Part shown: positions 1-64,000 of the stretch, piece after piece
How the letters are laid out: every line of letters begins with the position of its first letter
How positions within the stretch are numbered: the stretch's first letter is position 1
NCBI GenBank assembly: GCA_963575745.1
Contig: CAUYUJ010015511.1
Coordinates: 149,142 to 213,141, forward strand
Length of the DNA stretch: 64,000 bases
DNA from: Prorocentrum cordatum
Taxonomy: Eukaryota > Sar > Dinophyceae > Prorocentrales > Prorocentraceae
Direction of reading: 5' to 3'
Translations under genes and position numbers: made by a program
The notes under the pieces: model-generated
Seen by the model: only the letters and a program-made list of their open reading frames with translations
Databases searched by the model: none
What the model was told of the DNA's origin: nothing

Positions 1-3
1 CAC

Positions 4-1945
4 GTGGCGGAGGAGGTGCTGCCGATCGGCACGATGATCGACAGATCCATGATCGAGGCGCCAGCGGACTGGATCAACTACAAGACGACCGAGCTCGCGA
101 TGCGGAGGATGCAAGGGATCGAGCGGGCGTTCAAGACCGCGAAGCAGAGGAGCGACTGGAAGCCCCCAAATGCCGCCAAGCAGGGGTGGAAGTCGAGGGT
201 CAACTACACCGTGCTGGAGGAGCTCGACGCAAGCAAAAGCGATCAGGAGGGCCTGCTCATCGACGGGGGTGGAGGAGCTTCGGGACAGGCTGGCCCACCG
301 CGCCCCGCCGGCGAAACCCCTCGACAAGCTGCACGACCACAAGAACGCGGCTTCCAAGAAAGACGAAAAGCAAGCGACAGGAAGCTAAAGTTCAGGCGCC
401 GGGCCCAGGCCGGGCGCGTCCTTGCTGCTGCCGTGGCCTTGGCAGCAGCTCACTGCACCTACGTGCACAGCAGCGCTACTTTCTATTTTCTCATCATGGT
501 GAGAGCGGAGTGCGAGTTCCCGCCCGATGGTCGAATCAGGGACCCGCTGGAGGTGCTGCCGCTCCTCAGCCTTCCCGAGCCTACGGCGTCGGCTTCGGGG
601 CGATCGAAGTCTCGGACGGCCCAGGAGAGGGCGATCAGAGGCAGGGGGGACGCGGCTGAGAGGTCCTTGACGGCGTTCACGACTGGTTGCCACGACCGAC
701 TTCGAGACACTGTATGGGGCAGTACGAAGGAGCGGACGATGAGCCACGAGCTGCCACGGAGGATCTCCGAGAGGGTGCTACAGTGCCACCGAGAGGCCCA
801 CGACCTGACGATGCACGCCTCCGACGCCGAGTCCGCTTTCGAGCGGCTGGCCTTGCATGCAAAGACTGGGCCTTACGTGGCCATAGCTGTATCGAGCGAC
901 GACGAGGGGGTGCCAGAGCGAGGGAAAGTCATGCCATTCGTGAGCGGCGAAGCGTCTCTGCCACCAGCGGGGACGGAGTCATGCGACATCAAGCTGGTCT
1001 CGCCGAAGGCCAATTATTACTCCGACAGGTTCTACGAGAAGATTGCCCTGCCGCCGAGTCAGGTGGACTAGACGGGCATCGAGAACACACGTGCATACAC
1101 CGACCCGAGCTTACGTCACAAGTCGGCGAGGCTGGACTTCGCTGCGAGGCTCTGGGAGTCTGGGATGCTGGGCTTCACCAGCGTCTGCAAGTCGGAGGTG
1201 GCCGTGTTCTTCGTGATGGTGAAGGTGCGCGACGACAGGAAGTTCGTGTTGAGGCCTGCGTGGAACCTGAGGCGCGTGAACAAGCGCTTCCGAAAGCCCC
1301 CTCATCTCAACCTCGGGCCCCCGATGGCTATGGCAGAGCTCGACCTGTCAGACGAGGTTACGCAGGGCAGGGTGTTAAAATCGATGTGGGGGGACGTGCC
1401 CGATTTCGTATACAGGTGCAAGAGCTGTTTGGAACTCTGGCGCTACATGGTCTTGGGAGGAGTGTCGATCGATCAGCTGTTGAAGGAGATGAGGAGAATA
1501 ACCATGAAGGTCCCGAGCGTGCCGAGAGGAAGCCGATACATGTGCCTCATCGTGATGCTCATGGGCTTCGGTTGGTCCCCAGCGATCTGCCGCGGAGCGC
1601 TGGAAAACATAATATGCGACCTGCCTGGCTTCCCGAGTCGCGGCCAGCTTGTGCGCGGCCCGGTGCCCCCCAGCTTCGCGGAGGTGGCCTTCATCTAGTG
1701 GGCCTTCATGGACGAAACTGCCTCCTTGACCCACGGTGAAGGAGGTCGCCCGCCTGAGGCTCACGGAGGTCGGGCTGGACATGCACAAAGACGGGCTGGG
1801 GGATGCGATGCCCCTCTCCCTTGGGGTGACGATCGCCGAGAAGCCCTGCCGGCTGACGGCCGCGAGGGACAAGGTTCGGAACGTGATCGGAGCGACTGGA
1901 GTCCTGCTAGCCGAGGGCGCCCGACGTCCCAGGAGCTGTCTTGAT
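4..1945 (+). pseudogene. Reverse transcriptase of an RT/tyrosine-recombinase element (broken)
   Basis: Decayed polyprotein of the dinoflagellate RT / RNase H / recombinase type. The frame opening at 4 (already inside the element) runs through a gag-like start to an in-frame TAG at 1069-1071, then continues in the same frame to 1698. The join reads into the RT fingers: PAWNLRRVNKRF, then AELDLSDE, matches the 'D-R-AN...PP' region of this family. MGFGWSPAICRGALE (about 1559-1605) is the palm 'PMGFSW' motif. The YxDN active-site stretch should lie at 1690-1720 but reads FI-stop-WAFMD, so the enzyme is dead. A frameshift near 1700-1740 moves the thumb region (VKEVARLRLTEVGL) to another frame, and a second one near 1940 leads into RNase H. 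Assignment rests on motif recognition; the exact clade is uncertain. Confidence 0.65.
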
Positions 1946-2250
1946 AGTGGGCTCTTGTGTCTGGTTAGCGATGCGTTGCCGCTCCGCCTTCTGCCTGCTG
2001 GACTCGTGCTACAAGTTCGTGACGAAGTGCGACGGGGATCAAGGGCGGCACGAGCTGTGGGAGAGCGTCCTGAACAAGCTCCACATGCTGTACCACGTAG
2101 CCCCTTTGATGTACACGCACCTGGAGGCTCAGTGGAGCGCGACGGTGTTCGCCACGGACGCGAGCGAGACAGGCCTGGGCGTAGTGGAGACCGAAGCGTC
2201 GCGGGCCGAGGTGAAGGCGGAAGTCGACAGGCAGTGGAGGGCGGAAGGGG
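1941..2250 (+). pseudogene. RNase H N-terminal half of the same element
   Basis: Translation shows the thumb-to-RNase H connector (ELWESVLNKLHML) followed by WSATVFATDASETGLGVV, the first strand of RNase H with its catalytic Asp in TDAS. It then runs into EVDRQWRAEG, after which homology stops at about 2250. The frame stays open into the CCHC ORF that follows, giving a 575-codon chimeric frame (1941-3668). This is most easily read as an accidental fusion at an insertion boundary. A matching C-terminal RNase H half lies at 8.17-8.48 kb. Confidence 0.6.
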
Positions 2251-2260
2251 TTGTTTTGGT

Positions 2261-2300
2261 GCCTCGTTTGCTTTCTGCTGCCCTTTCAGGCTCCCTCCAG
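2261..2300 (+). promoter_or_regulatory. Pyrimidine-rich tract ending in CAG before the CCHC ORF
   Basis: A T/C-rich stretch with two CAG trinucleotides (near 2289 and 2300) lies 64 bp upstream of the ATG at 2364. It has the form of a splice or spliced-leader trans-splice acceptor. It also sits at the edge where RNase H homology is lost. Both readings are inference. Confidence 0.25.
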
Positions 2301-2363
2301 GTAGTTTGCGACCACTCTGTAGGTCCCGGCGGGCGCAACCGATTCTCGGTCGGCCTACTTGCC

Positions 2364-3668
2364 ATGGCAGGCGGCGGGGAGCAGCAACGTTCTAGGGGAG
2401 GTCTTCGTGACGATGTTCGTTACGAGGGTCCACGGGAGCGTCATAGCAGAAGCCGCAGCCACCGTAGTGCACGGGCGCGGGGCACGGGCACGAGCCACCA
2501 TAGGGCTCGGGATATGGAACGGACCCCTGCCCATCATAGGGCCAGCGGCCGCTCCAGGAGCCACCATAGGGTTCCAGAAGGCCCGTTGTGCCCGCAATGC
2601 GGTATCCGTGGTCATCTTGCTCGTGATTGTCCGTCGGCGGCGAGTCCAGCAACCACGCCAAAATCGCCCTCCGCAGCGTACTTGCCGCTCCTCCTCACGC
2701 CGAGGCGGCATCAGCGCCGTGATCTCCCGCAACCACCACCTCGCCCACACTCGGTCGATCCGTCCTCTCGTCCGCGCTCTGGCGCTCCGTCCTCGGCGCG
2801 GCAGGGTGGTCCGCGGGACTCGGCCGCGCGGCCCTGGGCAGCCAGCCCGCGCCCAGAACGTCCGGTCAGTCAGTTCGAGAAGGCCAAGAACATCGTAGAC
2901 CAGTTGTCTGATGAAGACATTAAGCACCTCGTCTTCGATGACGACCGCGTCGGGGCCAGGATCGTGGGAATTGCGAGCGGCCCCCCTCCGAACTTTCACC
3001 CCGACCTGCCCTTCGGCTCGGAGGAGTTCATGGAAGCCCGCAAAAAGTGCAATGCTGAAATGCTTCGTCGTTGCACGGCCCTCTGCACGGCGAAAGTGAG
3101 GAAGGACACTAGCCAGAACACCGGGGACTTCTGCCCTTACATCATGAGGTCGCAGGCCCGCAGGAATCTGCAGAAGCTTATCCCCTACGTGCCCTTGGAT
3201 TCTGATACTTTCAACTTCTCGACACTCCTCCGTTGGATTCAGGCCAATACCCAGTGCCAGCGGGCGGAATACGGGGCCCAAGACGAGTCGCCCCCGGCGA
3301 TGATGCGCAGAGTGGCCGCTACCATCGCCGACCCTGGTCAAGCCCGTGCGGAGGTTGACGCGGCGATCCCAGAATTCAAGCCGGCTTCATCCAGGGCGAT
3401 ATTGGCCCTCGCCCCAAACACCGGGGTCTCCAGCGAGCAGGCCCTCAAGTTCACGCTCGATGACCTCAAGGCGTTCCAGGTACAACGTCTATACCAAAGC
3501 AGGGGCTTGAAGACGATAGAGTGGGCGCTCGATGAAAAAATCCCTGGTGAAGATGACCCACCGGCATTGCGTAATAAAATCCAGGCGTACCGGAAAGCTT
3601 TGGGCGCGATCACCGGCCAGAAGGGCAAGGGCAAGGGAGGTAAGAAGAAGGTGCCAGCTAATGGCTAA
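2364..3668 (+). CDS. CCHC zinc-knuckle protein, probable first ORF of the Penelope-like element
   Basis: Start chosen at ATG 2364 (context GCCATGG), giving 434 residues; the frame is open further upstream only through older RNase H sequence. Residues 1-70 are rich in Arg, Ser and His (RS-like). A zinc knuckle with C76, C79, H84, C89 (CPQCGIRGHLARDC) follows, then a Pro/Arg/Ser-rich linker, then a predicted helical region with many charged residues, ending in a Lys/Gly-rich tail. The knuckle is the type used by retroelement gag-like proteins to bind RNA. The next ORF overlaps its stop by 8 nt. It is uninterrupted, unlike most frames here. Membership of the Penelope-like element is inferred from position only; it could belong to a separate insertion. 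Confidence 0.55.
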   Translation: MAGGGEQQRSRGGLRDDVRYEGPRERHSRSRSHRSARARGTGTSHHRARDMERTPAHHRASGRSRSHHRVPEGPLCPQCGIRGHLARDCPSAASPATTPKSPSAAYLPLLLTPRRHQRRDLPQPPPRPHSVDPSSRPRSGAPSSARQGGPRDSAARPWAASPRPERPVSQFEKAKNIVDQLSDEDIKHLVFDDDRVGARIVGIASGPPPNFHPDLPFGSEEFMEARKKCNAEMLRRCTALCTAKVRKDTSQNTGDFCPYIMRSQARRNLQKLIPYVPLDSDTFNFSTLLRWIQANTQCQRAEYGAQDESPPAMMRRVAATIADPGQARAEVDAAIPEFKPASSRAILALAPNTGVSSEQALKFTLDDLKAFQVQRLYQSRGLKTIEWALDEKIPGEDDPPALRNKIQAYRKALGAITGQKGKGKGGKKKVPANG

Positions 3669-3792
3669 TGTGCTGAAAGTGATCAAAGAGAAGGTCGATC
3701 ATTTGGGCTTGAAGTTTGACGACACCAAAGCCGGAGATATCGCGCAACTTCTGGCCGCCGCCAAGGCGCGAGCAGCCGACCACGAGATTTGA
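3661..3792 (+). CDS. Short ORF overlapping the end of the CCHC ORF
   Basis: 43-residue frame starting at ATG 3661, overlapping the upstream stop codon by 8 nt. Composition is that of a soluble helix (VIKEKVDHLGLKFDD...). No family recognised. It may be a reading-frame-shifted tail of the CCHC protein or chance. Confidence 0.25.
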   Translation: MANVLKVIKEKVDHLGLKFDDTKAGDIAQLLAAAKARAADHEI

Positions 3793-4023
3793 CTACAGGC
3801 CCGAATGCGGGCCCAAGGGGACGGCGCATGTGGTGGGATTTGGGATACGCATGTCGACGGGATGCCGTGTGTTTCGCGTTGCTCTGCTATCCGGTTTTGC
3901 CTCCTATCCACACTGGCATTGGTCCGCCGCGCTCTAGAGCAACGCTATGCTGCCCAAGTTTTGGATTGGAAATGCATATTTGCCCTTCATTCAATCACCC
4001 TCTCTATCACGTCCGACTTCCTC

Positions 4024-4521
4024 ATGGCCTCCACCACCCAGTACTTCAGCAAACTCCGCTCTTTGGCATCTTCCCTGCCGGGGTCCACGTGGCCGCCCTC
4101 CGACTACCTTCTGGAGCCTGGGTTCGTGGTCTACCTTATTTGGAGTCCGTTTCAAAAGTTCTTCTACGTAGGTAAAACAATAGACTTTCGGGCGAGGGTC
4201 CGTCGTCACCTTCATTGCTTCCTCTGGCCAGGATCGTGCCGCCAGCAGCCATACATGGTGTTGCTGTCTGCTGTATTCCGTGGACAGGTTCCAGCGGCTG
4301 CTTTCTTATGCTTCGCGCCCATTGCCCGCGCCGGGTCGGGCGAGGAGCTGTGGGAGCTTGAGCGGCGCATCATTGCATCGGTGCACCCACCGTTGAACGA
4401 ACCGTACGTGCACAGAGCGATCCAGAGGCTGTCAGGGTCCAGGGGGCCCAAAAGCATCTACGTTTCGGGCCGGCCACCGACGCCTCCAGCCCGTTTCACA
4501 CAGCAGCGCCTGTTTGCCTAG
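4024..4521 (+). CDS. GIY-YIG endonuclease ORF of a Penelope-like element
   Basis: From ATG 4024 the protein has 165 residues (the same frame is open from ATG 3805, giving 238, but the first 73 residues look non-coding). It shows the GIY-YIG core in order: VVYLIW at 35-40 (GIY equivalent), FYVGKT at 47-52 (YIG equivalent), DFRARVRRH at 54-62 with the conserved Arg, ELERRII at 111-117 with the metal-binding Glu, and HPPLNEP at 121-127 with the conserved Asn. The fold nicks DNA; in Penelope-like elements it cuts the target for reverse transcription. Here it lies upstream of the RT rather than after it, the permuted order known from the Chlamys/Naiad branch. No stop or frameshift in the core. Confidence 0.8.
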   Translation: MASTTQYFSKLRSLASSLPGSTWPPSDYLLEPGFVVYLIWSPFQKFFYVGKTIDFRARVRRHLHCFLWPGSCRQQPYMVLLSAVFRGQVPAAAFLCFAPIARAGSGEELWELERRIIASVHPPLNEPYVHRAIQRLSGSRGPKSIYVSGRPPTPPARFTQQRLFA

Positions 4522-4867
4522 CAAGCCCTCCCTGGCCGGCTAGAAAGGGGCTTATCTTCGTCTTCCTCGGGGGCAGATGTAGCGCGCATGGCAGCCGGCG
4601 TTTGCAACGTGCCCGGGAAACCGCAGTCTGGCCAACACCGTCGCCGCATGTTTACGGTTTCACCGAGCGAGTTTTTCGCTGTCTGGCACTGCGTTCATAG
4701 CCGCATGGACGGCATCCCCAGGAGGATGGGCATGTTCTTCTTGGATAGGGTGCGGCGTTTGCGCCGATGGCCAGTCCCACGTTCAACGATCCACATTGCT
4801 CCCCCGTGGCTCCCTGGTTCAGCCGTCAGGGCCGCAGCGCGGCAGTTGCTCTCGGATGTGATCGCGC

Positions 4868-5656
4868 ATGCGCGCGGTCGTGGCTATGGTATCCTTCTTC
4901 CTGCTCTGCGCGATCTCTGTTTGGGTTGTCGCTCAGGTTTCGGCTTTCACGATCAGGGGCGTCCTCAGGAACGCGCCCAAGTTCTACCGGAAGCTCCACG
5001 AGTTGGAACCATGGCCCTGCGTGTGCAGATCGTTTCCGGACTTTCCCCGCGCCCTGTCTCCAGGTGGCTGTCATCATGTTTTCGCCCCCCAGGCCTCCTG
5101 GCCATGGCCCGCAGGTCTCTCGAGGCTCCGGGGGGCGCCGTGCCATGCTGCAATCGTCCCTCACCGGGCAGCGGTGGAAAGGCATCGCGCCGCTTCCGTG
5201 AAGGCGGTCATGAAGGCAGCGGGCGTGGATCTTGAAGAGGGCCCTGCAAGCTTCCTCATGACCTCGCGCATGGCAGATTTCCTGCTCACCTCGGCCGAAT
5301 CCAACGCGCTCGGCTTCGACGCGGTGCGCCGCGAGGACATTTTAGGCATGCGCAAATTCTTGGACGGCCTGGTGGTAGAGGAGTTCCAGAAGACGCGCCG
5401 GGTTTTGGTTGCGGAGTGCCCCCGACGGGTTCAACTTCTAGCTCGGGCGGTTTTCGGGGCTGATGGTCAAGATCATCATTTTCAATACTGCCCGGACCTG
5501 ACTGTCCAGGCAGTTCTGGGGCGGGTGGTCGTCGTCCCAGGCCTCGCTGCGTGCATCCAGCCAGCAAATATCAGCAGGGCTTCGCAGTGGAGGATGGCCG
5601 AGGCCAGTGCCCGCGACAAAAAGGTGGAAAAAAACCAGACAACAGGAGGCCTATAG
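4868..5656 (+). CDS. Penelope-like RT, N-terminal region
   Basis: 262-codon frame between the nuclease and the RT core. It opens with a hydrophobic run (residues 5-27) that may be chance. LRNAPKFYRKLHELEPWPCVCRSFPDFP resembles the Cys-containing N-terminal region preceding the RT in Penelope-like proteins. The C-terminal half is helical and charged (MADFLLTSAESNALGFDAV...). The last 100 bases overlap the RT frame, and the RT start motif (KKPDNRRPIV) lies in that other frame, so the two are probably one protein split by a +/-1 shift near 5640. Start codon uncertain. Confidence 0.5.
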   Translation: MRAVVAMVSFFLLCAISVWVVAQVSAFTIRGVLRNAPKFYRKLHELEPWPCVCRSFPDFPRALSPGGCHHVFAPQASWPWPAGLSRLRGAPCHAAIVPHRAAVERHRAASVKAVMKAAGVDLEEGPASFLMTSRMADFLLTSAESNALGFDAVRREDILGMRKFLDGLVVEEFQKTRRVLVAECPRRVQLLARAVFGADGQDHHFQYCPDLTVQAVLGRVVVVPGLAACIQPANISRASQWRMAEASARDKKVEKNQTTGGL

Positions 5657-6705
5657 TCAATCGGTCGCGCTGGCCGACTGCCTGCCTTGACACGCCAGCG
5701 GCCCGCGCATTGGACTGGCTCAGGTCGGCATTCCTGCCCGCCCGCGCCAACATCGACATCAACCGCACGGACGCGGCCATCGAATTCATCGAGGAGTTCT
5801 CCTCGTGCGCGCCCTTCACGCCAGTCAGGGGGTCGGGGGCGGACGTCAAGAGCTGTTTCACCAACATCCCCCATGCGTTGGTTCGCAAAGCTTGGGAGTT
5901 TTATCGTTCAGCGGCCTGCTCCTCGGCACAGGCCGTCCGTGTAGCACGTCTGGGAAGGAAAGCGGTATCAGTGCAGGACTGCCTTCCATCCCGCCTCCAT
6001 GACCAGCATATCACGTTGTCGTTGGATGACATTGGAAGCTTGAAATCCCATCACCTCGAAACGGTTTTTTTCTTGCTGGGTACTCTCGTCGGCAAAGAAG
6101 CCGAAGGACTAGCGATGGGCTCACCTTTGGGCAGTGCGCTGACCAGAATGGCCCTCACGTTTTTGGACATGCAGTATTACTACGCACTGCATGGCCCAGC
6201 ACTCCCTCCACTCGGCGCCCGAGGTCGCGTATGCCCCCGGTCGTTAAAGTGCGCCACCGTCATGATTCTAGAGATGCGTTACATGGACGATTACATCATG
6301 CTGTGGAAGAGGCCGCCGTCTCTGTCTTCCGGGGAGATCGAGTACATCTCCGTTGTCCTGGAGGGCTCTGCCTGGCTGCGTTACCCGCTTCCCCTGGAAG
6401 CCGACACTAGCTTCACGTTTGTGGGGGGTGACCTGTTGCCCCAGCTCGACGGCGCGATCTGCACCCGCCCGTCCACGAAGGCGTTGGGGGCAGGCACGGG
6501 TTGCATGCCCTTCTATAGCTACGTCCCCAGCTCCATCAAGCGTGGGCTCGTGCTCGGGGCGGTCTCCAGGGTACGTGCTTACACACGCCCGCTGGACTCC
6601 GTGGAGGGCGTCCTTGCGTCCTTCAAGCGTCACCTGCATGAGGGCGCTGGCTACCCATTGTTTGCGCTGGAGATGTGGATATCTGAGGGATTGTGCCGGG
6701 ATTAG
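5551..6705 (+). CDS. Penelope-like reverse transcriptase
   Basis: 384-codon frame with a well-ordered RT core. Residues 27-36 KKPDNRRPIV are the fingers motif. D98 in ADVKSCFTNIP is motif A, with the 'FTNIP' signature shared with Penelope-like RTs. GLAMGSPLGSALTRMAL (187-202) is motif B. RYMDDYIMLW (243-252) is motif C with the catalytic YMDD intact. TFVGGDLL further on fits motif D/E. All catalytic aspartates are present and the frame has no stop, so this is the best preserved enzyme in the window. No nuclease follows the RT; the GIY-YIG ORF lies 1 kb upstream. ATG 5551 is in the overlap with the preceding frame, so the natural protein probably starts earlier through a frameshift. Confidence 0.8.
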   Translation: MHPASKYQQGFAVEDGRGQCPRQKGGKKPDNRRPIVNRSRWPTACLDTPAARALDWLRSAFLPARANIDINRTDAAIEFIEEFSSCAPFTPVRGSGADVKSCFTNIPHALVRKAWEFYRSAACSSAQAVRVARLGRKAVSVQDCLPSRLHDQHITLSLDDIGSLKSHHLETVFFLLGTLVGKEAEGLAMGSPLGSALTRMALTFLDMQYYYALHGPALPPLGARGRVCPRSLKCATVMILEMRYMDDYIMLWKRPPSLSSGEIEYISVVLEGSAWLRYPLPLEADTSFTFVGGDLLPQLDGAICTRPSTKALGAGTGCMPFYSYVPSSIKRGLVLGAVSRVRAYTRPLDSVEGVLASFKRHLHEGAGYPLFALEMWISEGLCRD

Positions 6706-7580
6706 CGCCCGTACATTGTGTCGCTGTGGTTCTGGACAGAGGTATATAATTGTTGCCTACTCCGCGCGTGCTCTCCCTCTTCGTCTTCTTCTTTCCTCCC
6801 CTCCTCCCCCTCCTCCCTTTGTCCCCTCCCTCCTCCGTTCCCTCCTTCCCGCTCTCCGCTTTCTCTAACGATGTTCTATCGGTGACGAGTGTGCCACCAC
6901 GTTTCCCGTATCCTGCTAGGTGGGTGGGGGGGGGGGTGCTCCGAGCGCCTGGTCGACGTCCTGGGGCGTCGTTCTAATCAGTGGCGACGCAGGAACTGCC
7001 ACCAGGTTACTTGGGCATGGATTTTCCTAGGCAGTGGCGGAAATGTCCGTGGAGTGCAGGTTCGGCGCATTTGGGATTTCCGGCCTGCGGTGATACAGCC
7101 GTCTGCCCGGGCAATAATTGTCACAGGTGACCCCCCTGTGGTTGAAGTCAACCCTTTTCGTTCCCCTGGGGGGTGGGTCTTCCGTGGGGGGCGTCGTCGG
7201 GATTTTGCACCCCACGGGAAGGGAGTGGGAGGGAACGGGGTTCTTCATAGCCTTCAATTCAAATCCCCACGAACCTCGGGCAGTACGTGCGGCCCGGGGG
7301 GAGGCGGACCGCTCACCCATCCCACCACCATACGGGGGATGTGAAGACCCTGTGAGCGGGACGGGGTGGGCACAGGGGGGCCACCAAATGGCATCCCGCA
7401 CCCAAGTCGTGGCCGTCATGGGCCTCTTCTTGGGATGAGGCACCAATCGGCCTCTCGGATGGGCACCATACGCCCGTCCACAACCAAAGGAAGCGCACCA
7501 TTTGCCTTCCGCATTTCTTTGGCAATTGATTGCAACACTCATGGACCTTTTCATTTGTTACTTCAACCTCTCTCCAGCAG
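6706..7580 (+). other. 3' flank of the Penelope-like element, no coding signal
   Basis: Begins with a pyrimidine-only tract (about 6768-6866) and a G-run (6926-6936), then GC-rich sequence with no credible frame. It ends in a pyrimidine tract (about 7555-7578) before methyltransferase homology starts. The 3' end of the element could not be fixed; no target duplication was found by eye. Confidence 0.35.
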
Positions 7581-7582
7581 CT

Positions 7583-8104
7583 GCGCGACATGGCGAGGGA
7601 CGAAGAGGAGGAGATGCTGAGCGGCGACGCGCTGGAGTGCTTGAAGCGAGGTATGGTATCCTTCAAGTGACTGGCGAGAGCGAGGTGCCGCCCCAGCGCT
7701 GGATGGCCGACGTGTTCTCGGGCTACGGCGGCTTCGGCGAGAAGGTGCGGAGCGAGTGCCAGTGCGAGACCCTGTTCGTGGACAATGCTCGGGACCCACG
7801 GCACGACCTGATGGACCCATCCTTCGTCGAAGTCGTGTGCCGAGCCATCCTGAGCGGGCTGTTCTTCCTAATTCACACGGCGCCTCCGTGCTCGTCGTTC
7901 TCTCGGGCGCGCCGGCCTGCCGTCCGAGCCCCTGGCCGCTGGGTTCGGGGGCTCCCTGGCTTCGGAGGGATCATCAACATCAAGAACTGCGAGGGCGGAA
8001 CTCCGAAGGTCAGCTGTGGACGCGCCTTGCTGCGGTGTACCCCCCCGGTCTCTGCAGCGCCTACGCGAAGCTGGTGCGGCAGGCGATCGACGCGAAGGAA
8101 CTGA
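7583..8104 (+). pseudogene. Cytosine-methyltransferase-like domain of the RT/recombinase element
   Basis: ADVFSGYGGFGEKV (about 7707-7750) matches motif I (FxGxG SAM-binding loop) of C5 DNA methyltransferases, and HTAPPCSSFSRARR (about 7874-7915) matches motif IV with the PPC catalytic Cys. The spacing between them is typical. After RGLPG...NIKN (about 7980) the middle of the domain is missing. In another frame the C-terminal signature LAAVYPPGLCSAYAKLV follows at 8030-8080. The in-frame stretch before it (7590-7668) ends in TGA. Fusion of methyltransferases to retroelements is known in dinoflagellates. Here it lies next to RNase H and a tyrosine recombinase; activity is unlikely because of the deletion and frameshift. 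Confidence 0.55.
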
Positions 8105-8149
8105 TCATCCAAGACTGGAGAGTCCGAGAAGTTCGGAGTCCCCCCGAGA

Positions 8150-8490
8150 GGCCGAAGGCAGTCATGGACCATTGGGCGGAGATATCGAGATGGCACCTAT
8201 CATGGAAAGGAGTGTGGGCATACGAGGACCACATCAATGTGCAGGAGGTGCGGACAGTGACCTCCGTGGCGAGGCATCTGTGCAGATCGTCCAAGTGCTG
8301 GTTCCGTCGATTTTTGGTTCTGTGCGACTCGATGGTGACAGTCGGCGCGGTGAGAAAAATGAGGAGCTCATCCCGCCTGCTGATGACGCAGTTGAGGAAG
8401 ATTGGCGCCATCACCCTAGCAACGGGCGTAAGGCTGACGTTGAGGTGGATACCTACAGACATGAAACCAGCGGAAGGCCGCGCCGAGGCA
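8150..8490 (+). pseudogene. RNase H C-terminal half
   Basis: Reads W...WKGVWAYEDHINVQEVR (Glu of the active site), then RFLVLCDSMVTVGAV (second Asp), then LRWIPTDMKPAEG, the 'WIPSxxNPADxPSR' terminus of this RNase H type with the last Asp changed to Glu. It is in frame with the methyltransferase C-terminal signature. It complements the N-terminal RNase H half at 2.1 kb, which suggests that one ancestral element was split, though the methyltransferase between the halves needs explaining. Confidence 0.65.
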
Positions 8491-8629
8491 GCGCCGAGGT
8501 CACCACGACGAAGGCCGAGCAGAAGAAGGTCGTCCTGGATTCCGAGCACCCGTTCGAGAGACTCCTGGGCGACCAGATCGAGATAAAGGGCATGCACGCC
8601 TATTATGCCCAGGCCTGGCATCTATAAGT

Positions 8630-9680
8630 TTGATGTGCTTCACGACGATATGCTGCGATACGTTCGTTGCCAGTGCCGCTAGCCAGGGACCACGAGACGC
8701 CGAAGCAGATGAGTGGCATGAAAAAGACATGGAAAACGATGACGATGACCTGGACCTACCTTCAGGGGCTAGCTTGGTCGTGGGAGCTGTGGAGGCCATC
8801 AAGTCGGAGAGAAAGGGCTCGATCAAGAAGAAGGCCTCCAGTGCGAGGAAGCAAGACAGTGCTCGCCGTCGACCCAACATCCCGATGAAGAAGAAAGGTC
8901 CCCGAGCCTTCGAGAACGCAGCCATCGAGAGGCCCGTCAGCAGGAGCTCCCCCGACAAGCTGGAGCGGCCTTTCAGGCTGCTGATCCATGGCGTGCAGGA
9001 CGACACCAACATGCAGTACATCACGGAAGTGGAGCCTTTCCTTCGCGAGGTTCATAGGAAGCGTCTTCCATTCTCCAGTCCAGGCGAGCGGGACATCACG
9101 GTGGCCGCCGAGCTGGACAACAGATGCTTCGTGGAGAGGGCTCCCCTGAACAAGGGCACCATGCTGTACCACGGCCTGATGCGCATCTACCCAGAATGGA
9201 AGTCGGAGATGACGATTGCACTGAGAGCGTTGCACAGCTGGGAGAAGTACCAGGAGACGTGGGAAGGGGGCCTGGCCTCAGTGGAAGCACTATACTATAT
9301 ATCTCTGGAAGCAGTTCAGCGAGGCCACGTGGACGAAGGGATGGCCTTCTTGCTGGCAAACGATTGCTATCTTCGAGGGCAGGACTGGCGTCAGCTGAGA
9401 GCGGAGGACGTGCATGTGAGTTATCGAGGTCCAGCAGGTCCGAGGTTAATCAAAATTGCGATTCTGCTCGGACGACGCCACAGAGGAGAGAGCGTGAAGA
9501 CCTGCCATGAGCAAGTCGTAGCTATCGATGACCTTGGGATCGCAACTATGATTGCAGAGCGAGTGCAAGACATACCGAAGGACGAGCTCGTGTTCAATAC
9601 GACGGCTGCAAAGGCACATGAAGATCATCGGATCCCACGGCTACCAGGCCACGGCGCCCTTGAACGAGCCGGATTGAGAC
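8630..9680 (+). pseudogene. Tyrosine recombinase, truncated
   Basis: After a basic linker, ITVAAELDNRCFVERAPLNKGTML and WKSEMTIALRALHSWEKY form the N-terminal core-binding region. AFLLANDCYLRGQDWRQLRAEDVHV (about 9340-9415) is the first catalytic box, with Arg in the 'LRxxELxxLRxxDV' pattern. The frame stays open to about 10,369, but homology ends near 9,650. The C-terminal HxLRH and Tyr boxes are absent, so the protein is incomplete. Enzymes of this type integrate DIRS-like retroelements. The 579-codon frame is unbroken through the recognisable part. Confidence 0.6.
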
Positions 9681-11640
9681 GTGACGGCGTCGCCGACGCA
9701 CGGCCTGCCTGCCCGCTGCTAAAGTGTCTCCTCCGTCTTCGGTGTCCCCCTCGCCCATCAGATTATGCTGAAGCGTCCCACCCTCCTAAATCCCAATCTT
9801 TCAGTGTGAACCGAGGTTACGGGGTGTGGGGGTGTTTTTTCTGGAGCTGGCCCTCGCTGCTTTCAAGTTTCGGGTGCCCTGGAAGCCAGGGCCCTCGAGC
9901 GAGGCCCAGACTGCCGCCGCTGGCGGCGCGAAACCTTCGAAATGGCAGGCTGTGCGTGCCGCGGTGTGGTGAAAATCCATCTCTGGCCATCTCATCGCTC
10001 TGTCTTAAACCTCCTCTTTCTTATCCTCCTCTCCTTCTCGCCCCTTCTCCTCGTCCGCTCTTCTTCCTCATGGATACCACCAGACAAATTGGCGGACGGA
10101 CCTGGCCATTCACGCCAGGCCGTCTTAGAGTTTGTTATGCAAGGGTAAAGCCTTCCAGAGGTATGGCGGGGACGTTCTTGAATTCTGGCTCCCGCCTCAA
10201 ATACTTCTTCACTGCATCGTGCTGCATCTTAAACTGGAATGATCGACAGTGCCACGGAAGGAGAGCAGGCCATTTTCAGTATGTGACTCTCGCATGCGAC
10301 CTCATCAGTCGTACGGCGCTACTTACATCTTGGATTTGCACCATATCTCTGGGCGTAATGGTGGCTTAGCGGACTGGCCCTTCCCAACCCCCTTCTTCTC
10401 TTTCGAGATTTACCCAGCCCACTTCTCGACTGCGCAATATCCGCCGTTGCCTAGCAACGCGAAAAGGGTGGCTCGCGCAGCACAAGCGCACGTGTAGAGG
10501 CAGCGCCACTCGCACAGAGGCATGCGTCATGTCATGGTTGCCGATTGGATGGGTTGTCTGCTTCAGGGACACACAGGATGGATTTGTAGTCGACCTCTGG
10601 GACCGACGTAGCCTCAACGGTGCTTTCCAAAGCCGACTAACATCGAGCCACATCGGAGCCGAAAGTGTTGCCCCAACCACCTAGCGCTCCTGGAGGCGCC
10701 CTCTTCGGCCATGGGGCCATCTTGGCCCCAGCGACCGCCTCCTCCCCCGCGTCTCATTCCCCTCCTCGTCCTGGGCTCAGACCCCCGATCGACGTAGCGC
10801 TTCGTCGCAACGTGAATCCCGGTGGGGTCAGGAGCCCTTTCCCGGGACAATTTCTTCATCCTGACTCGTCTGTTGACGGACGGTCCTAGAGATTTGTCAG
10901 GGCCACCAGGTGACGAAATCTGCAGAAAAACCGTCCGTCGTGATTACTTCTCGACGCGAGTGGCGTCAAAACTCTACCCCAAAACCTGACCGGGGGCGCG
11001 CTCCGACCATAATTTCGAGGCGGATCCAACCGTGGCGACAGGGAGCCTACCCGAGGCGGAAAAGGAACGACAATCGCCAACATCGATCCTCGATGTTCGA
11101 ATACACGCGAATCTCAATTTCTGAGCGAATCTTGCCGCCCCCGCCCGCGCTCCGTCTGATGCCATGAGCACAAAGCTGTCGTGGTTTTCGGTCAGCTCGC
11201 CGACTGAGAATTCGGGCTCGGTGGAAAGCCCGAAAGGCACGGCGTGGAAGTCGCCTCTTCGCAAGCCGTAGGGATGAGAGGGGAGCGGCGATTACAGACT
11301 GCCGGCGGACTGCAATTTTAAATCCGACCTTTGTTCCTTCATGTCGATCTCACAAGGGCCGTTTCCAGACCCAGGACCATGACGATGGACTACACCTGGG
11401 AAATGAATGGGAACCTCTGGGGCCCACGGGTGGAACAAAAACAATACATCGGGGGTCCGCGGGGGGGGGGGGGTTAGGCCACGACCAAAGATCCAAAATC
11501 ACAATTCTTGGACGCCCCTGGGCCCCCGTTTGGGCCTCCGGGAAGTTTCCCGTGGCCACAGCCGCATACGCCTCGGAATGTTGACCACAGCGCATCGCTG
11601 TGTCATCGGCAGAAGGCAGTGTTTGACTTTGAAATGGCGA
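9681..11640. other. Non-coding stretch
   Basis: No family recognised in six frames. It holds a pyrimidine tract (about 10,008-10,070) and a 13-base G-run near 11,461. Short open frames on both strands look like chance. Confidence 0.4.
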
Positions 11641-12125
11641 AGCTTGGTTGCATAATGTACCCATAGTGGTGACGTCTATATATATATATATGCACACAAG
11701 CATGCGTACATGCAGATGGCACACCACAACCGTACATTATAGTATACGAGATGCACTCCATGATGACATGCACGTGTGCAAACTAACACACTACACTACA
11801 CGACATTGTGATATCATATGGTCTATAATCACACAAAAGCAATGTATTAAACGGCGTTGCGGCATGATGCAGTACGTAACGGTGAAATATCGCATGCGAT
11901 ATTGAAGTATGATGTGCTATAACGAAATAGAAATGGGGATTCCTTGTGCAGTCTAAGCTGATACCACATACACTACCAGAGTTGTTAAACTTGATGTGGT
12001 AGAAGATAGCAGCCATGAGCATTATTCTGCAATGGTAAAATGCGCTAGTGCGTGGTGTGCTGTGCTAGAACAAAGTGCCTTAACATATACGACCACATGG
12101 TACAACATACGGTGATCCTGTATAT
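11641..12125. other. AT-rich island with a TA microsatellite
   Basis: Base composition drops sharply compared with both sides. A (TA)n run lies at about 11,679-11,693. No coding signal. Confidence 0.4.
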
Positions 12126-12139
12126 ATAGATAGGTCAGC

Positions 12140-12720
12140 AACCCTTAACTCCGTGGGCAAGGGAACTACATCTTGACCCACAGACTGGGACGCAGGCAGA
12201 GCTCATGATGACACTGGTCCCACTTTATCCCTGGGACCGCAGGCTACACGCCACGATTCGATCAGAGCAGTGCATTCGCGCGAGCACACTTGCCATTGCC
12301 AGGATCGCCGTCCTCAAGTTCGAGAGCGTGCGACCGTCAAAACATTCTCAAGTGTAAGAAGAACACGTCCAGGAATCTCGACGCGAAAGGGAGGAGGAGG
12401 GGACGCATGTGGAGCAGACAAAGCTTGAGCCCAAATGCTGGCAAATGCAACCAGACGGCCAGACTTGGCCACGACACGAAAAGCGAAGAAACCTCAATGA
12501 CTGTTGACATACGAACAACCCGTCAACTCCGTGGCCAAGGGAACTACATTCTGACCCACAGACTGAAACGCAGACAGAGCTCAATATTACATCAGTCTCT
12601 AGGCTACACGCCGCGACTCGATCTGAAACAAATCGGTTCGTACGAAAACGCGTGCCATCGACAGGATCGAGGCCCGAAGGGTTCGAGCACGTGCGACCCT
12701 CAAAAAGTTCTCGAGAAGCA
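12140..12720. repeat. Direct duplication about 380 bp apart
   Basis: The segment from about 12,140 to 12,360 recurs at about 12,520-12,720. Both copies contain TCCGTGG(G/C)CAAGGGAACTAC, then CTGACCCACAGACTG-like sequence, GGCTACACGCC, and a GTGCGACC(G/C)TCAAAA end. A third related piece is at 18,750-18,835, matching 12,420-12,505 up to CCTCAATGACTGTTG. Confidence 0.6.
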
Positions 12721-12918
12721 GTTGCAAGATGCCTTGCAGGAGTCCAAAGGCCTGGCTGAGAGAGGGCACGGAACAGCTTATTTGGGAGGTGAGTAGCAGC
12801 GGCCGCCTCGCGCTGCTGTTCAGGCGGCAGCCGCTGCAAAACAGCGTGAAGACGGGCATGTTCCCCATCTCGTGATGCACCGAGATGGTCAGCCAATTTC
12901 CCTGGCGTCGCACCTCCT

Positions 12919-12921
<3 letters not shown>

Positions 12922-12972
<51 letters not shown>
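12922..12972. repeat. (GT)n microsatellite
   Basis: 51 bases of uninterrupted GT. It produces spurious His-Thr repeats in minus-strand frames. Confidence 0.95.
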
Positions 12973-12973
<1 letters not shown>

Positions 12974-12984
12974 TTTGGCGCGCA

Positions 12985-13300
12985 CGCCAGTAGCGGGTCC
13001 GTCGCGGCGCAAGCAATGCGGGATCTGACGGAGGTACCAACGCAAGGGGTTGCAGCCGAATCCCCGAAGTACTTCTCGACGTGCTTGAGGCCGAAGAGGA
13101 ACAGGAAGTGCTCGCCAGCGAGCTGCGGAAAGACGATCGAGCGCAATCGCCCTGGCCACCCATCGCTGTAGTCGTAAGCACCCGTCTTCGAGGGTTTGCT
13201 TGGCTCGGAAAGCGAAAGCCTGCACCAACGGTCGCGGCGCGCGTGAACCTCGGGCGCCGGCGGCCTGGCGTTCGAGCGGCGGAGTGAGCGGCCCGCGCCC
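12985..13300 (-). pseudogene. Unrecognised conserved-looking minus-strand frame
   Basis: The minus frame reads TGAYDYSDGWPGRLRSIV, LAGEHFLFLFGLKHVEKYFGDS, with balanced composition unlike the surrounding Arg/Pro-rich shadows. It is cut off by the GT microsatellite. No family recognised. It lies downstream of the decayed element at 13.9-18.4 kb and may be part of it. Confidence 0.3.
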
Positions 13301-13879
13301 AGCCGCATGTAGAAGTCGAATCACAGGACGCCTAGAAAGGGGGGAAGCACTGGAGCATGTCGTCGGCGATCTAGCAGGCCAGCTCCCGGTGGCAAAGGTC
13401 GCGCGCCCCGCCCGGCTCGAGGTCCCGCCTCTCAGCCAGCGCCGCGCGGCTTCTGACATAGAACCTCCAGTCCTTGCGAAGTATCTCAGGGCGGCGCCAG
13501 GCGTGGCCGCGCATGGCGGGGCGCGCTGCAGACCGCGGCTGCCCGCCCAGATGCAACTGCTCCACGCGGCGCTCGAGGGCCTCGCGCGCCATGGGCAAGC
13601 CCGCCGCGGCTAGCGAAAGCGATGACCTATCAATGCCCTCGGCGTAGGCCCGCCGGTCTCCAGCAGACCGAATGGCGCGGGTTCGCTAAAAACGCAGACC
13701 ACTCTCATCGCCCACCCGCTGCGCCCAGGCGACGGCCGGTCGGGCCCGCGCCCGCGGGGGCGTCGCCCCGGCCAAGGGCGAGGCCCAGCAGCGCGGGAGG
13801 CCCTTGAGCTCGGAGTCCGGGCGCTGGGCGCCGGCCCGAGCGTCTTCTCGAAGGCCCGCTTGCCGGGGGCCTGCCGGGG

Positions 13880-14680
13880 GCGCGCCGCGCCCCTCGCGGG
13901 GCCGCCCAGGCGCGGCGCAGGCGAGTGGGCGGCTGCGAGACTGGTCCCCCGCTTCCACTTTGACCTGCCGCCTTGAGCTGGCAGCCCCACTTCCCCTGGG
14001 GGATCCCGCAAGGCCCTGGGCACTCGCATGTCAGCCCAAGGCGCGATGAAGCGTCGCAGTTAGTCGCTGGCAAAGTCGGCTTCTTGTAAGAGCATCAAAA
14101 TCCGAAGCAATGACGCTCGACAGAAAAAGCGCCCGCATAGTCCGAGGCATCCTCGATCTCACGCTGGCGAGACAGGGGCGAGGTCTCGGGTTTCTCGAGA
14201 GAAGGGAAAGTCGTCGCTTCAGCGCAAAGTCGGATCAGCTTAGCAGCGAACCGAACGTGCCCCCGAGAGACCCTCACAGAGGCCTACGAGGGCCACCACT
14301 TATGCGCAATGCTCCAGGGTGTACAGGTGGCCCCAGATATGTAGATGCCATATCCGACCCGTCTGGATCCACTTGGCCACCGCGCCCTGAGACCTGCGCT
14401 TCGCGGGGTCGAAATCCGGCCCCTCCTGGAAATCAAACGGCGCGGCCGCCCTGAGGCCCGCCTCCGCAAGCCCCGACGTCAAAGCACCGCATCCCGAGCG
14501 CAGCCCCATAAATTCTGGCGCGAAGCGTCTCGATGAAGGCGGGGGCGATGCGCGATGATGGGGGAAGTCGAAGCGGCTGGTTGACCCGTCTTGCGTCGGG
14601 CTGAGAGAATAGTCTGCGTCGGGAACTGATCCCTGAAGTTGGGGGCGGGCCCGGGCCCTTGGCAATCCGACCCGGAACTC
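13880..14680 (-). pseudogene. Methyltransferase-like domain of the second RT element
   Basis: Spread over three minus frames. LRSGCGALTSGLAEAGLRAAAPFDF (about 14,510-14,440) is the SAM-binding motif I region. GRIWHLHIWGHLYT (about 14,360-14,320) is where the 'GTPC' or PPC motif should be, now lost. RFAAKLIRLC...FPSLEKPETS (about 14,260-14,180) matches the 'LENPxxS' motif. HCFGFD follows, and KWG...KAAG...RLRRAWAA (about 13,990-13,890) matches the C-terminal end. The catalytic Cys is gone. Order RT, RNase H, methyltransferase is the same as in the element at the start of the window. Confidence 0.45.
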
Positions 14681-15289
14681 GCGAGAAAAAGAAGTCGAGG
14701 CAGTGAGGCGCGAGTGGCCTCGAGAGCAAGTGGCATCGTTCGTCCTTCTGCCGTCGTCGAATCACATGGATCCTTCATCTGTCGGGCTTCATCTGGATTC
14801 CATGCATCGCGATTGGAGGTCGACGCCGCGGCCAACGGGGCAGGCGGTGCACCTCCGAGACAAGCGCGCAGGCCGAAGCCTTTTTTCGCCCGACCCTTCT
14901 CGACGCAGCACGGCGATGGAAGCTTGTCAGAGAGAGCCAATAGCCGCCGACCACGTCCTTGCCGACCGGAAGAATCCCTTCGACGAGCCACCAAAACCAC
15001 CCCCCTCCTTCACGTGGATGGCCTCGCCTCTTATCCACGCCCCCTCGAGAAGAGCGCGCAGACGACCGGGGTCGACGACGTCGCCGGGAAGGGCGGGTGC
15101 CATGCCAGCGGCCCCCCTTGCACTGTCTCCGCTCTGCGCCTTGACGCTCGCGGGATCTCGGGCGCCCCGCGCCAGACGCCAGAAACCTGGACAGAGCTAG
15201 GGGCCCATCAGACTCCAGAAGCCACCGCGGAGCAACTTGCGTCGAGCACCTCGACTTCAGCAGACCACCCAGCATACGGGTGCGGCAGG

Positions 15290-16405
15290 GCCCCTGGAGC
15301 TCTCAAGAGGCCCCCGCGAACCCCCATCCACCTCCACGAACCGCCGGGGCCACTTCCCCGTGCCGAAGCTACGGGGCCCCTCCGGGCCAATTGGGGCGCC
15401 CGTGACGGCGCGCCCCTTCCCCGACGCACCCCCGCAGCAGGCTCGCTCTGAGGGGGGCGCTGACAGTCGAGCCTCGGACAGGAGAACAAGTCCAGCCAGC
15501 GCTCTGAACTCTCGCTCGACCCTGCCACGGATTTCGGACGAGCGCCCGAGGGCACCAGAACCGCAAAGATAGGCGCGGTTAAAAACTGACATCGCTGGCC
15601 CCTAGGAGTGCCAGGTAGAGAATGCAACGCCCGAGCACGACGCGCACCGCGACGCCCGTCACCCAGCGCAACTTGAGGAACGACAAATGCTTTCCGAGGT
15701 GCGGCAGCCCAGCTCGCCCACCCTTGCGACGGATGCCGCGCCTCCGCCTGTCCATCGCGATGCCCGCGCTCTCGACTAGCATCTCGTCGCCGCCCTCCTC
15801 GTGCAGCGCGAAGCCGGCCTCTTCGAGCTCCTTCCTGATCCCCGCGCAGTCGGCGACCGCGTCTGAGTGGGGGGCCCGAGGGCGGCGAGGTTGTCTGCGC
15901 GCGCGCAGGTGACTGACTCAGCTCGCAGGCCTGGGGCCGGCATCCCTTCTCGCGCCGAACGATCGCCCCCCCGATCGCCGCGGAGGCGAAGTGTTTGACC
16001 GAACCAGCGCATAATTGCAAGGCCCAGCGCCGGCCCAAAGGAGACGGGGAACACCTTTCCAGAGGGCCTGGCCGGGCGGGGCGCCAAAGATAGTTGTCGA
16101 AGATCTGCCGGGGGCCAAACTGTGGGTTCATCGAGGCCGAACCACTCCGCCATCGACTCGACAGAGAAATCGCAGCACGCGCCCTCGACGTCGCCGACCT
16201 GGGCGGACAGCGCGGGCACCCCCGCGAGTGGTCCGCGCCCCTGGCCGAGGGCGGCCAGCCCGCCCTGGTCTTGCCAGCCGTTGAGCTGCGCCGGGGCCCC
16301 CGCCCCCCCGCGCTTGGCCATGGGAGGCGGTCGGCGATGACAGTCGGGCGCCAAGGTGTCGACAATCAGCCGAGTCCTGCGACGCAGCGACTTCCGCGCG
16401 GACAA
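15290..16405 (-). pseudogene. Reverse transcriptase and RNase H start of the second element
   Basis: GACCDFSVESMAEWFGLDEP (about 16,190-16,130) is the motif A region; GKVFPVSFGPALGLAIMRWFGQ (about 16,060-15,995) is motif B. ADNLAALG (about 15,895) is the 'VDN' active-site motif with its Asp kept. HLGKHLSFLKLRWVTG (about 15,710) is the thumb; REFRALAGLVLL...SERACCGGASGKG (about 15,520-15,410) is the connector into RNase H with its catalytic Asp changed. Reading needs at least three frame changes. GC is extreme here and many long frames on both strands are by-products of that. Confidence 0.5.
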
Positions 16406-17039
16406 GATCCCGACCTTCGCCTTGATTGACGCGGGCCCTGAACCCCAGGGGGCCCTTCATTGTCCAGACGGGCTCCGCGCTCGCGGCGTAGCGAGCGGCC
16501 CGCAGGGCCTGAATGCGGGGTGCCCCTCGTCCCAGGCATCGATCCCGGGCGGCCAGCGGGCGAGGTGCTTCCCGGGATCTGGCGAGAAAGCCGCCTCTTC
16601 GAGCGGCGGCCAGTCGACGGCGGGCGTCGGCGCCGCCGTGCCTTGTGCGAACTTCAGAAGATCGGGCCGATGCGGGGCGAGGTTCTTCTCGCCGACGCAG
16701 TGCGTCATTCGCCTTCAGGGCCCCCCCGAAAGCCCCTCGCGCTGCCATCGCCGTCGGCGCCGGCCCGAAGCTGGCCGCGAAGTCGCGCGAGCGGCCCGCC
16801 GCAGCGGACATGGCGTCGACGCGGGCGAAGTCCCAAACCAAGCGCCCACGGCGCGGATCGAAGACGGCATCGACACAGCCAGGGCATTCAGGCTGCGCGC
16901 CGCCTCGGCCGCGCGGAGCTGACGGCCCCGACGCGCATTGAGCGTGGGCGGCGGGCGGCGCGGATGGGGGCGCGCGATCGCCAGGCGGGGCCGCTCGTGA
17001 AACCGGCAGCGGGAGCGGGCCCCCACGCTGGGGCCCACT

Positions 17040-18350
17040 TCCTCTGGACAAGAACTCCCCGCTCAACACTCGGGAGGCGCGGCAGGGGGGCGCCTCCCCC
17101 TCGCCCCCCCAACCTCCTGCGAGGCGTCGCCCATGCCCCGCCTGCCAGCCGGCGGGAAAGGCCATCGCTTCACCATTGGCCTTCGGTAGAGGATCGCGGT
17201 CGGCGGTGCGGCGACGTTCTGCCGCCTGCCCCCCGCGCCGCTTCCGCCGCGCCTCCGTCGCCTTGGCCTTCTCCTGCTGATCCCCGCTGAGCCGCTGAGT
17301 GCAGCCACGCCGGCGGGCGCCGCGGATCTCGTTGCTCGAGCCGATCGTGCCGATGTCTGGGCCACTGAAGACGAGGTGCTTCGGGTTCCTTCCGATGGTC
17401 TCCTGAATTTCGTGGACCCCCCGCACCGCCTGCTCGGCGAAGTCGAGATTGGCAGGGTCCACTTGGTCATGGGCGATCCCGCAGAGGCCTCGCGATCTGA
17501 ACGAGGTTGCAATGCTCATGCGCCACCGACGCGTTCTCGCCGCCCCCGGACTTCCTCATGAACGCGTTGAGCCACACCTGCAACTCGCCGCCATTCTCGA
17601 AGACAGACGCGAGGAACACCCGCGTCGCCTTGGGCCCTGGACGCGGCCAGTCCGCAGAGGCCTTCGGCGTCGCGATCTCCATGGCCCTCTGCAGCGTGGG
17701 AGCCCTCTTCTTGGCCGAGTTCTGGAAATGACCAAGAAGCCGAAGGTCTCCAGAGGCACCGCCAGCAAGGCCAGGACACTTCCGAGCAAGCCACTCGTCC
17801 TCGTCGGAGCCCTTCTTCACGAGATCCTCGAGCTCCGTCACCCCGTTCAGCAACGGGGACCTCGCCACCTTCACCCCGTCGTCGCGATCCTGCGTTGAGT
17901 ATGTAAGCTCCGCCGCCGTGGCGAGTCTGTCGAACGAGTCTGACGGCGGGTCAGCTACGCGCCAGTACGAGCCTGCAGCACCAGGGACACCATGCACCTC
18001 GGCGACCCCAAAGATCTCAGCGATCCCGCGGGGCTGCCCCCGCATCGTGACGATCCAGGCGTTGGCGCGCTGAGGCCCCTGAACGTGTGCGGCATCCCGG
18101 CCAGCTCCACCGTGAAGACTCCGTTCCTCGCGAGCGGCTGGACCTCCACCCCATTGCACTCCTCCTCGTAGACGTCCCCGTCCGTGACCCCGACGATGGG
18201 ACAGCACGCGGCGATGGTAATGGAACCCTCCGCCATCATCCTCGTAGCGAAAGAAGATTCTGCAGCCCATCAAGTCCAATTGACCGCCGCCATGCCTCGA
18301 ACTCCTCACGGGACGATGGTCCCTGCAAGGCCGAGATGCGACCAGCACTC
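17040..18350 (-). pseudogene. Gag-like N-terminal region of the second element
   Basis: The minus frames give DLVKKGSDEDEWLARKCPGL, HDQVDPANLDFAEQAVRGVHEIQETI (about 17,480-17,400), LVFSGPDIGT and QQEKAKATEARRKRRGG. This order (a hydrophilic domain, a helix with 'DPANLxxxExxxRxxQ', then a Lys/Arg/Glu coil) is the region that precedes the RT in this class of dinoflagellate element, and a shorter version (ELAMRRMQGIER) is seen at 90-125 on the plus strand. A frameshift lies near 17,480. Function is inferred from position. Confidence 0.4.
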
Positions 18351-18839
18351 GTCACCCTCCTGACAGCCGTCCTGCGGCCGACCACGATGCCCCCGACGAA
18401 GCACGCCCAGCTCAGGCCCAGGGATATATCGAGAGAAAGCGACCGCCCGCCATCCGGCAGGGCCCTCAAAGAAAGATGATCCACTCGAGCAGCCCGGGCA
18501 AATCTTTGGCGCAGGGCAACTGTAACTTGGCGCCGCTGGACACACCACTGGGAGTCCCACCGCCTCCCTCGAGATCTCGAGCACCCGCTCACAAACGTCC
18601 GCTGCCGCCGGGAGAGACGGCCAAACGCTCTCGCACCTGGTCGGGATCACCGCGTCGCGCGCCACGGTGTATGTGAAGTGGGCCACAGAAGTCCAGGACA
18701 GGGCCCACTCCAGCATATGCCGAATGACTCCTTGCAAAAGGCAAATCTTGAACCCAGGCAATTACCTATGCAAGCAGACGGTCAGACCTGGCCAGGACTC
18801 GCGACGCAAAGCAACCTCAATGACTGTTGGAATAGTTGT

Positions 18840-18895
18840 ATGTGTGTCTATACACATATATATATATATGTATATATATATATATGTCTAGATAC
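18840..18895. repeat. (TA)n microsatellite, palindromic
   Basis: Alternating T/A with TATG/CATA steps at about 18,850-18,885, directly before GGCCCAAGA-type satellite. Confidence 0.8.
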
Positions 18896-18899
18896 CACC

Positions 18900-19240
18900 G
18901 TACCCGGAAGGCACCCCCAAAACCGCCCCATGACGGCTCAAAAGGCCCCCAGGAAGGCCTGAACATGGCCCAGGAGGGCCCCACAACGGCCCTAGAGGTG
19001 CCGAGTGCGGCCTTCGAGGGCCCAAACATAGCCCCAAAAAGATCCCAAAGAGGGGAGCACGAACCTAAACTTTTCGCAGCAACAAGCCCCAGGAGGCCCG
19101 AAGGAGGCCCCAAAAAGGTAACAATAGACCCCGAAGAGGCCCCGATGACCCCCCCCAAAAGCCCCAAAACGGCCCCCACGAAGCTTCAAAACTGCCCTCA
19201 AGAGGCCCCCGAGACGCCCCCCGCGACCTCCTAACGAACA
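18900..19240. repeat. GGCCCAAGA-type satellite block
   Basis: Imperfect 10-12 bp units such as GGCCCCAAAA and GGCCCAGGAGG without higher order. Same family as the blocks at 22.7-24.2, 26.65-26.8, 30.8-30.93, 31.86-32.04, 53.5-53.8, 59.3-60.5 and 63.77-63.93 kb. Confidence 0.7.
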
Positions 19241-19302
19241 TCCTAGACGACTACAGCCCACAACCCAGGCACGGTGGCAGGTTGGGCCGAAGGCCATATA
19301 CA

Positions 19303-19340
19303 CTAGAACCACGCGCGCACTGCGCGCGCAAGGGTTCTAG
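19303..19340. repeat. GC-clamped palindrome, left member
   Basis: CTAGAACC, then GCGCGC, a short loop, GCGCGC, then GGTTCTAG: the ends pair to form a hairpin. A near-identical palindrome is at 19,721-19,759. Confidence 0.75.
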
Positions 19341-19439
19341 CACGCTTTAGGTGTAATCGGATGTGCTGGACATCGGAAGACATATATTGTCACACATGTC
19401 GTGTCTCTCAGGGAGCTGCACCTGCGGCCCCAGAGACAG

Positions 19440-19720
19440 ACTTGGCTTAGCGCCCCCCCGCCCACGTCCGCACACCATTCACAGAGATCGCGCCCAACAA
19501 GGAGCTCGACCTACGTCCCCCAAAACAATTTCGCAGCATGGCACGCCTCTCAGGCGAATCGTGGCCCGCAACTAACTGTATTTGTGGCACCATAGGGAAA
19601 CTTCATGCGTCGCCCAGCTCACGTCGGCACACCTCTCACACGGATCGCGGCCCGTTCCACCGACGGTCCCAGAGAAAAGGTTCGCATCCCGCCCCCCCGC
19701 CAATTTCGGCACACCTCTTG
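19440..19720 (-). repeat. Degenerate copies of the about 90-bp satellite
   Basis: Three to four diverged units carrying CGGCACACCTCT and GATCGCGGCCCG, the reverse complement of the units at 57.28-58.13 kb (AGGTGTGCCGAAAT). Bounded by the two palindromes. Confidence 0.5.
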
Positions 19721-19759
19721 TAGAACCACGCGCGCGCTTCGCGCGCGCTGAGGTTCTAG
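19721..19759. repeat. GC-clamped palindrome, right member
   Basis: TAGAACCACGCGCGCGC, loop TT, GCGCGCGC, then GGTTCTA. Same structure as 19,303-19,340. Confidence 0.75.
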
Positions 19760-19864
19760 TCACAGCTGCGTCACGTTTTAAGGCTCTCGCTTTCGCTCGC
19801 CTGAAGGGCGGCATTACGAAGTCCGCTGCATGTGGGCGTCGCAGAGCCTCCATCCGCCTCGGCA

Positions 19865-20018
19865 CCCTCCCTCTTCTCCATCCCTCGTCATCGTCCTTTC
19901 CCTCCTCCTCAACTTGCCCTCGTCCTCCTCGTCCTCCTCCTCTCCGCGCTCCTGCTCATGCTCCTGCTCTCCCTCCCCATTCCCTCCTCCTCCTCCTCCT
20001 CCTCCTTTTCGATACTTC
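19865..20018. repeat. Pyrimidine tract (TCC/CTC)n
   Basis: Nearly uninterrupted C/T with TCC trinucleotides; no coding. Confidence 0.7.
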
Positions 20019-20149
20019 ATAATCATGTATCCTGGTCGTTTTCATCTGTCGTGTTATCGTGTTTTATGTTAGTGATGTTTCGTTTTTCGTCCGCTTCCTC
20101 ATCCTCCTCCTCCGCCTCCTCCTCGGAATTGCATGCAGGTCATGTAGTT

Positions 20150-20600
20150 ATGTGCGTATGTGTGTGCAAGTATGTATTTGAGTACGTCTATATGTTTGTA
20201 CGTAAGTATGTATGTATGTACGAATGCATGCATATGGTTATGTATGTATGTAAGTATGTACATATGTGTGAACGAATGCATGTACGTAATTATGTCTGTA
20301 CGTACATGTGTACGTGTGACTGGTTGCGCGTATCATGTGTGTATGTAATTACGTACGTGCGTGTGTATGTATGTATGTATGTATGTGTGTATGCATGTGA
20401 TTAGGTATGTATGTATGTGTGTGCGTATGTTTGTACGTACGTATGGGTGGGCGCATGGTTGCGTGAATGTATACATGCACGCATGCATGCATGTGTGTAT
20501 GTCTGTAGGCAGGTATATTTGTATGTATGTACGTACGTACGTGTGCATGTATGGCTGTATGTCTGTATGTCTGTATGTGTGTGTGAATATCTGTATCGAG
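20150..20600. repeat. Imperfect (GTAT)n tract
   Basis: About 450 bp of GTAT/GTGT/GTAC tetramers with single-base variants. Open in several frames on both strands, giving Met-Tyr-Val-Cys or His-Thr-Tyr frames with no protein meaning. Confidence 0.9.
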
Positions 20601-20639
20601 TTGCGCCTGTGAACCTGCATGTGCGATGTATTTTTTTGA

Positions 20640-21960
20640 CAGCCACGTCACACCTCCACATCCTCGAAACAATCGAGGGTCAGAGCCAGCAGCGGAGGGG
20701 GATGCTGGCTCCCTGACACAGACCAAGCCTGAGTCATCAGCGCAAGTGAAACCAGCTCGAGAGACCGAAAGGGTCCCTGCGTCCTGACGTGCCAGCACAA
20801 TGTGCACCTGCCGCAACATCCCTAAGAGAGGGGCAGGCACACAGGGCAACAAAACTGACGCCGAGCTGCAAGCGCAACGACAAAACCAAAAACAGATGTC
20901 CTGCAAAGAGAAAGACATCTCGGACCGACTGCCCTCGGCTGTGCAAGAGGAACAACGGTCAAGACAGCGCCCCGCCAGGAGAGCCGAGACAGCCCCCAGC
21001 GGCGGAGAGCCGAGAAAGCGGGGCCAGCGAACACGCAAACGCACGAAACGCCCGCCAGCGCAAACGAAGAGAGATGTTGGGGCCAAGAGCCCCAGGCTCC
21101 TGGCCGCGGCAACATCTAAACCCGAGCCACAGTCGGGATGGGGCCACCCCCGTGCTCGGAGAGAGGAAGCGGCGCACCCTAGATGTGCATGTACCTTCCC
21201 CCTGAAGCGGGGTGCCTGACACGCGTGCACGACGGACGCACGCACCACGAGACAGCGCACAAAATAAAACTCAAGGACAAATCTACCACCCACACAAGGA
21301 CGGCGAGCCCGCAGCCCCTGCATACGCACGTGCGTATACATATATACACACATGCTTGTGCGTTCGCAACTACATGCAGCTATATATAGCTACACATATA
21401 TGCATACCTGATTGTACATATGTGTATGCATCTATGGCAATGTATGCGTGTGTGTATATTTATGCACCTGTATACATGTATGTATATATACAGCGGATCC
21501 AGCACTCGAGTCACAGGGTGGAAAGCTGCACAAACATGCCGCCGACCCCCCGGTGGGTATTCAGGGGATGTGAGGAGATCGCCCTTCCCTCGCAATCCCC
21601 CCGCAAAACCCCAATTCAACATGTCGACAGGTATACACCGTGTAAGGGTGCATACATCCACGCGGGTCAAGCCTGCACAGGAGCACCAGATACCAAACTC
21701 ATGCTAAAACGGCAAGAAACAGGAGAGGGGGACACGGAGACTCCACACCCAGAAATGCACAGGACGCCCGAAACGACACAAACACTCGGATGTTCATTTT
21801 GAGTGCAAGCGCCTCCGCCCAATTTCGCATTCTATATAAAACCTCGCGGCGCGCAAATGCCCCAAGACAAAATTTAACGCAAGGGGTCGGCGGATGTGGC
21901 GCAACCCTGTAGAATCTCTTGGAATTCCTGGCGTGCCCCCTGGGCCGCGTCGCGTGTTCC
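20640..21960. other. Non-coding, low-level tandem structure
   Basis: No family recognised. A short TATATA/CATATG-rich patch at about 21,330-21,495 interrupts GC-rich sequence. Long frames exist on both strands without recognisable content. Confidence 0.35.
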
Positions 21961-22269
21961 CGCGAGATTTTTATGGGGCCCAGAGGGCGCCTGAATAGGT
22001 CAACGGGTCACCCAAAAGCCGCCCAAACGGTCTCAGAGGGCCCCGAATTGCAGAACAATCTGCACAAGACGCCAAAGATGGCCTCCAAGACGGCCCAATA
22101 GGCCTTCGAGGCGCCCCCAGAAAACACCAAGAACCTTCCCAAAAGAGCCCCGAGAGGCAACAATCGCGTGCTTGCTTTGCGCTTGTCAATGTTTTTAGGG
22201 TCCTCGACGTCCCAGATCATCTGGGACCGGCTTCACTCGGTAACGGATTTCTGGGTTGTCGGTTTCAGG

Positions 22270-22610
22270 TCGCGACCGGATCCCGGTTTTGACGCCATCT
22301 CGAAGTAATTGAAAAACGCCCCTGCTCATGTTCTCTGAATTTCGGTATTGGCAACCCGAATTTCGGTATCGATTGCGACGCAGAATTCGGTATCGTCGAA
22401 CGCGGCATTCGGTAACAACCAGGCGCGGATTTCGGCATTCCTGTTGCCAAATTTTGGCAATGACAGCGTAGGATTTCGGTAGCGACGAGACGCCGAAATC
22501 CAGTATCGCTGAACGCGAATCCAGTAACGAATTGCCGGAATTTGCACGCCGATTCAACCGTGCACGCGTAACTCCTGATACCGGAATCAATCCCTAGATT
22601 CCAATATTCC
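22270..22610. repeat. Degenerate TTTCGGTATCG repeat
   Basis: About ten copies of a core resembling ATTTCGGTATCG or ATTCGGTAACG spaced about 24-33 bp. Distinct from the GGCCCAAGA satellite on either side. Confidence 0.6.
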
Positions 22611-22684
22611 AGTAACGACCGGCTCTGCTACCTCGCTACCGGCTTTGGGCGGTCGCGGATGATCTGGGGTTTCGAGCTTCCGGC

Positions 22685-23903
22685 CCTTCAAGACAGCCCA
22701 AGAGGCCCCCCGAGACCGCCCCAGGATGCCAAAGCGAAAGGCGCCCGAGATGGCCCAAGACGGCCCAAGACGCCTCCAAGAAGGGCCCCAAAACGGAAAC
22801 ACAAACCGAAAATCAGATAATCCCACCCCGAGAGGCCCTCAGGAAGCCCCCAAGATGCTCCAAAAGACCCCCAAAGAGGCCTCCAATGCGCCCCAAGAAG
22901 CCCCCCCCACAACGACCCCAAAGAAGCTTCAAGACGGCCCCCAAGAGGCCTCCCGCGACCTCCCAATGAACATCCCAGAGGCCGATGGCCCACAACCCAA
23001 CGGCCCAAGACGGCCTCAAGATAGTCTACGACGGCCCAACAGGCCCGCAAGAGGCCTCCAAGACGGCCCAAGAGCCCTCCAATACGTCCTCCAGGAAGGC
23101 CCGAAAGGGCCAAAATCATTGATTTGCTTTCGGTCTTTGGAGGACTTTGGCATTTGCGCCTTTCCGGCTTTCCGACGGCCCATGACGGCCCAAGAGGCCC
23201 CCAAGATCGCCAAAGAGGCCCCCCAAAGGGCCCCATGACGGCCCAAGTGGCCTCCAAGACGGCCCCAAGAGGGCCCCAAGAGGCCTCCAACACAAAGATG
23301 GCCTCCAAGACGCCCAAGATGGCCTCCAAAACGGCCCCGAAACGCCCCAAGAAGGCCACAAGTCGGCCCAGAAAGGCCCCCAAAACGGCCCCGACGGAGT
23401 CAGACGTGCCAGGAACCCGCCAAGATGGCCGAAGTTGGCTCGAAGCTGGCCCGAGACAGCCCAAGAGGCCCCCAAGAGGGCCTCCAGGAAGGCCATAAGA
23501 TGCCCAAAACCTTGATTTTAAGGTTGTTTGACGGATTTTGACAGCTGCTTCCAGAGAGCCCGAAGAGACGACCCGAGACGGCCCAAGAGCCCCCGAATAT
23601 CGCCGAAAGATCGCCCAAAATACCTCCAAGATGGCCCCAGAACGGCCCAAGAGGCCCTCAAGACGGCACAGGAGGCCTTTCAGACGCCCAAGATGGGCCT
23701 CCAAGACTGCCCTGGAGCATTCCAAGCGGGCCCCAAATCGGCCCATAGAGGCCTCCCAAACGGCTTCCGACGGAGTCAGACGGGCCAGGAGCCCACCAAG
23801 GCGGCCGAAAACGGCCCTAAGATGGCCGAAGACGGCCCAAGAGGCCTCCAAAAGGGCCTCCAAAATCATTGGCTTCCCATGGGTTGTTGAAGGATTGTGG
23901 CGT

Positions 23904-23969
<66 letters not shown>

Positions 23970-24240
23970 CCTTCCGACGGCCCGAGACGGCCCAAGCGTG
24001 CCCAAAGATCGCCCAAGAGGGCCAAGACGCGGCCCCAAGAGGCCCCCAAGACGGCCCAATAAGTCTCCAAGACGCTCAAGGTGGCCTCCAAGACAGCCCA
24101 AGAGCCCTCCAATACGTCCTCCAAAAATGCCGAAAAGGGTCAAAATGGCCTCCAGACGGCCAGGGTGACCTTCAAGATGCCCACGTTTTCCCCGAAGGCT
24201 TTCCAAACCGACTCGGGGAACACATGGCCCGATAGCTCGG
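22685..24240. repeat. GGCCCAAGA-type satellite with higher-order spacers
   Basis: 10-12 bp units (CCCAAGACGGCC, CCAAGAGGCCCC) interrupted by T-rich spacers near 23,110, 23,505 and 23,865, i.e. about every 360-395 bp. Each spacer is followed by a CGACGGCCC restart. Minus-strand frames through this block are Leu/Gly-rich by-products. Confidence 0.8.
23905..23969. repeat. Poly-T, 65 bases
   Basis: Uninterrupted T-run placed exactly where the third higher-order spacer should continue; the flank CCTTCCGACGGCCC resumes the normal unit. Confidence 0.9.
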
Positions 24241-24462
24241 CAGGTCTGGCCCCGACGCTCGGCCACATAGGCGCTTTCAAAAAGGCAGGGGGCGGCGGTG
24301 ATTCGCCGCGGGCGTCTTCGATTAATCATTACCCGTTGGTCCCCGAATCTGTCATCCACCACGCAGTGCCGCGGCACATTGGGGCGGAAAAAGGGGGGCC
24401 GAACAACTCAGCCGCGCTCTCTGAGATGCCAGGACAAGCAGCGAGAGAATGCCTGAAAACTA

Positions 24463-24730
24463 TTAGAATACAGTTGCCCCTTCTTGATGCGCCATTGCAC
24501 GTTGACATTGCGGATGAAAGAGGCGCGGGCAGGCCTTGGTCATCGACGCGCGCCTCTGATACCTGAGCAGCGACGGCGCGTGCCAGACAATGTTGCGCAG
24601 CGCAGCGCTAGTAACGTTGCCGATTTCTTTCAAGTCGCGCCGCAAGCGCGCTGGCCCAGCAACCCCCCCCCCATGGCATAGAGGACGCGCTTCAACTCTA
24701 GCAAGCCCGGGCGCTGTCAACACTGGGAAG
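24463..24730 (-). pseudogene. Tyrosine recombinase C-terminus of the third RT element
   Basis: The minus frame gives EARPLCHGGGVAGPARLRR, then SAALRNIVWHAPSLLRYQRRASM. This matches the C-terminal 'LRHGGAS ... W...SLRRY' end of these recombinases with the catalytic Tyr kept (LLRYQ). The Arg of the LRHGG box is replaced by Cys, so it would be inactive. The rest of the recombinase is not recognisable. Confidence 0.5.
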
Positions 24731-25559
24731 CCAACGGATTCTCAAACGCAAAGGCTCTTTGCCGCAAAGACCATTCTCACGGGCAACATTCCTACCAGAA
24801 GATCGGCCAGCAGCTCCGCGATCAGATGCCCAGCTTCGCAACTCAATCGTCACCGGCGCTCCCATAATGAAGGCATCCCGATAGGTACAAGACTGGACCA
24901 TCCCGCTTTGCCCGCGGATGATGCTCGCGTGCCATGTCCGCCCGGTCGACGGGGCGAACGGCGCGCGACCTCATTCAACCCTAGCGGGGTCCACCCCGCA
25001 CAAATGGTCGAGCCACTTGAAGATGCGCAACGACGCGCCTGATGGTTACGAGCAGGTCGCGAGACGATGCCCAGTGCCTCCTAATTGCACGAGCGCCCCC
25101 CATCTGCCTCCCCACGAGAAGTAGATGCTTGCCACGCGATCGAGTTGATCCCGGATGGTAATCTATTGCCGAGCATCTCCATCTTAGTGCAACGTACAAG
25201 GCATTATTTGCACCCCCGCCTCGGGCTCGCCTGGCAACGGCTATGCCGCGCAAGGGTCGCCGAGATGCAGTTGGCTGCGCAACTTCCTTTGGTCTCCTTT
25301 CTGGTCTAGGACCGAGTATGCCCACTCTTTCGGGCGCCCCTGGTCCAGTGCGTCTCCAGAGTTTCGGCGCGTGGTTGGCTATCCTCTTCAGGGCCTGCCG
25401 CAACCAACCGCGCGGGGCAGGCCGGCGCTGTCACGAACGACGCCTCTGTTTCCGACTGTGCGAAAACACCACGCGCACCCCTTGAATGCAAAGATGCATT
25501 GTGCACGGTTGCATCCTGGGACTCCTTTGCGCGCGCCAAAATTGCCAGGAGATGTCAAG

Positions 25560-26640
25560 CCGGGCTCTGAGAACCTGTTTTGGGGGGGGGCTCAAAGAAA
25601 GGAGGAAACAACTGTTGCGGCCGAGCCTCCAGGATAGGCATGGCCGCCTCCTTCCTGACGCGCATAGCTACGACCTCGTGCCACCCCTCGGGGTCCATAG
25701 AGGCCTCTGGGATCACTGCGACTCCTGCGTGGACTTCCAACGCCTCCAGCGACTGCCCAAGAGCTGAACGGGGAACGGGCAACGCTGCGTCGGGGCCCAG
25801 GGGGGGTCTCCTCGCAGAGTGCGCAGGCGGGGGCGATGATGGAGGGGATGGCGGGATCGATTTCTCCATCGCTCGCGCGCGCGGCCTATCTCGGCCGCCG
25901 TCGCCGGGTCCGCCGCCCGACCCGAGAGGCGACTCGAGGACCAAAGTCGCGCGCGTCAGTCGACGCGACTGGTCCGCGCAAGGACCCCCCCGGGCCGCGC
26001 GGCGCCAGCAAATGCGAGGGCGCGAATCCAACGAACTTCGCGCCAGGCAGATGGCCGAGGAGGCAGCTGGCGCTCACGCCCCTTCCAAGCAAAGCCGCAG
26101 CAGGCTCGAAGAACCAACGACACCTCTCGCCCGGTCAAACGGATGTCGGCCACATGGCCAAGACATTGCTTCATCTGCCGATCCGGGGGCGGGACAACCA
26201 GATAGGTCTCGAGGTCCGGGGCGGGGGCAGCATCTCTCAAGAACTTGAGAGCAAACGCAGGCTCCGCCAGACTCCGCCCGCGCCGATGCCCCGCCAGCCA
26301 GTGCGCGAAACAGAAGGCCCAAGATAATCCCATGGGTAGAGAGAGTTATCAGCATTGGGCGCGCGTAGGCGCCCCAATCCGTCGGCAGGTTGCGGACGCA
26401 ATGGAAAAAACATCCTCGACGTCAGCCTGGGCCACCCGCAACTTGCTTCTGCCGCTTCCGCCCTCCTCTGCTTCGCGAGCCCCGTCCGACGAGCAGGTCC
26501 TAAGTCGTTCCAGAGTTGCCCGGGCGGCCGCCGCGTCCATCTCGGGCGCGGGAGGAGCAGGAACGATCAGGTTCTGTAGTGCGCTAAGCATCTTCGCTGC
26601 AAAGAATGGGATGACAATGCCGCGAAGAAGGGCTTCAAAT
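25560..26640 (-). pseudogene. RT and RNase H remnants of the third element
   Basis: LRVAQADVEDVFSIA (about 26,450-26,405) is RT motif A with its Asp. MGLSWAFCFAHW (about 26,333-26,298) is motif B. The 'YVDN' motif at about 26,165 reads HVADIRLTG. Further on, IPEASMDPEGWHEVVAMR...ILEARPQ (about 25,720-25,630) matches the RNase H region preceding its catalytic Glu. Frame changes lie between all of these. Same element class as the relics at 1-9.7 kb and 13-18 kb. Confidence 0.5.
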
Positions 26641-26649
26641 TGGGCCAAG

Positions 26650-26788
26650 TGGGACGGGCAACAGGTCCCCAAGACGGCGCAGGAAGCCCCGGGTCGCCCC
26701 AAGACCGCCCCAAGACGATCACGACGGCCTCAAGACTGCAAAAAAGAAGCTCCCAAGACGCCCCAAGAGCCCCAAGAGCTACCCCGAG
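26650..26788. repeat. GGCCCAAGA-type satellite, left flank of LINE-A
   Basis: Ends with AGCTACCCCGAG (26,777-26,788), which is repeated at the other side of LINE-A. Confidence 0.7.
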
Positions 26789-26884
26789 CAGAGAGCAGAG
26801 CAGAGCGCCGGAAACCGACCCGAAGGACGGCCCTATGAGAGCCCAGCGGGGGCGCCGGAGCGCCAGAAGGCCCATTCGTTGTAG

Positions 26885-27245
26885 TTGCCTTAGTTCAGGA
26901 AGCGACGCATGTAGTCCAAGAGGCCTTCTTCACGAGTCTTCCACCATGGTAGGTTCTGGGCCAACACCCACCATTTGGAATCGCTGCCGGTGTCGACCAC
27001 GTCATGTAGATAAGATGCAATGCCATAGTGCCAAAGCTTCTTTTGCCCGCCATGTCGGCGAAAGGCTGGGCGTAGGTCGTATGTGCATGGGTCCCAGCTT
27101 GCACTCAGTCGCGTCCATCTGTCGTGATCGTGGTTGGCCACGCGTGCTGCGAACGCCCAGTTTCGCTTGAAGTATACGTCGGTCCAATCGTCGACTCGCG
27201 CTCGTTCGGTGCGTGCCAAAGCGGCGGAGGTACTTCTCCGTATGA
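26885..27245 (-). pseudogene. LINE-A C-terminal domain
   Basis: 109-codon frame reading VDDWTDVYFKRNWAFAARVANHDHDRWTRLSA, RRHGGQKKLWHYGI and WWVLAQNLPWW. It corresponds to the LINE-B frame at 37,120-37,527 (WPTVDFTQKWRRASRVAAHDYDRWTRVSL, RRHGGQRKRW). This is the C-terminal 'W...H.AR..D.RWT' tail found after the RT in many APE LINEs, of unknown function. Confidence 0.65.
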
Positions 27246-27259
27246 AGTGAACCGAAGAC

Positions 27260-27565
27260 TCAGATCCATCGTCGCTGTCTCCGTCGGTTGCTGTTGTCGG
27301 CGCTGGTGTCGGTGTCGGTGTTAGTGCTAATGCTGTCAGTGCTGCTGCTGTTGTAGGTGCAGGTGCTAATGTCGGTGTTGGCGCTGTTTTCGCTTGGTGC
27401 TGGTGCTGGAACTGGTGCTGTGTTCGGTGTTGGTGCTGGTGCTGTGGTCCGTGCTGGTGCTGGTGCTGGTGTCGTCGTCGTCGTCGCCGTTCGGTGCTGG
27501 TGTCGGTCCTGGATTCGGTGTCGTTGACGTCGACACGTGTGTCGTTGTTGGTGTCGCAGCCGGCG
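27260..27565 (-). repeat. Hexanucleotide-type expansion inside LINE-A
   Basis: GGTGCTGGTGTCGGTGTT-like units, coding on the minus strand for Pro-Ala, Asn-Thr and Ser-Thr runs. LINE-B has no equivalent between its RT and C-terminal domain, so this is an expansion in this copy. Confidence 0.7.
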
Positions 27566-28808
27566 CGTGCTGTCTGTCTGCTCTTCCAGCGTGTTCCGTC
27601 TTCTCGGCGTGTTGATGATCAGTCGGAGCATTTTCCGTTGTGTTCGTTGTAGCGTGATGAGCATATCCTTGGTGAGTGTCCACGAGGAGCAACCGTACAT
27701 AACGCATGGTGTGATCGCGCCGCTGAAAAGTCGGAGTCTGCTTTGCAATGGGAGCTTTCTGTTGGTAAGTTCACACCGAAGCGTGTGAAACTTCGACCAT
27801 CCGGCGGCGATCCGGTTTTTCAGCTCATTTCCGTGGAAGTCGTGGAACGATAACTTTTTGCCCAAGTATTTCGTACCCTGGTCGTTGGGTAGGATGTCTA
27901 TGCGTGCACCATCTAAGGCGATGTGCGCGATTGTTCTGCCAGCCCTCTGGCTGACGTTTGTGAGAATATTGGTCTTGTCGGGGTGACGTGAGAGTCCACA
28001 GCAGGATGCCTTGTTCTTCAAGTCGCGCAACAAGCATGTAAGTTGGCAAAGGTTCGGTGCGTAGAGCAGAACGTCGTCTGCGAAGCGTAGGTTCGTGATG
28101 CTTGCTTCTTGAGCAACACCGAGCTTGATGCCACACTGGTTGCGTTGCCAGCCGGGCTTGATCTGTCGGAGGATATGCTCCAGGAGCGCATTGAACAGGA
28201 AGGAACTGAGCGGATCTCCCTACTCCACACCCCGCTGTAGGCTAAAACTGCGACTGGAGGTCTCAGTGCGGGCAGTGGCCGTCTGATCATTGTACGTGTG
28301 CCGAATGAGGGTGATGTACGCTTCGGGAATATGTTGCTGTCGCAGAGCGTCCCATAGGTGCTTGTGGTCCACGCAGTCGAACGCCTTCTTGAAGTCGATT
28401 GCTGCCGCCCAGAGCGGTAGCTGCCAACAGTGTGATTGCTCGTGCAACATTGCCGTCGTGAAGGTGGTCGTCCGTGCTGAAGCCTCGCCTGAAGCCAGCC
28501 TGGTCAGGGCTTTGTTGTGCGTCAAATGTGGCTTCTAGTCGATTGCAGAGGAGGCGGAACATGAGTTTGTACAGCAGTGGGATGATGGCGATCGGTCTGT
28601 AGTTTTGCGGTAGCTTGGGGTCCCCAGACTTGTATATCACAGTTATCGTCGTTCTCTTCCATTGTGTGGGCGGTGGGCGGTTTAGTTTGATAATGTCGTT
28701 GTAAAGCTGAAGTAAGTGCGATTCAATGGCGGCTCCCCCAGCTTTGAGAAGTCCGGCTGTGAGTCTTGCAATGTCGCTGCACTTGCCGATTTTCAGTTGC
28801 TTGATGTG
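27566..28808 (-). pseudogene. LINE-A reverse transcriptase
   Basis: Order on the minus strand: GKCSDIARLTAGLLKAGG, NYRPIAIIPLLYKLMFRLLCNRL, AGFRRGFSTDDHL, then (after a frameshift) AAIDFKKAFDCVDHKHLW (motif A), QRGVE-stop-GDPLSSFLF (motif B, nonsense TAG where LINE-B reads NQGDPL), LRFADDVLLYAP (about 28,105-28,070; catalytic FADD intact), HPDKTNILT, TKYLGKKLSF, and WTLTKDMLITLQRTQRKMLRLII. The frameshifts and the stop make it a pseudogene. It is about 15-20 residues per 30 different from LINE-B, so the two are old relatives. Confidence 0.8.
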
Positions 28809-29476
28809 GGCGCCCAACGCCATCGAAAGCGCGCGCGCTCGCTTGTGCTGCGTTGCGCGCGGGCACAAATTTCGCGCCCGCGCCTGGCCCGCGCGCGGGC
28901 GGGCAAGCTGGGCGCGCGGGCCGCCTCCCGCTTTCCTGCGCCGCGCGGCGCGCGGCCCCACGAGAAGGGCCCGCGCGCGCGAGGCGGGGGGGCGTCAGCA
29001 TGTGCCTCGCGGCGCGCGGCCCCACGCGAAGGGCCTGCGCGCGCGAGGGGGGGGGGGGGGAGCGACGGCACGTGCCTCGCGGCGCGCGGCCCCGCGCGAA
29101 GGGCCCGCGCGCGAGGGGGGTGCGTCGTCACGCGCGTGGCTAGTCTGCTCTTCTGCTCGCTTTGCGTCGAACGCCCCGTGCAGGCGCGCCGCGGGGATCG
29201 CGTCGGGGCGGTTCGCGGCGCGCCTCGGGGTCGTGCGATGTGCAGGCATTGGTGCTTGCATCTCGCAGGCATGTGCGCTTGCGTCCCGCCGTGGCGGACG
29301 GCGCGCGCGCTTTCGCCCCGCCCTCCCGCTCCTGGGGGGTACTTGCATCCCTGGCGCCCCGCGCGTCGGCTCAGACTGGCACCGCCAGGCTGGACGGCGC
29401 GGGGGGTGCCGCACCCCTTGTCAAGTGGGTGCGGGCACCCTCGGGTGCGGGAGGCTTCTGGCGCAGCTGAAATTTG
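28809..29476. mobile_element. GC-rich insertion inside LINE-A
   Basis: Extra sequence interrupts the linker between endonuclease and RT: the protein reads FTPKKLRHA on one side and IKQLKIGKCSD on the other, and the two join without loss when compared with LINE-B FTATEFQQAVKQFKKDKCKD. TGTG is present at both edges (28,805-28,808 and 29,477-29,480), a possible 4-bp target duplication. No terminal inverted repeats or coding seen; about three 66-70 bp tandem units lie inside. Confidence 0.6.
28935..29135. repeat. 66-70 bp tandem repeat, about three units
   Basis: Units contain GGCGCGCGGCCCC(A/G)CG(A/C)GAAGGGCC followed by GCGCGCGAGG and a G-run. Confidence 0.7.
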
Positions 29477-29479
29477 TGT

Positions 29480-30792
29480 GCATGTCGAAGCTTTTTTGGT
29501 GTGAATGGTGGTATGCTCGAGTCTGTTGCCGTGTCAGTGTTGCTAGACATGTCGCTGTCGTCCTGCGGTGTTTTATAGAGTTGCTCGTAAAAGGTGGCGA
29601 AGACGTCTGCGATGCTCTGTCCGCCAGTTGTTTCGTCGCCGCTTGTGGTTGTCATTGACGCGATCATGTTTTTTTTTCCTTGAACGTTTTCGTGCCCGCG
29701 ATCCTCTTGAGGTTTTTGAACTGGCACACAATGGCTTCAATCCTGGCGTTTTCCCGGACGCGCTGGATGGTTCGAAGCTGTTTCAAAATGAGTTTGTTCA
29801 GTGTACTCCTGGTGGTTGTGTCGGCATGCGGTGTGTTGCGCCGTCGGTCAATGAGGTCGCGCAGCTTATTGTTTGATGTGACGTCGTCTTCGTGTGCTTG
29901 GTGTCGCGGTGAACTGTCGTGGTACTCGTGGTAGTCGCCGTGAGCTTGGACAAGGGCTTTGGTGATGTGATTGCTCCTGTCGTCAGTGCTGGCTGCGACG
30001 TCGTGGGCGTCGAGTCTGTGCTGTAGGTAGTGTTGGTACAGTGGATCGGCAGCAAGTGGGCGCGTAGACCGATGATTGGATCGTTTTGTCCGCTTCTTCC
30101 GCTTCTTCTCCGGCGTGGCGTCGAAAACAAGCCTCATACATACCGTTTGGAGGTTGGACCCGAGGTCTGGAATAGCTGTTGCAAACGAGTCATGCACCTG
30201 GTTGCGACGATCTTTGCCGATGAATATGTAGTCGATCTGTGTGTTGGGTATGGTTTTCCCCATTGCTGGTATAAGTGAAGACGTTGCGATCATGCTTGTA
30301 GAACAACGTGTTGGTGATAAGCATCTTCTGTGAACTTGCCCATGCTCGTAGCCACATCCCACGTGTGTTGCACGCTCCGGTTCCGTGTGGGCCAACTGTG
30401 AGTCTCCGGCCTCTGTTGGCATTGTCTTCCTCGTCCGCGTTGATGGGATGTTTGCCTACCTGTGCGTTGAAGTCTCCAGTGGTGATTGTGGTGCGCTTCT
30501 GCTTGGCGGTTTCGTCGTGGAGCGCGGTCAGGACGTCGTACATCTGCTGGACGTGAGCGTCGGGGTACCCGCAGTGTGGGAAATAAGCCGTCGCAACTCT
30601 CACCTTGCAGGCGGATGTGTCGAGGTCGATGTAGGCGATGCGCTCGCTGACGCGCGTGAAGCATGTGATGCTGTGCACGTGCCGTCGGTGGATAAGAAAT
30701 GCTACGCCTCTTGATGTGGTGGTGTGGCCCGCTACCGCAAATACGTGGGAACACAACTTCGTTGTCCACATCTCTCGTTCTGTCGTCCTCCA
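29480..30792 (-). pseudogene. LINE-A endonuclease and linker
   Basis: Minus strand: RGVAFLIHRRHVHSITCF, ERIAYIDLDTSACKVRVATAYFPHCGYPD, TITTGDFNAQVGKHP (about 30,470-30,425; the GDFN active-site motif intact), NVFTYTSNGENHTQ, then after a frameshift IDYIFIGKDRRN and IPDLGSNLQTV (about 30,160). The last should be the SDH motif; LINE-B has GSDHQAM here, whereas this copy has SNL. The catalytic Asp-His pair is therefore lost. A Lys/Arg-rich linker follows to ADVFATFYEQLYKTP. The N-terminal WNVRSL-like start is missing at the 5' truncation point. Confidence 0.75.
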
Positions 30793-30935
30793 AGCTACCC
30801 CGAGAGGGCTTGAAGAGGCCCATATCACTGATTTGCAAGATGTGCTTCTATGGTTCACAAATGTTCGCATTTTCAGGCTCCCAACGATCCATCCCAAGAG
30901 AACTAAGATCGCCCCAAGAGGCCTCCAAGGGGCCC
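30793..30935. repeat. GGCCCAAGA-type satellite, right flank of LINE-A
   Basis: Begins with the second AGCTACCCCGAG (30,793-30,804), then AGGGCTTGAAGAGGCCC and further units near 30,890-30,930. Confidence 0.6.
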
Positions 30936-31377
30936 ACACATTGATCCTCGATCTGCGAACATTGACGACGGCGCCTTCCTAAGACGGTTCCCAAAGACTA
31001 TGATATCAAGCATGGATACTACCGTAAGTTTACGTCGCGATGACGTCCACCCTGGTTTCTGACACCGCGCGGGTCGTTCAATCTTCAACGATCGCAGCTT
31101 TCCGACGCTGGTCCTTCGAGATCGGCCGACTCTAGGCCACTGGCGCAGTTCAGCCTTGAGCGCCGGAACTGTGGTCGTGGCGTCAACGCAGCGTGAAACT
31201 GCCTTACCAAAACCTCAGTGCTCAGTACTTGACGATGACGACGACGACGACGACCCTGACAATGGAGGACAACGTCACCAAACGAGCGCGACATGGCGAG
31301 GTAGCAATCGGGGGTGAGCAGCCGCGAGGACGCGTCCGGCTCGGAGGACATGTGTAGCTTCCCGCCCGACGCGAGGA

Positions 31378-31548
31378 TCCTTGTCGTCGTTCGTCGTCGT
31401 CGTCGTCGTCGCCCTCGTCGTCCTCGTCGACGTCGTCCTTGTCCTTGTCGTCGTCGTCGTCGTCAACCTCGGCAACCTCGTCATCGTCATCGTCTTCGTT
31501 GTCGCCGTCGTCTTCGTCGTCTACGTCGTCAGAGTCGTTGTAAACGTC
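31378..31548. repeat. (CGT)n trinucleotide tract
   Basis: About 170 bp of CGT units with substitutions; a short GAC run lies at 31,230-31,256. No coding inferred. The rest of 30,936-31,860 shows no recognisable content. Confidence 0.9.
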
Positions 31549-31859
31549 GCCAATTCGGCCTCTGGGGCGTCGGTTCGGACTCGTGAGCCGTCAACAACCG
31601 AGCAGGGATGAACGACTGGCCAGGATGGAGTCTGAAGGGTGTCCAGGGACCAGTGTTGTGTGGTTGGAAAATCTCAATCGCCACCAAGATGCTGGACCTA
31701 CAATATGTACAAGTTTCGAATATCCGCCACCGTACCCTCTGGCACGTTTAGGCGCGGGACCTCCCCCTCGCATCACGCTTCCTCGCGTGCATCGCCCCCC
31801 TTCTCCCAAGATCCCTCGACGGCCCGGCCCGATGCCCCCCTGGAGCGCTCCAGGGATCT

Positions 31860-32045
31860 CCAATGCTTTCGAGATGGCCCAGGGAGGCCACCAAGGCCGC
31901 CAAGATGGCGCAATATTGCCTCAAGAGGCATCCGACAGCCAACCAAAGACCCTAAGAAACACCAAGACCCCAAGATGGTTTACGTCCTAAGGCTGCCCTA
32001 AAGGAGCCCAAGATCGCCCCACAATGGCCCAAGAATGCCCAATGA
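31860..32045. repeat. GGCCCAAGA-type satellite block
   Basis: Short block (GGCCCAGGGAGGCC, CCAAGATGGC) ending about 150 bp before the phosphatase fragment. Confidence 0.6.
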
Positions 32046-32221
32046 AAAACTCCTCACGGAATTAAAACGATTGGTGTCGCGTCTTACGGCCTTCTGGGCG
32101 GTACTCGAAACGTCGCCACACAGGGTGCTGCTGCGCTGGCACGATGGCGGAACTTGCCGCAGGCACTTGGATCAAAAATGAGAGTGGTTTACAATTTTCG
32201 AGTCTCCTGGAGCAGAAGAAG

Positions 32222-33263
32222 GCAAGAGAGGAAGAATATGGGGATCCTCTTCTTCTCGTCCTCCCTGTCGGGCCGGTGGATGTCTGTAAGCATGGTCACC
32301 TGCCAAGGCTCCGACTTGGCCTTCCGCTTAGCGAGAACCGCGATCGAGTCGCCCAGGAAGGCGCTCCGCAGCCGGATCGGCCCCTCGGTCGCGCCTCCAG
32401 CTCGGTCCAGCATCGCGATCGTGATGGTGGTTCCAGAATCCGCCACCGTGCCTCGAGGCACGAAGTGGAGTGCCCAAGTGCTCGTGCAGCTGCGAGTGGT
32501 AAAGGGTTATGATATGGTGCTTGTGATAAGGTCTGCCTCCCCCCCTGGTGCACGTCAGCCGCCGCGCACGAGGCCTTTTCAGGAGGGGACTAAGAGGCCA
32601 CCCAAGAGACCTTAAAATACAATACCTCCAACATGCCCCTTGCTCACGATCCCGGCACGGTGGCGGGGCAGGCCGAAAGCCGCCTGATAGTCCGCCTTGC
32701 CTCTGGAACAAGCACGAGCACGGTGCACAAGTTCAACACCTTTCAGGCGCCCGTGGGGGATCTCTCCACGGGCGCTGGAGCCCTCCTGGCCTGCCAGGCC
32801 CACCACCGGGACCTTCCCAGGTGGTGCGGGCAGCTGGGCCCTCGCTGGCAAAGAACCGCCCACGAGCGCCCGAAAGGTTGGTGCTCTGTCAGCTGCTTTC
32901 CGGCCGTCCGCTGCCCTCGAAGTGTGTTTTCGACAGCACGGCGAGGTCCGCGACGGACTGGCGGACGGCGTCCTCCCAAGCCTCGCCGTTCCTCCTCAGA
33001 CGCTCCATGATCATGGCAGGCAAGCGCTGCTGGGCGAAGTGCGATAGCTCGTGCCCCTCGAGCCCATGGCCGTCCAACACCCCAAACAAGACGCACTCTT
33101 TGCGCGCCAGCAAGAAGAAATCGTCCTGGCTGGGTTTAACGAAGAGGCATAGACCTCGGGCATCGCGAACAATGAGCGACAACCAGTTTTCCCGAGGACG
33201 GCAAACTGACCCCGGGGCCCTCTTTCCCCAAACGATATGTGAGCCAGCGTGGACCCAAAACAA
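32222..33263 (-). pseudogene. PP2C-type protein phosphatase fragment
   Basis: Two minus-strand pieces. 33,263-32,889: KPSQDDFFLLARKECVLFGVLDGHGLEGHELSHF, then QQRLPAMIM and DAVRQSVADLAVLSK. This is the N-terminal PP2C core with the metal-binding DGHG motif. 32,490-32,222: ADSGTTITIAMLDR, RSAFLGDSIAVLAKRK, VTMLTDIHRPDREDEKKRI, the SGTT, GDS and DHxPDxxxEKxRI motifs (DIHRP for DHRP). About 400 bp between them show no phosphatase sequence and may be an intron or damage; the second piece starts after a pyrimidine tract ending in CGCAG. The C-terminal third (GG...DGLWD) is absent, so the copy is truncated. PP2C enzymes dephosphorylate Ser/Thr using two metal ions. Only recognisable non-transposon coding here. 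Confidence 0.65.
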
Positions 33264-33281
33264 TGGTTTCTAGCGTACTAG

Positions 33282-33407
33282 GTGATGCAATCTATGTGAT
33301 GCAAGGTATGTGGTGCAAGCTGTGTGGTTTCAACTATGTGGTACAAGCGATGTGGAGTAAGCTATGTGGTGCAGTGTACGTAGTGCAAGCTGTGTGGTGC
33401 GATCGAT
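33282..33407. repeat. 14-bp minisatellite, nine units
   Basis: Nine successive 14-bp units related to GTGGTGCAAGCTAT, with exact 14-bp phase throughout (9 x 14 = 126). Confidence 0.85.
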
Positions 33408-35223
33408 TTCTACAAACGCGTTGACCAATCCCGTGTTCTTGCAAGCATCCCACACTGCTAGGAAGTGCGTAGTTTTACTGTGATATACGACTATATCAGA
33501 CTGTTTGGGCGAAGACCCGAAATCCTGTGGCCCTGTGTTGCTCGAGAAAAAGAGCAGCCCTCCTTCCCCCTTCTCTCCGCGACGGGGGTCGGGGAGCGCG
33601 TGCATGGTAGCGATGCTCGCTTGAGGTTCCCGGGCCAGCTCCGCACCCGGCGAGCTCCAGGAGCCCCTCGAGGGGGCCCAGCGGCGGCGAGCCGCGGGTC
33701 CAGCGGCGGAAGGCCGCGGAAGCAGCCGCGGAACGATCACCGCTGCTAGCAAGCAGAATACCCCTTGCTGGCCAGAGCTGCGGGAGGACCCGCGCCCTGG
33801 CGAGGAGGTCAGAACCAGGGTTCGACTCCAGCCTTCGAGCAAGTTGAAGGCCAAGGCTGCGAGCAAGCTCAAGGCCAAGAAGGCGAACAAGCGCGGTGGT
33901 GGAGCACCAGAGGCGAGGGACCACCACCAGAACCGAGGGAGCGCCTGGCGGAAGCTGGCCGAATGCGGCGACGCGGCTGAGCTCACGGAAGAGAAGCGAG
34001 CAGCGGTGAAGCGACAGCTCGCGCTCGATCTCCAGCGTCAGGCGAAGGCCGACAAGGACGATGGAAGGTCAAGTGTGGGAACTGGTCGAGCAAGTGCAGA
34101 GGCTGACGACGGAGAGTCAGCAGATGCGGACGGAGCCTCAGCAGCGAGACCTAGCGATAGCCGAGATGCGAGGCCAGCTTCAGGGACAAGCCGACAGAGA
34201 ACGAGGGCCTCGTGGCGAGATGATGGACCCGAAGGTGCTTCACAAGGCGAAGCCGTTCGACCGTCAGAGAGCGAGCTGGAAGACGTTCAGCTCCCAGTAC
34301 AAAGCCTACCTGATCGCGCAAGACAGAAAGTATCGACCTCTTCTCGAGAAGAGCGAATACGGAGCACAGGACGTAGACAACGTGAACCTGTCAGCCCAAG
34401 GAGAGGAGCTCAGCACGCAGCTGTACTTCGCCCTGGTCCTGGTCATGCCCGAGGACTCGGTCGGCGAGATGATCGTGAGGAACAGCAGCTCGGGCGAAGG
34501 AGCGGCGTGCTGGAGGCAGCTGCAGAAGGAGTACAACCCGAACGAAGCAGGCAACGCGCGAGCGATGTGGACCAATCTCACGGACGCGAAGTTCGAGGCA
34601 AAAGACGACGTGATGGTGAGTGTCAGCAAGCCCGATGATCACATGACGAGGTATTAAAAGATGTCGGGCGAGCCCGTGTCGGACCTCATCAAGCGAGGAA
34701 TCTTCACCAAGGCGCTCAAGGATCACGACGAGTTGCAAACGCACGTGTTTCGGAACAGCAGTCGGCTGAACACATACGAGCTCCTGCGAGCCGAAGTCGT
34801 GTCTGCGCTGATGGCGGAGCGAGCGGTCCACGACGATCCGATGGACATCGGCGGGTTGAAGGGCGGCAAGAAGCCGTGGAGAGGCCGTGGCAAAGGCAAG
34901 GAAGGCGAGGGCAACACGAGGCCGTCGAACCCAAACGCCGGCCTGGAGTGCAACTACTGTCACAAGAAAGGCCACCGCAGCGCCAATTTCCGCAAGCGGA
35001 TAGCCGACGAGAAGAAGGTAGCCGCCAACAACGACAAGGGCAAGTCGCAACACAGAAAAAAAAAGGTCAAAGAGAAGAAGAGGGTCGCAGCAGCGGCAGT
35101 AAAAGAGCTCGAGAGGTTGCGACAAGCAGGAGTGGCTCCAGCAACAGGGTCGACGGTGCTCACACAGCCTCTGCTAGGGACACACAGCAGCGCCGAAAGC
35201 GCAGTGACCCTGCCAGTCTGTAG

Positions 35224-35451
35224 AGGGCTGCAAGCGAAGATGATTCTGGCCCTGAGGGCCGAGGTCACAAAGCCCGAGACCACAGGATCGACTGGAAGTA
35301 CACCTTGCCCTCCTACGATTATTATATCTGCAGCTCGTGCAAGAAGCTGTTCGAGGGCAAAAGGTGGCATTACCATGAGTGGAGCCTGGACTTCTGCGAG
35401 ACATGCGCAGAATACTGCCTGGACAAGCACAAGCACTCGAACTTCGACTAG
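35224..35451 (+). CDS. ZZ-like zinc-binding module in an alternative frame of the Copia gag region
   Basis: In the frame one base off from the protease frame, 35,281-35,451 encodes DYYICSSCKKLFEGKRWHY, then DFCETCAEYCLDKHKH, ending at TAG 35,449. The C-x2-C, C-x2-C, H-x-H pattern with 'LDFCETC' is that of ZZ-type zinc fingers. The main gag-protease frame through here is Ser/Arg/Ala-rich and featureless. It may be the real gag C-terminus, displaced by a pair of frameshifts. Confidence 0.5.
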   Translation, partial: RAASEDDSGPEGRGHKARDHRIDWKYTLPSYDYYICSSCKKLFEGKRWHYHEWSLDFCETCAEYCLDKHKHSNFD

Positions 35452-36991
35452 CGGAGAATGTAGCCGCAGCGAGTCAGCGGCGGTAGAACCCGCGCTGCCA
35501 GCTGCGGTCGGACCCGCGCTGCCCGAAGTCGGAGGCCTACAAGAGCAGGTGCCGGAAGACGACCGACTGCGGTTAGCCCCGCTTCGGAATGCCGTCATGC
35601 TCGACTCAGGCGCGCAGATCAGCGCAGTGCCGATGAAGCAGGTGACCAAGCACAACTACACGCCGACGGACAGCAACGTCGTTGGCTTGAAGGGTATCGG
35701 AGGCGAGGAGATCGAGAGGTACGGCCATGTGGAGCTTAACCTGTCCAGAGGAGGAGAGGTGATCCAAGTTGGTGCGGAAGTTGCCGACGTGAAGGACCCC
35801 GTTGTGGCCACAGATGCGGTAGTGCAACGAGGCCAGAGCGTTCTCCATAGCCCTGCAGGTCACTGGATCATCAACGGCGCCATCGAGCCACCTGATGGAG
35901 CTGAGTTCGTACCTCTACGACGTCATCAGGACAACTACTACTTAGAGTACGATTACATCATGGACGGCAAGACCCAACCAAACGCCGCGCAGGTAGCAAC
36001 AGTGAGGGAGACGCTACCGCGGAAGGTCCCAGCTGAGCAAGCAGCTGGATATTTGCCGAGGGTTCTCGGCCCAGAGGCGGACGAGACTACGACTGTGCCG
36101 ACGAGGGTGCTGAAATCACCCTACCAGCCTCGTGCAGCGGAGAGGGCCGCGCACGAAGGGCATCACCTACCGTTTCGCCCTTGGTGTCCACTGTGCGTGG
36201 AAGCTCGAGCGGACGACGATCCACACTACGGGCAGGAACCAACGGACGAGAAGCAAATGCCGAAGGTGGTGTTCGACATCTTGTACGGCGGGACTGACCA
36301 GCTGGCGGCTAAGTACAAACTCGAAAGAGGCCACTTCAGCTTCCGTGAGAAACCGCTGGTAACGAAAGCAGATCTAGAACAGGCGATCTCAGTTCTGAAC
36401 GTGATCGATTGCAAGATCCTGGCGCAGGCGACGCTGTATGCTAACAAGGAGCTAGACGACTACAAGGTGTGCTTCCTGATAACTGTGCTAGAGGTCTGGG
36501 GTCACACGGCAATTGTGCTCCAGACAAACCAGGAGCCTGCCGCGATGGCCCTGGCAAATGCAGTTCGAGATCGCAGGTCTCACTCTACCTTGGTGCGGGG
36601 ATCACCGCCTTTTTCCAAGCAGAGTGCTGGCTACGCCGAGGGTGCCAACAAACTTGCAGCAGGTTTGCTACGGACCTACAAACTGAAGCTGGAGCACAAG
36701 CTGGGGCGCGAGATCAAGATGACGGATCCGATCGTGCCTCGGCTCGCCAACTCGGTGGGCTGGATGATCACCAGGTTTTAGCCACGAAGCCATGGAGGCT
36801 CTTCCCACAAGATGCTGTGCGGCAAGGAGTACAGTTGTGAGATCGCGGGGATGGGCGAGCAGGTCTGGCATCGGATCTCAGCCCGAGTTGCTGCTGGACG
36901 CGGCAACTGGGAGGCCCGCTTCACGAAAGGGATCTGGGTTGGAAAGAGCGAATTGGACGACACTCGCGTGGCGTGCAGAAGGCAGAAGGTC

Positions 36992-37002
36992 AGGACCGTG
37001 CG
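36992..37002. repeat. Target-site duplication of LINE-B, left copy
   Basis: AGGACCGTGCG, identical to 43,598-43,608. On both sides the Copia frame reads (V)RTVR. Confidence 0.85.
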
Positions 37003-37119
37003 AGGCGAAGCGAAGCGAGGCGCCCGTCAGTCGTCCCGGCGGGGATGGCCCTACGAGAGCCCGGCGGTGGCGCTGGAGCGCCGAGAAAGAACCTTAGTCG
37101 GGGAGGAGGGAGGAAGGAC

Positions 37120-37530
37120 TCAGACCGTGAAGTGGGAGTTTTGCACACAATCCCCGCAATTGACATAAGCCAACAATTCGGGCTCCAACGCCGACCATGC
37201 TTTCTTGTCCGTCGCAATGTGTATCCACCTTTTGTGGTCGTCGTTCCCCTCGTGTGTAGTGACTGTGCGTACGAATTGTGTGACTTCGGCATCCCATCTT
37301 TTCCGTTGTCCTCCGTGGCGTCGTAGGGTTTGGCGTGGGTCGTGGGTGTTCGGGGTCCATTGTAGTGAGACCCGCGTCCATCTGTCGTAGTCGTGGGCTG
37401 CGACGCGCGATGCCCGCCGCCACTTCTGTGTGAAGTCTACCGTAGGCCAGTCCTCTACGCCTGCGCGCCGAGCATGCTCTAGGGCTGCGTGCGTCGATCG
37501 TCGTATGAATTCTTCCCATGGTTCCACAAC
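37120..37530 (-). pseudogene. LINE-B C-terminal domain
   Basis: 135-codon frame: EPWEEFIRRSTHAALEHARR, WPTVDFTQKWRRASRVAAHDYDRWTRVSL, TLRRHGGQRKRWDAEV, WSALEPELLAYV. Corresponds to 26,885-27,245 in LINE-A. Separated from the RT by frameshifts near 37,700-37,860. Function of this tail is unknown. Confidence 0.65.
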
Positions 37531-37699
37531 CCGTCGTCTTCTGCTCTGTCGTCGGCTCTGTCGTGGTGGATCGGGGAGTCTGCTGCGTCGGCGCTGGTCG
37601 CTTCGTTGGTGTCAGTGTCGCGAATGTGGTTTTGTATGTTGCGACGCCTTGGCATCCCGATGACAAACCTGAACATCCTCCGCTGTGCACGCCGTGAAG

Positions 37700-39016
37700 T
37701 GAGAAGCATGTCTCTGGTGAGAGTCCAAGAGGAGCACCCGTACATCACTGATGATGTGAATGTTCCGTTGAACAGCCCAGTCGACTGTGGAGTGGGAAGC
37801 ACTTGTGTGTCAGCTCGTATCTGACTTGGTTGAAGCGGCCCCATCCTGCGGCAACCCTAGTGCGTAGCTCTGTCTCGTGGAAGTCGTGGAAAGTAAGCTT
37901 CCTTCCTAAATACTTCGTGCTCTGGACGGAATGCAATATTTCGATGCGTTAACCGTTGACGTCGACATGAGAAACGGTTCTCCCCTCTCTCCGGCTGACG
38001 TTCGTCAGGGTCTTGGTCTTGTCCGGGTGCAGGGTCAAACCGCATGTCTTGGCTTGGGACTGTACATCCCGGAGCTAGCAGGAGAAATGTCGTAAGTTGG
38101 GGGCGTAGAGCAAGAGATCGTCAGCGAAACTTAGATGTGTGATTCGTGCTAGTGGTGCGAAGCCTAGTTGGATCCCGAAGATCTCGCGCTGCCACTCAGG
38201 CTTCACTTGTCTGAACACCTGCTCGAGGACAGCATCGAACAAGAAAGAACTCAGTGGGTCTCCCTGGTTCGCGCCACGCTCGAAACTTAAAGTCCTGCTG
38301 GTGGTGACTGTCCTGACTGTTGCCGTCTGGGTGCAGTGCAACTGTTTGAAGAAGTTCATGTATGCAGGAGGTATGTGCTGTTGTCGCACAGCTTCCCAGA
38401 ATTGTTCGTGGTCTACACAGTCAAACGCCTGCTTAAAGTCGACCGCTGCTGCCCACAGCTGTAGCTGCCACTCGTACGAACCCTCATGTAGCATGGCAGT
38501 GGTGAACAGGTGGTCCTCCGTGCAATAATCCATCCGGAAGCCTGCTGGGTCAGGGCACTGTTGCGAATCGAACAGAGAGTTCAGACGGTTGCAAAGGAGG
38601 CGAGACATCAATTTGTGGAACAATGGGATACTGGCAATCGGTCTGTAATTGCCTGGGAGTTGTGGGCTTCCTGATTTGTGAAGTACGGTGATTGTGGTGG
38701 TCTTCCACTGGTCCGGTGGTGTCTGAGTAGGTTTGGTTGTGACGTTGTAGAGTCGGAGTAGGTGGTAGTGTATGGTAGCGCCCCCAGCTTTGAGCATTTC
38801 TGCTGTGAGCCCCGCGGTGTCTTTGCACTTGTCTTTCTTGAATTGTTTGACTGCTTGCTGGAATTCGGTTGCAGTGAAATGTGGGATGGTTGAGTCGTGC
38901 TGAGTTGTCGTTGGGGTGACGCGGAAGCTGTCTGAACGGTGCGGATTGTTGTATAGCTCCTCGTAGAAGGTTGCGAATACGTCTCCTATGCTTTGCCTGT
39001 GTCTCCTCAGCGCCAT
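37700..39016 (-). pseudogene. LINE-B reverse transcriptase
   Basis: The 313-codon frame 39,016-38,075 is uninterrupted: DVFATFYEELYNNP, TAEMLKAGG, NYRPIASIPLFHKLMSRLLCNRL, AGFRMDYCTEDHLFTTAML, AAVDFKQAFDCVDHEQFW (motif A), RGANQGDPLSSFLFDAVLEQVF (motif B), THLSFADDLLLYAPNL (motif C, about 38,130-38,090). It then stops at 38,073 and the thumb continues in other frames (HPDKTKTLTNVSRREGRT, TKYLGRKLTFHDFHETELRTRVAAGWGRF, WTLTRDMLLTSRRAQRRMFRFVI). All catalytic residues are kept, so only the shifts after motif C inactivate it. Confidence 0.85.
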
Positions 39017-39019
39017 CAG

Positions 39020-40228
39020 GTGTCTTCATTGATGCAATTCGCTCTTTGTGCTTGGTGGTTTTTAAGCCAGCTGTTCTCTTTAGGTATTTGCATTGGCAAA
39101 CGATGTGTTCGAGCTTGGCATTCATCTCGTTGCGTTTGATGGCTCTTGTCTGCCGCATGATTTGCTTGCTGAGGGACCTTCTGGTAGCTGGGTCCCTTGG
39201 TGAAGTAGTGCGTCGTTGTTGGATGAGAGCTTTGAGCCGTGCTGTCGGACCGTCGTCGGGGATATCCGGAACGTCTCTGGTGCTTTTCTCGTGGTAGTCC
39301 TTGTTTGCAAGCTGGAGCCGTTCTCCGATGTCCCGGCATCTGCTGTCCAGGTCGGCGTCGTGGTGCTGCTTTGCCAGATGCTCTTGAAGGCACTGCTGAA
39401 AGAGAGGGTCGTCAGCTGAAGGTTGGGAGCGCCAGTGGTGGCGCGTTTGCTTGTGTCCCCTCTTCCTTCTCGCCGTAGTCCTAGATGCCAACTTGATGTG
39501 CATTGCTTGGTGGTCGGAGCCCAGATCTGGGACGTTGGAGGCGAACGAATCAATCACCTGGTTGCGACGTGCTGTCTATCAGGATGTAGTCAAATTGTAT
39601 ATGAGTCGGCTGTTTGCCACTGCTCGTGTAAGTGAAAAGGTTGTGGTGGTGCTTGTAGAAGAACGTGTTTGCAATGATCATCTCACGTGTGCTAGACCAA
39701 ATACGGAGCCATGCCCCTCGCGGGTTGCTCGTGCCCAGTCCGAACTTGCCTACCGTGTTCCTCCAGCCCAAGGTCTCGGATCGTTCGTCGTCGTCTTTGC
39801 CGCCGTCGTTATTGTCAAGGTGTCTACCAACCTGTGCATTGAAATCCCCCGTAATGGTGCACGTCCGCTTGTCTCGGATAGCGGCAGCGTACAATGAATC
39901 CAGATAGTCGTACATGTGCTGGATGTGAATGTCTGCGTATCTGGAATGAGGAAAATACGCCGTCACGACTTCCATGTTCTGGGATGTCGATGTCGATGTA
40001 AGCGATTCGCTCGTTGACGGCCCCGCAGCATCTGACATGCCGGACGCGTTGCCCATGAACGAGACATGCAACTCCTCGCGACGTGTCTGCGTGGCCAGAT
40101 GCTGCAAACAAATGGATGCCACGGCTTGTAATCCACATCTCTCGTCGATAGCAACAACATCCCAGTGTACGTCATTCGATTCATGCAACCACTCGTCTAT
40201 GGAATCGTCCGTTGTAAGACTTCGCACA
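39020..40228 (-). pseudogene. LINE-B APE-type endonuclease and linker
   Basis: Frame 40,227-39,550: DVRSLTTDDSIDEWL, NDVHWDVVAIDE, VVTAYFPHSRYADIHIQHMYDYL, TITGDFNAQVGRH (GDFN motif), NLFTYTSSGKQPTHIQFDYILI. A frame change near 39,550 leads to FASNVPDLGSDHQAMHIKL, with the SDH motif intact, unlike LINE-A. A second frame holds AASGHADTSRGVACLVHG, NERIAYIDIDIP, so the part at 40,140-39,960 is shifted. A basic linker (RSLSKQIMRQTRAIKRNEMNAKLEHIVCQ) runs to the RT. The nuclease nicks the target for primed reverse transcription. Confidence 0.8.
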
Positions 40229-40230
40229 TC

Positions 40231-41847
40231 CTAATGGTAAATGGTTGGGGTGACGATGGATGTGATGCTCGATTTGCAGATTGCGCTCTTTCTCGTCGCC
40301 GTCGTTGCTTTCCCGTGGGCGATTTCGGCGCATGCTGATGGGAACGTCGCCATCCGCCGTGCTATGTTTTCCTCGTCCTCCTCCAGTGTTTCGTGAATTG
40401 GTCTGTGTATGTGGAAGCGTGGAGTCGGGTGCCAGAGGCTGAAGGTCGGAATGCTGTGATGGCACTGGCTGGACGTCGATTCGTGGAGGTGGAAATGGAA
40501 AGTTGGATGTTGAAGGCCGGTGGTCGGGGTGCTGAGTTGGTGGAGGCTGGATTTCGATAGATGGAAGTGTTGCTGTGGACTCGGTTGCTGGAGGCTGGTG
40601 GTCGACAGGTGGAGGTGGAGGTGGAAAGTCGGATGCCTGAGGCTGGAGGTCGGTGTGCAGAGCTGGTTGACGCTGGAGGTCGACAGGTGTAGGTGGAAGT
40701 GGAAAGTCGGCTTATGGAGGGTGGACGTCGGGGTGCTGAGCTGGTTGACGCTGCAGGTCGATGGGTGGAGGTGGGGTTGGCACGTCACATGCTGCTGGAG
40801 GCTGGGGGTCGGAGTGCGGAGCGGCTGGAGGCTGGACGTCGATAGCTGGAGGTGGAGGTGGGAGCTTGGATGCTGGAGGCTGGAGGTCGGAGTGCTGAGC
40901 TGGTCCACGCTGGAGGTGGGCGGGTGGAGATGGAGGTGGGAAGTCACATGCTGCTGGAGGGCGGAGGTCTGAGTGCTGAGCTGCTGGACGCTGGTTGTCG
41001 ATAGCTGGAGGTGGAGGTTGAGGTGGAAAGTCACATGCTGGAGAGTGATGGTCGGAGGGCTGAGCTGGAGGACGCTGGGGGTCGACGGGTGGGGGCGGAG
41101 GTGAAAAGTCACATGCTGCTGGAGGGTGGAGGTCTGAGTGCTGAGCTGCTGGACGCTGGTTGTCGATAGCTGGAGGTGGAGGTTGAGGTGGAAAGTCACA
41201 TGCTGGAGAGTAATGGTCGGAGGGCTGAGCTGGTGGACGCTGGGGGTCGACGGGTGGGGGCGGAGGTGAAAAGTCACATGCTGCTGGAGGGCGGAGGTCT
41301 GAGTGCTGAGCTGCTGAACGCTGGATGTCGATAGCTGGAGGTTGAGGTTGAGGTGGAAAGTCGGATGCTGGAGGGTGGAGGTCGGAGTGCTGAGCTGGTC
41401 GACGCTGGAGGTCGATGGGTGGAGGCGGAGGTGGAAAGTCGGATGCTGCTGGAGGGTGGAGGTCTGAGTGCTGAGCTGCTGAACGCTGGTTGTCGATAGC
41501 TGGAGGTGGAGGTGGGAAGTCGGATGCTTGAGGCTGGAGGTCGGAGTGCTGAGCTGGTCGACGCTGGAGGTCGATGGGTGGAGGCGGAGGTGCAGAGTCA
41601 CATGCTGCTGGAGGGTGGAGATCGGGGTGCTGGTTGCTGGACGCTGGAGGTTGAGGTGGAACGTCGGACGCTTGAGGCTGAAGGTCGGAGTGCTGAGGTG
41701 GTCGGCGTTGGAGGTCGATGGGTGGGGGTGGAGTCGGAAAGTCACACGCTGCTGGAGGGTGGAGGTCTGAGCGCTGAGCTGCTGGACGTTGGAAGTCGAT
41801 AGGTGGAGGTGGAGGTTGAAGGCTGGAGATTGAACATCGGGAATCAA
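40231..41847 (-). CDS. Tandem-repeat Ser/Thr/Pro-rich region of LINE-B, joined to the endonuclease by one TAG
   Basis: 538-codon minus frame of 26-27 residue repeats such as STSSVDQLSTPTSSLQHP and FHLHLHPSTSS. It ends SIVTPTIYH, then TAG at 40,229-40,231, and the same frame continues as DVRSLTTDDS of the endonuclease. Readthrough or a single mutation would make one protein. The underlying DNA repeat has a period of 78-81 bp, a multiple of 3, so a second minus frame is open too (40,712-42,127, Pro/Gln/His-rich, DFPPPPPPIDLQRRPAQHS). The first is preferred because it is in frame with the endonuclease. Confidence 0.5.
   Translation of the reverse strand: MIPDVQSPAFNLHLHLSTSNVQQLSAQTSTLQQRVTFRLHPHPSTSNADHLSTPTFSLKRPTFHLNLQRPATSTPISTLQQHVTLHLRLHPSTSSVDQLSTPTSSLKHPTSHLHLQLSTTSVQQLSTQTSTLQQHPTFHLRLHPSTSSVDQLSTPTSTLQHPTFHLNLNLQLSTSSVQQLSTQTSALQQHVTFHLRPHPSTPSVHQLSPPTITLQHVTFHLNLHLQLSTTSVQQLSTQTSTLQQHVTFHLRPHPSTPSVLQLSPPTITLQHVTFHLNLHLQLSTTSVQQLSTQTSALQQHVTSHLHLHPPTSSVDQLSTPTSSLQHPSSHLHLQLSTSSLQPLRTPTPSLQQHVTCQPHLHPSTCSVNQLSTPTSTLHKPTFHFHLHLSTSSVNQLCTPTSSLRHPTFHLHLHLSTTSLQQPSPQQHFHLSKSSLHQLSTPTTGLQHPTFHFHLHESTSSQCHHSIPTFSLWHPTPRFHIHRPIHETLEEDEENIARRMATFPSACAEIAHGKATTATRKSAICKSSITSIVTPTIYH
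40440..41830. repeat. 78-81 bp coding minisatellite, about 17 units
   Basis: Units carry GGTGG(A/G)AAGTC, GATGCTG, GGTCGGAGTGCTGAGCTG and GACGCTGGAGGTCGAT. Most of the array has a unit length that is a multiple of three. Confidence 0.85.
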
Positions 41848-42197
41848 AAGCTGGTGATGGATGCTCGGAGTCGGAAGGTCGAAACTGGATGTCTGTCAGG
41901 TGGGGCTGACGGTCGATACGTAGAGGTGGGAGTGAGAGGTCGGATATGTGAAGCTGGAGGTCGGCAGGTGGAGGTGAGAGTGAGATGTCGATGTCTGCGG
42001 GAGGATGTTGACGAAGAAATCGGGCAGCAACGTCTCGTAGCAGGAGTGCACACTTTCTGGCTGCCTGTGGAGGCCCCTTTGACTCCGCCCTTTGTCCCCG
42101 CAGCGGCCCCCTGGAGCAAACCATCATATGCAGCGCTCAAATCAAGTAGTTTCGGGTGGCTCTGCAAGTCGCTCCACTGTTTCTAACTGTCGGCCCA

Positions 42198-42720
42198 TTA
42201 TGTGTCGATGTGTTCGTCGCGTGTTCTGACTGTAACCGCCAGTTCTCCGCCCACAACCACTTCGTAAAGAGACTGAACTGAAACCCTGATGGTGTACGGA
42301 GTGCTCATGTCGTTCTTTAGGATGAGTTTTAGTCCGAATGCAAACTGTCTGGCTGCACGGGCGGATGGCTGTCTGTCCGGTGTTGACCATGCAGTTTTGT
42401 CTGCACGGCGTAGATTAACACTGCGAAATAAGGCCACCGCAGCGTCTCGGTCGAGCATGGTGACGAACTCTGCAAACATGATGTTCTTGAACTCGTCCTC
42501 GAAGTATATGTTCACAGGGATCGGCCCACTCATCAAAGATAGATGTTCGCGGATATTTGCGCAAGCACACGTGGTCGTGTCGAAATGTTCAAAATTGCCG
42601 ATGACGGCAGTCACTGCATGTTTGCCTTGATAGTGGTATGCGTCTGCCGCTGCCGTGGCATGGGAAGCCCCAGAAAAAAGATCTTGGAGTGCAAGTTGGA
42701 ATCTGTTCAAATCGATTCTC
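42198..42720 (-). pseudogene. LINE-B ORF1, RRM-like region
   Basis: 170-codon minus frame: TAVIGNFEHFDTTTCACANIREHLSL, PVNIYFEDEFKNIMFAEFVTMLDRDAAVALFRSV, and FGLKLILKNDMSTPYTIRVSVQSLYEVV. The strand-helix-strand order with 'AVIGNF' and 'MFAEFVTMLDRDAA' at RNP-like positions fits the RRM fold of LINE ORF1 proteins, which bind the element RNA. Joined to the coiled coil by a frameshift near 42,700. Fold assignment is by pattern only. Confidence 0.45.
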
Positions 42721-43053
42721 TATATACGCTAGTCTCTCTTTCAATTCATTATCCATGCTCGTCGTGTGTATCTGCATGTTCTCGATGTCTGTGGCCATGG
42801 ACTCCTTCAAAGCTTGTGCTTTGCCGTCGAGGTTGTCGACTTGGGCCTCCTTCAAGGCATCGTTCAGCTCCTCCCTGGATACTGCATTCGTCTTTATGGC
42901 AGCAATGTCGTCTTGAATGGGCTTCAGGTGCATCTTGAGTGTTGCCTTGAGACTGTTTGCAGTATGTGGTCCTTCGGCGTCGTTGAGCGACTCTTCGAAT
43001 GCGCCTTGTCGTGCGGCAACCGCGTCACGATCGAATGCCGTGCCGTCGTCCAT
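42710..43053 (-). pseudogene. LINE-B ORF1, coiled-coil region
   Basis: Start at ATG 43,051: MDDGTAFDRDAVAARQGAFEESLNDAEG, then LKMHLKPIQDDIAAIKTNAVSREELNDALKEAQVD, ESMATDIENMQIHTT, DNELKERLAYIENRFEQI. Heptad-like spacing of I/L/V suggests a coiled coil for ORF1 multimerisation. The frame runs on past it to 42,589 out of phase with the RRM-like region. Confidence 0.45.
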
Positions 43054-43079
43054 GGTGTTGAGTGGGGAGGAGATCTTGG

Positions 43080-43409
43080 CCGAGCACGTCTGTCAGCAGC
43101 TCTGACTGGGGTCGAGATATCGACAGTGTGTGCTGACTCCGCTGAGCCCTGCGATTTGGGAGGGGAGTACACCACAACGACTCCCTCTCCTGTCTGGCGC
43201 TTCTTCTGTACATGCTTTCCTGCTTGATTTCCTGCACAAGTCATGCAGAGAGTGTATCCACATAGCTCCCCGTTGCAGATCATGAACAACTTGGGCGGAG
43301 GAATGTCAGTATCACAAGTGCTGCACACAACCTGCGTGTCTAAAACCTGATTATCCGTTCTGTGCGATTGAGGGCATTGCAGAGATATCGACATCACAAT
43401 CAAGTGCAA
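43080..43409 (-). pseudogene. LINE-B ORF1, N-terminal Cys-rich finger
   Basis: 161-codon minus frame (43,409-42,924): VVCSTCDTDIPPPKLFMICNGELCGYTLCMTCAG (about 43,335-43,240). Six cysteines in C-x2-C ... C-x4-C-x4-C-x2-C spacing look like a zinc finger. Ser/Pro/Arg-rich sequence follows. It precedes the coiled coil in the order finger - coil - RRM-like, as expected for a LINE first ORF. Confidence 0.4.
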
Positions 43410-43499
43410 AATTGTAGACGTATGGTATGGGGACTGATGATGTGGAGTATGTGAAGTACGGGAATGTTAGGGGATACGGGAATCGAAGGGGGTACGAAA

Positions 43500-43597
43500 G
43501 AGCGTCAACCTTGAGCACCTTGAGCCTTGAGCCAAAATTGCTCAAGGCTCAAGGTGCTATAGGCCAAAATGGCTCAAGGCTCATGGCTTGAGCCTTG
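43500..43597 (-). other. Spliced-leader relics at the 5' end of LINE-B
   Basis: Read on the minus strand from the target duplication, the insert begins CAAGGCTCAAG and contains CCATTTTGGC (43,574-43,565) and CAATTTTGGCTCAAG (43,540-43,526 region), plus repeats of GCTCAAG. The last 15 bases of the dinoflagellate spliced leader are CCATTTTGGCTCAAG; one copy matches 14 of 15 and another the first 10. This is what is left when a trans-spliced transcript is reverse transcribed and trans-spliced again. Confidence 0.7.
43514..43558. repeat. Perfect 19-bp inverted repeat
   Basis: Arms 43,514-43,532 and 43,540-43,558 with a 7-base loop, built from AGCACC and two CTTGAGC units. A second palindrome (11-bp arms, CTCAAGGCTCA) lies at about 43,572-43,598. 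Confidence 0.85.
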
Positions 43598-44567
43598 AGG
43601 ACCGTGCGGAGGATGCCGGAGGGGTTTAGGTGGCAGCCTGAGCTCATCCAGAACGTCAGGGTGACGCCGTGGAAACACATCCCTCACAAGAGTGCAGAAC
43701 CCATCGGACGCAGCATGTACATCACGGAGCGCATGATCGACGCTCGCGGCCCGACCGAGGACTGCAAGAAATGCAACACTGGATATGGATCGCATTCGGC
43801 TGCCTGCCGTCAGCGGTTCGAGACAATACAGGCCGACCTCCTGCGCGAGAAGTTGGAAAAGGACCCTGTGGCTCCAGAGGCTACGGTGGTGGTGCCAGCC
43901 CCGGCTGCGGGAGCCTCCGCGCCTGCAGCAGCGGCTGGACCAGCAGCGGCATCAAGCAGCAGTGAGGGTAGCACCCGCAACTTCTGCAGAAGACGCGGCC
44001 ATGCCTCCTGTCCCAGGGGAGACAGAAGCACAGACAGCCATGCAGACGGAATCTGACCAGATCAGGAGCGGCTTCCAGAGAGGCGCCCCGGGAGAGCCGA
44101 GGGCCGAAGTGGAGATCAAGAAGCCGAGAGTAGCAACCATCGGTATGCTCTCTGTCTGCGAACTGGCAGTCTGCGAGGAAGGCTACGACGAGACTTCCGA
44201 CCCGATGTGGGATCCACACCCGAAGCAAAGTTCAAGATGCTCGCATAGGTGTGAGAAGCATTCGTCGAGATGCCAGCTGAGGGAGTGCCACCGAGGTGAG
44301 TGTGCATGCAGGCGCTGCCTGATGAGTCACATCGGCACGACCAGGAGTCACTTAGGAGAACTTGACGAGGAGCAGATCGAGCAGATGGTTGAGGTTAGTG
44401 CCGAGTTGCACGAGCACGACCAGTGGAGCCCAAAGACTGTACACCACTATTACTACACTGGAGAGCCCCTGGACGAGGATCTGTGCCAGAAAGGTCGCGA
44501 CGACGACAAGCTTCAGGCTTTTCGGCGCGTGCATTCCTCGTGGTCTCACGCTCCCTGCTTGGTTTGA
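43598..44567 (+). pseudogene. Copia polyprotein continued, region between integrase and RT
   Basis: Resumes exactly after the second copy of the duplication as RTVRRMPEGFRWQPELIQNV. Then MYITERMIDARGPTEDCKKCNTGYGSHSAACRQRFE (about 43,712-43,830), the Cys/His block between integrase and RT in dinoflagellate Copia proteins, an Ala/Pro linker, a frame change near 43,980-44,050, MLSVCELAVCEEGYDE, and HHYYYTGEPLDEDLCQKGRDDD (about 44,440-44,505), which is the 'TGEPLDPxLVxxAR' stretch just before the RT. The RT and RNase H are not found; LINE-C begins just after. Confidence 0.65.
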
Positions 44568-44654
44568 GGCTTGGCAGGATTCGCTTCCAGACCGCCTCTT
44601 TGAGGCAAGACCACGAGCCCGCGACGGCGCTCCTCTAGTCTCCTGAGCGGCCGC

Positions 44655-45821
44655 ATGGCCCCGTCTCATGGCGGCGACGACGCTGGAGAAGTCCTTCCTG
44701 GTCCTCGCCACCCCACCTGGTCATGTACTACCTGTGGAAGGAACGCGAACTGGGCCTCCAAGATCGCGCGCATGTGCGGCGCAGGTGCTCCCGCAGGAGT
44801 GATACACCGTGCTAAAGAACATGCTGCTGCTGCTACTGCTCCTGTGGGTCGCCCTCCTGCCCAAGGCCCCCTCGCCGTGTTCGGGGTCCTGGACGCGACC
44901 CTTTGCAGCAGAAGCTTGTCGAGTTACAGAAGAAGATTGACAAACTTGTGGCGTCTCCTAGTCAGCGTGGTCAAGCTGACTCAGCCGCACCGCCTTCGTC
45001 TACCAATGGTGACATGGACGAGGACAAAGCTAAGGAAAAGGATAATGAGAGCAAAGAGATGGATGAGCTTCGGGGCAAGATCAAGCAATTGGAGATATCT
45101 GTGGCCAACTGCAAGAACATACCGAGCGAAGCGGGCAAACAGGCTGTTGAATCTCTCCAGCGTAGCTGGGCAGACGCACGCAAAGCCCTGGCGGAGAAGA
45201 AACCTCAACTTACGAGACGCAACACAATTGGTCACATATTGGCGCGAGCTTCATCTAAAAAGACACAACTCGAACAGCGTGTCCTCGATCAAGAAAAAAA
45301 TTATTCGACGCGCTCAAGAGAAGATCGAATCATCGAAGGCACAGATCACGGCAACGGGCGAAGACATCCGGGTACTCAACCACCAAGAACTTCAAGATAT
45401 TATGCCTAGCCCCGTGGCGGCATCGATTGAGTCGGATCCAGAGTACTTGGCAGCACATCCCAACAAAGATGCGAACGTTGATTTCATGGAGTCGCAGCAG
45501 TTCAAAGATTTCGCTTCAGTCCTCACCAAGAGCAACAAGGCCAAACAGCAGAAGATGACGCCCAAGGTCAAGTCTCCGTTCGTACCTGGTGGCCATGGTT
45601 TCCAGCGTGATGATGTTCCAGACTCCGCCCACCAGAGCAACCACGAGCTCGACGGTACCTCCGACATTGACGTTGACCTCGTGGATGAGATCATGTTGTC
45701 CAGCATGCGGTTGGACCGTGAAGCATTCATGTCTAAGCGTAAACCTGTGCTGCGTAGAATTGGCAAGAGCCGACCGCGAGGGCAGCGTTCTGCCTCGCTG
45801 TTGCGCTCTGCCTCTTTCTAG
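44655..45821 (+). pseudogene. LINE-C ORF1: zinc finger and coiled coil
   Basis: Starts at ATG 44,655. PTWSCTTCGRNANWASKIARMCGAGAPAG is a RanBP2-type zinc finger with one of four Cys changed (Arg in 'ARMCG'). A frame change near 44,900 leads to QQKLVELQKKIDKLVAS (coil), KAKEKDNESKEMDELRGKIKQLE (44,903-45,409 frame), and a second one near 45,290 to KKKIIRRAQEKIESSKAQITATGEDI, then an acidic C-terminus and a basic tail ending at 45,821. Finger plus coiled coil is the first-ORF layout of a widespread dinoflagellate LINE group; RNA binding is inferred. Confidence 0.6.
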
Positions 45822-45899
45822 ATTTGGAGTGCCTGCACCGCCCCCACCCCCCTACTCCGTCGCCCGACTCTTTCTCTGAGCAGATTTAAAGCCAGGGCG

Positions 45900-46560
45900 T
45901 TTGCATTGAAACCTATAAATGGTAATTCGCGGACGACCCTCCGAGAGGGTTTGCGCCACGCGTCTTCGAGCATCCTGCTGGCGCAGGAGATCGGGTTCAG
46001 GCAGGACCGGGAGGGGAAAAAACCTCGTCGGCGGGGGGCCCCGGATGGAAAATGCGTTCGCCCCCTTCCCTCCCTGGAGAAGCTGAACACACGAGGGCGG
46101 GGGTGGCGGTTTCCGCGCGGCAGCATCTCGGCCTCAGGTGGCCAGCGGATGGTGCTGGCATCTTGTGCCCTGGCCGATTGATGCACGTTGCAGTTGGTTT
46201 ACCAGCCTGGCCACCTATTCAGGTGATCTGCGGATATCTTAAGAGTGGAACTGGCATGTGCCAGATGAATGCTTCCCTGATCCGCGCTGCTGGAAAGAGG
46301 CTGAAGAGGGACACATGTATATTGTCGGCTGCGATTGGAATCTCGACCTCAGTTTGGTTGAGGCCTCTGGGCTGGTTCGACGTACGGGAGGTGCCTTGAT
46401 GGTACCAAGCCAAAAAACGTGTCCTCCCCCACCAGTTTGACTACGATAGACTACTTCCTCGCTAACACGTGTTTCACGAGAGCTTGTGAATGCATCCAAG
46501 ACGTCTCATGGACGCACAGACCTCACCGCCCCGTCGCCGTCACTCCTGAAGCTGATGCGG
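45900..46560 (+). pseudogene. LINE-C endonuclease
   Basis: NGNSRTTLREGLRHASSSILLAQEIGF (45,918-45,998) is the N-terminal start with the Glu of 'QE'. MYIVGCDWNLDLSLVEASGL (46,316-46,375) is the GDWN motif with Cys for the Gly before Asp. TTIDYFLANTCFTRACECIQDVSWTHRPHRPV (46,443-46,540) is the C-terminal end with 'PHRPV' in the place of SDHxPV. Reading needs three frames, and stops occur between them. Confidence 0.65.
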
Positions 46561-48440
46561 CCAAATGTTACCGGCTTATGTACCGCTCCCACCAGAAACT
46601 GCCCACCAGTCCACCCATAGGACCGTCGCCTCAACCTCAGGAGCGGCGCGTTCCTCGAGCGGTGGCCGAGGCAACTGCAACGCCCGCTTTACACGATCCC
46701 GTTTGCACGCGCATGGGGATTACTGACGGCGGCCTGGCGATATTCCGTAAGCACCTTGGAGCTCGGGCTCGAAAGCTTTACGGGGGTGCAAAATGGGGTT
46801 TAAAGGGGGGCTTCCTTAAACCAAGATGGGTCCAGATTTTTAGTAAGCCTGGTTGCATTGACGAACGGCAACAACATCGCCGATTGATCTGGCTCGCACA
46901 ACGGCTTGCTGAACATATTAGGGCTTATGTTAGGTACCAGAGAGCCTCCGAAGACCCCGATGTCCTGGACCACATCCAGATTGACCAGTTTGCCAGTGAT
47001 GTTGAGTTCCAGGTGCAGCATCTGCTCACCACACCCTGCCCAGGTGAAGGGCGCAGTGTTCGCTTATATGCCATAGTTTATCAGGCTCGCGCTCTGGCGA
47101 GAAGATGTCCTTCGTCAGGTGCGCCGACTGGTGCAACGAGTGCCAAGAGTTTCTCAACTCGTGGGGCGACGATCCCACGTCGGCCAAGCAGGCCATTGGC
47201 AAACAGAAAAGGGAAAGTTGAGATGAGTGGCAGGACAAAACTTTACATGGGGGGGCGAGGGCCATGCATAGACTGACGAAACTCAAAGCTAAATGGGCAC
47301 CCGCGGTCGTTCAGACCCACCCTGGCTTTTTCTTCAATGATCCGCAGGCCCTGTTGCGCCAGCAAAGCGATGAGCTTGCGAGATGTTGGCGCGCGACGCA
47401 TGTGCCACCTGAAGTTCTTGTGCCACAGGACTCACTTACTTCGGCCCACGGCTATCGAGGTCAGGAAGGCTTCGGCGAGCTTCTCCCACCCCACCTCCCA
47501 ATCCCTAGATGGTATACACCCTCGTCAGCTCAGCCTGATGTCGGATTCGGCTCTTGATGCTGTCGCGGTCATAGCTCAAGCCATCGAGATCCTGGGCCTC
47601 GCCCCCAAACGATCGCGTTGGTTGCTTGCCCCCCTCCTCGGAAAAAACGAAGGGAGGGCTGAGGCCCATCCTCTTGCTTGCTGGGCCCGTTCGTGTTTGG
47701 GACAGGTTGCGAAGGCCCTGCGCGACTGATTTCAACCTCAATTATTCCCAGAAGTATTGGGCCTTTGGGCCTGGACGCAGCGCAGAAGACGCTGTATGGC
47801 ACCGGGCGGTGAAGGCTGAGGTAGCTCATCATGATGAGAGGGTCGCGGGAGGCTTCATCTGGGATGCGACTAAGTACTACGAGTCTTTCGATCCCTCCCT
47901 CCTCCGACAGCGTGCGCTCTCCTTTGGCATTGCCAATACGATTGTTAAGACGACGTGCGTTTTGTTGATGAGCACCCCGATGTTTGGTGATCGCCTTGCG
48001 TCGATGACGACAGCGTCACCAGTGAAAGTACCGGGCAGCAGGTATTAGATAGGATCACGAGAGCTGTGGCGGCTCTCTACAACATTTCCCGCGAGGAGCC
48101 CCAGGTGGATGTCCACCCTGACAAGATTTGCACGTTTGCTAGCAGCCAGAGCCCGGCCTATGAGATTCCCGATCTCTTGGGGAAAATGGCGGGACATGTC
48201 AGCACTGGGATTGTTTCTTTAGGATGCGACCTTGTTCCTGGCCGACGGAGAGGGGCCCGCCGAGCGCTCTGGAAGCGCAAGCCGCGTTTTAACGACATGC
48301 AATGCCGACACCGAGTCCTCCAGCGTTACAGGCGAGCTCGTCCCCGACAGAAAGGCAGGATCGGCAATAGATACGCGGCTGGAGTTTTGCCAACGGCCAC
48401 TTTTGGCTCGGCGATTGCGGGGGCGAGCAACGGGTGACTT
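46560..48440 (+). pseudogene. LINE-C reverse transcriptase with an internal deletion
   Basis: After a helical linker (46,560-47,270), HRLTKLKAKWAPAVVQTHPGFFFND, LDGIHPRQLSLMSDSALDAVAV, RPILLLAGPVRVWDRLRRP, GPGRSAEDAVWHRAVKAEV, GGFIWDATKYYESFDPSLL (motif A, about 47,845-47,905), then ...FGDRLA. The next in-phase protein is VDDDSVTSESTGQQVLDRITRAVAALY (48,000-48,075): the catalytic VDD is there but the 40-50 residues normally between, with motif B, are missing. Then VSLGCDLVPGRRRGARRAL and VLPTATFGSAIAGAS (thumb). Dead by deletion and frameshifts. Confidence 0.7.
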
Positions 48441-48458
48441 CGGGAGGCCCGTCGACTG

Positions 48459-49267
48459 TTGCTTAGCTACAACCCCACCCCCCGCCGCAAAGGATGCTCT
48501 TCCATGGATTCCAAAGCCAAACTCGCTATTCTTGGAGACCCCACGTGGCGTCCTGCTGTTGCGCCTGTGCTTCAGTGGGCGGCTGTGGTTTGGACGGCAA
48601 CCACCAGCCCGCCCACCTCATTTCACTCTGTGCAAGATCTGTGTAGAATCTGGCGCCAGGTTCCGTTTGATAATAGCACCACTTGGCTTAATTCTAGAAG
48701 CCCTATTCAGAGAATGCATCTGGTCCCCACAGGACAGGGCGGGCGTCGGCTCCGGCGCCCACCCTTCGTGATGACTATAACCGCGAGGTTTCCCTGGTTT
48801 ACACCTCTCCCTCGATGTCGTCCGATGGACTCGGCTACTCAAAGGCCCCACGAGCGCGTGCTGGCCACGAGCGCTCCCGGCTTTCAGGGATCTCGCGCAC
48901 GCGTGGAACCTTTGGAAAACTTTTGGGACCGAAGGGCAAGGGTCGCTGGGAAAAAATATGGCTCTCACGGTTTTCTGGAAAAGGAGTTTGGACGCGTGCG
49001 AGAGCACGCGGTAGTGGATATCATACCTCAAGAGACTGCCCTCTTTGTGGTCTCCCTGACAGTGCGCGGCGCCGAGCTTGGAAGTGCCTTCGCCCTGATG
49101 CTGTCCAGGAACGAGCTGAAGCTCTCGGAGAAGCTGTTCCTTCTTGGTACGGTGAAGCTCTGGATAGTGATGATAGAAGCTTTTTCGACGAAATGAAATG
49201 GGATCACCCCGAAAGTTCGTGGCGCCCCCCCTGCGACCAACCCGAACCCCGCCCTTATCGACTCTGA
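48459..49267 (+). pseudogene. LINE-C C-terminal region with zinc-finger-like end
   Basis: SKAKLAILGDPTWRPAVAPVLQWAAVVW, TWLNSRSPIQRMHL, and in another frame RDCPLCGLPDSARRRAWKCLRPDAVQERAE (about 49,030-49,120). The last corresponds to the CxxC...H...C finger at the end of this LINE type; the His is replaced by Arg. Ends at about 49,267 before a C-run. Confidence 0.55.
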
Positions 49268-49440
49268 GGGGGATGAAGCTCAGCGGGGAAACATCGACTT
49301 GCGGGAGCTTGATGCGCGCGTTGATGGTTCGGCGCTACGGCGCCCCATCAGGTAGCTCTCGAAGGCCCCCTACTCTTGGATTGTCCTGGGGCCCCAGGGA
49401 AATGATATCGTCGCCGTCGCACGAGGTGCTGTCCTCGACG

Positions 49441-49462
49441 CCCCCCCCCCCCCCCCCCCCCC
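49441..49462. repeat. Poly-C, 22 bases
   Basis: Uninterrupted C-run about 170 bp after the end of LINE-C. 49,270-50,000 otherwise shows no recognised coding. Confidence 0.9.
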
Positions 49463-49989
49463 AAACCTCCAAAGCGGATGAACATCAGGCCGTGGCCCTG
49501 CTTCCGATGTTCCAGGGCTACGGGGAGGCCAAATACAGGGATAACATGACTGCCACTAAGCCATGCCATTCTCCGACGGAGAACCAGTGCTCGAGGAAGC
49601 ACCGCTATGCTGGACTGCGGCGAGGATCGCTGCTGCACGAAAGAGCGCACAACCAGCCGACGTTCGCGTGCACCCCAGCCCATCGAGCGCTGGATGCGAT
49701 CGACATGCTGCCCCAGGTCGAGAAGAGAACCGGTTTGGGAAATTGGCATGCAGATGCTCAGGCCGAGAGAGCTCTCCTCGACCACCCCCAACCCTCTCGC
49801 TCTGAATTGCTGGGGGTTGAATGCAAAATTGACCAGCGTAAAACCTTCGCGTGCAAGCTGCATCTGATGTTTCACCCTCTCGAACGATAGTTGCTCTAGA
49901 CCGATGCTCGGATGTAAAGGCATGCCCAAGACTTGAAAGAAAACTCTCGGTTTGCCCCGCGGTCAATCCCAGGCGCGCTGCGCTGTGAT

Positions 49990-50650
49990 CCAGCGCACCG
50001 ATGAGAAGATTTCTTTTCTTCTGCACGGTGCGCGGAGCACGCGCGTCGCGAAGATGCCGATTGCTCGGGCGAGAACGCCAAGAGCGCAAGCTAGATAGTG
50101 GCGCGACCAGTCTGCGTAAGAGCCACGATGGAGTTTCGCCCCACTCCGGCGATGTTCCAGCGGAAGTGGCGGTGTCTTCTCGGAGAGGAGTCGCCAATTG
50201 ATGCTGCGCTGCCGCGCCCCCGCCTCCTGGGGAGGTGACTTTGCGCCGACTTGCCGCGGCAGGTCTCGTCCAGACTGCCAGGATGAAAGCTTTGAGCCAG
50301 CGAGTTCAAGCCGAGGAGGGGGCGCAGAGGCCACCCCCTTTTCCACGGGCACGCAGCGCGGTGTTTCAAACGTTCCGGCCCCGCGTGGCGTCTGCGCGGC
50401 GGGGTGTGCAAGAACATCGGCGATGCGAGTGTTCTCGCGACGGCGCCATGAGATGGGCCCCCCTGGCGCCGGGGGCCATCCAGCATCGACCAACTTGAAG
50501 ATGTGCCCGGCGATCCTTTCAAACGTCGGCGTGAGCCCAGGTGCATCCAACGGCGCGTGCCCACATGTCACTGCTGCTAGGGGCTTGCAGTCTACTATGA
50601 AGATGAACAAGTGCATATACGGCGGAATTCAACGTCGGGCAGTTCGCCCG
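49990..50650 (-). pseudogene. LINE-D RNase H domain
   Basis: 217-codon minus frame: FIFIVDCKPLAAVTCGHAPL (about 50,610-50,555; DCK carries a catalytic Asp), TFERIAGHIFKLVDAGWPP, ISWRRRENTRIADVLAHPA (about 50,465-50,410; the final Asp in 'N..AD.LA'). This is the RNase H fold seen after the RT in some LINE clades such as the I group. The tail to 49,966 is unassigned. The first strand with the first Asp is in another frame or lost. Confidence 0.6.
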
Positions 50651-50699
50651 AGCGCCGATCTGGGCGCCCATCCAAGCCGCGATAGTCTTCCGCGATAGT

Positions 50700-52420
50700 C
50701 TTCTTCCGCATGTTGCGGGCCGGAACGTCTGCGCGAACGCCCCGCGCACTTCGGCCGCAGTCAGGAAACTGCCATCGCGCGCAGACGTGTGAATCACGCC
50801 TGTCGCGCCTCAAGCGCCGTGATGTTCCGAAAGCGTAGCGGAAGATGTCCTCCAGCTCGCGACCGTGGCCAAGTCCTGCCTGCGCGACGCCCTCTGCTCG
50901 GCGCTGCCGCTTGAAGTCCTTGACTCTTTCCCAAAAGACACGGTCGCGGTAAGCCCTTGACATGGCCAGATAATTCACCCCGCCGGGCGAAGTAAACTGT
51001 CGCTCCCGCCACGCCCGTCGAAGATGGCTCGCAGAACGTCGCGATGACAAGAGGCGCGGCCGCGCCCCGTGAACTAATTTCGGATCATGCGCGAAGCATG
51101 GAAATTCTAAGACACGCGCCCCTCATCAGGTCGCCGCCCCAGCGGGGTGGTCTTGCGGGGCGTCCCATTCTAGAAAGAACGCGAACGGACACAAAGGGAT
51201 GCGTGCAAAGACCCGCAGCAGAACAAGCTGGATGCCACTGGTGCTCACGACCAAACGCGTAATGCACGGGGTGCTGGCCCGCGCCCAGACGCGACCCGGC
51301 TGCGCCCCCAAAAACAAACTTCTCCTTGAGACAAGCGGCATTCCAAACGGACGCCGGCATCTCCTCCAGGGTCGATCATGACGCCCAAAGGCAAGCATGA
51401 CGCCCAACGATGGAAATACTTGAGGCCTGCACGGCGCGTTGTTGCTGATGGGTAGAGCCCCGCAGGAAACCGCAAAACATGTATTCGAACGAATGCGCCT
51501 GCCATGTGAACCCGAACTCTTCGATCGCAGAGGTGAAGTCCCGCAACGCGTCCGTGAACTGTTCGGGCGATTCGCTGAAACTGATGATGTTGTCAACCCA
51601 AACGAAGTGGGTTATACGTAGGTAGTGTGGTCGGTCATCGTCCAAAGCGGAACCGGCAACTATCTCCAACCACGCGATGACGACGGGCTCCATGAGGTAT
51701 TCGATCACGCATGCAATTGAGCTCGTCTGGGGCGTCGTTGCCTCCCTGCTTGCCGCCCAACTCGAGCGGAAAATCGTCAGAAAATCTGGCCCTGGTCAGC
51801 TTCATGCGACAGGACCCCCCGCTGACTTCAACAATCAAGGCTTTCGCCAGCTGCGGGTGCACACCTCTGCAGAGAAAAGCCTTCAGCATGTTGACGTGCC
51901 GCATCGTGTCGAAGGCGGTGGCGATGACAAAAGAGCCGAGATCAAGAGGCACGCCCCGCCTGTACGCAATAAAAAGCGTTTGCTGTAAGATGGAACCGGC
52001 ATCGCCGCATGTTTAGCGCGGGCGGAACCCCAACGTTTCCATATGGCTTGGATTCAACGATTGACGTAGCGGCCCTTGTAAGCAACGAGCGTACCACTTT
52101 CAACCAAAATCCAATATACAAACCCACCGGCAAGACGAAAGTGCTTTGCTCGAGGTTTCTTCGGGGAAGCCCCTGAACTCCAGAGTATCCCAAGTGCTTG
52201 GCGTCGCCGTCACGTCGCCGCCATACCTGACCTCAAACTGCTCCCAAAAGTCACGGATTATACCAGATTGGACGCCTTTGTACACTTCGCTTGTAATTCC
52301 GTGTGTGCATGCTGCAGTGTTGTTTCGTAGACTGGCGCACGCGGGAACGACTGAGAAAGGTGTCGTGCGAGGCGGTGCCATTCCATCAAGAAGTACGCCC
52401 CTGACAACCCCCTCCAAGCG
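50700..52420 (-). pseudogene. LINE-D reverse transcriptase
   Basis: Minus strand, high to low: NNTAACTHGITSEVYKGV, LEFRGFPEETSSKAL (fingers), IATAFDTMRHVNMLKAFLCRGVHPQLAKALIVEV (51,920-51,820, motif A, D kept in AFDTM), DDFPLELGGKQGGNDAPDELNCM (about 51,770-51,705, motif B), HFVWVDNIISFSESPEQFTDALRDF (51,620-51,545, motif C as WVDN), FGFTWQAHSFEYM. Needs three frames. A C-terminal stretch (YRDRVFWERVKDFKRQRR) lies at 50,960-50,900 before RNase H. Sequence differs from LINE-A, -B and -C. Confidence 0.7.
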
Positions 52421-53530
52421 ATCGAACCGCGCACGCCCATGGATTGTCTGCACATCCGAAGTGGGCGCGGATGAACTTCCAAACCTCGCGCAGCCACTCC
52501 AGCCGGTCCGTGGTGTCCACGCCATCTACCTGGAAGGCGTGAGGTGTTCGCGAAAACCCAGTCTCCGGCCCACGGCTAGGAATCTGCCCCGATGTTTGTC
52601 TCGGAGGTGATCGCGTTTCGCGCGTCTCAGGGCCAAGACGGCTGCTCGTCGGTCTTCGGCAGCGTGCTGCGCCGACGGCGTGCTGAGCAACCTTCAAAGC
52701 TGCATTGCGAATCGACCGTTCCTTGGCTTTTCTATGAGCCCTGGTGTCGACACGAATATGGCGAGTGCAACGGATCGTGAAAACACTTTGTGTCACATCG
52801 ATCGGGCCCTCGACGTACCAACGACACCGCTAGACAAGAAGAAGAAATCGATTTGCGACCTCGTGGACTTGTAGGTGCTGGCCATGCGGGTCCAGAGGCG
52901 GCCTTCGGAGAAGGTTCACCATTGGGCTGGTCGCTGAAGGTGTTCGTGCCACGGAGGCGCATATAATCGATCCAAAACAAAACAATCCGTATGTGTGCTG
53001 GCGTATGTCTCGGTTTGGGAAATAATGCAGAATTGCCGGTACGCCTTCCAAATTAGCAGACAACCTGATGCTCGCATCAACTCCTAATATTATGTGGAAC
53101 TGCACTCCGGAATGCCTCTCGCGAGTGCCGTGCACGTACTTAAACGGTTTTCTGAAACAACACATCACCCCGTCCTTCTTCCTCAAGGTGGTAGGGAATG
53201 TGTGCGGACAGGAAGATGTAGCTACTCAGTACAGCCCCACATCAAAAGTTACCTCAAGCAATTATCTCTCACGGCATGCACCCAGAGTCTAGGAATAAGA
53301 AGGTCGTAATCACTCCCATCCTTGGTAACAACGGTATGGCCAGAGTACGAGTAGCCATCCGGGCACCCACAAGATGGAACTTCGTGTAATAGTACGACGT
53401 GCTCCCCAAAATTAAATCGAAATTGACGGCAGACCTTCCCAGCAGCGCCGTGGTCTTTCTTGCAAGAGTTCCAAGATATTGCATTGAATTCTGTCACGGT
53501 GAAACTGCTGCGGCCTCGAGGGCCCACTCG
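52420..53530 (-). pseudogene. LINE-D endonuclease and linker
   Basis: TEFNAISWNSCKK (about 53,500-53,465), VVLLHEVPSCGCPDGYSYSGHTVVTKDG (N-terminal with 'HE' in place of QE), then HIILGVDASIRLSANLEG (about 53,095-53,040; GVDAS replaces GDFN), FWIDYMRLRG (about 52,975, 'IDY' motif). The linker includes DGVDTTDRLEWLREVWKFIRAHFG (about 52,530-52,460). Several frame changes. The 5' end merges into satellite at about 53,540. Confidence 0.55.
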
Positions 53531-53539
53531 CGGCGGAGG

Positions 53540-53800
53540 GCTCGAAATCTCAAGTGGGATTCCCCCTGTTAAACCCTTGGGCCATCTTGGGGCTCTCTTG
53601 GGCCGTCCTGGGGCTCTCTTGGAAGCCTCTTGGGCCGTCTTGAGCGATATGAAGGGCCTCTGGGCCGTGTGGACGCTGTTCAGACGCAACATTCGAACCT
53701 GGGGGATGAAACGAGTTTGGCCTGCGGGGGCCCTCCCAGGGCGCATCTTGCAGCCTTTGACGTCTTCGGGGCCTCTTGAACCATCTTGAAACAATATTCG
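53540..53800 (-). repeat. GGCCCAAGA-type satellite, inverted orientation
   Basis: CTCTTGGGCC and GGGCCGTCTTG units, i.e. the reverse complement of the family elsewhere. Confidence 0.65.
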
Positions 53801-56568
53801 AGCGTCCTCGGCCCTGTCAGGCCGCTCTGGTCGTTTCTGGTGGCCTCCGGGAGGCCCCTGGAGGGGGTCAACCATGCCGCGGGGGAAATCCGAAAGGGTG
53901 TCCTGGCCCGGGCCCCGGACCCCAATACGCCAGCACATATGCATGGCGTCGGGGGGCCCCCGCCGAGCCCCGCAGCCCCGTGTGCTCCGTACCTTGGGTT
54001 TTCCCCCTTTCCAATTCGAGCCGGGCGCAGAGACTTGAAAGACCTGAAAGGTTCTGAAGAACCTGCTTCTCCTACTTCCTCACCACTAGAAATCACTGGG
54101 TGGCAGGATTCGGTCGCAGACAGCTCCACCGAAGTAGTGACCCAAACACGGCTTGATCTGGGAACAGAAGGTACCGATCATGCGGATTGATCCGAGACCT
54201 ACTGCCCCAGAGGAAGGCAGGGCTCACGCGCAGTGGGGCCCTCGTGCACGCTTCGTGTGCCGTCTCCGCTAAGTGCAAGCAATGTTTGGGGAATCGCCCA
54301 GCTGCATCAATGCCCCTCGGCCTACGAATGCCTCCAGGCCGATTCGTTTGCGCGCGCGCTTTCCGCAATGATGTACGCCGATCATGCTGTGACACAACTA
54401 AACATCAAAATCATGTCGAAACTCCATCGTGAGGAAGACGACGGCAGAGACGACTGGGCCGAGAGCTCCAGGGGGCCATACGCAACGTCGGAGGCTCTGC
54501 ATGTTGGTGTGGCCGACAGCCAGGATCGACGAACGTATCACCATCCGTGCCCTCGCAACCGTTCAACGCAGCGCGATTCCACGGACACGCCGGGCGGTTC
54601 GGGCGCCTCGACGCGCCGGGAACGACCGTGCATCCTGAAGGGTGCCCGGCGGCGGAGCCGCAGCCAACTGCATGCGGCACGCGGGAAACATGTCCATAGC
54701 CACGGCCTCGCGGCCCGGATTCCACAGCCGCGATCCCGCGGATACGGGGCGGCTCTGCGCGTCCAGACCGCGAGGGCACGGATGTGGATAGGTCCGTCGC
54801 TTGTGATGTTCGCAACCGCCCTCCCCACCCACCCTGGGCGGTTCAGAAATGGTGCCCTGGGATGGGGCCCCAAGTACGAGGGGCCCCAAACAATGTAAAC
54901 TCGACCTGGGATCCCTTCCTACCCTCGGCGCCCCATCCCTCAGGGCCCCATCTTAGAACCGCCGACACCCGCCCGCTCACCCTCCAGCTCGAACTGCGCG
55001 GTCCTGGTTGGGCGACTCCGGCTTCTGCCCGCGGTGGCTCTCCATGCCCACACGGTGCCTCATCCTGTGGAAAGGGGAAGGAATGCGCACCGCCACGAAG
55101 CCTCCCCAAGCCCACTGTGGGACCACACCGTGGTGTCTGCCTGGCACTGGGAAGACTGGGAGGCCATGTGCAACAAAGTTCTGGCGCAAAGGATGGTAGG
55201 AGCCTGTGCGCGCGGCTATGACTTTCTCTTGTTGTGTGCTTGCCTCGTGGAGTACACCCCCACGCTGCGACAAATTGTTCACCAGGGCCAGAGAACAAGA
55301 GTCGCGAAAAAGAAAGTAGATGCGACACTTGGCAGGCAGTGCGTGACCGAAGAACGGATCCTTCAACGACAATGACGAAAACTGACCTGGGTAGCATGTA
55401 CCCGTGGGAGATTGCGCGAGGCAGGGATTTATCCATAATTATCCACCGCCTGGGGACCACAAGGGGCGGTGCATATGGATATACTTGGTCCCCAGGTGGG
55501 CCTGAATATGTCCGTACATCGCCCCCCGAAGTCCGGAAAGATCGATTCCGCTCGCGGCGGATGCGTATAACTCTTTGTCACGGAAATCGGTAGACGGAGA
55601 AGAAGATGCTTTGTGCTGAAGGATTCGCGACGTCAGGGAGAGTCCCAGAAGGATCTCTGGTCAATCTCAGAGTCCACGTGGGGAAGGTAGGGTCCCGCTC
55701 CGTGGTGCCGCAATCGGTTCGGTGCGAATGGTGAATAACGTTTGCAGTGGATCATCTCACCAACCCTTCAGGGCGTAAACCAGGTAGTTTAACTGTTTCG
55801 TTATTGCACCTCCCTTATTCCCCTTCGGGGAATGATTCATAAGCAATGGAATCGGAGGCCCCAACGCCCTTCAGAGCAAGTTGGGATTAATTTGGAAAAC
55901 TACGTCTCGGTCCGCACCCTCGCACAAAGCATACCGGAAACGGCGCCACACAGGCCGCGCATTCATTGTTGGCGGTGCGCACGCGCGTGCAACATTCGAT
56001 CATCCCAGCGCCTCTCACTCACCGATCGCTTACTTGCACCCCTCCTTCTGCGGCTAAGCCCAAGAACAAATCACAACCATTGCTACCGTGCAATCTGCCG
56101 TGGCAACGAGTCCCCCACCTCCGCAACCACATTAAATGGAAGACGAGCACTTCTAACATAGACTACATCCGCCAGCCCCCTTGTGAGGCCACCAGGATGC
56201 GCGGATGAGGTTTCCTGCGCCCTTCTGAGGCAACTCATCGGAGCCTCCCATGCCATCTCGCTGGCTCTTGCGACTCGACGCCAACCGACGCTAACCGACG
56301 AAACTCGACGCTAATTCGACACTAAATGTGCGCTCTCTCATCACTTGCCAGACGCTAGCACACACGAGTGCACTCAGAAAATGGATGTGCATGGACGGCA
56401 AAGGCTCCCATGAATTGCTACCGAACTGCACCCTGCACTGCTTCCACATTCAAATCTCCAACGTCATAGTTCTACATTATGTTTCCAACTGGGAATTGTT
56501 GCTGTCCGCGCGAGGGGGGCGACCGTAAACAGACTTTTTACTGTATACCTACCCCGAGGTTCTCAGAG
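53801..56568. other. Non-coding stretch with two inverted repeats
   Basis: No coding recognised. 14-bp perfect arms ATCCGTGCCCTCGC at 54,543-54,556 and its complement at 54,770-54,783 bound a GC-rich 230-bp region. A smaller inverted repeat (CCTGGGGACCA, 55,449-55,459 with 55,486-55,496) lies near 55.47 kb. Confidence 0.35.
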
Positions 56569-56810
56569 TTTCTCCCTCGAGGCCAGATCCTTTACAATTT
56601 GTACCCGGATCGCGCTCCCGAGGCCAGAACCCTTAGTAAATTACGCCAGATTCGCGCTCACGAAGCCAGAGCCCATTGTAAATTACACGAACTTCGTGCT
56701 CCCGAGCCCAGGGTGACTTGTAAATCTCGCCAACTCGCGCTCCCGACGCCAACATCGATCGTAACTTACGCCGGAATCGCACTCCCGAGGCTAGAATCCT
56801 TTTGCCCAAA
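56569..56810. repeat. 42-bp tandem repeat, five to six units
   Basis: Unit of exactly 42 bp: CGCGCTCCCGAGGCCAGA, then TTGTAAATTACG-like sequence. It stays open as 14-residue repeats (RAPEARTLSKLRQI) in the plus strand. Confidence 0.85.
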
Positions 56811-56839
56811 CAGCACCCACGACGCATGAGGTTCCGGCA

Positions 56840-57275
56840 TTGCTTCGAGGCGACACCCAGGCATCTGAACATAGCTCTGGCATGTCCCATTATGATAAGA
56901 TGGGGCCAGCGGCGGAGGGCTATCTTACAAAAGCAAACAAACTTACATCAGATGAATTACGGCTTGTTGCATCCGAAAGCGCAGATGAACTCATAGCACC
57001 CAGTTCGTGTGATATCTTTGTTTGGATTTTCGCCAGGCTCGTTTTCAAAATCAACGTCCGTCGACCATCCGCCGCCCGGCCCTGGGAGCACGTAGCCGGA
57101 GAAATGCAAGCGGCGGCGGTCATGATATCCGACGCCCCAATAGCTCGAGCTGCAATGAAGCCCGCTCTCAGCATGACTGGAAATTTGGCGAAGCAAATAG
57201 CAAAGGAAGGACCCAACCATGTCAAAACACAGGCAGACTGCAAGCAATACCTCTGCAATTATACGCAGGGACACA
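56840..57275 (+). CDS. Unrecognised open frame before the 90-bp satellite
   Basis: The first about 145 codons of a 277-codon frame (to 57,673) are non-repetitive: MGPAAEGYLTKANKLTSDEL, DELIAPSSCDIFVWIFARLV, GNLAKQIAKEGPNHVKTQAD. A possible hydrophobic helix lies at IFVWIFARLVF. The rest is translated satellite. No family recognised, and it may be chance. Confidence 0.2.
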
Positions 57276-58135
57276 ATCACCGCGCGAAGCGTGTGAGGAG
57301 TGTGCCGAAATGGGGCGGGCACCATGCGGACCCAGCCACTGGGGCCTTCGGTGGCGTTCCCTATGGGACCGCGAAGCGTGGGAAGTGTGCCAATTTGGGG
57401 CGGCCCGCCGGCCCGTCTTCGGTGGAAATCCCAATGGGCTTTGCAATGCGTGAAGCCTGTGCCGGAATGGGGCGAAGCACCGTGCGAACGCAGTCACGGG
57501 AACCCTGTGGAGCTCCCTCTGGGGCTAGGAAATTACTGGAGGTTTCCGTTGAACCCCTCTGGGGCCACGAATCACCACGCGGGCCCTGCCATTCAGGCCG
57601 TCGATGCAGCTTTTGGTGGGGCCACGACACGTGCGAGGAGTGCGCCGACATGGGGCGGGGTGGCGCCGTGTGACCGCAGCCACTGGAGCCTTCGGCGAAA
57701 ATCCCGATGGAGCCACGAAGCACGAGAGGGCGTGCCAGGAAAAAAACCGAACCACCATGCGGACGCAGCCACTTGGTCCTTCGGTGAAGCCCCCTATAAA
57801 CACGCGAAGCGCGTGAAGGATGTGCCAGACGGCGCCCGGGCCACTGAGCGGACGCAACCGATGGGGCATTCGGCGGAGCCCCCTATGGGGCCACAAAGCG
57901 CGCGAAGGGCGTGAAAGAAAAGGACCGAATCACCATGCGGACGCAGCCACCGAGCTTTCGGTGGGGCTCCATCTGGGGCAAAACAACGCGCGAGGAGTGT
58001 GCCAAAATGGGCCGGAGCCACCATGCGGACGCAGCCATTGGGGCCGTTGGTCGAACTCCCCATGGGGGAACGAAGCGCGTGAAGTGCGTGCGTGCGCGTG
58101 CCGACATGAAGCGCGCGAGGGGCGTACGGAACTTG
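57276..58135 (+). repeat. About 90-bp satellite, roughly ten units
   Basis: Units of about 75-92 bp with GAAGCG(C/T)GTGA, GTGTGCC(A/G)AAATGGG, CACCATGCGGACGCAGCCA and GGGGCCTTCGGTG. Both unit length and sequence drift. Related, inverted units are at 19.44-19.72 kb. Confidence 0.8.
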
Positions 58136-59290
58136 GCCAAGGCAGGACGAAAGGAGAACAAAAATGAGGAGAAAGAGGAAACTATGGGAGGAGAAAAAGG
58201 AGGACGAGGAGGAGGAGGAGGAGGAGGAGGCGGAGCGTGGCCGAAGGGCGCGTTGGATTCGATCTGGCATGGGAAATCCGCACCTGGCAATGCGGGACAT
58301 GAAAGAAAACGAAATAGCGAAAATATAAGGAAAGGAAGCCGAAGAAGAGGACATCCGCGCACGCCCACCGCCCAGAAAAAAAAAATGATGACGCAGCGCC
58401 GAACACCCAGTCGAGAGGGATGGGCCAGGCTGCACAACTGCAGCCGATGTAGAAGACGAAGAAGAGGAGGCGAAGTACCAGAAGAGGGACCAGGTGAGGG
58501 AGACAGGGGACATGTATGCGATGACAACGCCGGCCCGAAGACGTGGACACAATAGCCCTGAACGGTGGCCCCGTGAGATGAACCATCAGTCGCTCATCAA
58601 TCCACACAAGGGAGGGCAAGATGATCAATCGCGCCGCGTAGCCACTCCGCCGCCTTCAGCTTTGCTGGAGCGCCAGGAAGCCACCAACAATGTCATCTCC
58701 GATAATGTCGTCAAACTTGCCATAATCAATGGGAGTGCTTTTCGGCTCCAGCCTACGTGGGCCATGCGATGAAGGGGAACGGTGGCCATCTTGTGTCGCC
58801 TTCGCATGTGTACTCTCGGCCTGGTCGATTACGTCCTGGCAAACAGGATGCGCAATGTTACTATCTGCGCGGCGACAGCTCCTCCCGCACCTTCACGCCC
58901 GCCCCCCCGCACTGGACGACGCGGCCGCCGGCGGCGGTGCAGCGCCACCAGAGACTGAAGCAAACGGAATGCCAGGAGGGCGGCCGTGAATACCATGTTC
59001 AGCGGAAAGCGTCCGAATAGCAGACAGCGAAGACGCAACCGTACGCGAGCGCTCATGCAGATAATCGGCAGCTCGTTTAACAACGCCTCCAGCAGCGCTG
59101 CACGTGCGACACCTCGCGCACCACCGCCGCCACCTTCTCACCAAAATTTGCCGGCCCAGCGGGCCAGAGGCGTGCTGAATCTCCGGTAACTGGTTAACAA
59201 TAATTCTAGTTGCGCGCGCGGGGCGGCCCCCGGGGGCCCCCCGGCGAAAAGTACCCCGACCGCAGCCCGGGAACTATTACTCAAAGATGG
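58136..59290. other. Low-complexity and non-coding stretch
   Basis: Contains a (GGA)n run at about 58,196-58,232. No recognised coding. Confidence 0.4.
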
Positions 59291-59299
59291 TTCCCCTCC

Positions 59300-60560
59300 T
59301 GGGCGCGGCCTTCCACGCCCCCCGGAGCGCGCCAAGAGGGCCAAAAGAGCCCCCAAGACGGTCCAAAAGGGCTCCGAATCACCGAACGATCGGCCCAAGG
59401 CGCCCAACACGGCGTCAAGACGGCCCAAGAGGCCTCCAAGACGCCCCAAGAGAGCCCCGACCCTTCCCATGAGAGCCCCAAGAGGCAACAATCAATGATT
59501 GTCCTAAGGTTTTTGAAGGTTTTTGGCTTCCTCGCCTTTTCGCCTTTCGGACGCTCCAAGACGGCCCAAGACGCCCCCAAGACGGCCCATGAGGCCCCCA
59601 AGAGAGCCCCAAGACCGCCCAAGAGGGCCCCAAAACAGCCTAAAAGGCGCCCAAAGAGGGCCCCAAGAGGGCCCCAAGAGGGGCCCGAGATGGAGACCAC
59701 GAGCCGAACATCCGAGCCTTCCGCTCCAAGAGGCATCCAGGACGCCCCAAGAGGCCCCCGAGAGGCCCCGTGAGGCCCGAAAGAAACACCAACAGGTTCC
59801 AAAACGGAACCTCAAGTGGCAAAACTCAATGATTTCCATTGGGTTTCTGAAAGTTTTTGGCTTCCTTGCCTTTTCGCGTTTCCGACGCTCCAAGACGGCC
59901 CAAGAGGCCCCGAAGAAGCCCCCATGACCACCCCAAGACGGCCCAAGAGGCCCCCAAGAGAGCCCCAAGACCGCCCAAGAGGGCCCCAAGACATCCTAAA
60001 AGGCGCCCAAGAGGGCCCAAGAAGGCCCCAAGAGGGGCCCGATATGGAGACCACGAGCCGAAAATCCGAGCCTTCCGCTCCAAGAGGCATCCAGGACGCC
60101 CCAAGAGGCCCCCGAGAGGCCCCAAGAGGCCCGAAAGAGACACCAAAACGCTCCAAAACGGAGCCCCAAGATACAAAACTCTATGACCCTCTTAGGTTTT
60201 TGAAGGTTGCTGGTTTCCTCGCCTCCTCGCCTTCCCGACGCTCCAAGACGGCCCAAGAGGCCCCCAAGAGCGCCCCAAGACGGCCCAGGAGGCTTCCAAA
60301 AAGACCCCAAGACGGCCCAAGAAGACCCCGAGACGGCCCAAGAGGCACCAAGACGGCCCAAGAGAGCCCCAAGACGGCCCCAAGATGGGGCCCAAGAGAG
60401 GGACCACGAATCGAAAACTTGAACGTTCTGCCCCAAGAGGGCCCCGAGACGCCCCGAGAGGCCCCCAAGAGGCCCAAGATGCCGCCAAGAAGCTCCCAGG
60501 AGGCCCCAGGAAGCTCCCAGGCGCCTCCGAACGGCCTTTCAAACGATTCCAAAAGGCCTC
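59300..60560. repeat. GGCCCAAGA-type satellite, higher-order repeat
   Basis: Three higher-order units. T-rich spacers start at about 59,508, 59,841 and 60,193 (periods about 333 and 353 bp), each GGTTTTTGAAGGTTTTTGGC-like, then CTTCCTCGCCTTTTCGC, then CGACGCTCCAAGACGGCCCA. CCCAAGA units fill the rest. Confidence 0.85.
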
Positions 60561-60779
60561 CTCAACGGCACCTCCTCCTTCTCGCCTCCTCCACCTCGCA
60601 CCCTAAAGCTCCGCAGTCCCCGCCCAAAGCCTCCGCAATGCCACGCGAGATCCTGGCGGATGTGCGCGGCAGCGCCATGGAACAAAATCACATTTGATTT
60701 CAGAGCCTTGATCAGGAAAACTCTCCGCCGCCAACGCTTGGTCGGCATCGGCAGCATCATCAGCAGCACCTGAATCAAA

Positions 60780-61025
60780 CAGCATCATCGTCATCGTTGT
60801 CGTCATCATCGCATTTTCCTCGTCATGATCCTCCTCCTCCTCCTCCTCCTCCTCCTCGTCATCATCATCGTCCTCGTTTCTGGAACCATCGTCGTCGCCA
60901 TCGTCATCGTCATGTGTTCAGTTTCGTCCTCCTCCTTCTGCACGTCATCCTCGTCCTCCTCCTACTTTTTCTCCTCCTCCTCCTCCTCCTCCTCCTCCTC
61001 CCTCCTCCTCGTCCTGGCCGCAGGT
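60780..61025. repeat. (ATC)n and (TCC)n tracts
   Basis: Trinucleotide tracts followed by a further pyrimidine tract at about 61,265-61,490. Spurious Ser/Leu-rich frames result. Confidence 0.85.
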
Positions 61026-61599
61026 TTTTTTTTCCAGGGCCTCCCCTCGAGTCTAGATCGCCGCAATGCGGCACGTGCCTCCTCTGAGGTCCCAGTCGCT
61101 ACGATGCAGCGTTTCGCCCACGCCTCCGACCTCTCTCGGAGGACGAGGCGGGTACAGGAGGAGGCACCCAGAGGTTCCAGAACCTTCAGTAAGCTCCAAC
61201 ATGGAGGAAGACCCAGACATCCGCGCGCTCCAATATGTTCGACAGGGGTCCCCGGAGGTCGACCACTTCCCCGTTTCCCTCGTACCTTTGCCTCCTCCCC
61301 CTTCCCCCACTGAAACTGCACACTTCCTCCCCCGCCTCCTCCTTTTTCTTAACCTCCTCCTCCTGCTCCGCTCCCCCCCACCTTTTCCATCCAATGCAGT
61401 GTTGCCCCTCTGCACTGCGACCACCCCCTTTTGCTCCCTTCCTTCCAAGCCCACGCACACTCTTTCTCTCTTTCTCTCTTTTCCCTCTCACGTCGAGGGG
61501 CATACCTGTCGCAATAGTTACACTGTGTTCATGGCCCCCGCATGAGCGTCCACGAGCAACGAGCCCCCACAAAGGCGCCAGGGACACCCCAGAGCGGCA

Positions 61600-62560
61600 C
61601 AACCTAGAAGCCCCGTTGAAACAACGATTCCCCCGACACCTCCTCAGAAGGTCGACGCGAAGCTGTTTCGCGGGGGCAGCTTCAACACCACCATCCCGAA
61701 CGCAACGCCTCAGAAAAAAATGCGCCGACCCCTGCAGCTCCGCACTGCCGACGACCTCTCGCCCAATCGACCGCAGTGCCTCATCACGGGCCGGCGGAAT
61801 GAGCGAAGCGATTACATATTTTCAAACAGAGGTCCAGTACAGGGACATCGATGCGAGCGAGAACCTCAAGCACCACGCCGCGCATACTCGCCCAATCAGA
61901 CATGGGAGTAGAAGCGGCGGCGAGTCCACCCGCTCCTGCAGTTCGCGAAGTCGGAAGGTCTTGTCTCCACGATCCCACGGCGCGTCCCCCGAAAATCCTG
62001 AAGACGAGGCGCCCGAATGCGTGGGCGACGGTGCTGGAAGATCACCGGTTTTGTCCAACATCCATTTGAGCTAAGCAATTATGTGAATATGGACCTACTA
62101 CACTAGAAAAAAAAGAAATTGCGGATCATACACCGGTTGAGCAGCCGCCACAGCCTGAAGAACAAACCATGCGGACTGATACGAAGCCGGCTGTGCAGGA
62201 GCAGATGCCCCCTCATGCAGAGTAGGATGCTGCGGAAAAGACGCAGTGGCCGTCGGGTTCAATTCGCGACCTTGCAGACGAGGGCGATCGCGACGGACAA
62301 CAACAATATCAGGTCCAGTGCGATGCTCCTCACCGAAAACCTCATCAATGGAATATGCTATCCTCTGCTGCGTGATGTGCTCACAGAAATGGTGGGCGAA
62401 ATCGACACTGATAATATTGCTACGAAATTTGGGAGACAAGCTTTCCAAAGCACGCGCTGCCGCTGACAAGCCTTGGAAACTGGGTACCGTTGGGAGGCGC
62501 CAGACAACGGAGAAGCCGTCCGTGCAGTGACGAGACCAACTCGCGTGCATCCAGAAGCGA
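61600..62560 (+). other. Possible remnant of a Copia linker region
   Basis: The plus frame at 62,128-62,340 reads TPVEQPPQPEEQTMRTDTKPAV, QEQMPPHAE-stop, then a hydrophilic stretch (RDLADEGDRDGQQQYQ). The Pro/Glu/Gln composition and order recall the linker between integrase and RT in dinoflagellate Copia proteins (as at 43.85-44.05 kb), but no hard motif is present. Confidence 0.2.
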
Positions 62561-63410
62561 AGACATCGGAGAGGCAAGAACACAACACGGGGCAACACAG
62601 CAAAACCCGCTTGAGCCACAACGGCTACGGTGGAGGAGGAGGGGGGAGGAGGAGTAGAGGAGAAGAGGAGGGAGGAAGAGGAGGAGGGTGAAAAAGGAGA
62701 AAGGTGTGACAAAAGGAAGGAGGCGCGCGGTGCTGCGGATTCAAAACGCGGGCCCAACCGACAGAAGGGTTGGGAATGAACTGAGGGCGTGAATATCGAT
62801 AGGGCAGGGTAGTTCAAAATTCTCGAGGGCAAGGGCTGAGCCTCGGATTTGACTAGCTGCTTCGTGTTACTAGACGCCTTCTCCCCCACCCGACTGACTT
62901 CCGACCGGCAACCAAGCCAACATACCCCTCTGTCACTGGCACTGGCACTTGCACTGGCTCCAGGTGCGTGGCGCCGTGGAAGCTCAGCGGAGGGGGCACC
63001 GAGGCGCCCGAAAGCTACAGTCCAATACTAACATGACGACGAAGGAACCAGCGCGCGGGAAACCGCAGAAGCACGAGGAGGAAGGGTGGCGACATCGCCC
63101 CACTGCCACTGCAGAAAAATAATTCGGAGCACCAGCTGTGGCAAAATGCTGGACCGTACACGGGCTCATTGTGACCACTTCGTAATATTGTTATGATAGG
63201 GACGGCGGAGGGTCGGCATCTTGCCCGATGCACGCAGGCCCACCATCACTGTCAACAACGATTACAGAGTGACTCGCGGGCGCACATACCATACACCATG
63301 ATAGCGTCCCCGCCTCCGTTTTGTATTTGTTTTGACTGAGATGGCGGTGTGGGGGCCGACGTGCTTCCTGATGTGGTGTCACGATCGCTGGCGCACCTGC
63401 CACACGCCGC
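62561..63410. other. No recognised content
   Basis: A purine-rich GGA run at about 62,631-62,690; otherwise no repeat or coding signal seen. Confidence 0.35.
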
Positions 63411-63419
63411 GCGCGTCGC

Positions 63420-63570
63420 ACACCTGGCGTAGCTGGAGCATCTGGCACATCTGGCGCATGTGAAGCACGCGGCGCATCTGGCGCACCAGGCGCACCTGGC
63501 ACGCTTGGGCCCCTGGGGCGCCTGGCGCACCTGGCGCGCTTGGCATGCGAGGCGAACCTCGCCCGCGTCG
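63420..63570. repeat. Nonamer minisatellite (CTGGCGCAC)n
   Basis: Imperfect 9-bp units such as CTGGCGCAT, CTGGCACAT and CTGGCGCAC over about 150 bp. Confidence 0.8.
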
Positions 63571-63764
63571 CGCACCTGGCGTCTGGATTGGTACACAGCA
63601 GCTGCCCGTGCGCGATTGCGACCGCTGAACATGCGGAGGCTCGGGTGCTACGTACGTGTTGGGAGGGCGGGTGGGAACCAGGGGTACGGCTTGCGGCTTG
63701 TTGGTAGATTGACCCCTCCCCCTCAGTCTCCCCTGGGTCTGGGGGGGGGATTGCGGGTCGATGG

Positions 63765-63935
63765 AGTGAGTGTCCAAGATGGCCCAAGATGGCTCCAAGG
63801 TGGCCTCCAAGATGGCTCCAAGGTGGCCTCCAAGATCGCACAAGGTGGCCCCATGTAGCCCAAGGTGGCCTCCAAGATCACACAAGGTGGCCCTATGCAG
63901 CCTCCGAGATGCCTCCAAGAGGCCCCAGCACCACT
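63765..63935. repeat. GGCCCAAGA-type satellite block with 24-bp period
   Basis: CCAAGATGGCTCCAAGGTGGCCT units repeated; the block ends about 65 bases before the window end. Confidence 0.7.
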
Positions 63936-64000
63936 CCCCTCCCCCGACATCCTGTTGAAGTCGCCGTCGAAGAACGTGCTCTTCTGAGAGAAGAACGGCA

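Follow-up and report, generated by a model that had tools for sequence, protein, structure and literature searches.

Spliced-leader sequences at the 5′ ends of LINEs in the dinoflagellate Prorocentrum cordatum

Introduction

It is established that dinoflagellate retrogenes carry spliced-leader (SL) relics (PMC3229502, PMC12014239, PMC7245778); these relics (DinoRL) were described by Slamovits and Keeling in 2008, as cited in PMC3229502 and PMC12014239. As far as the accessible parts of these papers go, the retrogenes carry the same SL as the LINEs reported here, a 15-nt relic left after the first 7 nt are lost at the internal AG, and tandem relics from repeated cycles. The cargo there is a host mRNA copied by the enzyme of another element, whereas the relics described here mark the starts of LINEs that have, or formerly had, the coding sequence for a reverse transcriptase of their own. 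The type of retroelement that copies dinoflagellate mRNAs back is given as unknown in the available portion of a review, which favours LTR elements (PMC6050394). Among endogenous dinoRNAV sequences, 6 of 26 genes have an SL no more than 500 bp away, which was taken as a mark of retroposition, and LINEs were suspected as the machinery; the LINEs' own 5′ ends lie outside the scope of the text available to us (PMC10235124).

Other trans-splicing hosts offer partial parallels. In Schistosoma mansoni, six SLs merged to transposable elements were interpreted as possible products of trans-splicing and retro-transcription, and the authors allow for misassembly (PMC5832876); the accessible part of that paper does not survey 5′ edges, duplications or series of relics. 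In C. elegans, the short mRNA of the LTR element Cer1 bears SL1, and its 8-kb RNA is not trans-spliced (PMC3315495, accessible part). The trypanosomatid L1Tc/ingi LINEs likewise live in a trans-splicing host, and a short 5′ block recurs among related elements. According to the consulted part of PMC8190864, these LINEs carry Pr77 as an internal promoter and a ribozyme at the 5′ end, and their transcripts are unspliced. In the present LINEs, by comparison, the host leader would be a part of the copied RNA, as judged from the DNA. SL relics of retrogenes are thus known, but SLs at the 5′ edges of dinoflagellate LINEs appear to be unreported, no report having been found in a literature search that left most subscription papers out of reach.

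Results

The window is the whole stretch of 64,000 nt analysed here, C14662:149142-213141. The genome searched is the 4.13-Gb assembly of P. cordatum, in 21,875 contigs. LINE-B lies on the minus strand of the window, with the following parts.

36992..37002, no strand: target duplication AGGACCGTGCG, copy at the LINE-B 3′ end (exact 11-bp pair)
37003..43597, minus: LINE-B, a non-LTR retrotransposon with broken frames, placed by the target duplications, the reverse transcriptase match and the sibling L010
38078..39025, minus: reverse transcriptase (Pfam RVT_1, E 3.4e-20)
39553..40230, minus: putative remnant of an APE-type endonuclease (Pfam Exo_endo_phos, E 0.018, below cut-off)
42201..42719, minus: conserved ORF1 domain of 173 aa, from the frames (150 scored matches of 1,661 candidates)
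43170..43394 (C14662:192311-192535), minus: ORF1 N-terminus of 75 aa, query for the SL-independent search
43598..43608, no strand: target duplication AGGACCGTGCG, copy at the LINE-B 5′ end (exact 11-bp pair)

The coding parts of LINE-B are spread over several frames. Its reverse transcriptase, the only domain that Pfam named on 20 frames of the window, places it among the LINEs, and the solved relatives of this domain include LINE-1 ORF2 and R2. The related L012 has the same domain (RVT_1, E 1.9e-36), and there Exo_endo_phos is above cut-off (E 1.3e-6). The element is bounded by the target duplication, and no pair of long terminal repeats was found among the 20 of 36 direct repeat families listed for 36000-44500. 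Outside the P. cordatum genome, ORF1 homologues comprise two proteins, 43 and 45% identical, that come without context.

Nucleotides 40430-42007 (minus) of LINE-B form a long tandem array with a period of about 165 bp that reads as a proline-rich stretch, and the length of this array seems to vary among related LINEs. The 3′ ends of LINE-B, L012 and L102 carry short family-specific tandem repeats (CGCTT/CGCCT, TCTTC and GTACT), not poly-A.

The 5′ end of LINE-B contains the following features.

43436..43509, minus: 5′ UTR block (GTTGACGCTCTTTCGTACCCCCTT...) common to other LINE families (DNA matches, with ORF1 relatives downstream)
43510..43597, minus: 5′ leader of SL relics, with four sense and three inverted GCTCAAG
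43514..43558, minus: hairpin with a perfect 19-bp stem and the loop AATTTTG from the SL dyad (folding)
43526..43540, minus: SL relic CAATTTTGGCTCAAG, 14/15 to the relic form CCATTTTGGCTCAAG
43563..43572, minus: partial relic CCATTTTGGC, read from the sequence
43573..43599, minus: second hairpin with an 11-bp stem and the loop AGCCA, its outer two bases inside the duplication

The original prediction placed the relics CAATTTTGGCTCAAG and CCATTTTGGC on the coding strand of LINE-B just inside its target duplication, and the exact pair of AGGACCGTGCG bears this out; both relics fall within the first 90 nt of the element. Its statement that one relic matches 14 of 15 bases of the truncated SL is also correct. 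CAATTTTGGCTCAAG, read from 43540 to 43526, carries the final 13 nt of the SL exactly. Within the window, 8 matches to the 15-mer with at most 3 mismatches occur, the mean of shuffled sequences being 2.0; none of 100 shuffles reaches 8. The extra copies of GCTCAAG were rightly noted too, and the leader holds seven of them within 43510-43593. Four are in the sense of the coding strand (43510-43516, 43519-43525, 43526-43532 and 43587-43593), but three, which the prediction left unmentioned, are inverted (43540-43546, 43547-43553 and 43572-43578). Across the window GCTCAAG is only weakly enriched, 20 copies against 12, with 3 of 100 shuffles reaching 20. The signal is therefore its clustering at the insertion edge.

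The LINE-B leader folds with -63.1 kcal/mol (z -9.4). The loop of the larger hairpin, AATTTTG, is the middle of the SL's own near-palindrome. A search of 36900-43700 for Rfam ribozymes and structured RNAs gave two sub-threshold matches and no others, mir-879 at 25.8 bits (cut-off 90) and P26 at 19.2 (cut-off 36), both because of the LINE-B hairpin.

The 5′ kilobase of LINE-B as a query gave 28 matches, including that of the window itself. The closest sibling, L010, is about 86-87% alike from end to end in several pieces. It begins with TGGCTCAAG directly after CCCCGCGC, and CCCCGCGC is present again at its 3′ end. L012, in which both frames are open (ORF1 450 aa, ORF2 2,024 aa), begins with the complete 22-nt SL ACCGTAGCCATTTTGGCTCAAG, followed by 47 nt and ORF1. 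A complete SL also stands ahead of ORF1 in L018; L014 has CCATCTTGGCTCAAG and L016 has TGGCTCAAG. L013, 98.6% identical to L012 over 7.5 kb, and L011 are without an SL at the place where L012 has it.

Short matches to the 5′ UTR block come from LINE families whose ORF1 is distant, 27-49% identical in amino acids (L020-L024, L026). L023 and L024 are one sequence on two contigs, flank included, and should count once. SL-like words precede the block in L020, L021, L023 and L024 and are absent in L022 and L026. L027 has a full SL and relics before the block, with no ORF1 match in the available piece.

Target duplications were found in three of six copies tested, LINE-B, L010 (imperfect) and L102; L012, L013 and L098 have no clear one. 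The duplication of L102, GCTCTCCAGCA, is 11 bp as computed and 13 bp by eye. In three copies, one of which has an exact duplication of only 8 bp, the SL or relics stand at the LINE 5′ edge directly after the duplication.

Five pairs of nearly identical copies show different SL contents. Over 716 nt, which include an SL plus a relic, L098 and L102 share 99.9% identity; upstream they diverge. L098 retains the full 22-nt SL there. L102 starts, after GCTCTCCAGCA, with AGCCATT, a 12-nt insertion and TTGGCTCAAG, and then has the full relic. An SL followed by a relic is known to mark re-splicing (PMC3229502, accessible part), and at least two rounds are therefore visible in this LINE. L096 and L099 are 98.5% identical; L099 reads GCGCCAAG followed by CATTTCGCATACCC, and the SL of L096 is joined at exactly that AG. 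The AG joint in genomic copies is also written as GCGCCAAG followed by CATTTCGC. The SL is likewise joined behind an AG, between ATTCAAG and AGCCCATTC, when L074 is compared with L071 (96%). L108 has several relics, and L107, 95.5% alike, has no GGCTCAAG. In L108, decay has gone further in the outer relic than in the inner ones, opposite to the simple expectation. The fifth pair is L012/L013, and at the L012 joint L013 reads TTAT, not AG.

These pairs bear on the possibility that the LINE 5′ UTR itself contains the SL-like stretch, as a promoter box or leader mimic that copies inherit and do not gain by trans-splicing. Such a motif would account for the 5′ UTR block that related LINE families share, with SL-like words in front of it, and the SL has itself been proposed to hold a promoter motif, TTT(G) (PMC6050394, in the portion available). 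However, copies that are 95-99.9% alike (L098/L102, L096/L099, L108/L107, L012/L013) differ in the presence, length or number of SLs, which argues against a fixed 5′ UTR motif, and complete SLs including the 5′ CCGTAG exist in L012, L018 and L098. We consider a built-in motif improbable, though it is the best placed of the alternatives.

Two samples of LINEs were chosen without reference to the SL. The ORF1 N-terminus gave 17 loci, LINE-B included, 10 of which were already known from the earlier matches. A sense match of at least 14/15 within 320 bp upstream is present in 7 of the 17 (exact 15-mer in 3), with none for the antisense and the reversed sequence. The second sample draws on the 150 scored matches of the conserved ORF1 domain, about every third one being taken from about rank 9. 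Two further regions were added, one of them for its long frame, and L096, picked for its palindrome, is outside the counts. The sample is 39 regions of at most 1.2 kb each, one of them shortened by a contig end. Several of the regions come from the same young families, and the counts are therefore not independent events.

The octamer GGCTCAAG occurs in sense in 21 of the 39 regions and in antisense in one, and is absent from 18; the reversed octamer occurs in none in sense and in two in antisense. Matches of at least 13/15 to the relic are found in 11 regions in sense, 1 in antisense and 0 for the reversed sequence. As in SL-tagged retrocopies, a sense SL or relic lies at the 5′ end, in LINE-B with 14/15 and in 21 of the 39 regions of the clade with the octamer. 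Across the clade, then, copies do not simply start with unrelated sequence, and the complete SL opens L012, whose two frames are intact; yet nearly half of the regions are without the octamer. For 34 of the 36 sense sites of GGCTCAAG, the distance to the ORF1 match downstream is 559-725 nt. By the number of loci that share it, GGCTCAAG ranks first of all 8-mers, followed by TGGCTCAA (20), TTGGCTCA (17) and ATTTTGGC (15), and the top 8-mers neighbouring it spell ATTTTGGCTCAAG. The exact 15-mer has 9 sites at 7 loci of the 39 regions; its genome-wide density predicts 0.13 sites there.

Genome-wide, the relic 15-mer has 23,175 exact copies, and its reversed control has 3. The full SL minus its first base occurs 14,218 times and the tandem relic 2,546 times. 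The exact SL palindrome is found 26 times, about 6 being expected by chance from the relic number (23,175/4,096). GGCTCAAG stands 0-30 nt before GTACCCCCTTA at 62 places, some overlapping or in one tandem array, and an inverted octamer within 30 nt before GTACCCCCTTA at none. When 18 SL loci (L001-L008, L059-L068) were compared with the LINE-B proteins, one match was below E 1e-3, that of L065. Palindromic SLs stand at the LINE starts of L065 and L096. Of ten palindromes read, L062 is the only one extended symmetrically over a long stretch (14 bp); in the rest the extension is 0-3 bp.

The counts speak to a second alternative, that slippage or fold-back multiplied GCTCAAG locally, as a tandem or inverted repeat whose likeness to the SL arose by chance or convergence. 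LINE-B itself invites this reading through its three inverted copies and strong hairpin; tandems of the 7-mer also occur in L105 and L081, and six copies spaced by 63 bp in C14287. Yet the placement in the 39 regions is sense-only and clustered at the edge, the exact palindrome is rare beside the tandem relic, the 8-mers around GGCTCAAG spell ATTTTGGCTCAAG, and the sibling L010 already starts with TGGCTCAAG. A local repeat is therefore very unlikely. An origin in a satellite or simple repeat was rejected on the same placement and on the rarity of the exact palindrome: relics are abundant genome-wide, though in the LINEs they far exceed that density and keep to a narrow zone upstream of ORF1, so that a satellite unrelated to transcript starts does not describe them. 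Fold-back was also rejected as a general source of SL repeats, given 26 palindromes against 2,546 tandem relics, and was kept for LINE-B.

Discussion

The RNAs of these LINEs very probably receive an SL by trans-splicing, are reverse-transcribed together with it, and are spliced again in some of the later cycles. The host SL would be trans-spliced onto the LINE RNA at an AG that lies within the 5′ UTR or ahead of it. At the nicked target, the element's reverse transcriptase would then copy the SL-bearing RNA as far as the 5′ end of the SL, or almost as far, and the new copy would start with a complete or 5′-shortened SL right after the target duplication. Upon later transcription from further upstream, an AG inside the old SL or preceding it could receive a new SL, leaving a relic, and relics would accumulate. 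From the genomic sequences we infer trans-splicing of the LINE RNA as the source of the SL, the order of the steps and the fold-back considered below.

That the SL is instead added during insertion, by a jump of the reverse transcriptase from the LINE RNA to the end of an SL RNA or of an SL-capped mRNA, would suit the L012 joint, which has no AG in the near-identical L013, and the shortened SL pieces and 12-nt insertion at the edges of L105 and L102, but it has little probability given that L096/L099 and L074/L071 have an AG where the SL is joined, and given the SL plus relic of L098/L102.

The data support trans-splicing followed by retrotransposition in the LINE clade, and in LINE-B up to one cycle. 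The original prediction had gone further, suggesting a LINE-B transcript that was trans-spliced, retrotransposed and trans-spliced again at least once. The clade supports this, and LINE-B supports at least one cycle, but since three of its seven GCTCAAG copies are inverted and a hairpin forms the core, splicing for a second time is not demonstrated in LINE-B itself; it is visible in L098/L102, where tandem SL and relics are clear. The LINE-B array has been rearranged into a hairpin, and the number of cycles is therefore unreadable from it. The rearrangement would have followed the accumulation of relics, perhaps when the cDNA end folded back at the SL near-palindrome AGCCATTTTGGCT. Such fold-back would copy the adjacent GCTCAAG inversely and yield the perfect 19-bp stem with the SL dyad as its loop. 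L062, with its stem extended 14 bp past the SL, has the same geometry as the LINE-B hairpin.

The presence of the SL at the LINEs' own insertion edge suggests that a LINE reverse transcriptase can copy SL-bearing RNA all the way, or almost all the way, to its 5′ end. This makes LINEs a concrete candidate for the machinery of mRNA retroposition. As the RNA of trypanosome LINEs is unspliced in the part of PMC8190864 available to us, two opposite lifestyles of LINEs in trans-splicing hosts would exist. How the element keeps its promoter while the host removes and replaces its 5′ end is a puzzle. The relics may give a countable record of retrotransposition cycles.

A wider picture is conceivable, although we lean slightly against it as a whole. 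A whole LINE clade might have no private 5′ end, host trans-splicing giving it a fresh leader in each round and the LINE writing that leader into DNA. Stacked relics would record the cycles, the proposed promoter motif of the SL would be carried to new sites, and the same LINEs might be a main driving force behind the dinoflagellate retrogenes that bear an SL.

The 74-nt 5′ UTR block (43436-43509, minus) is up to 92% alike across LINE families whose ORF1 is distantly related. The block was rejected as a trait specific to LINE-B, as the short matches place it in other families. It somewhat resembles a shared 5′ hallmark such as Pr77 and may be a promoter or a splice signal.

Related LINEs with long open frames include L056 (C14267:760839-761060; 1,253 aa) and L107 (C11914:241401-241802; 1,105 aa), and several LINE families may therefore be young. 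The SL palindrome of L062, with its stem 14 bp longer, lies outside any recognised LINE piece and adjoins tandem GGGTCTGCAA. At C14287:155102-155565, six copies of GGCTCAAGAGCTGTACCCCCTTA follow each other with a 63-bp period, one step being tripled; the array looks like a tandemly repeated LINE 5′ UTR with an SL. Elsewhere in the window, at 62610-62631 (minus), ACCGTAGCCGTTGTGGCTCAAG agrees with the complete SL except for 2 mismatches and precedes an open frame of 309 aa (62098-63027, minus), and the two likely form a second retroposed unit of the same window.
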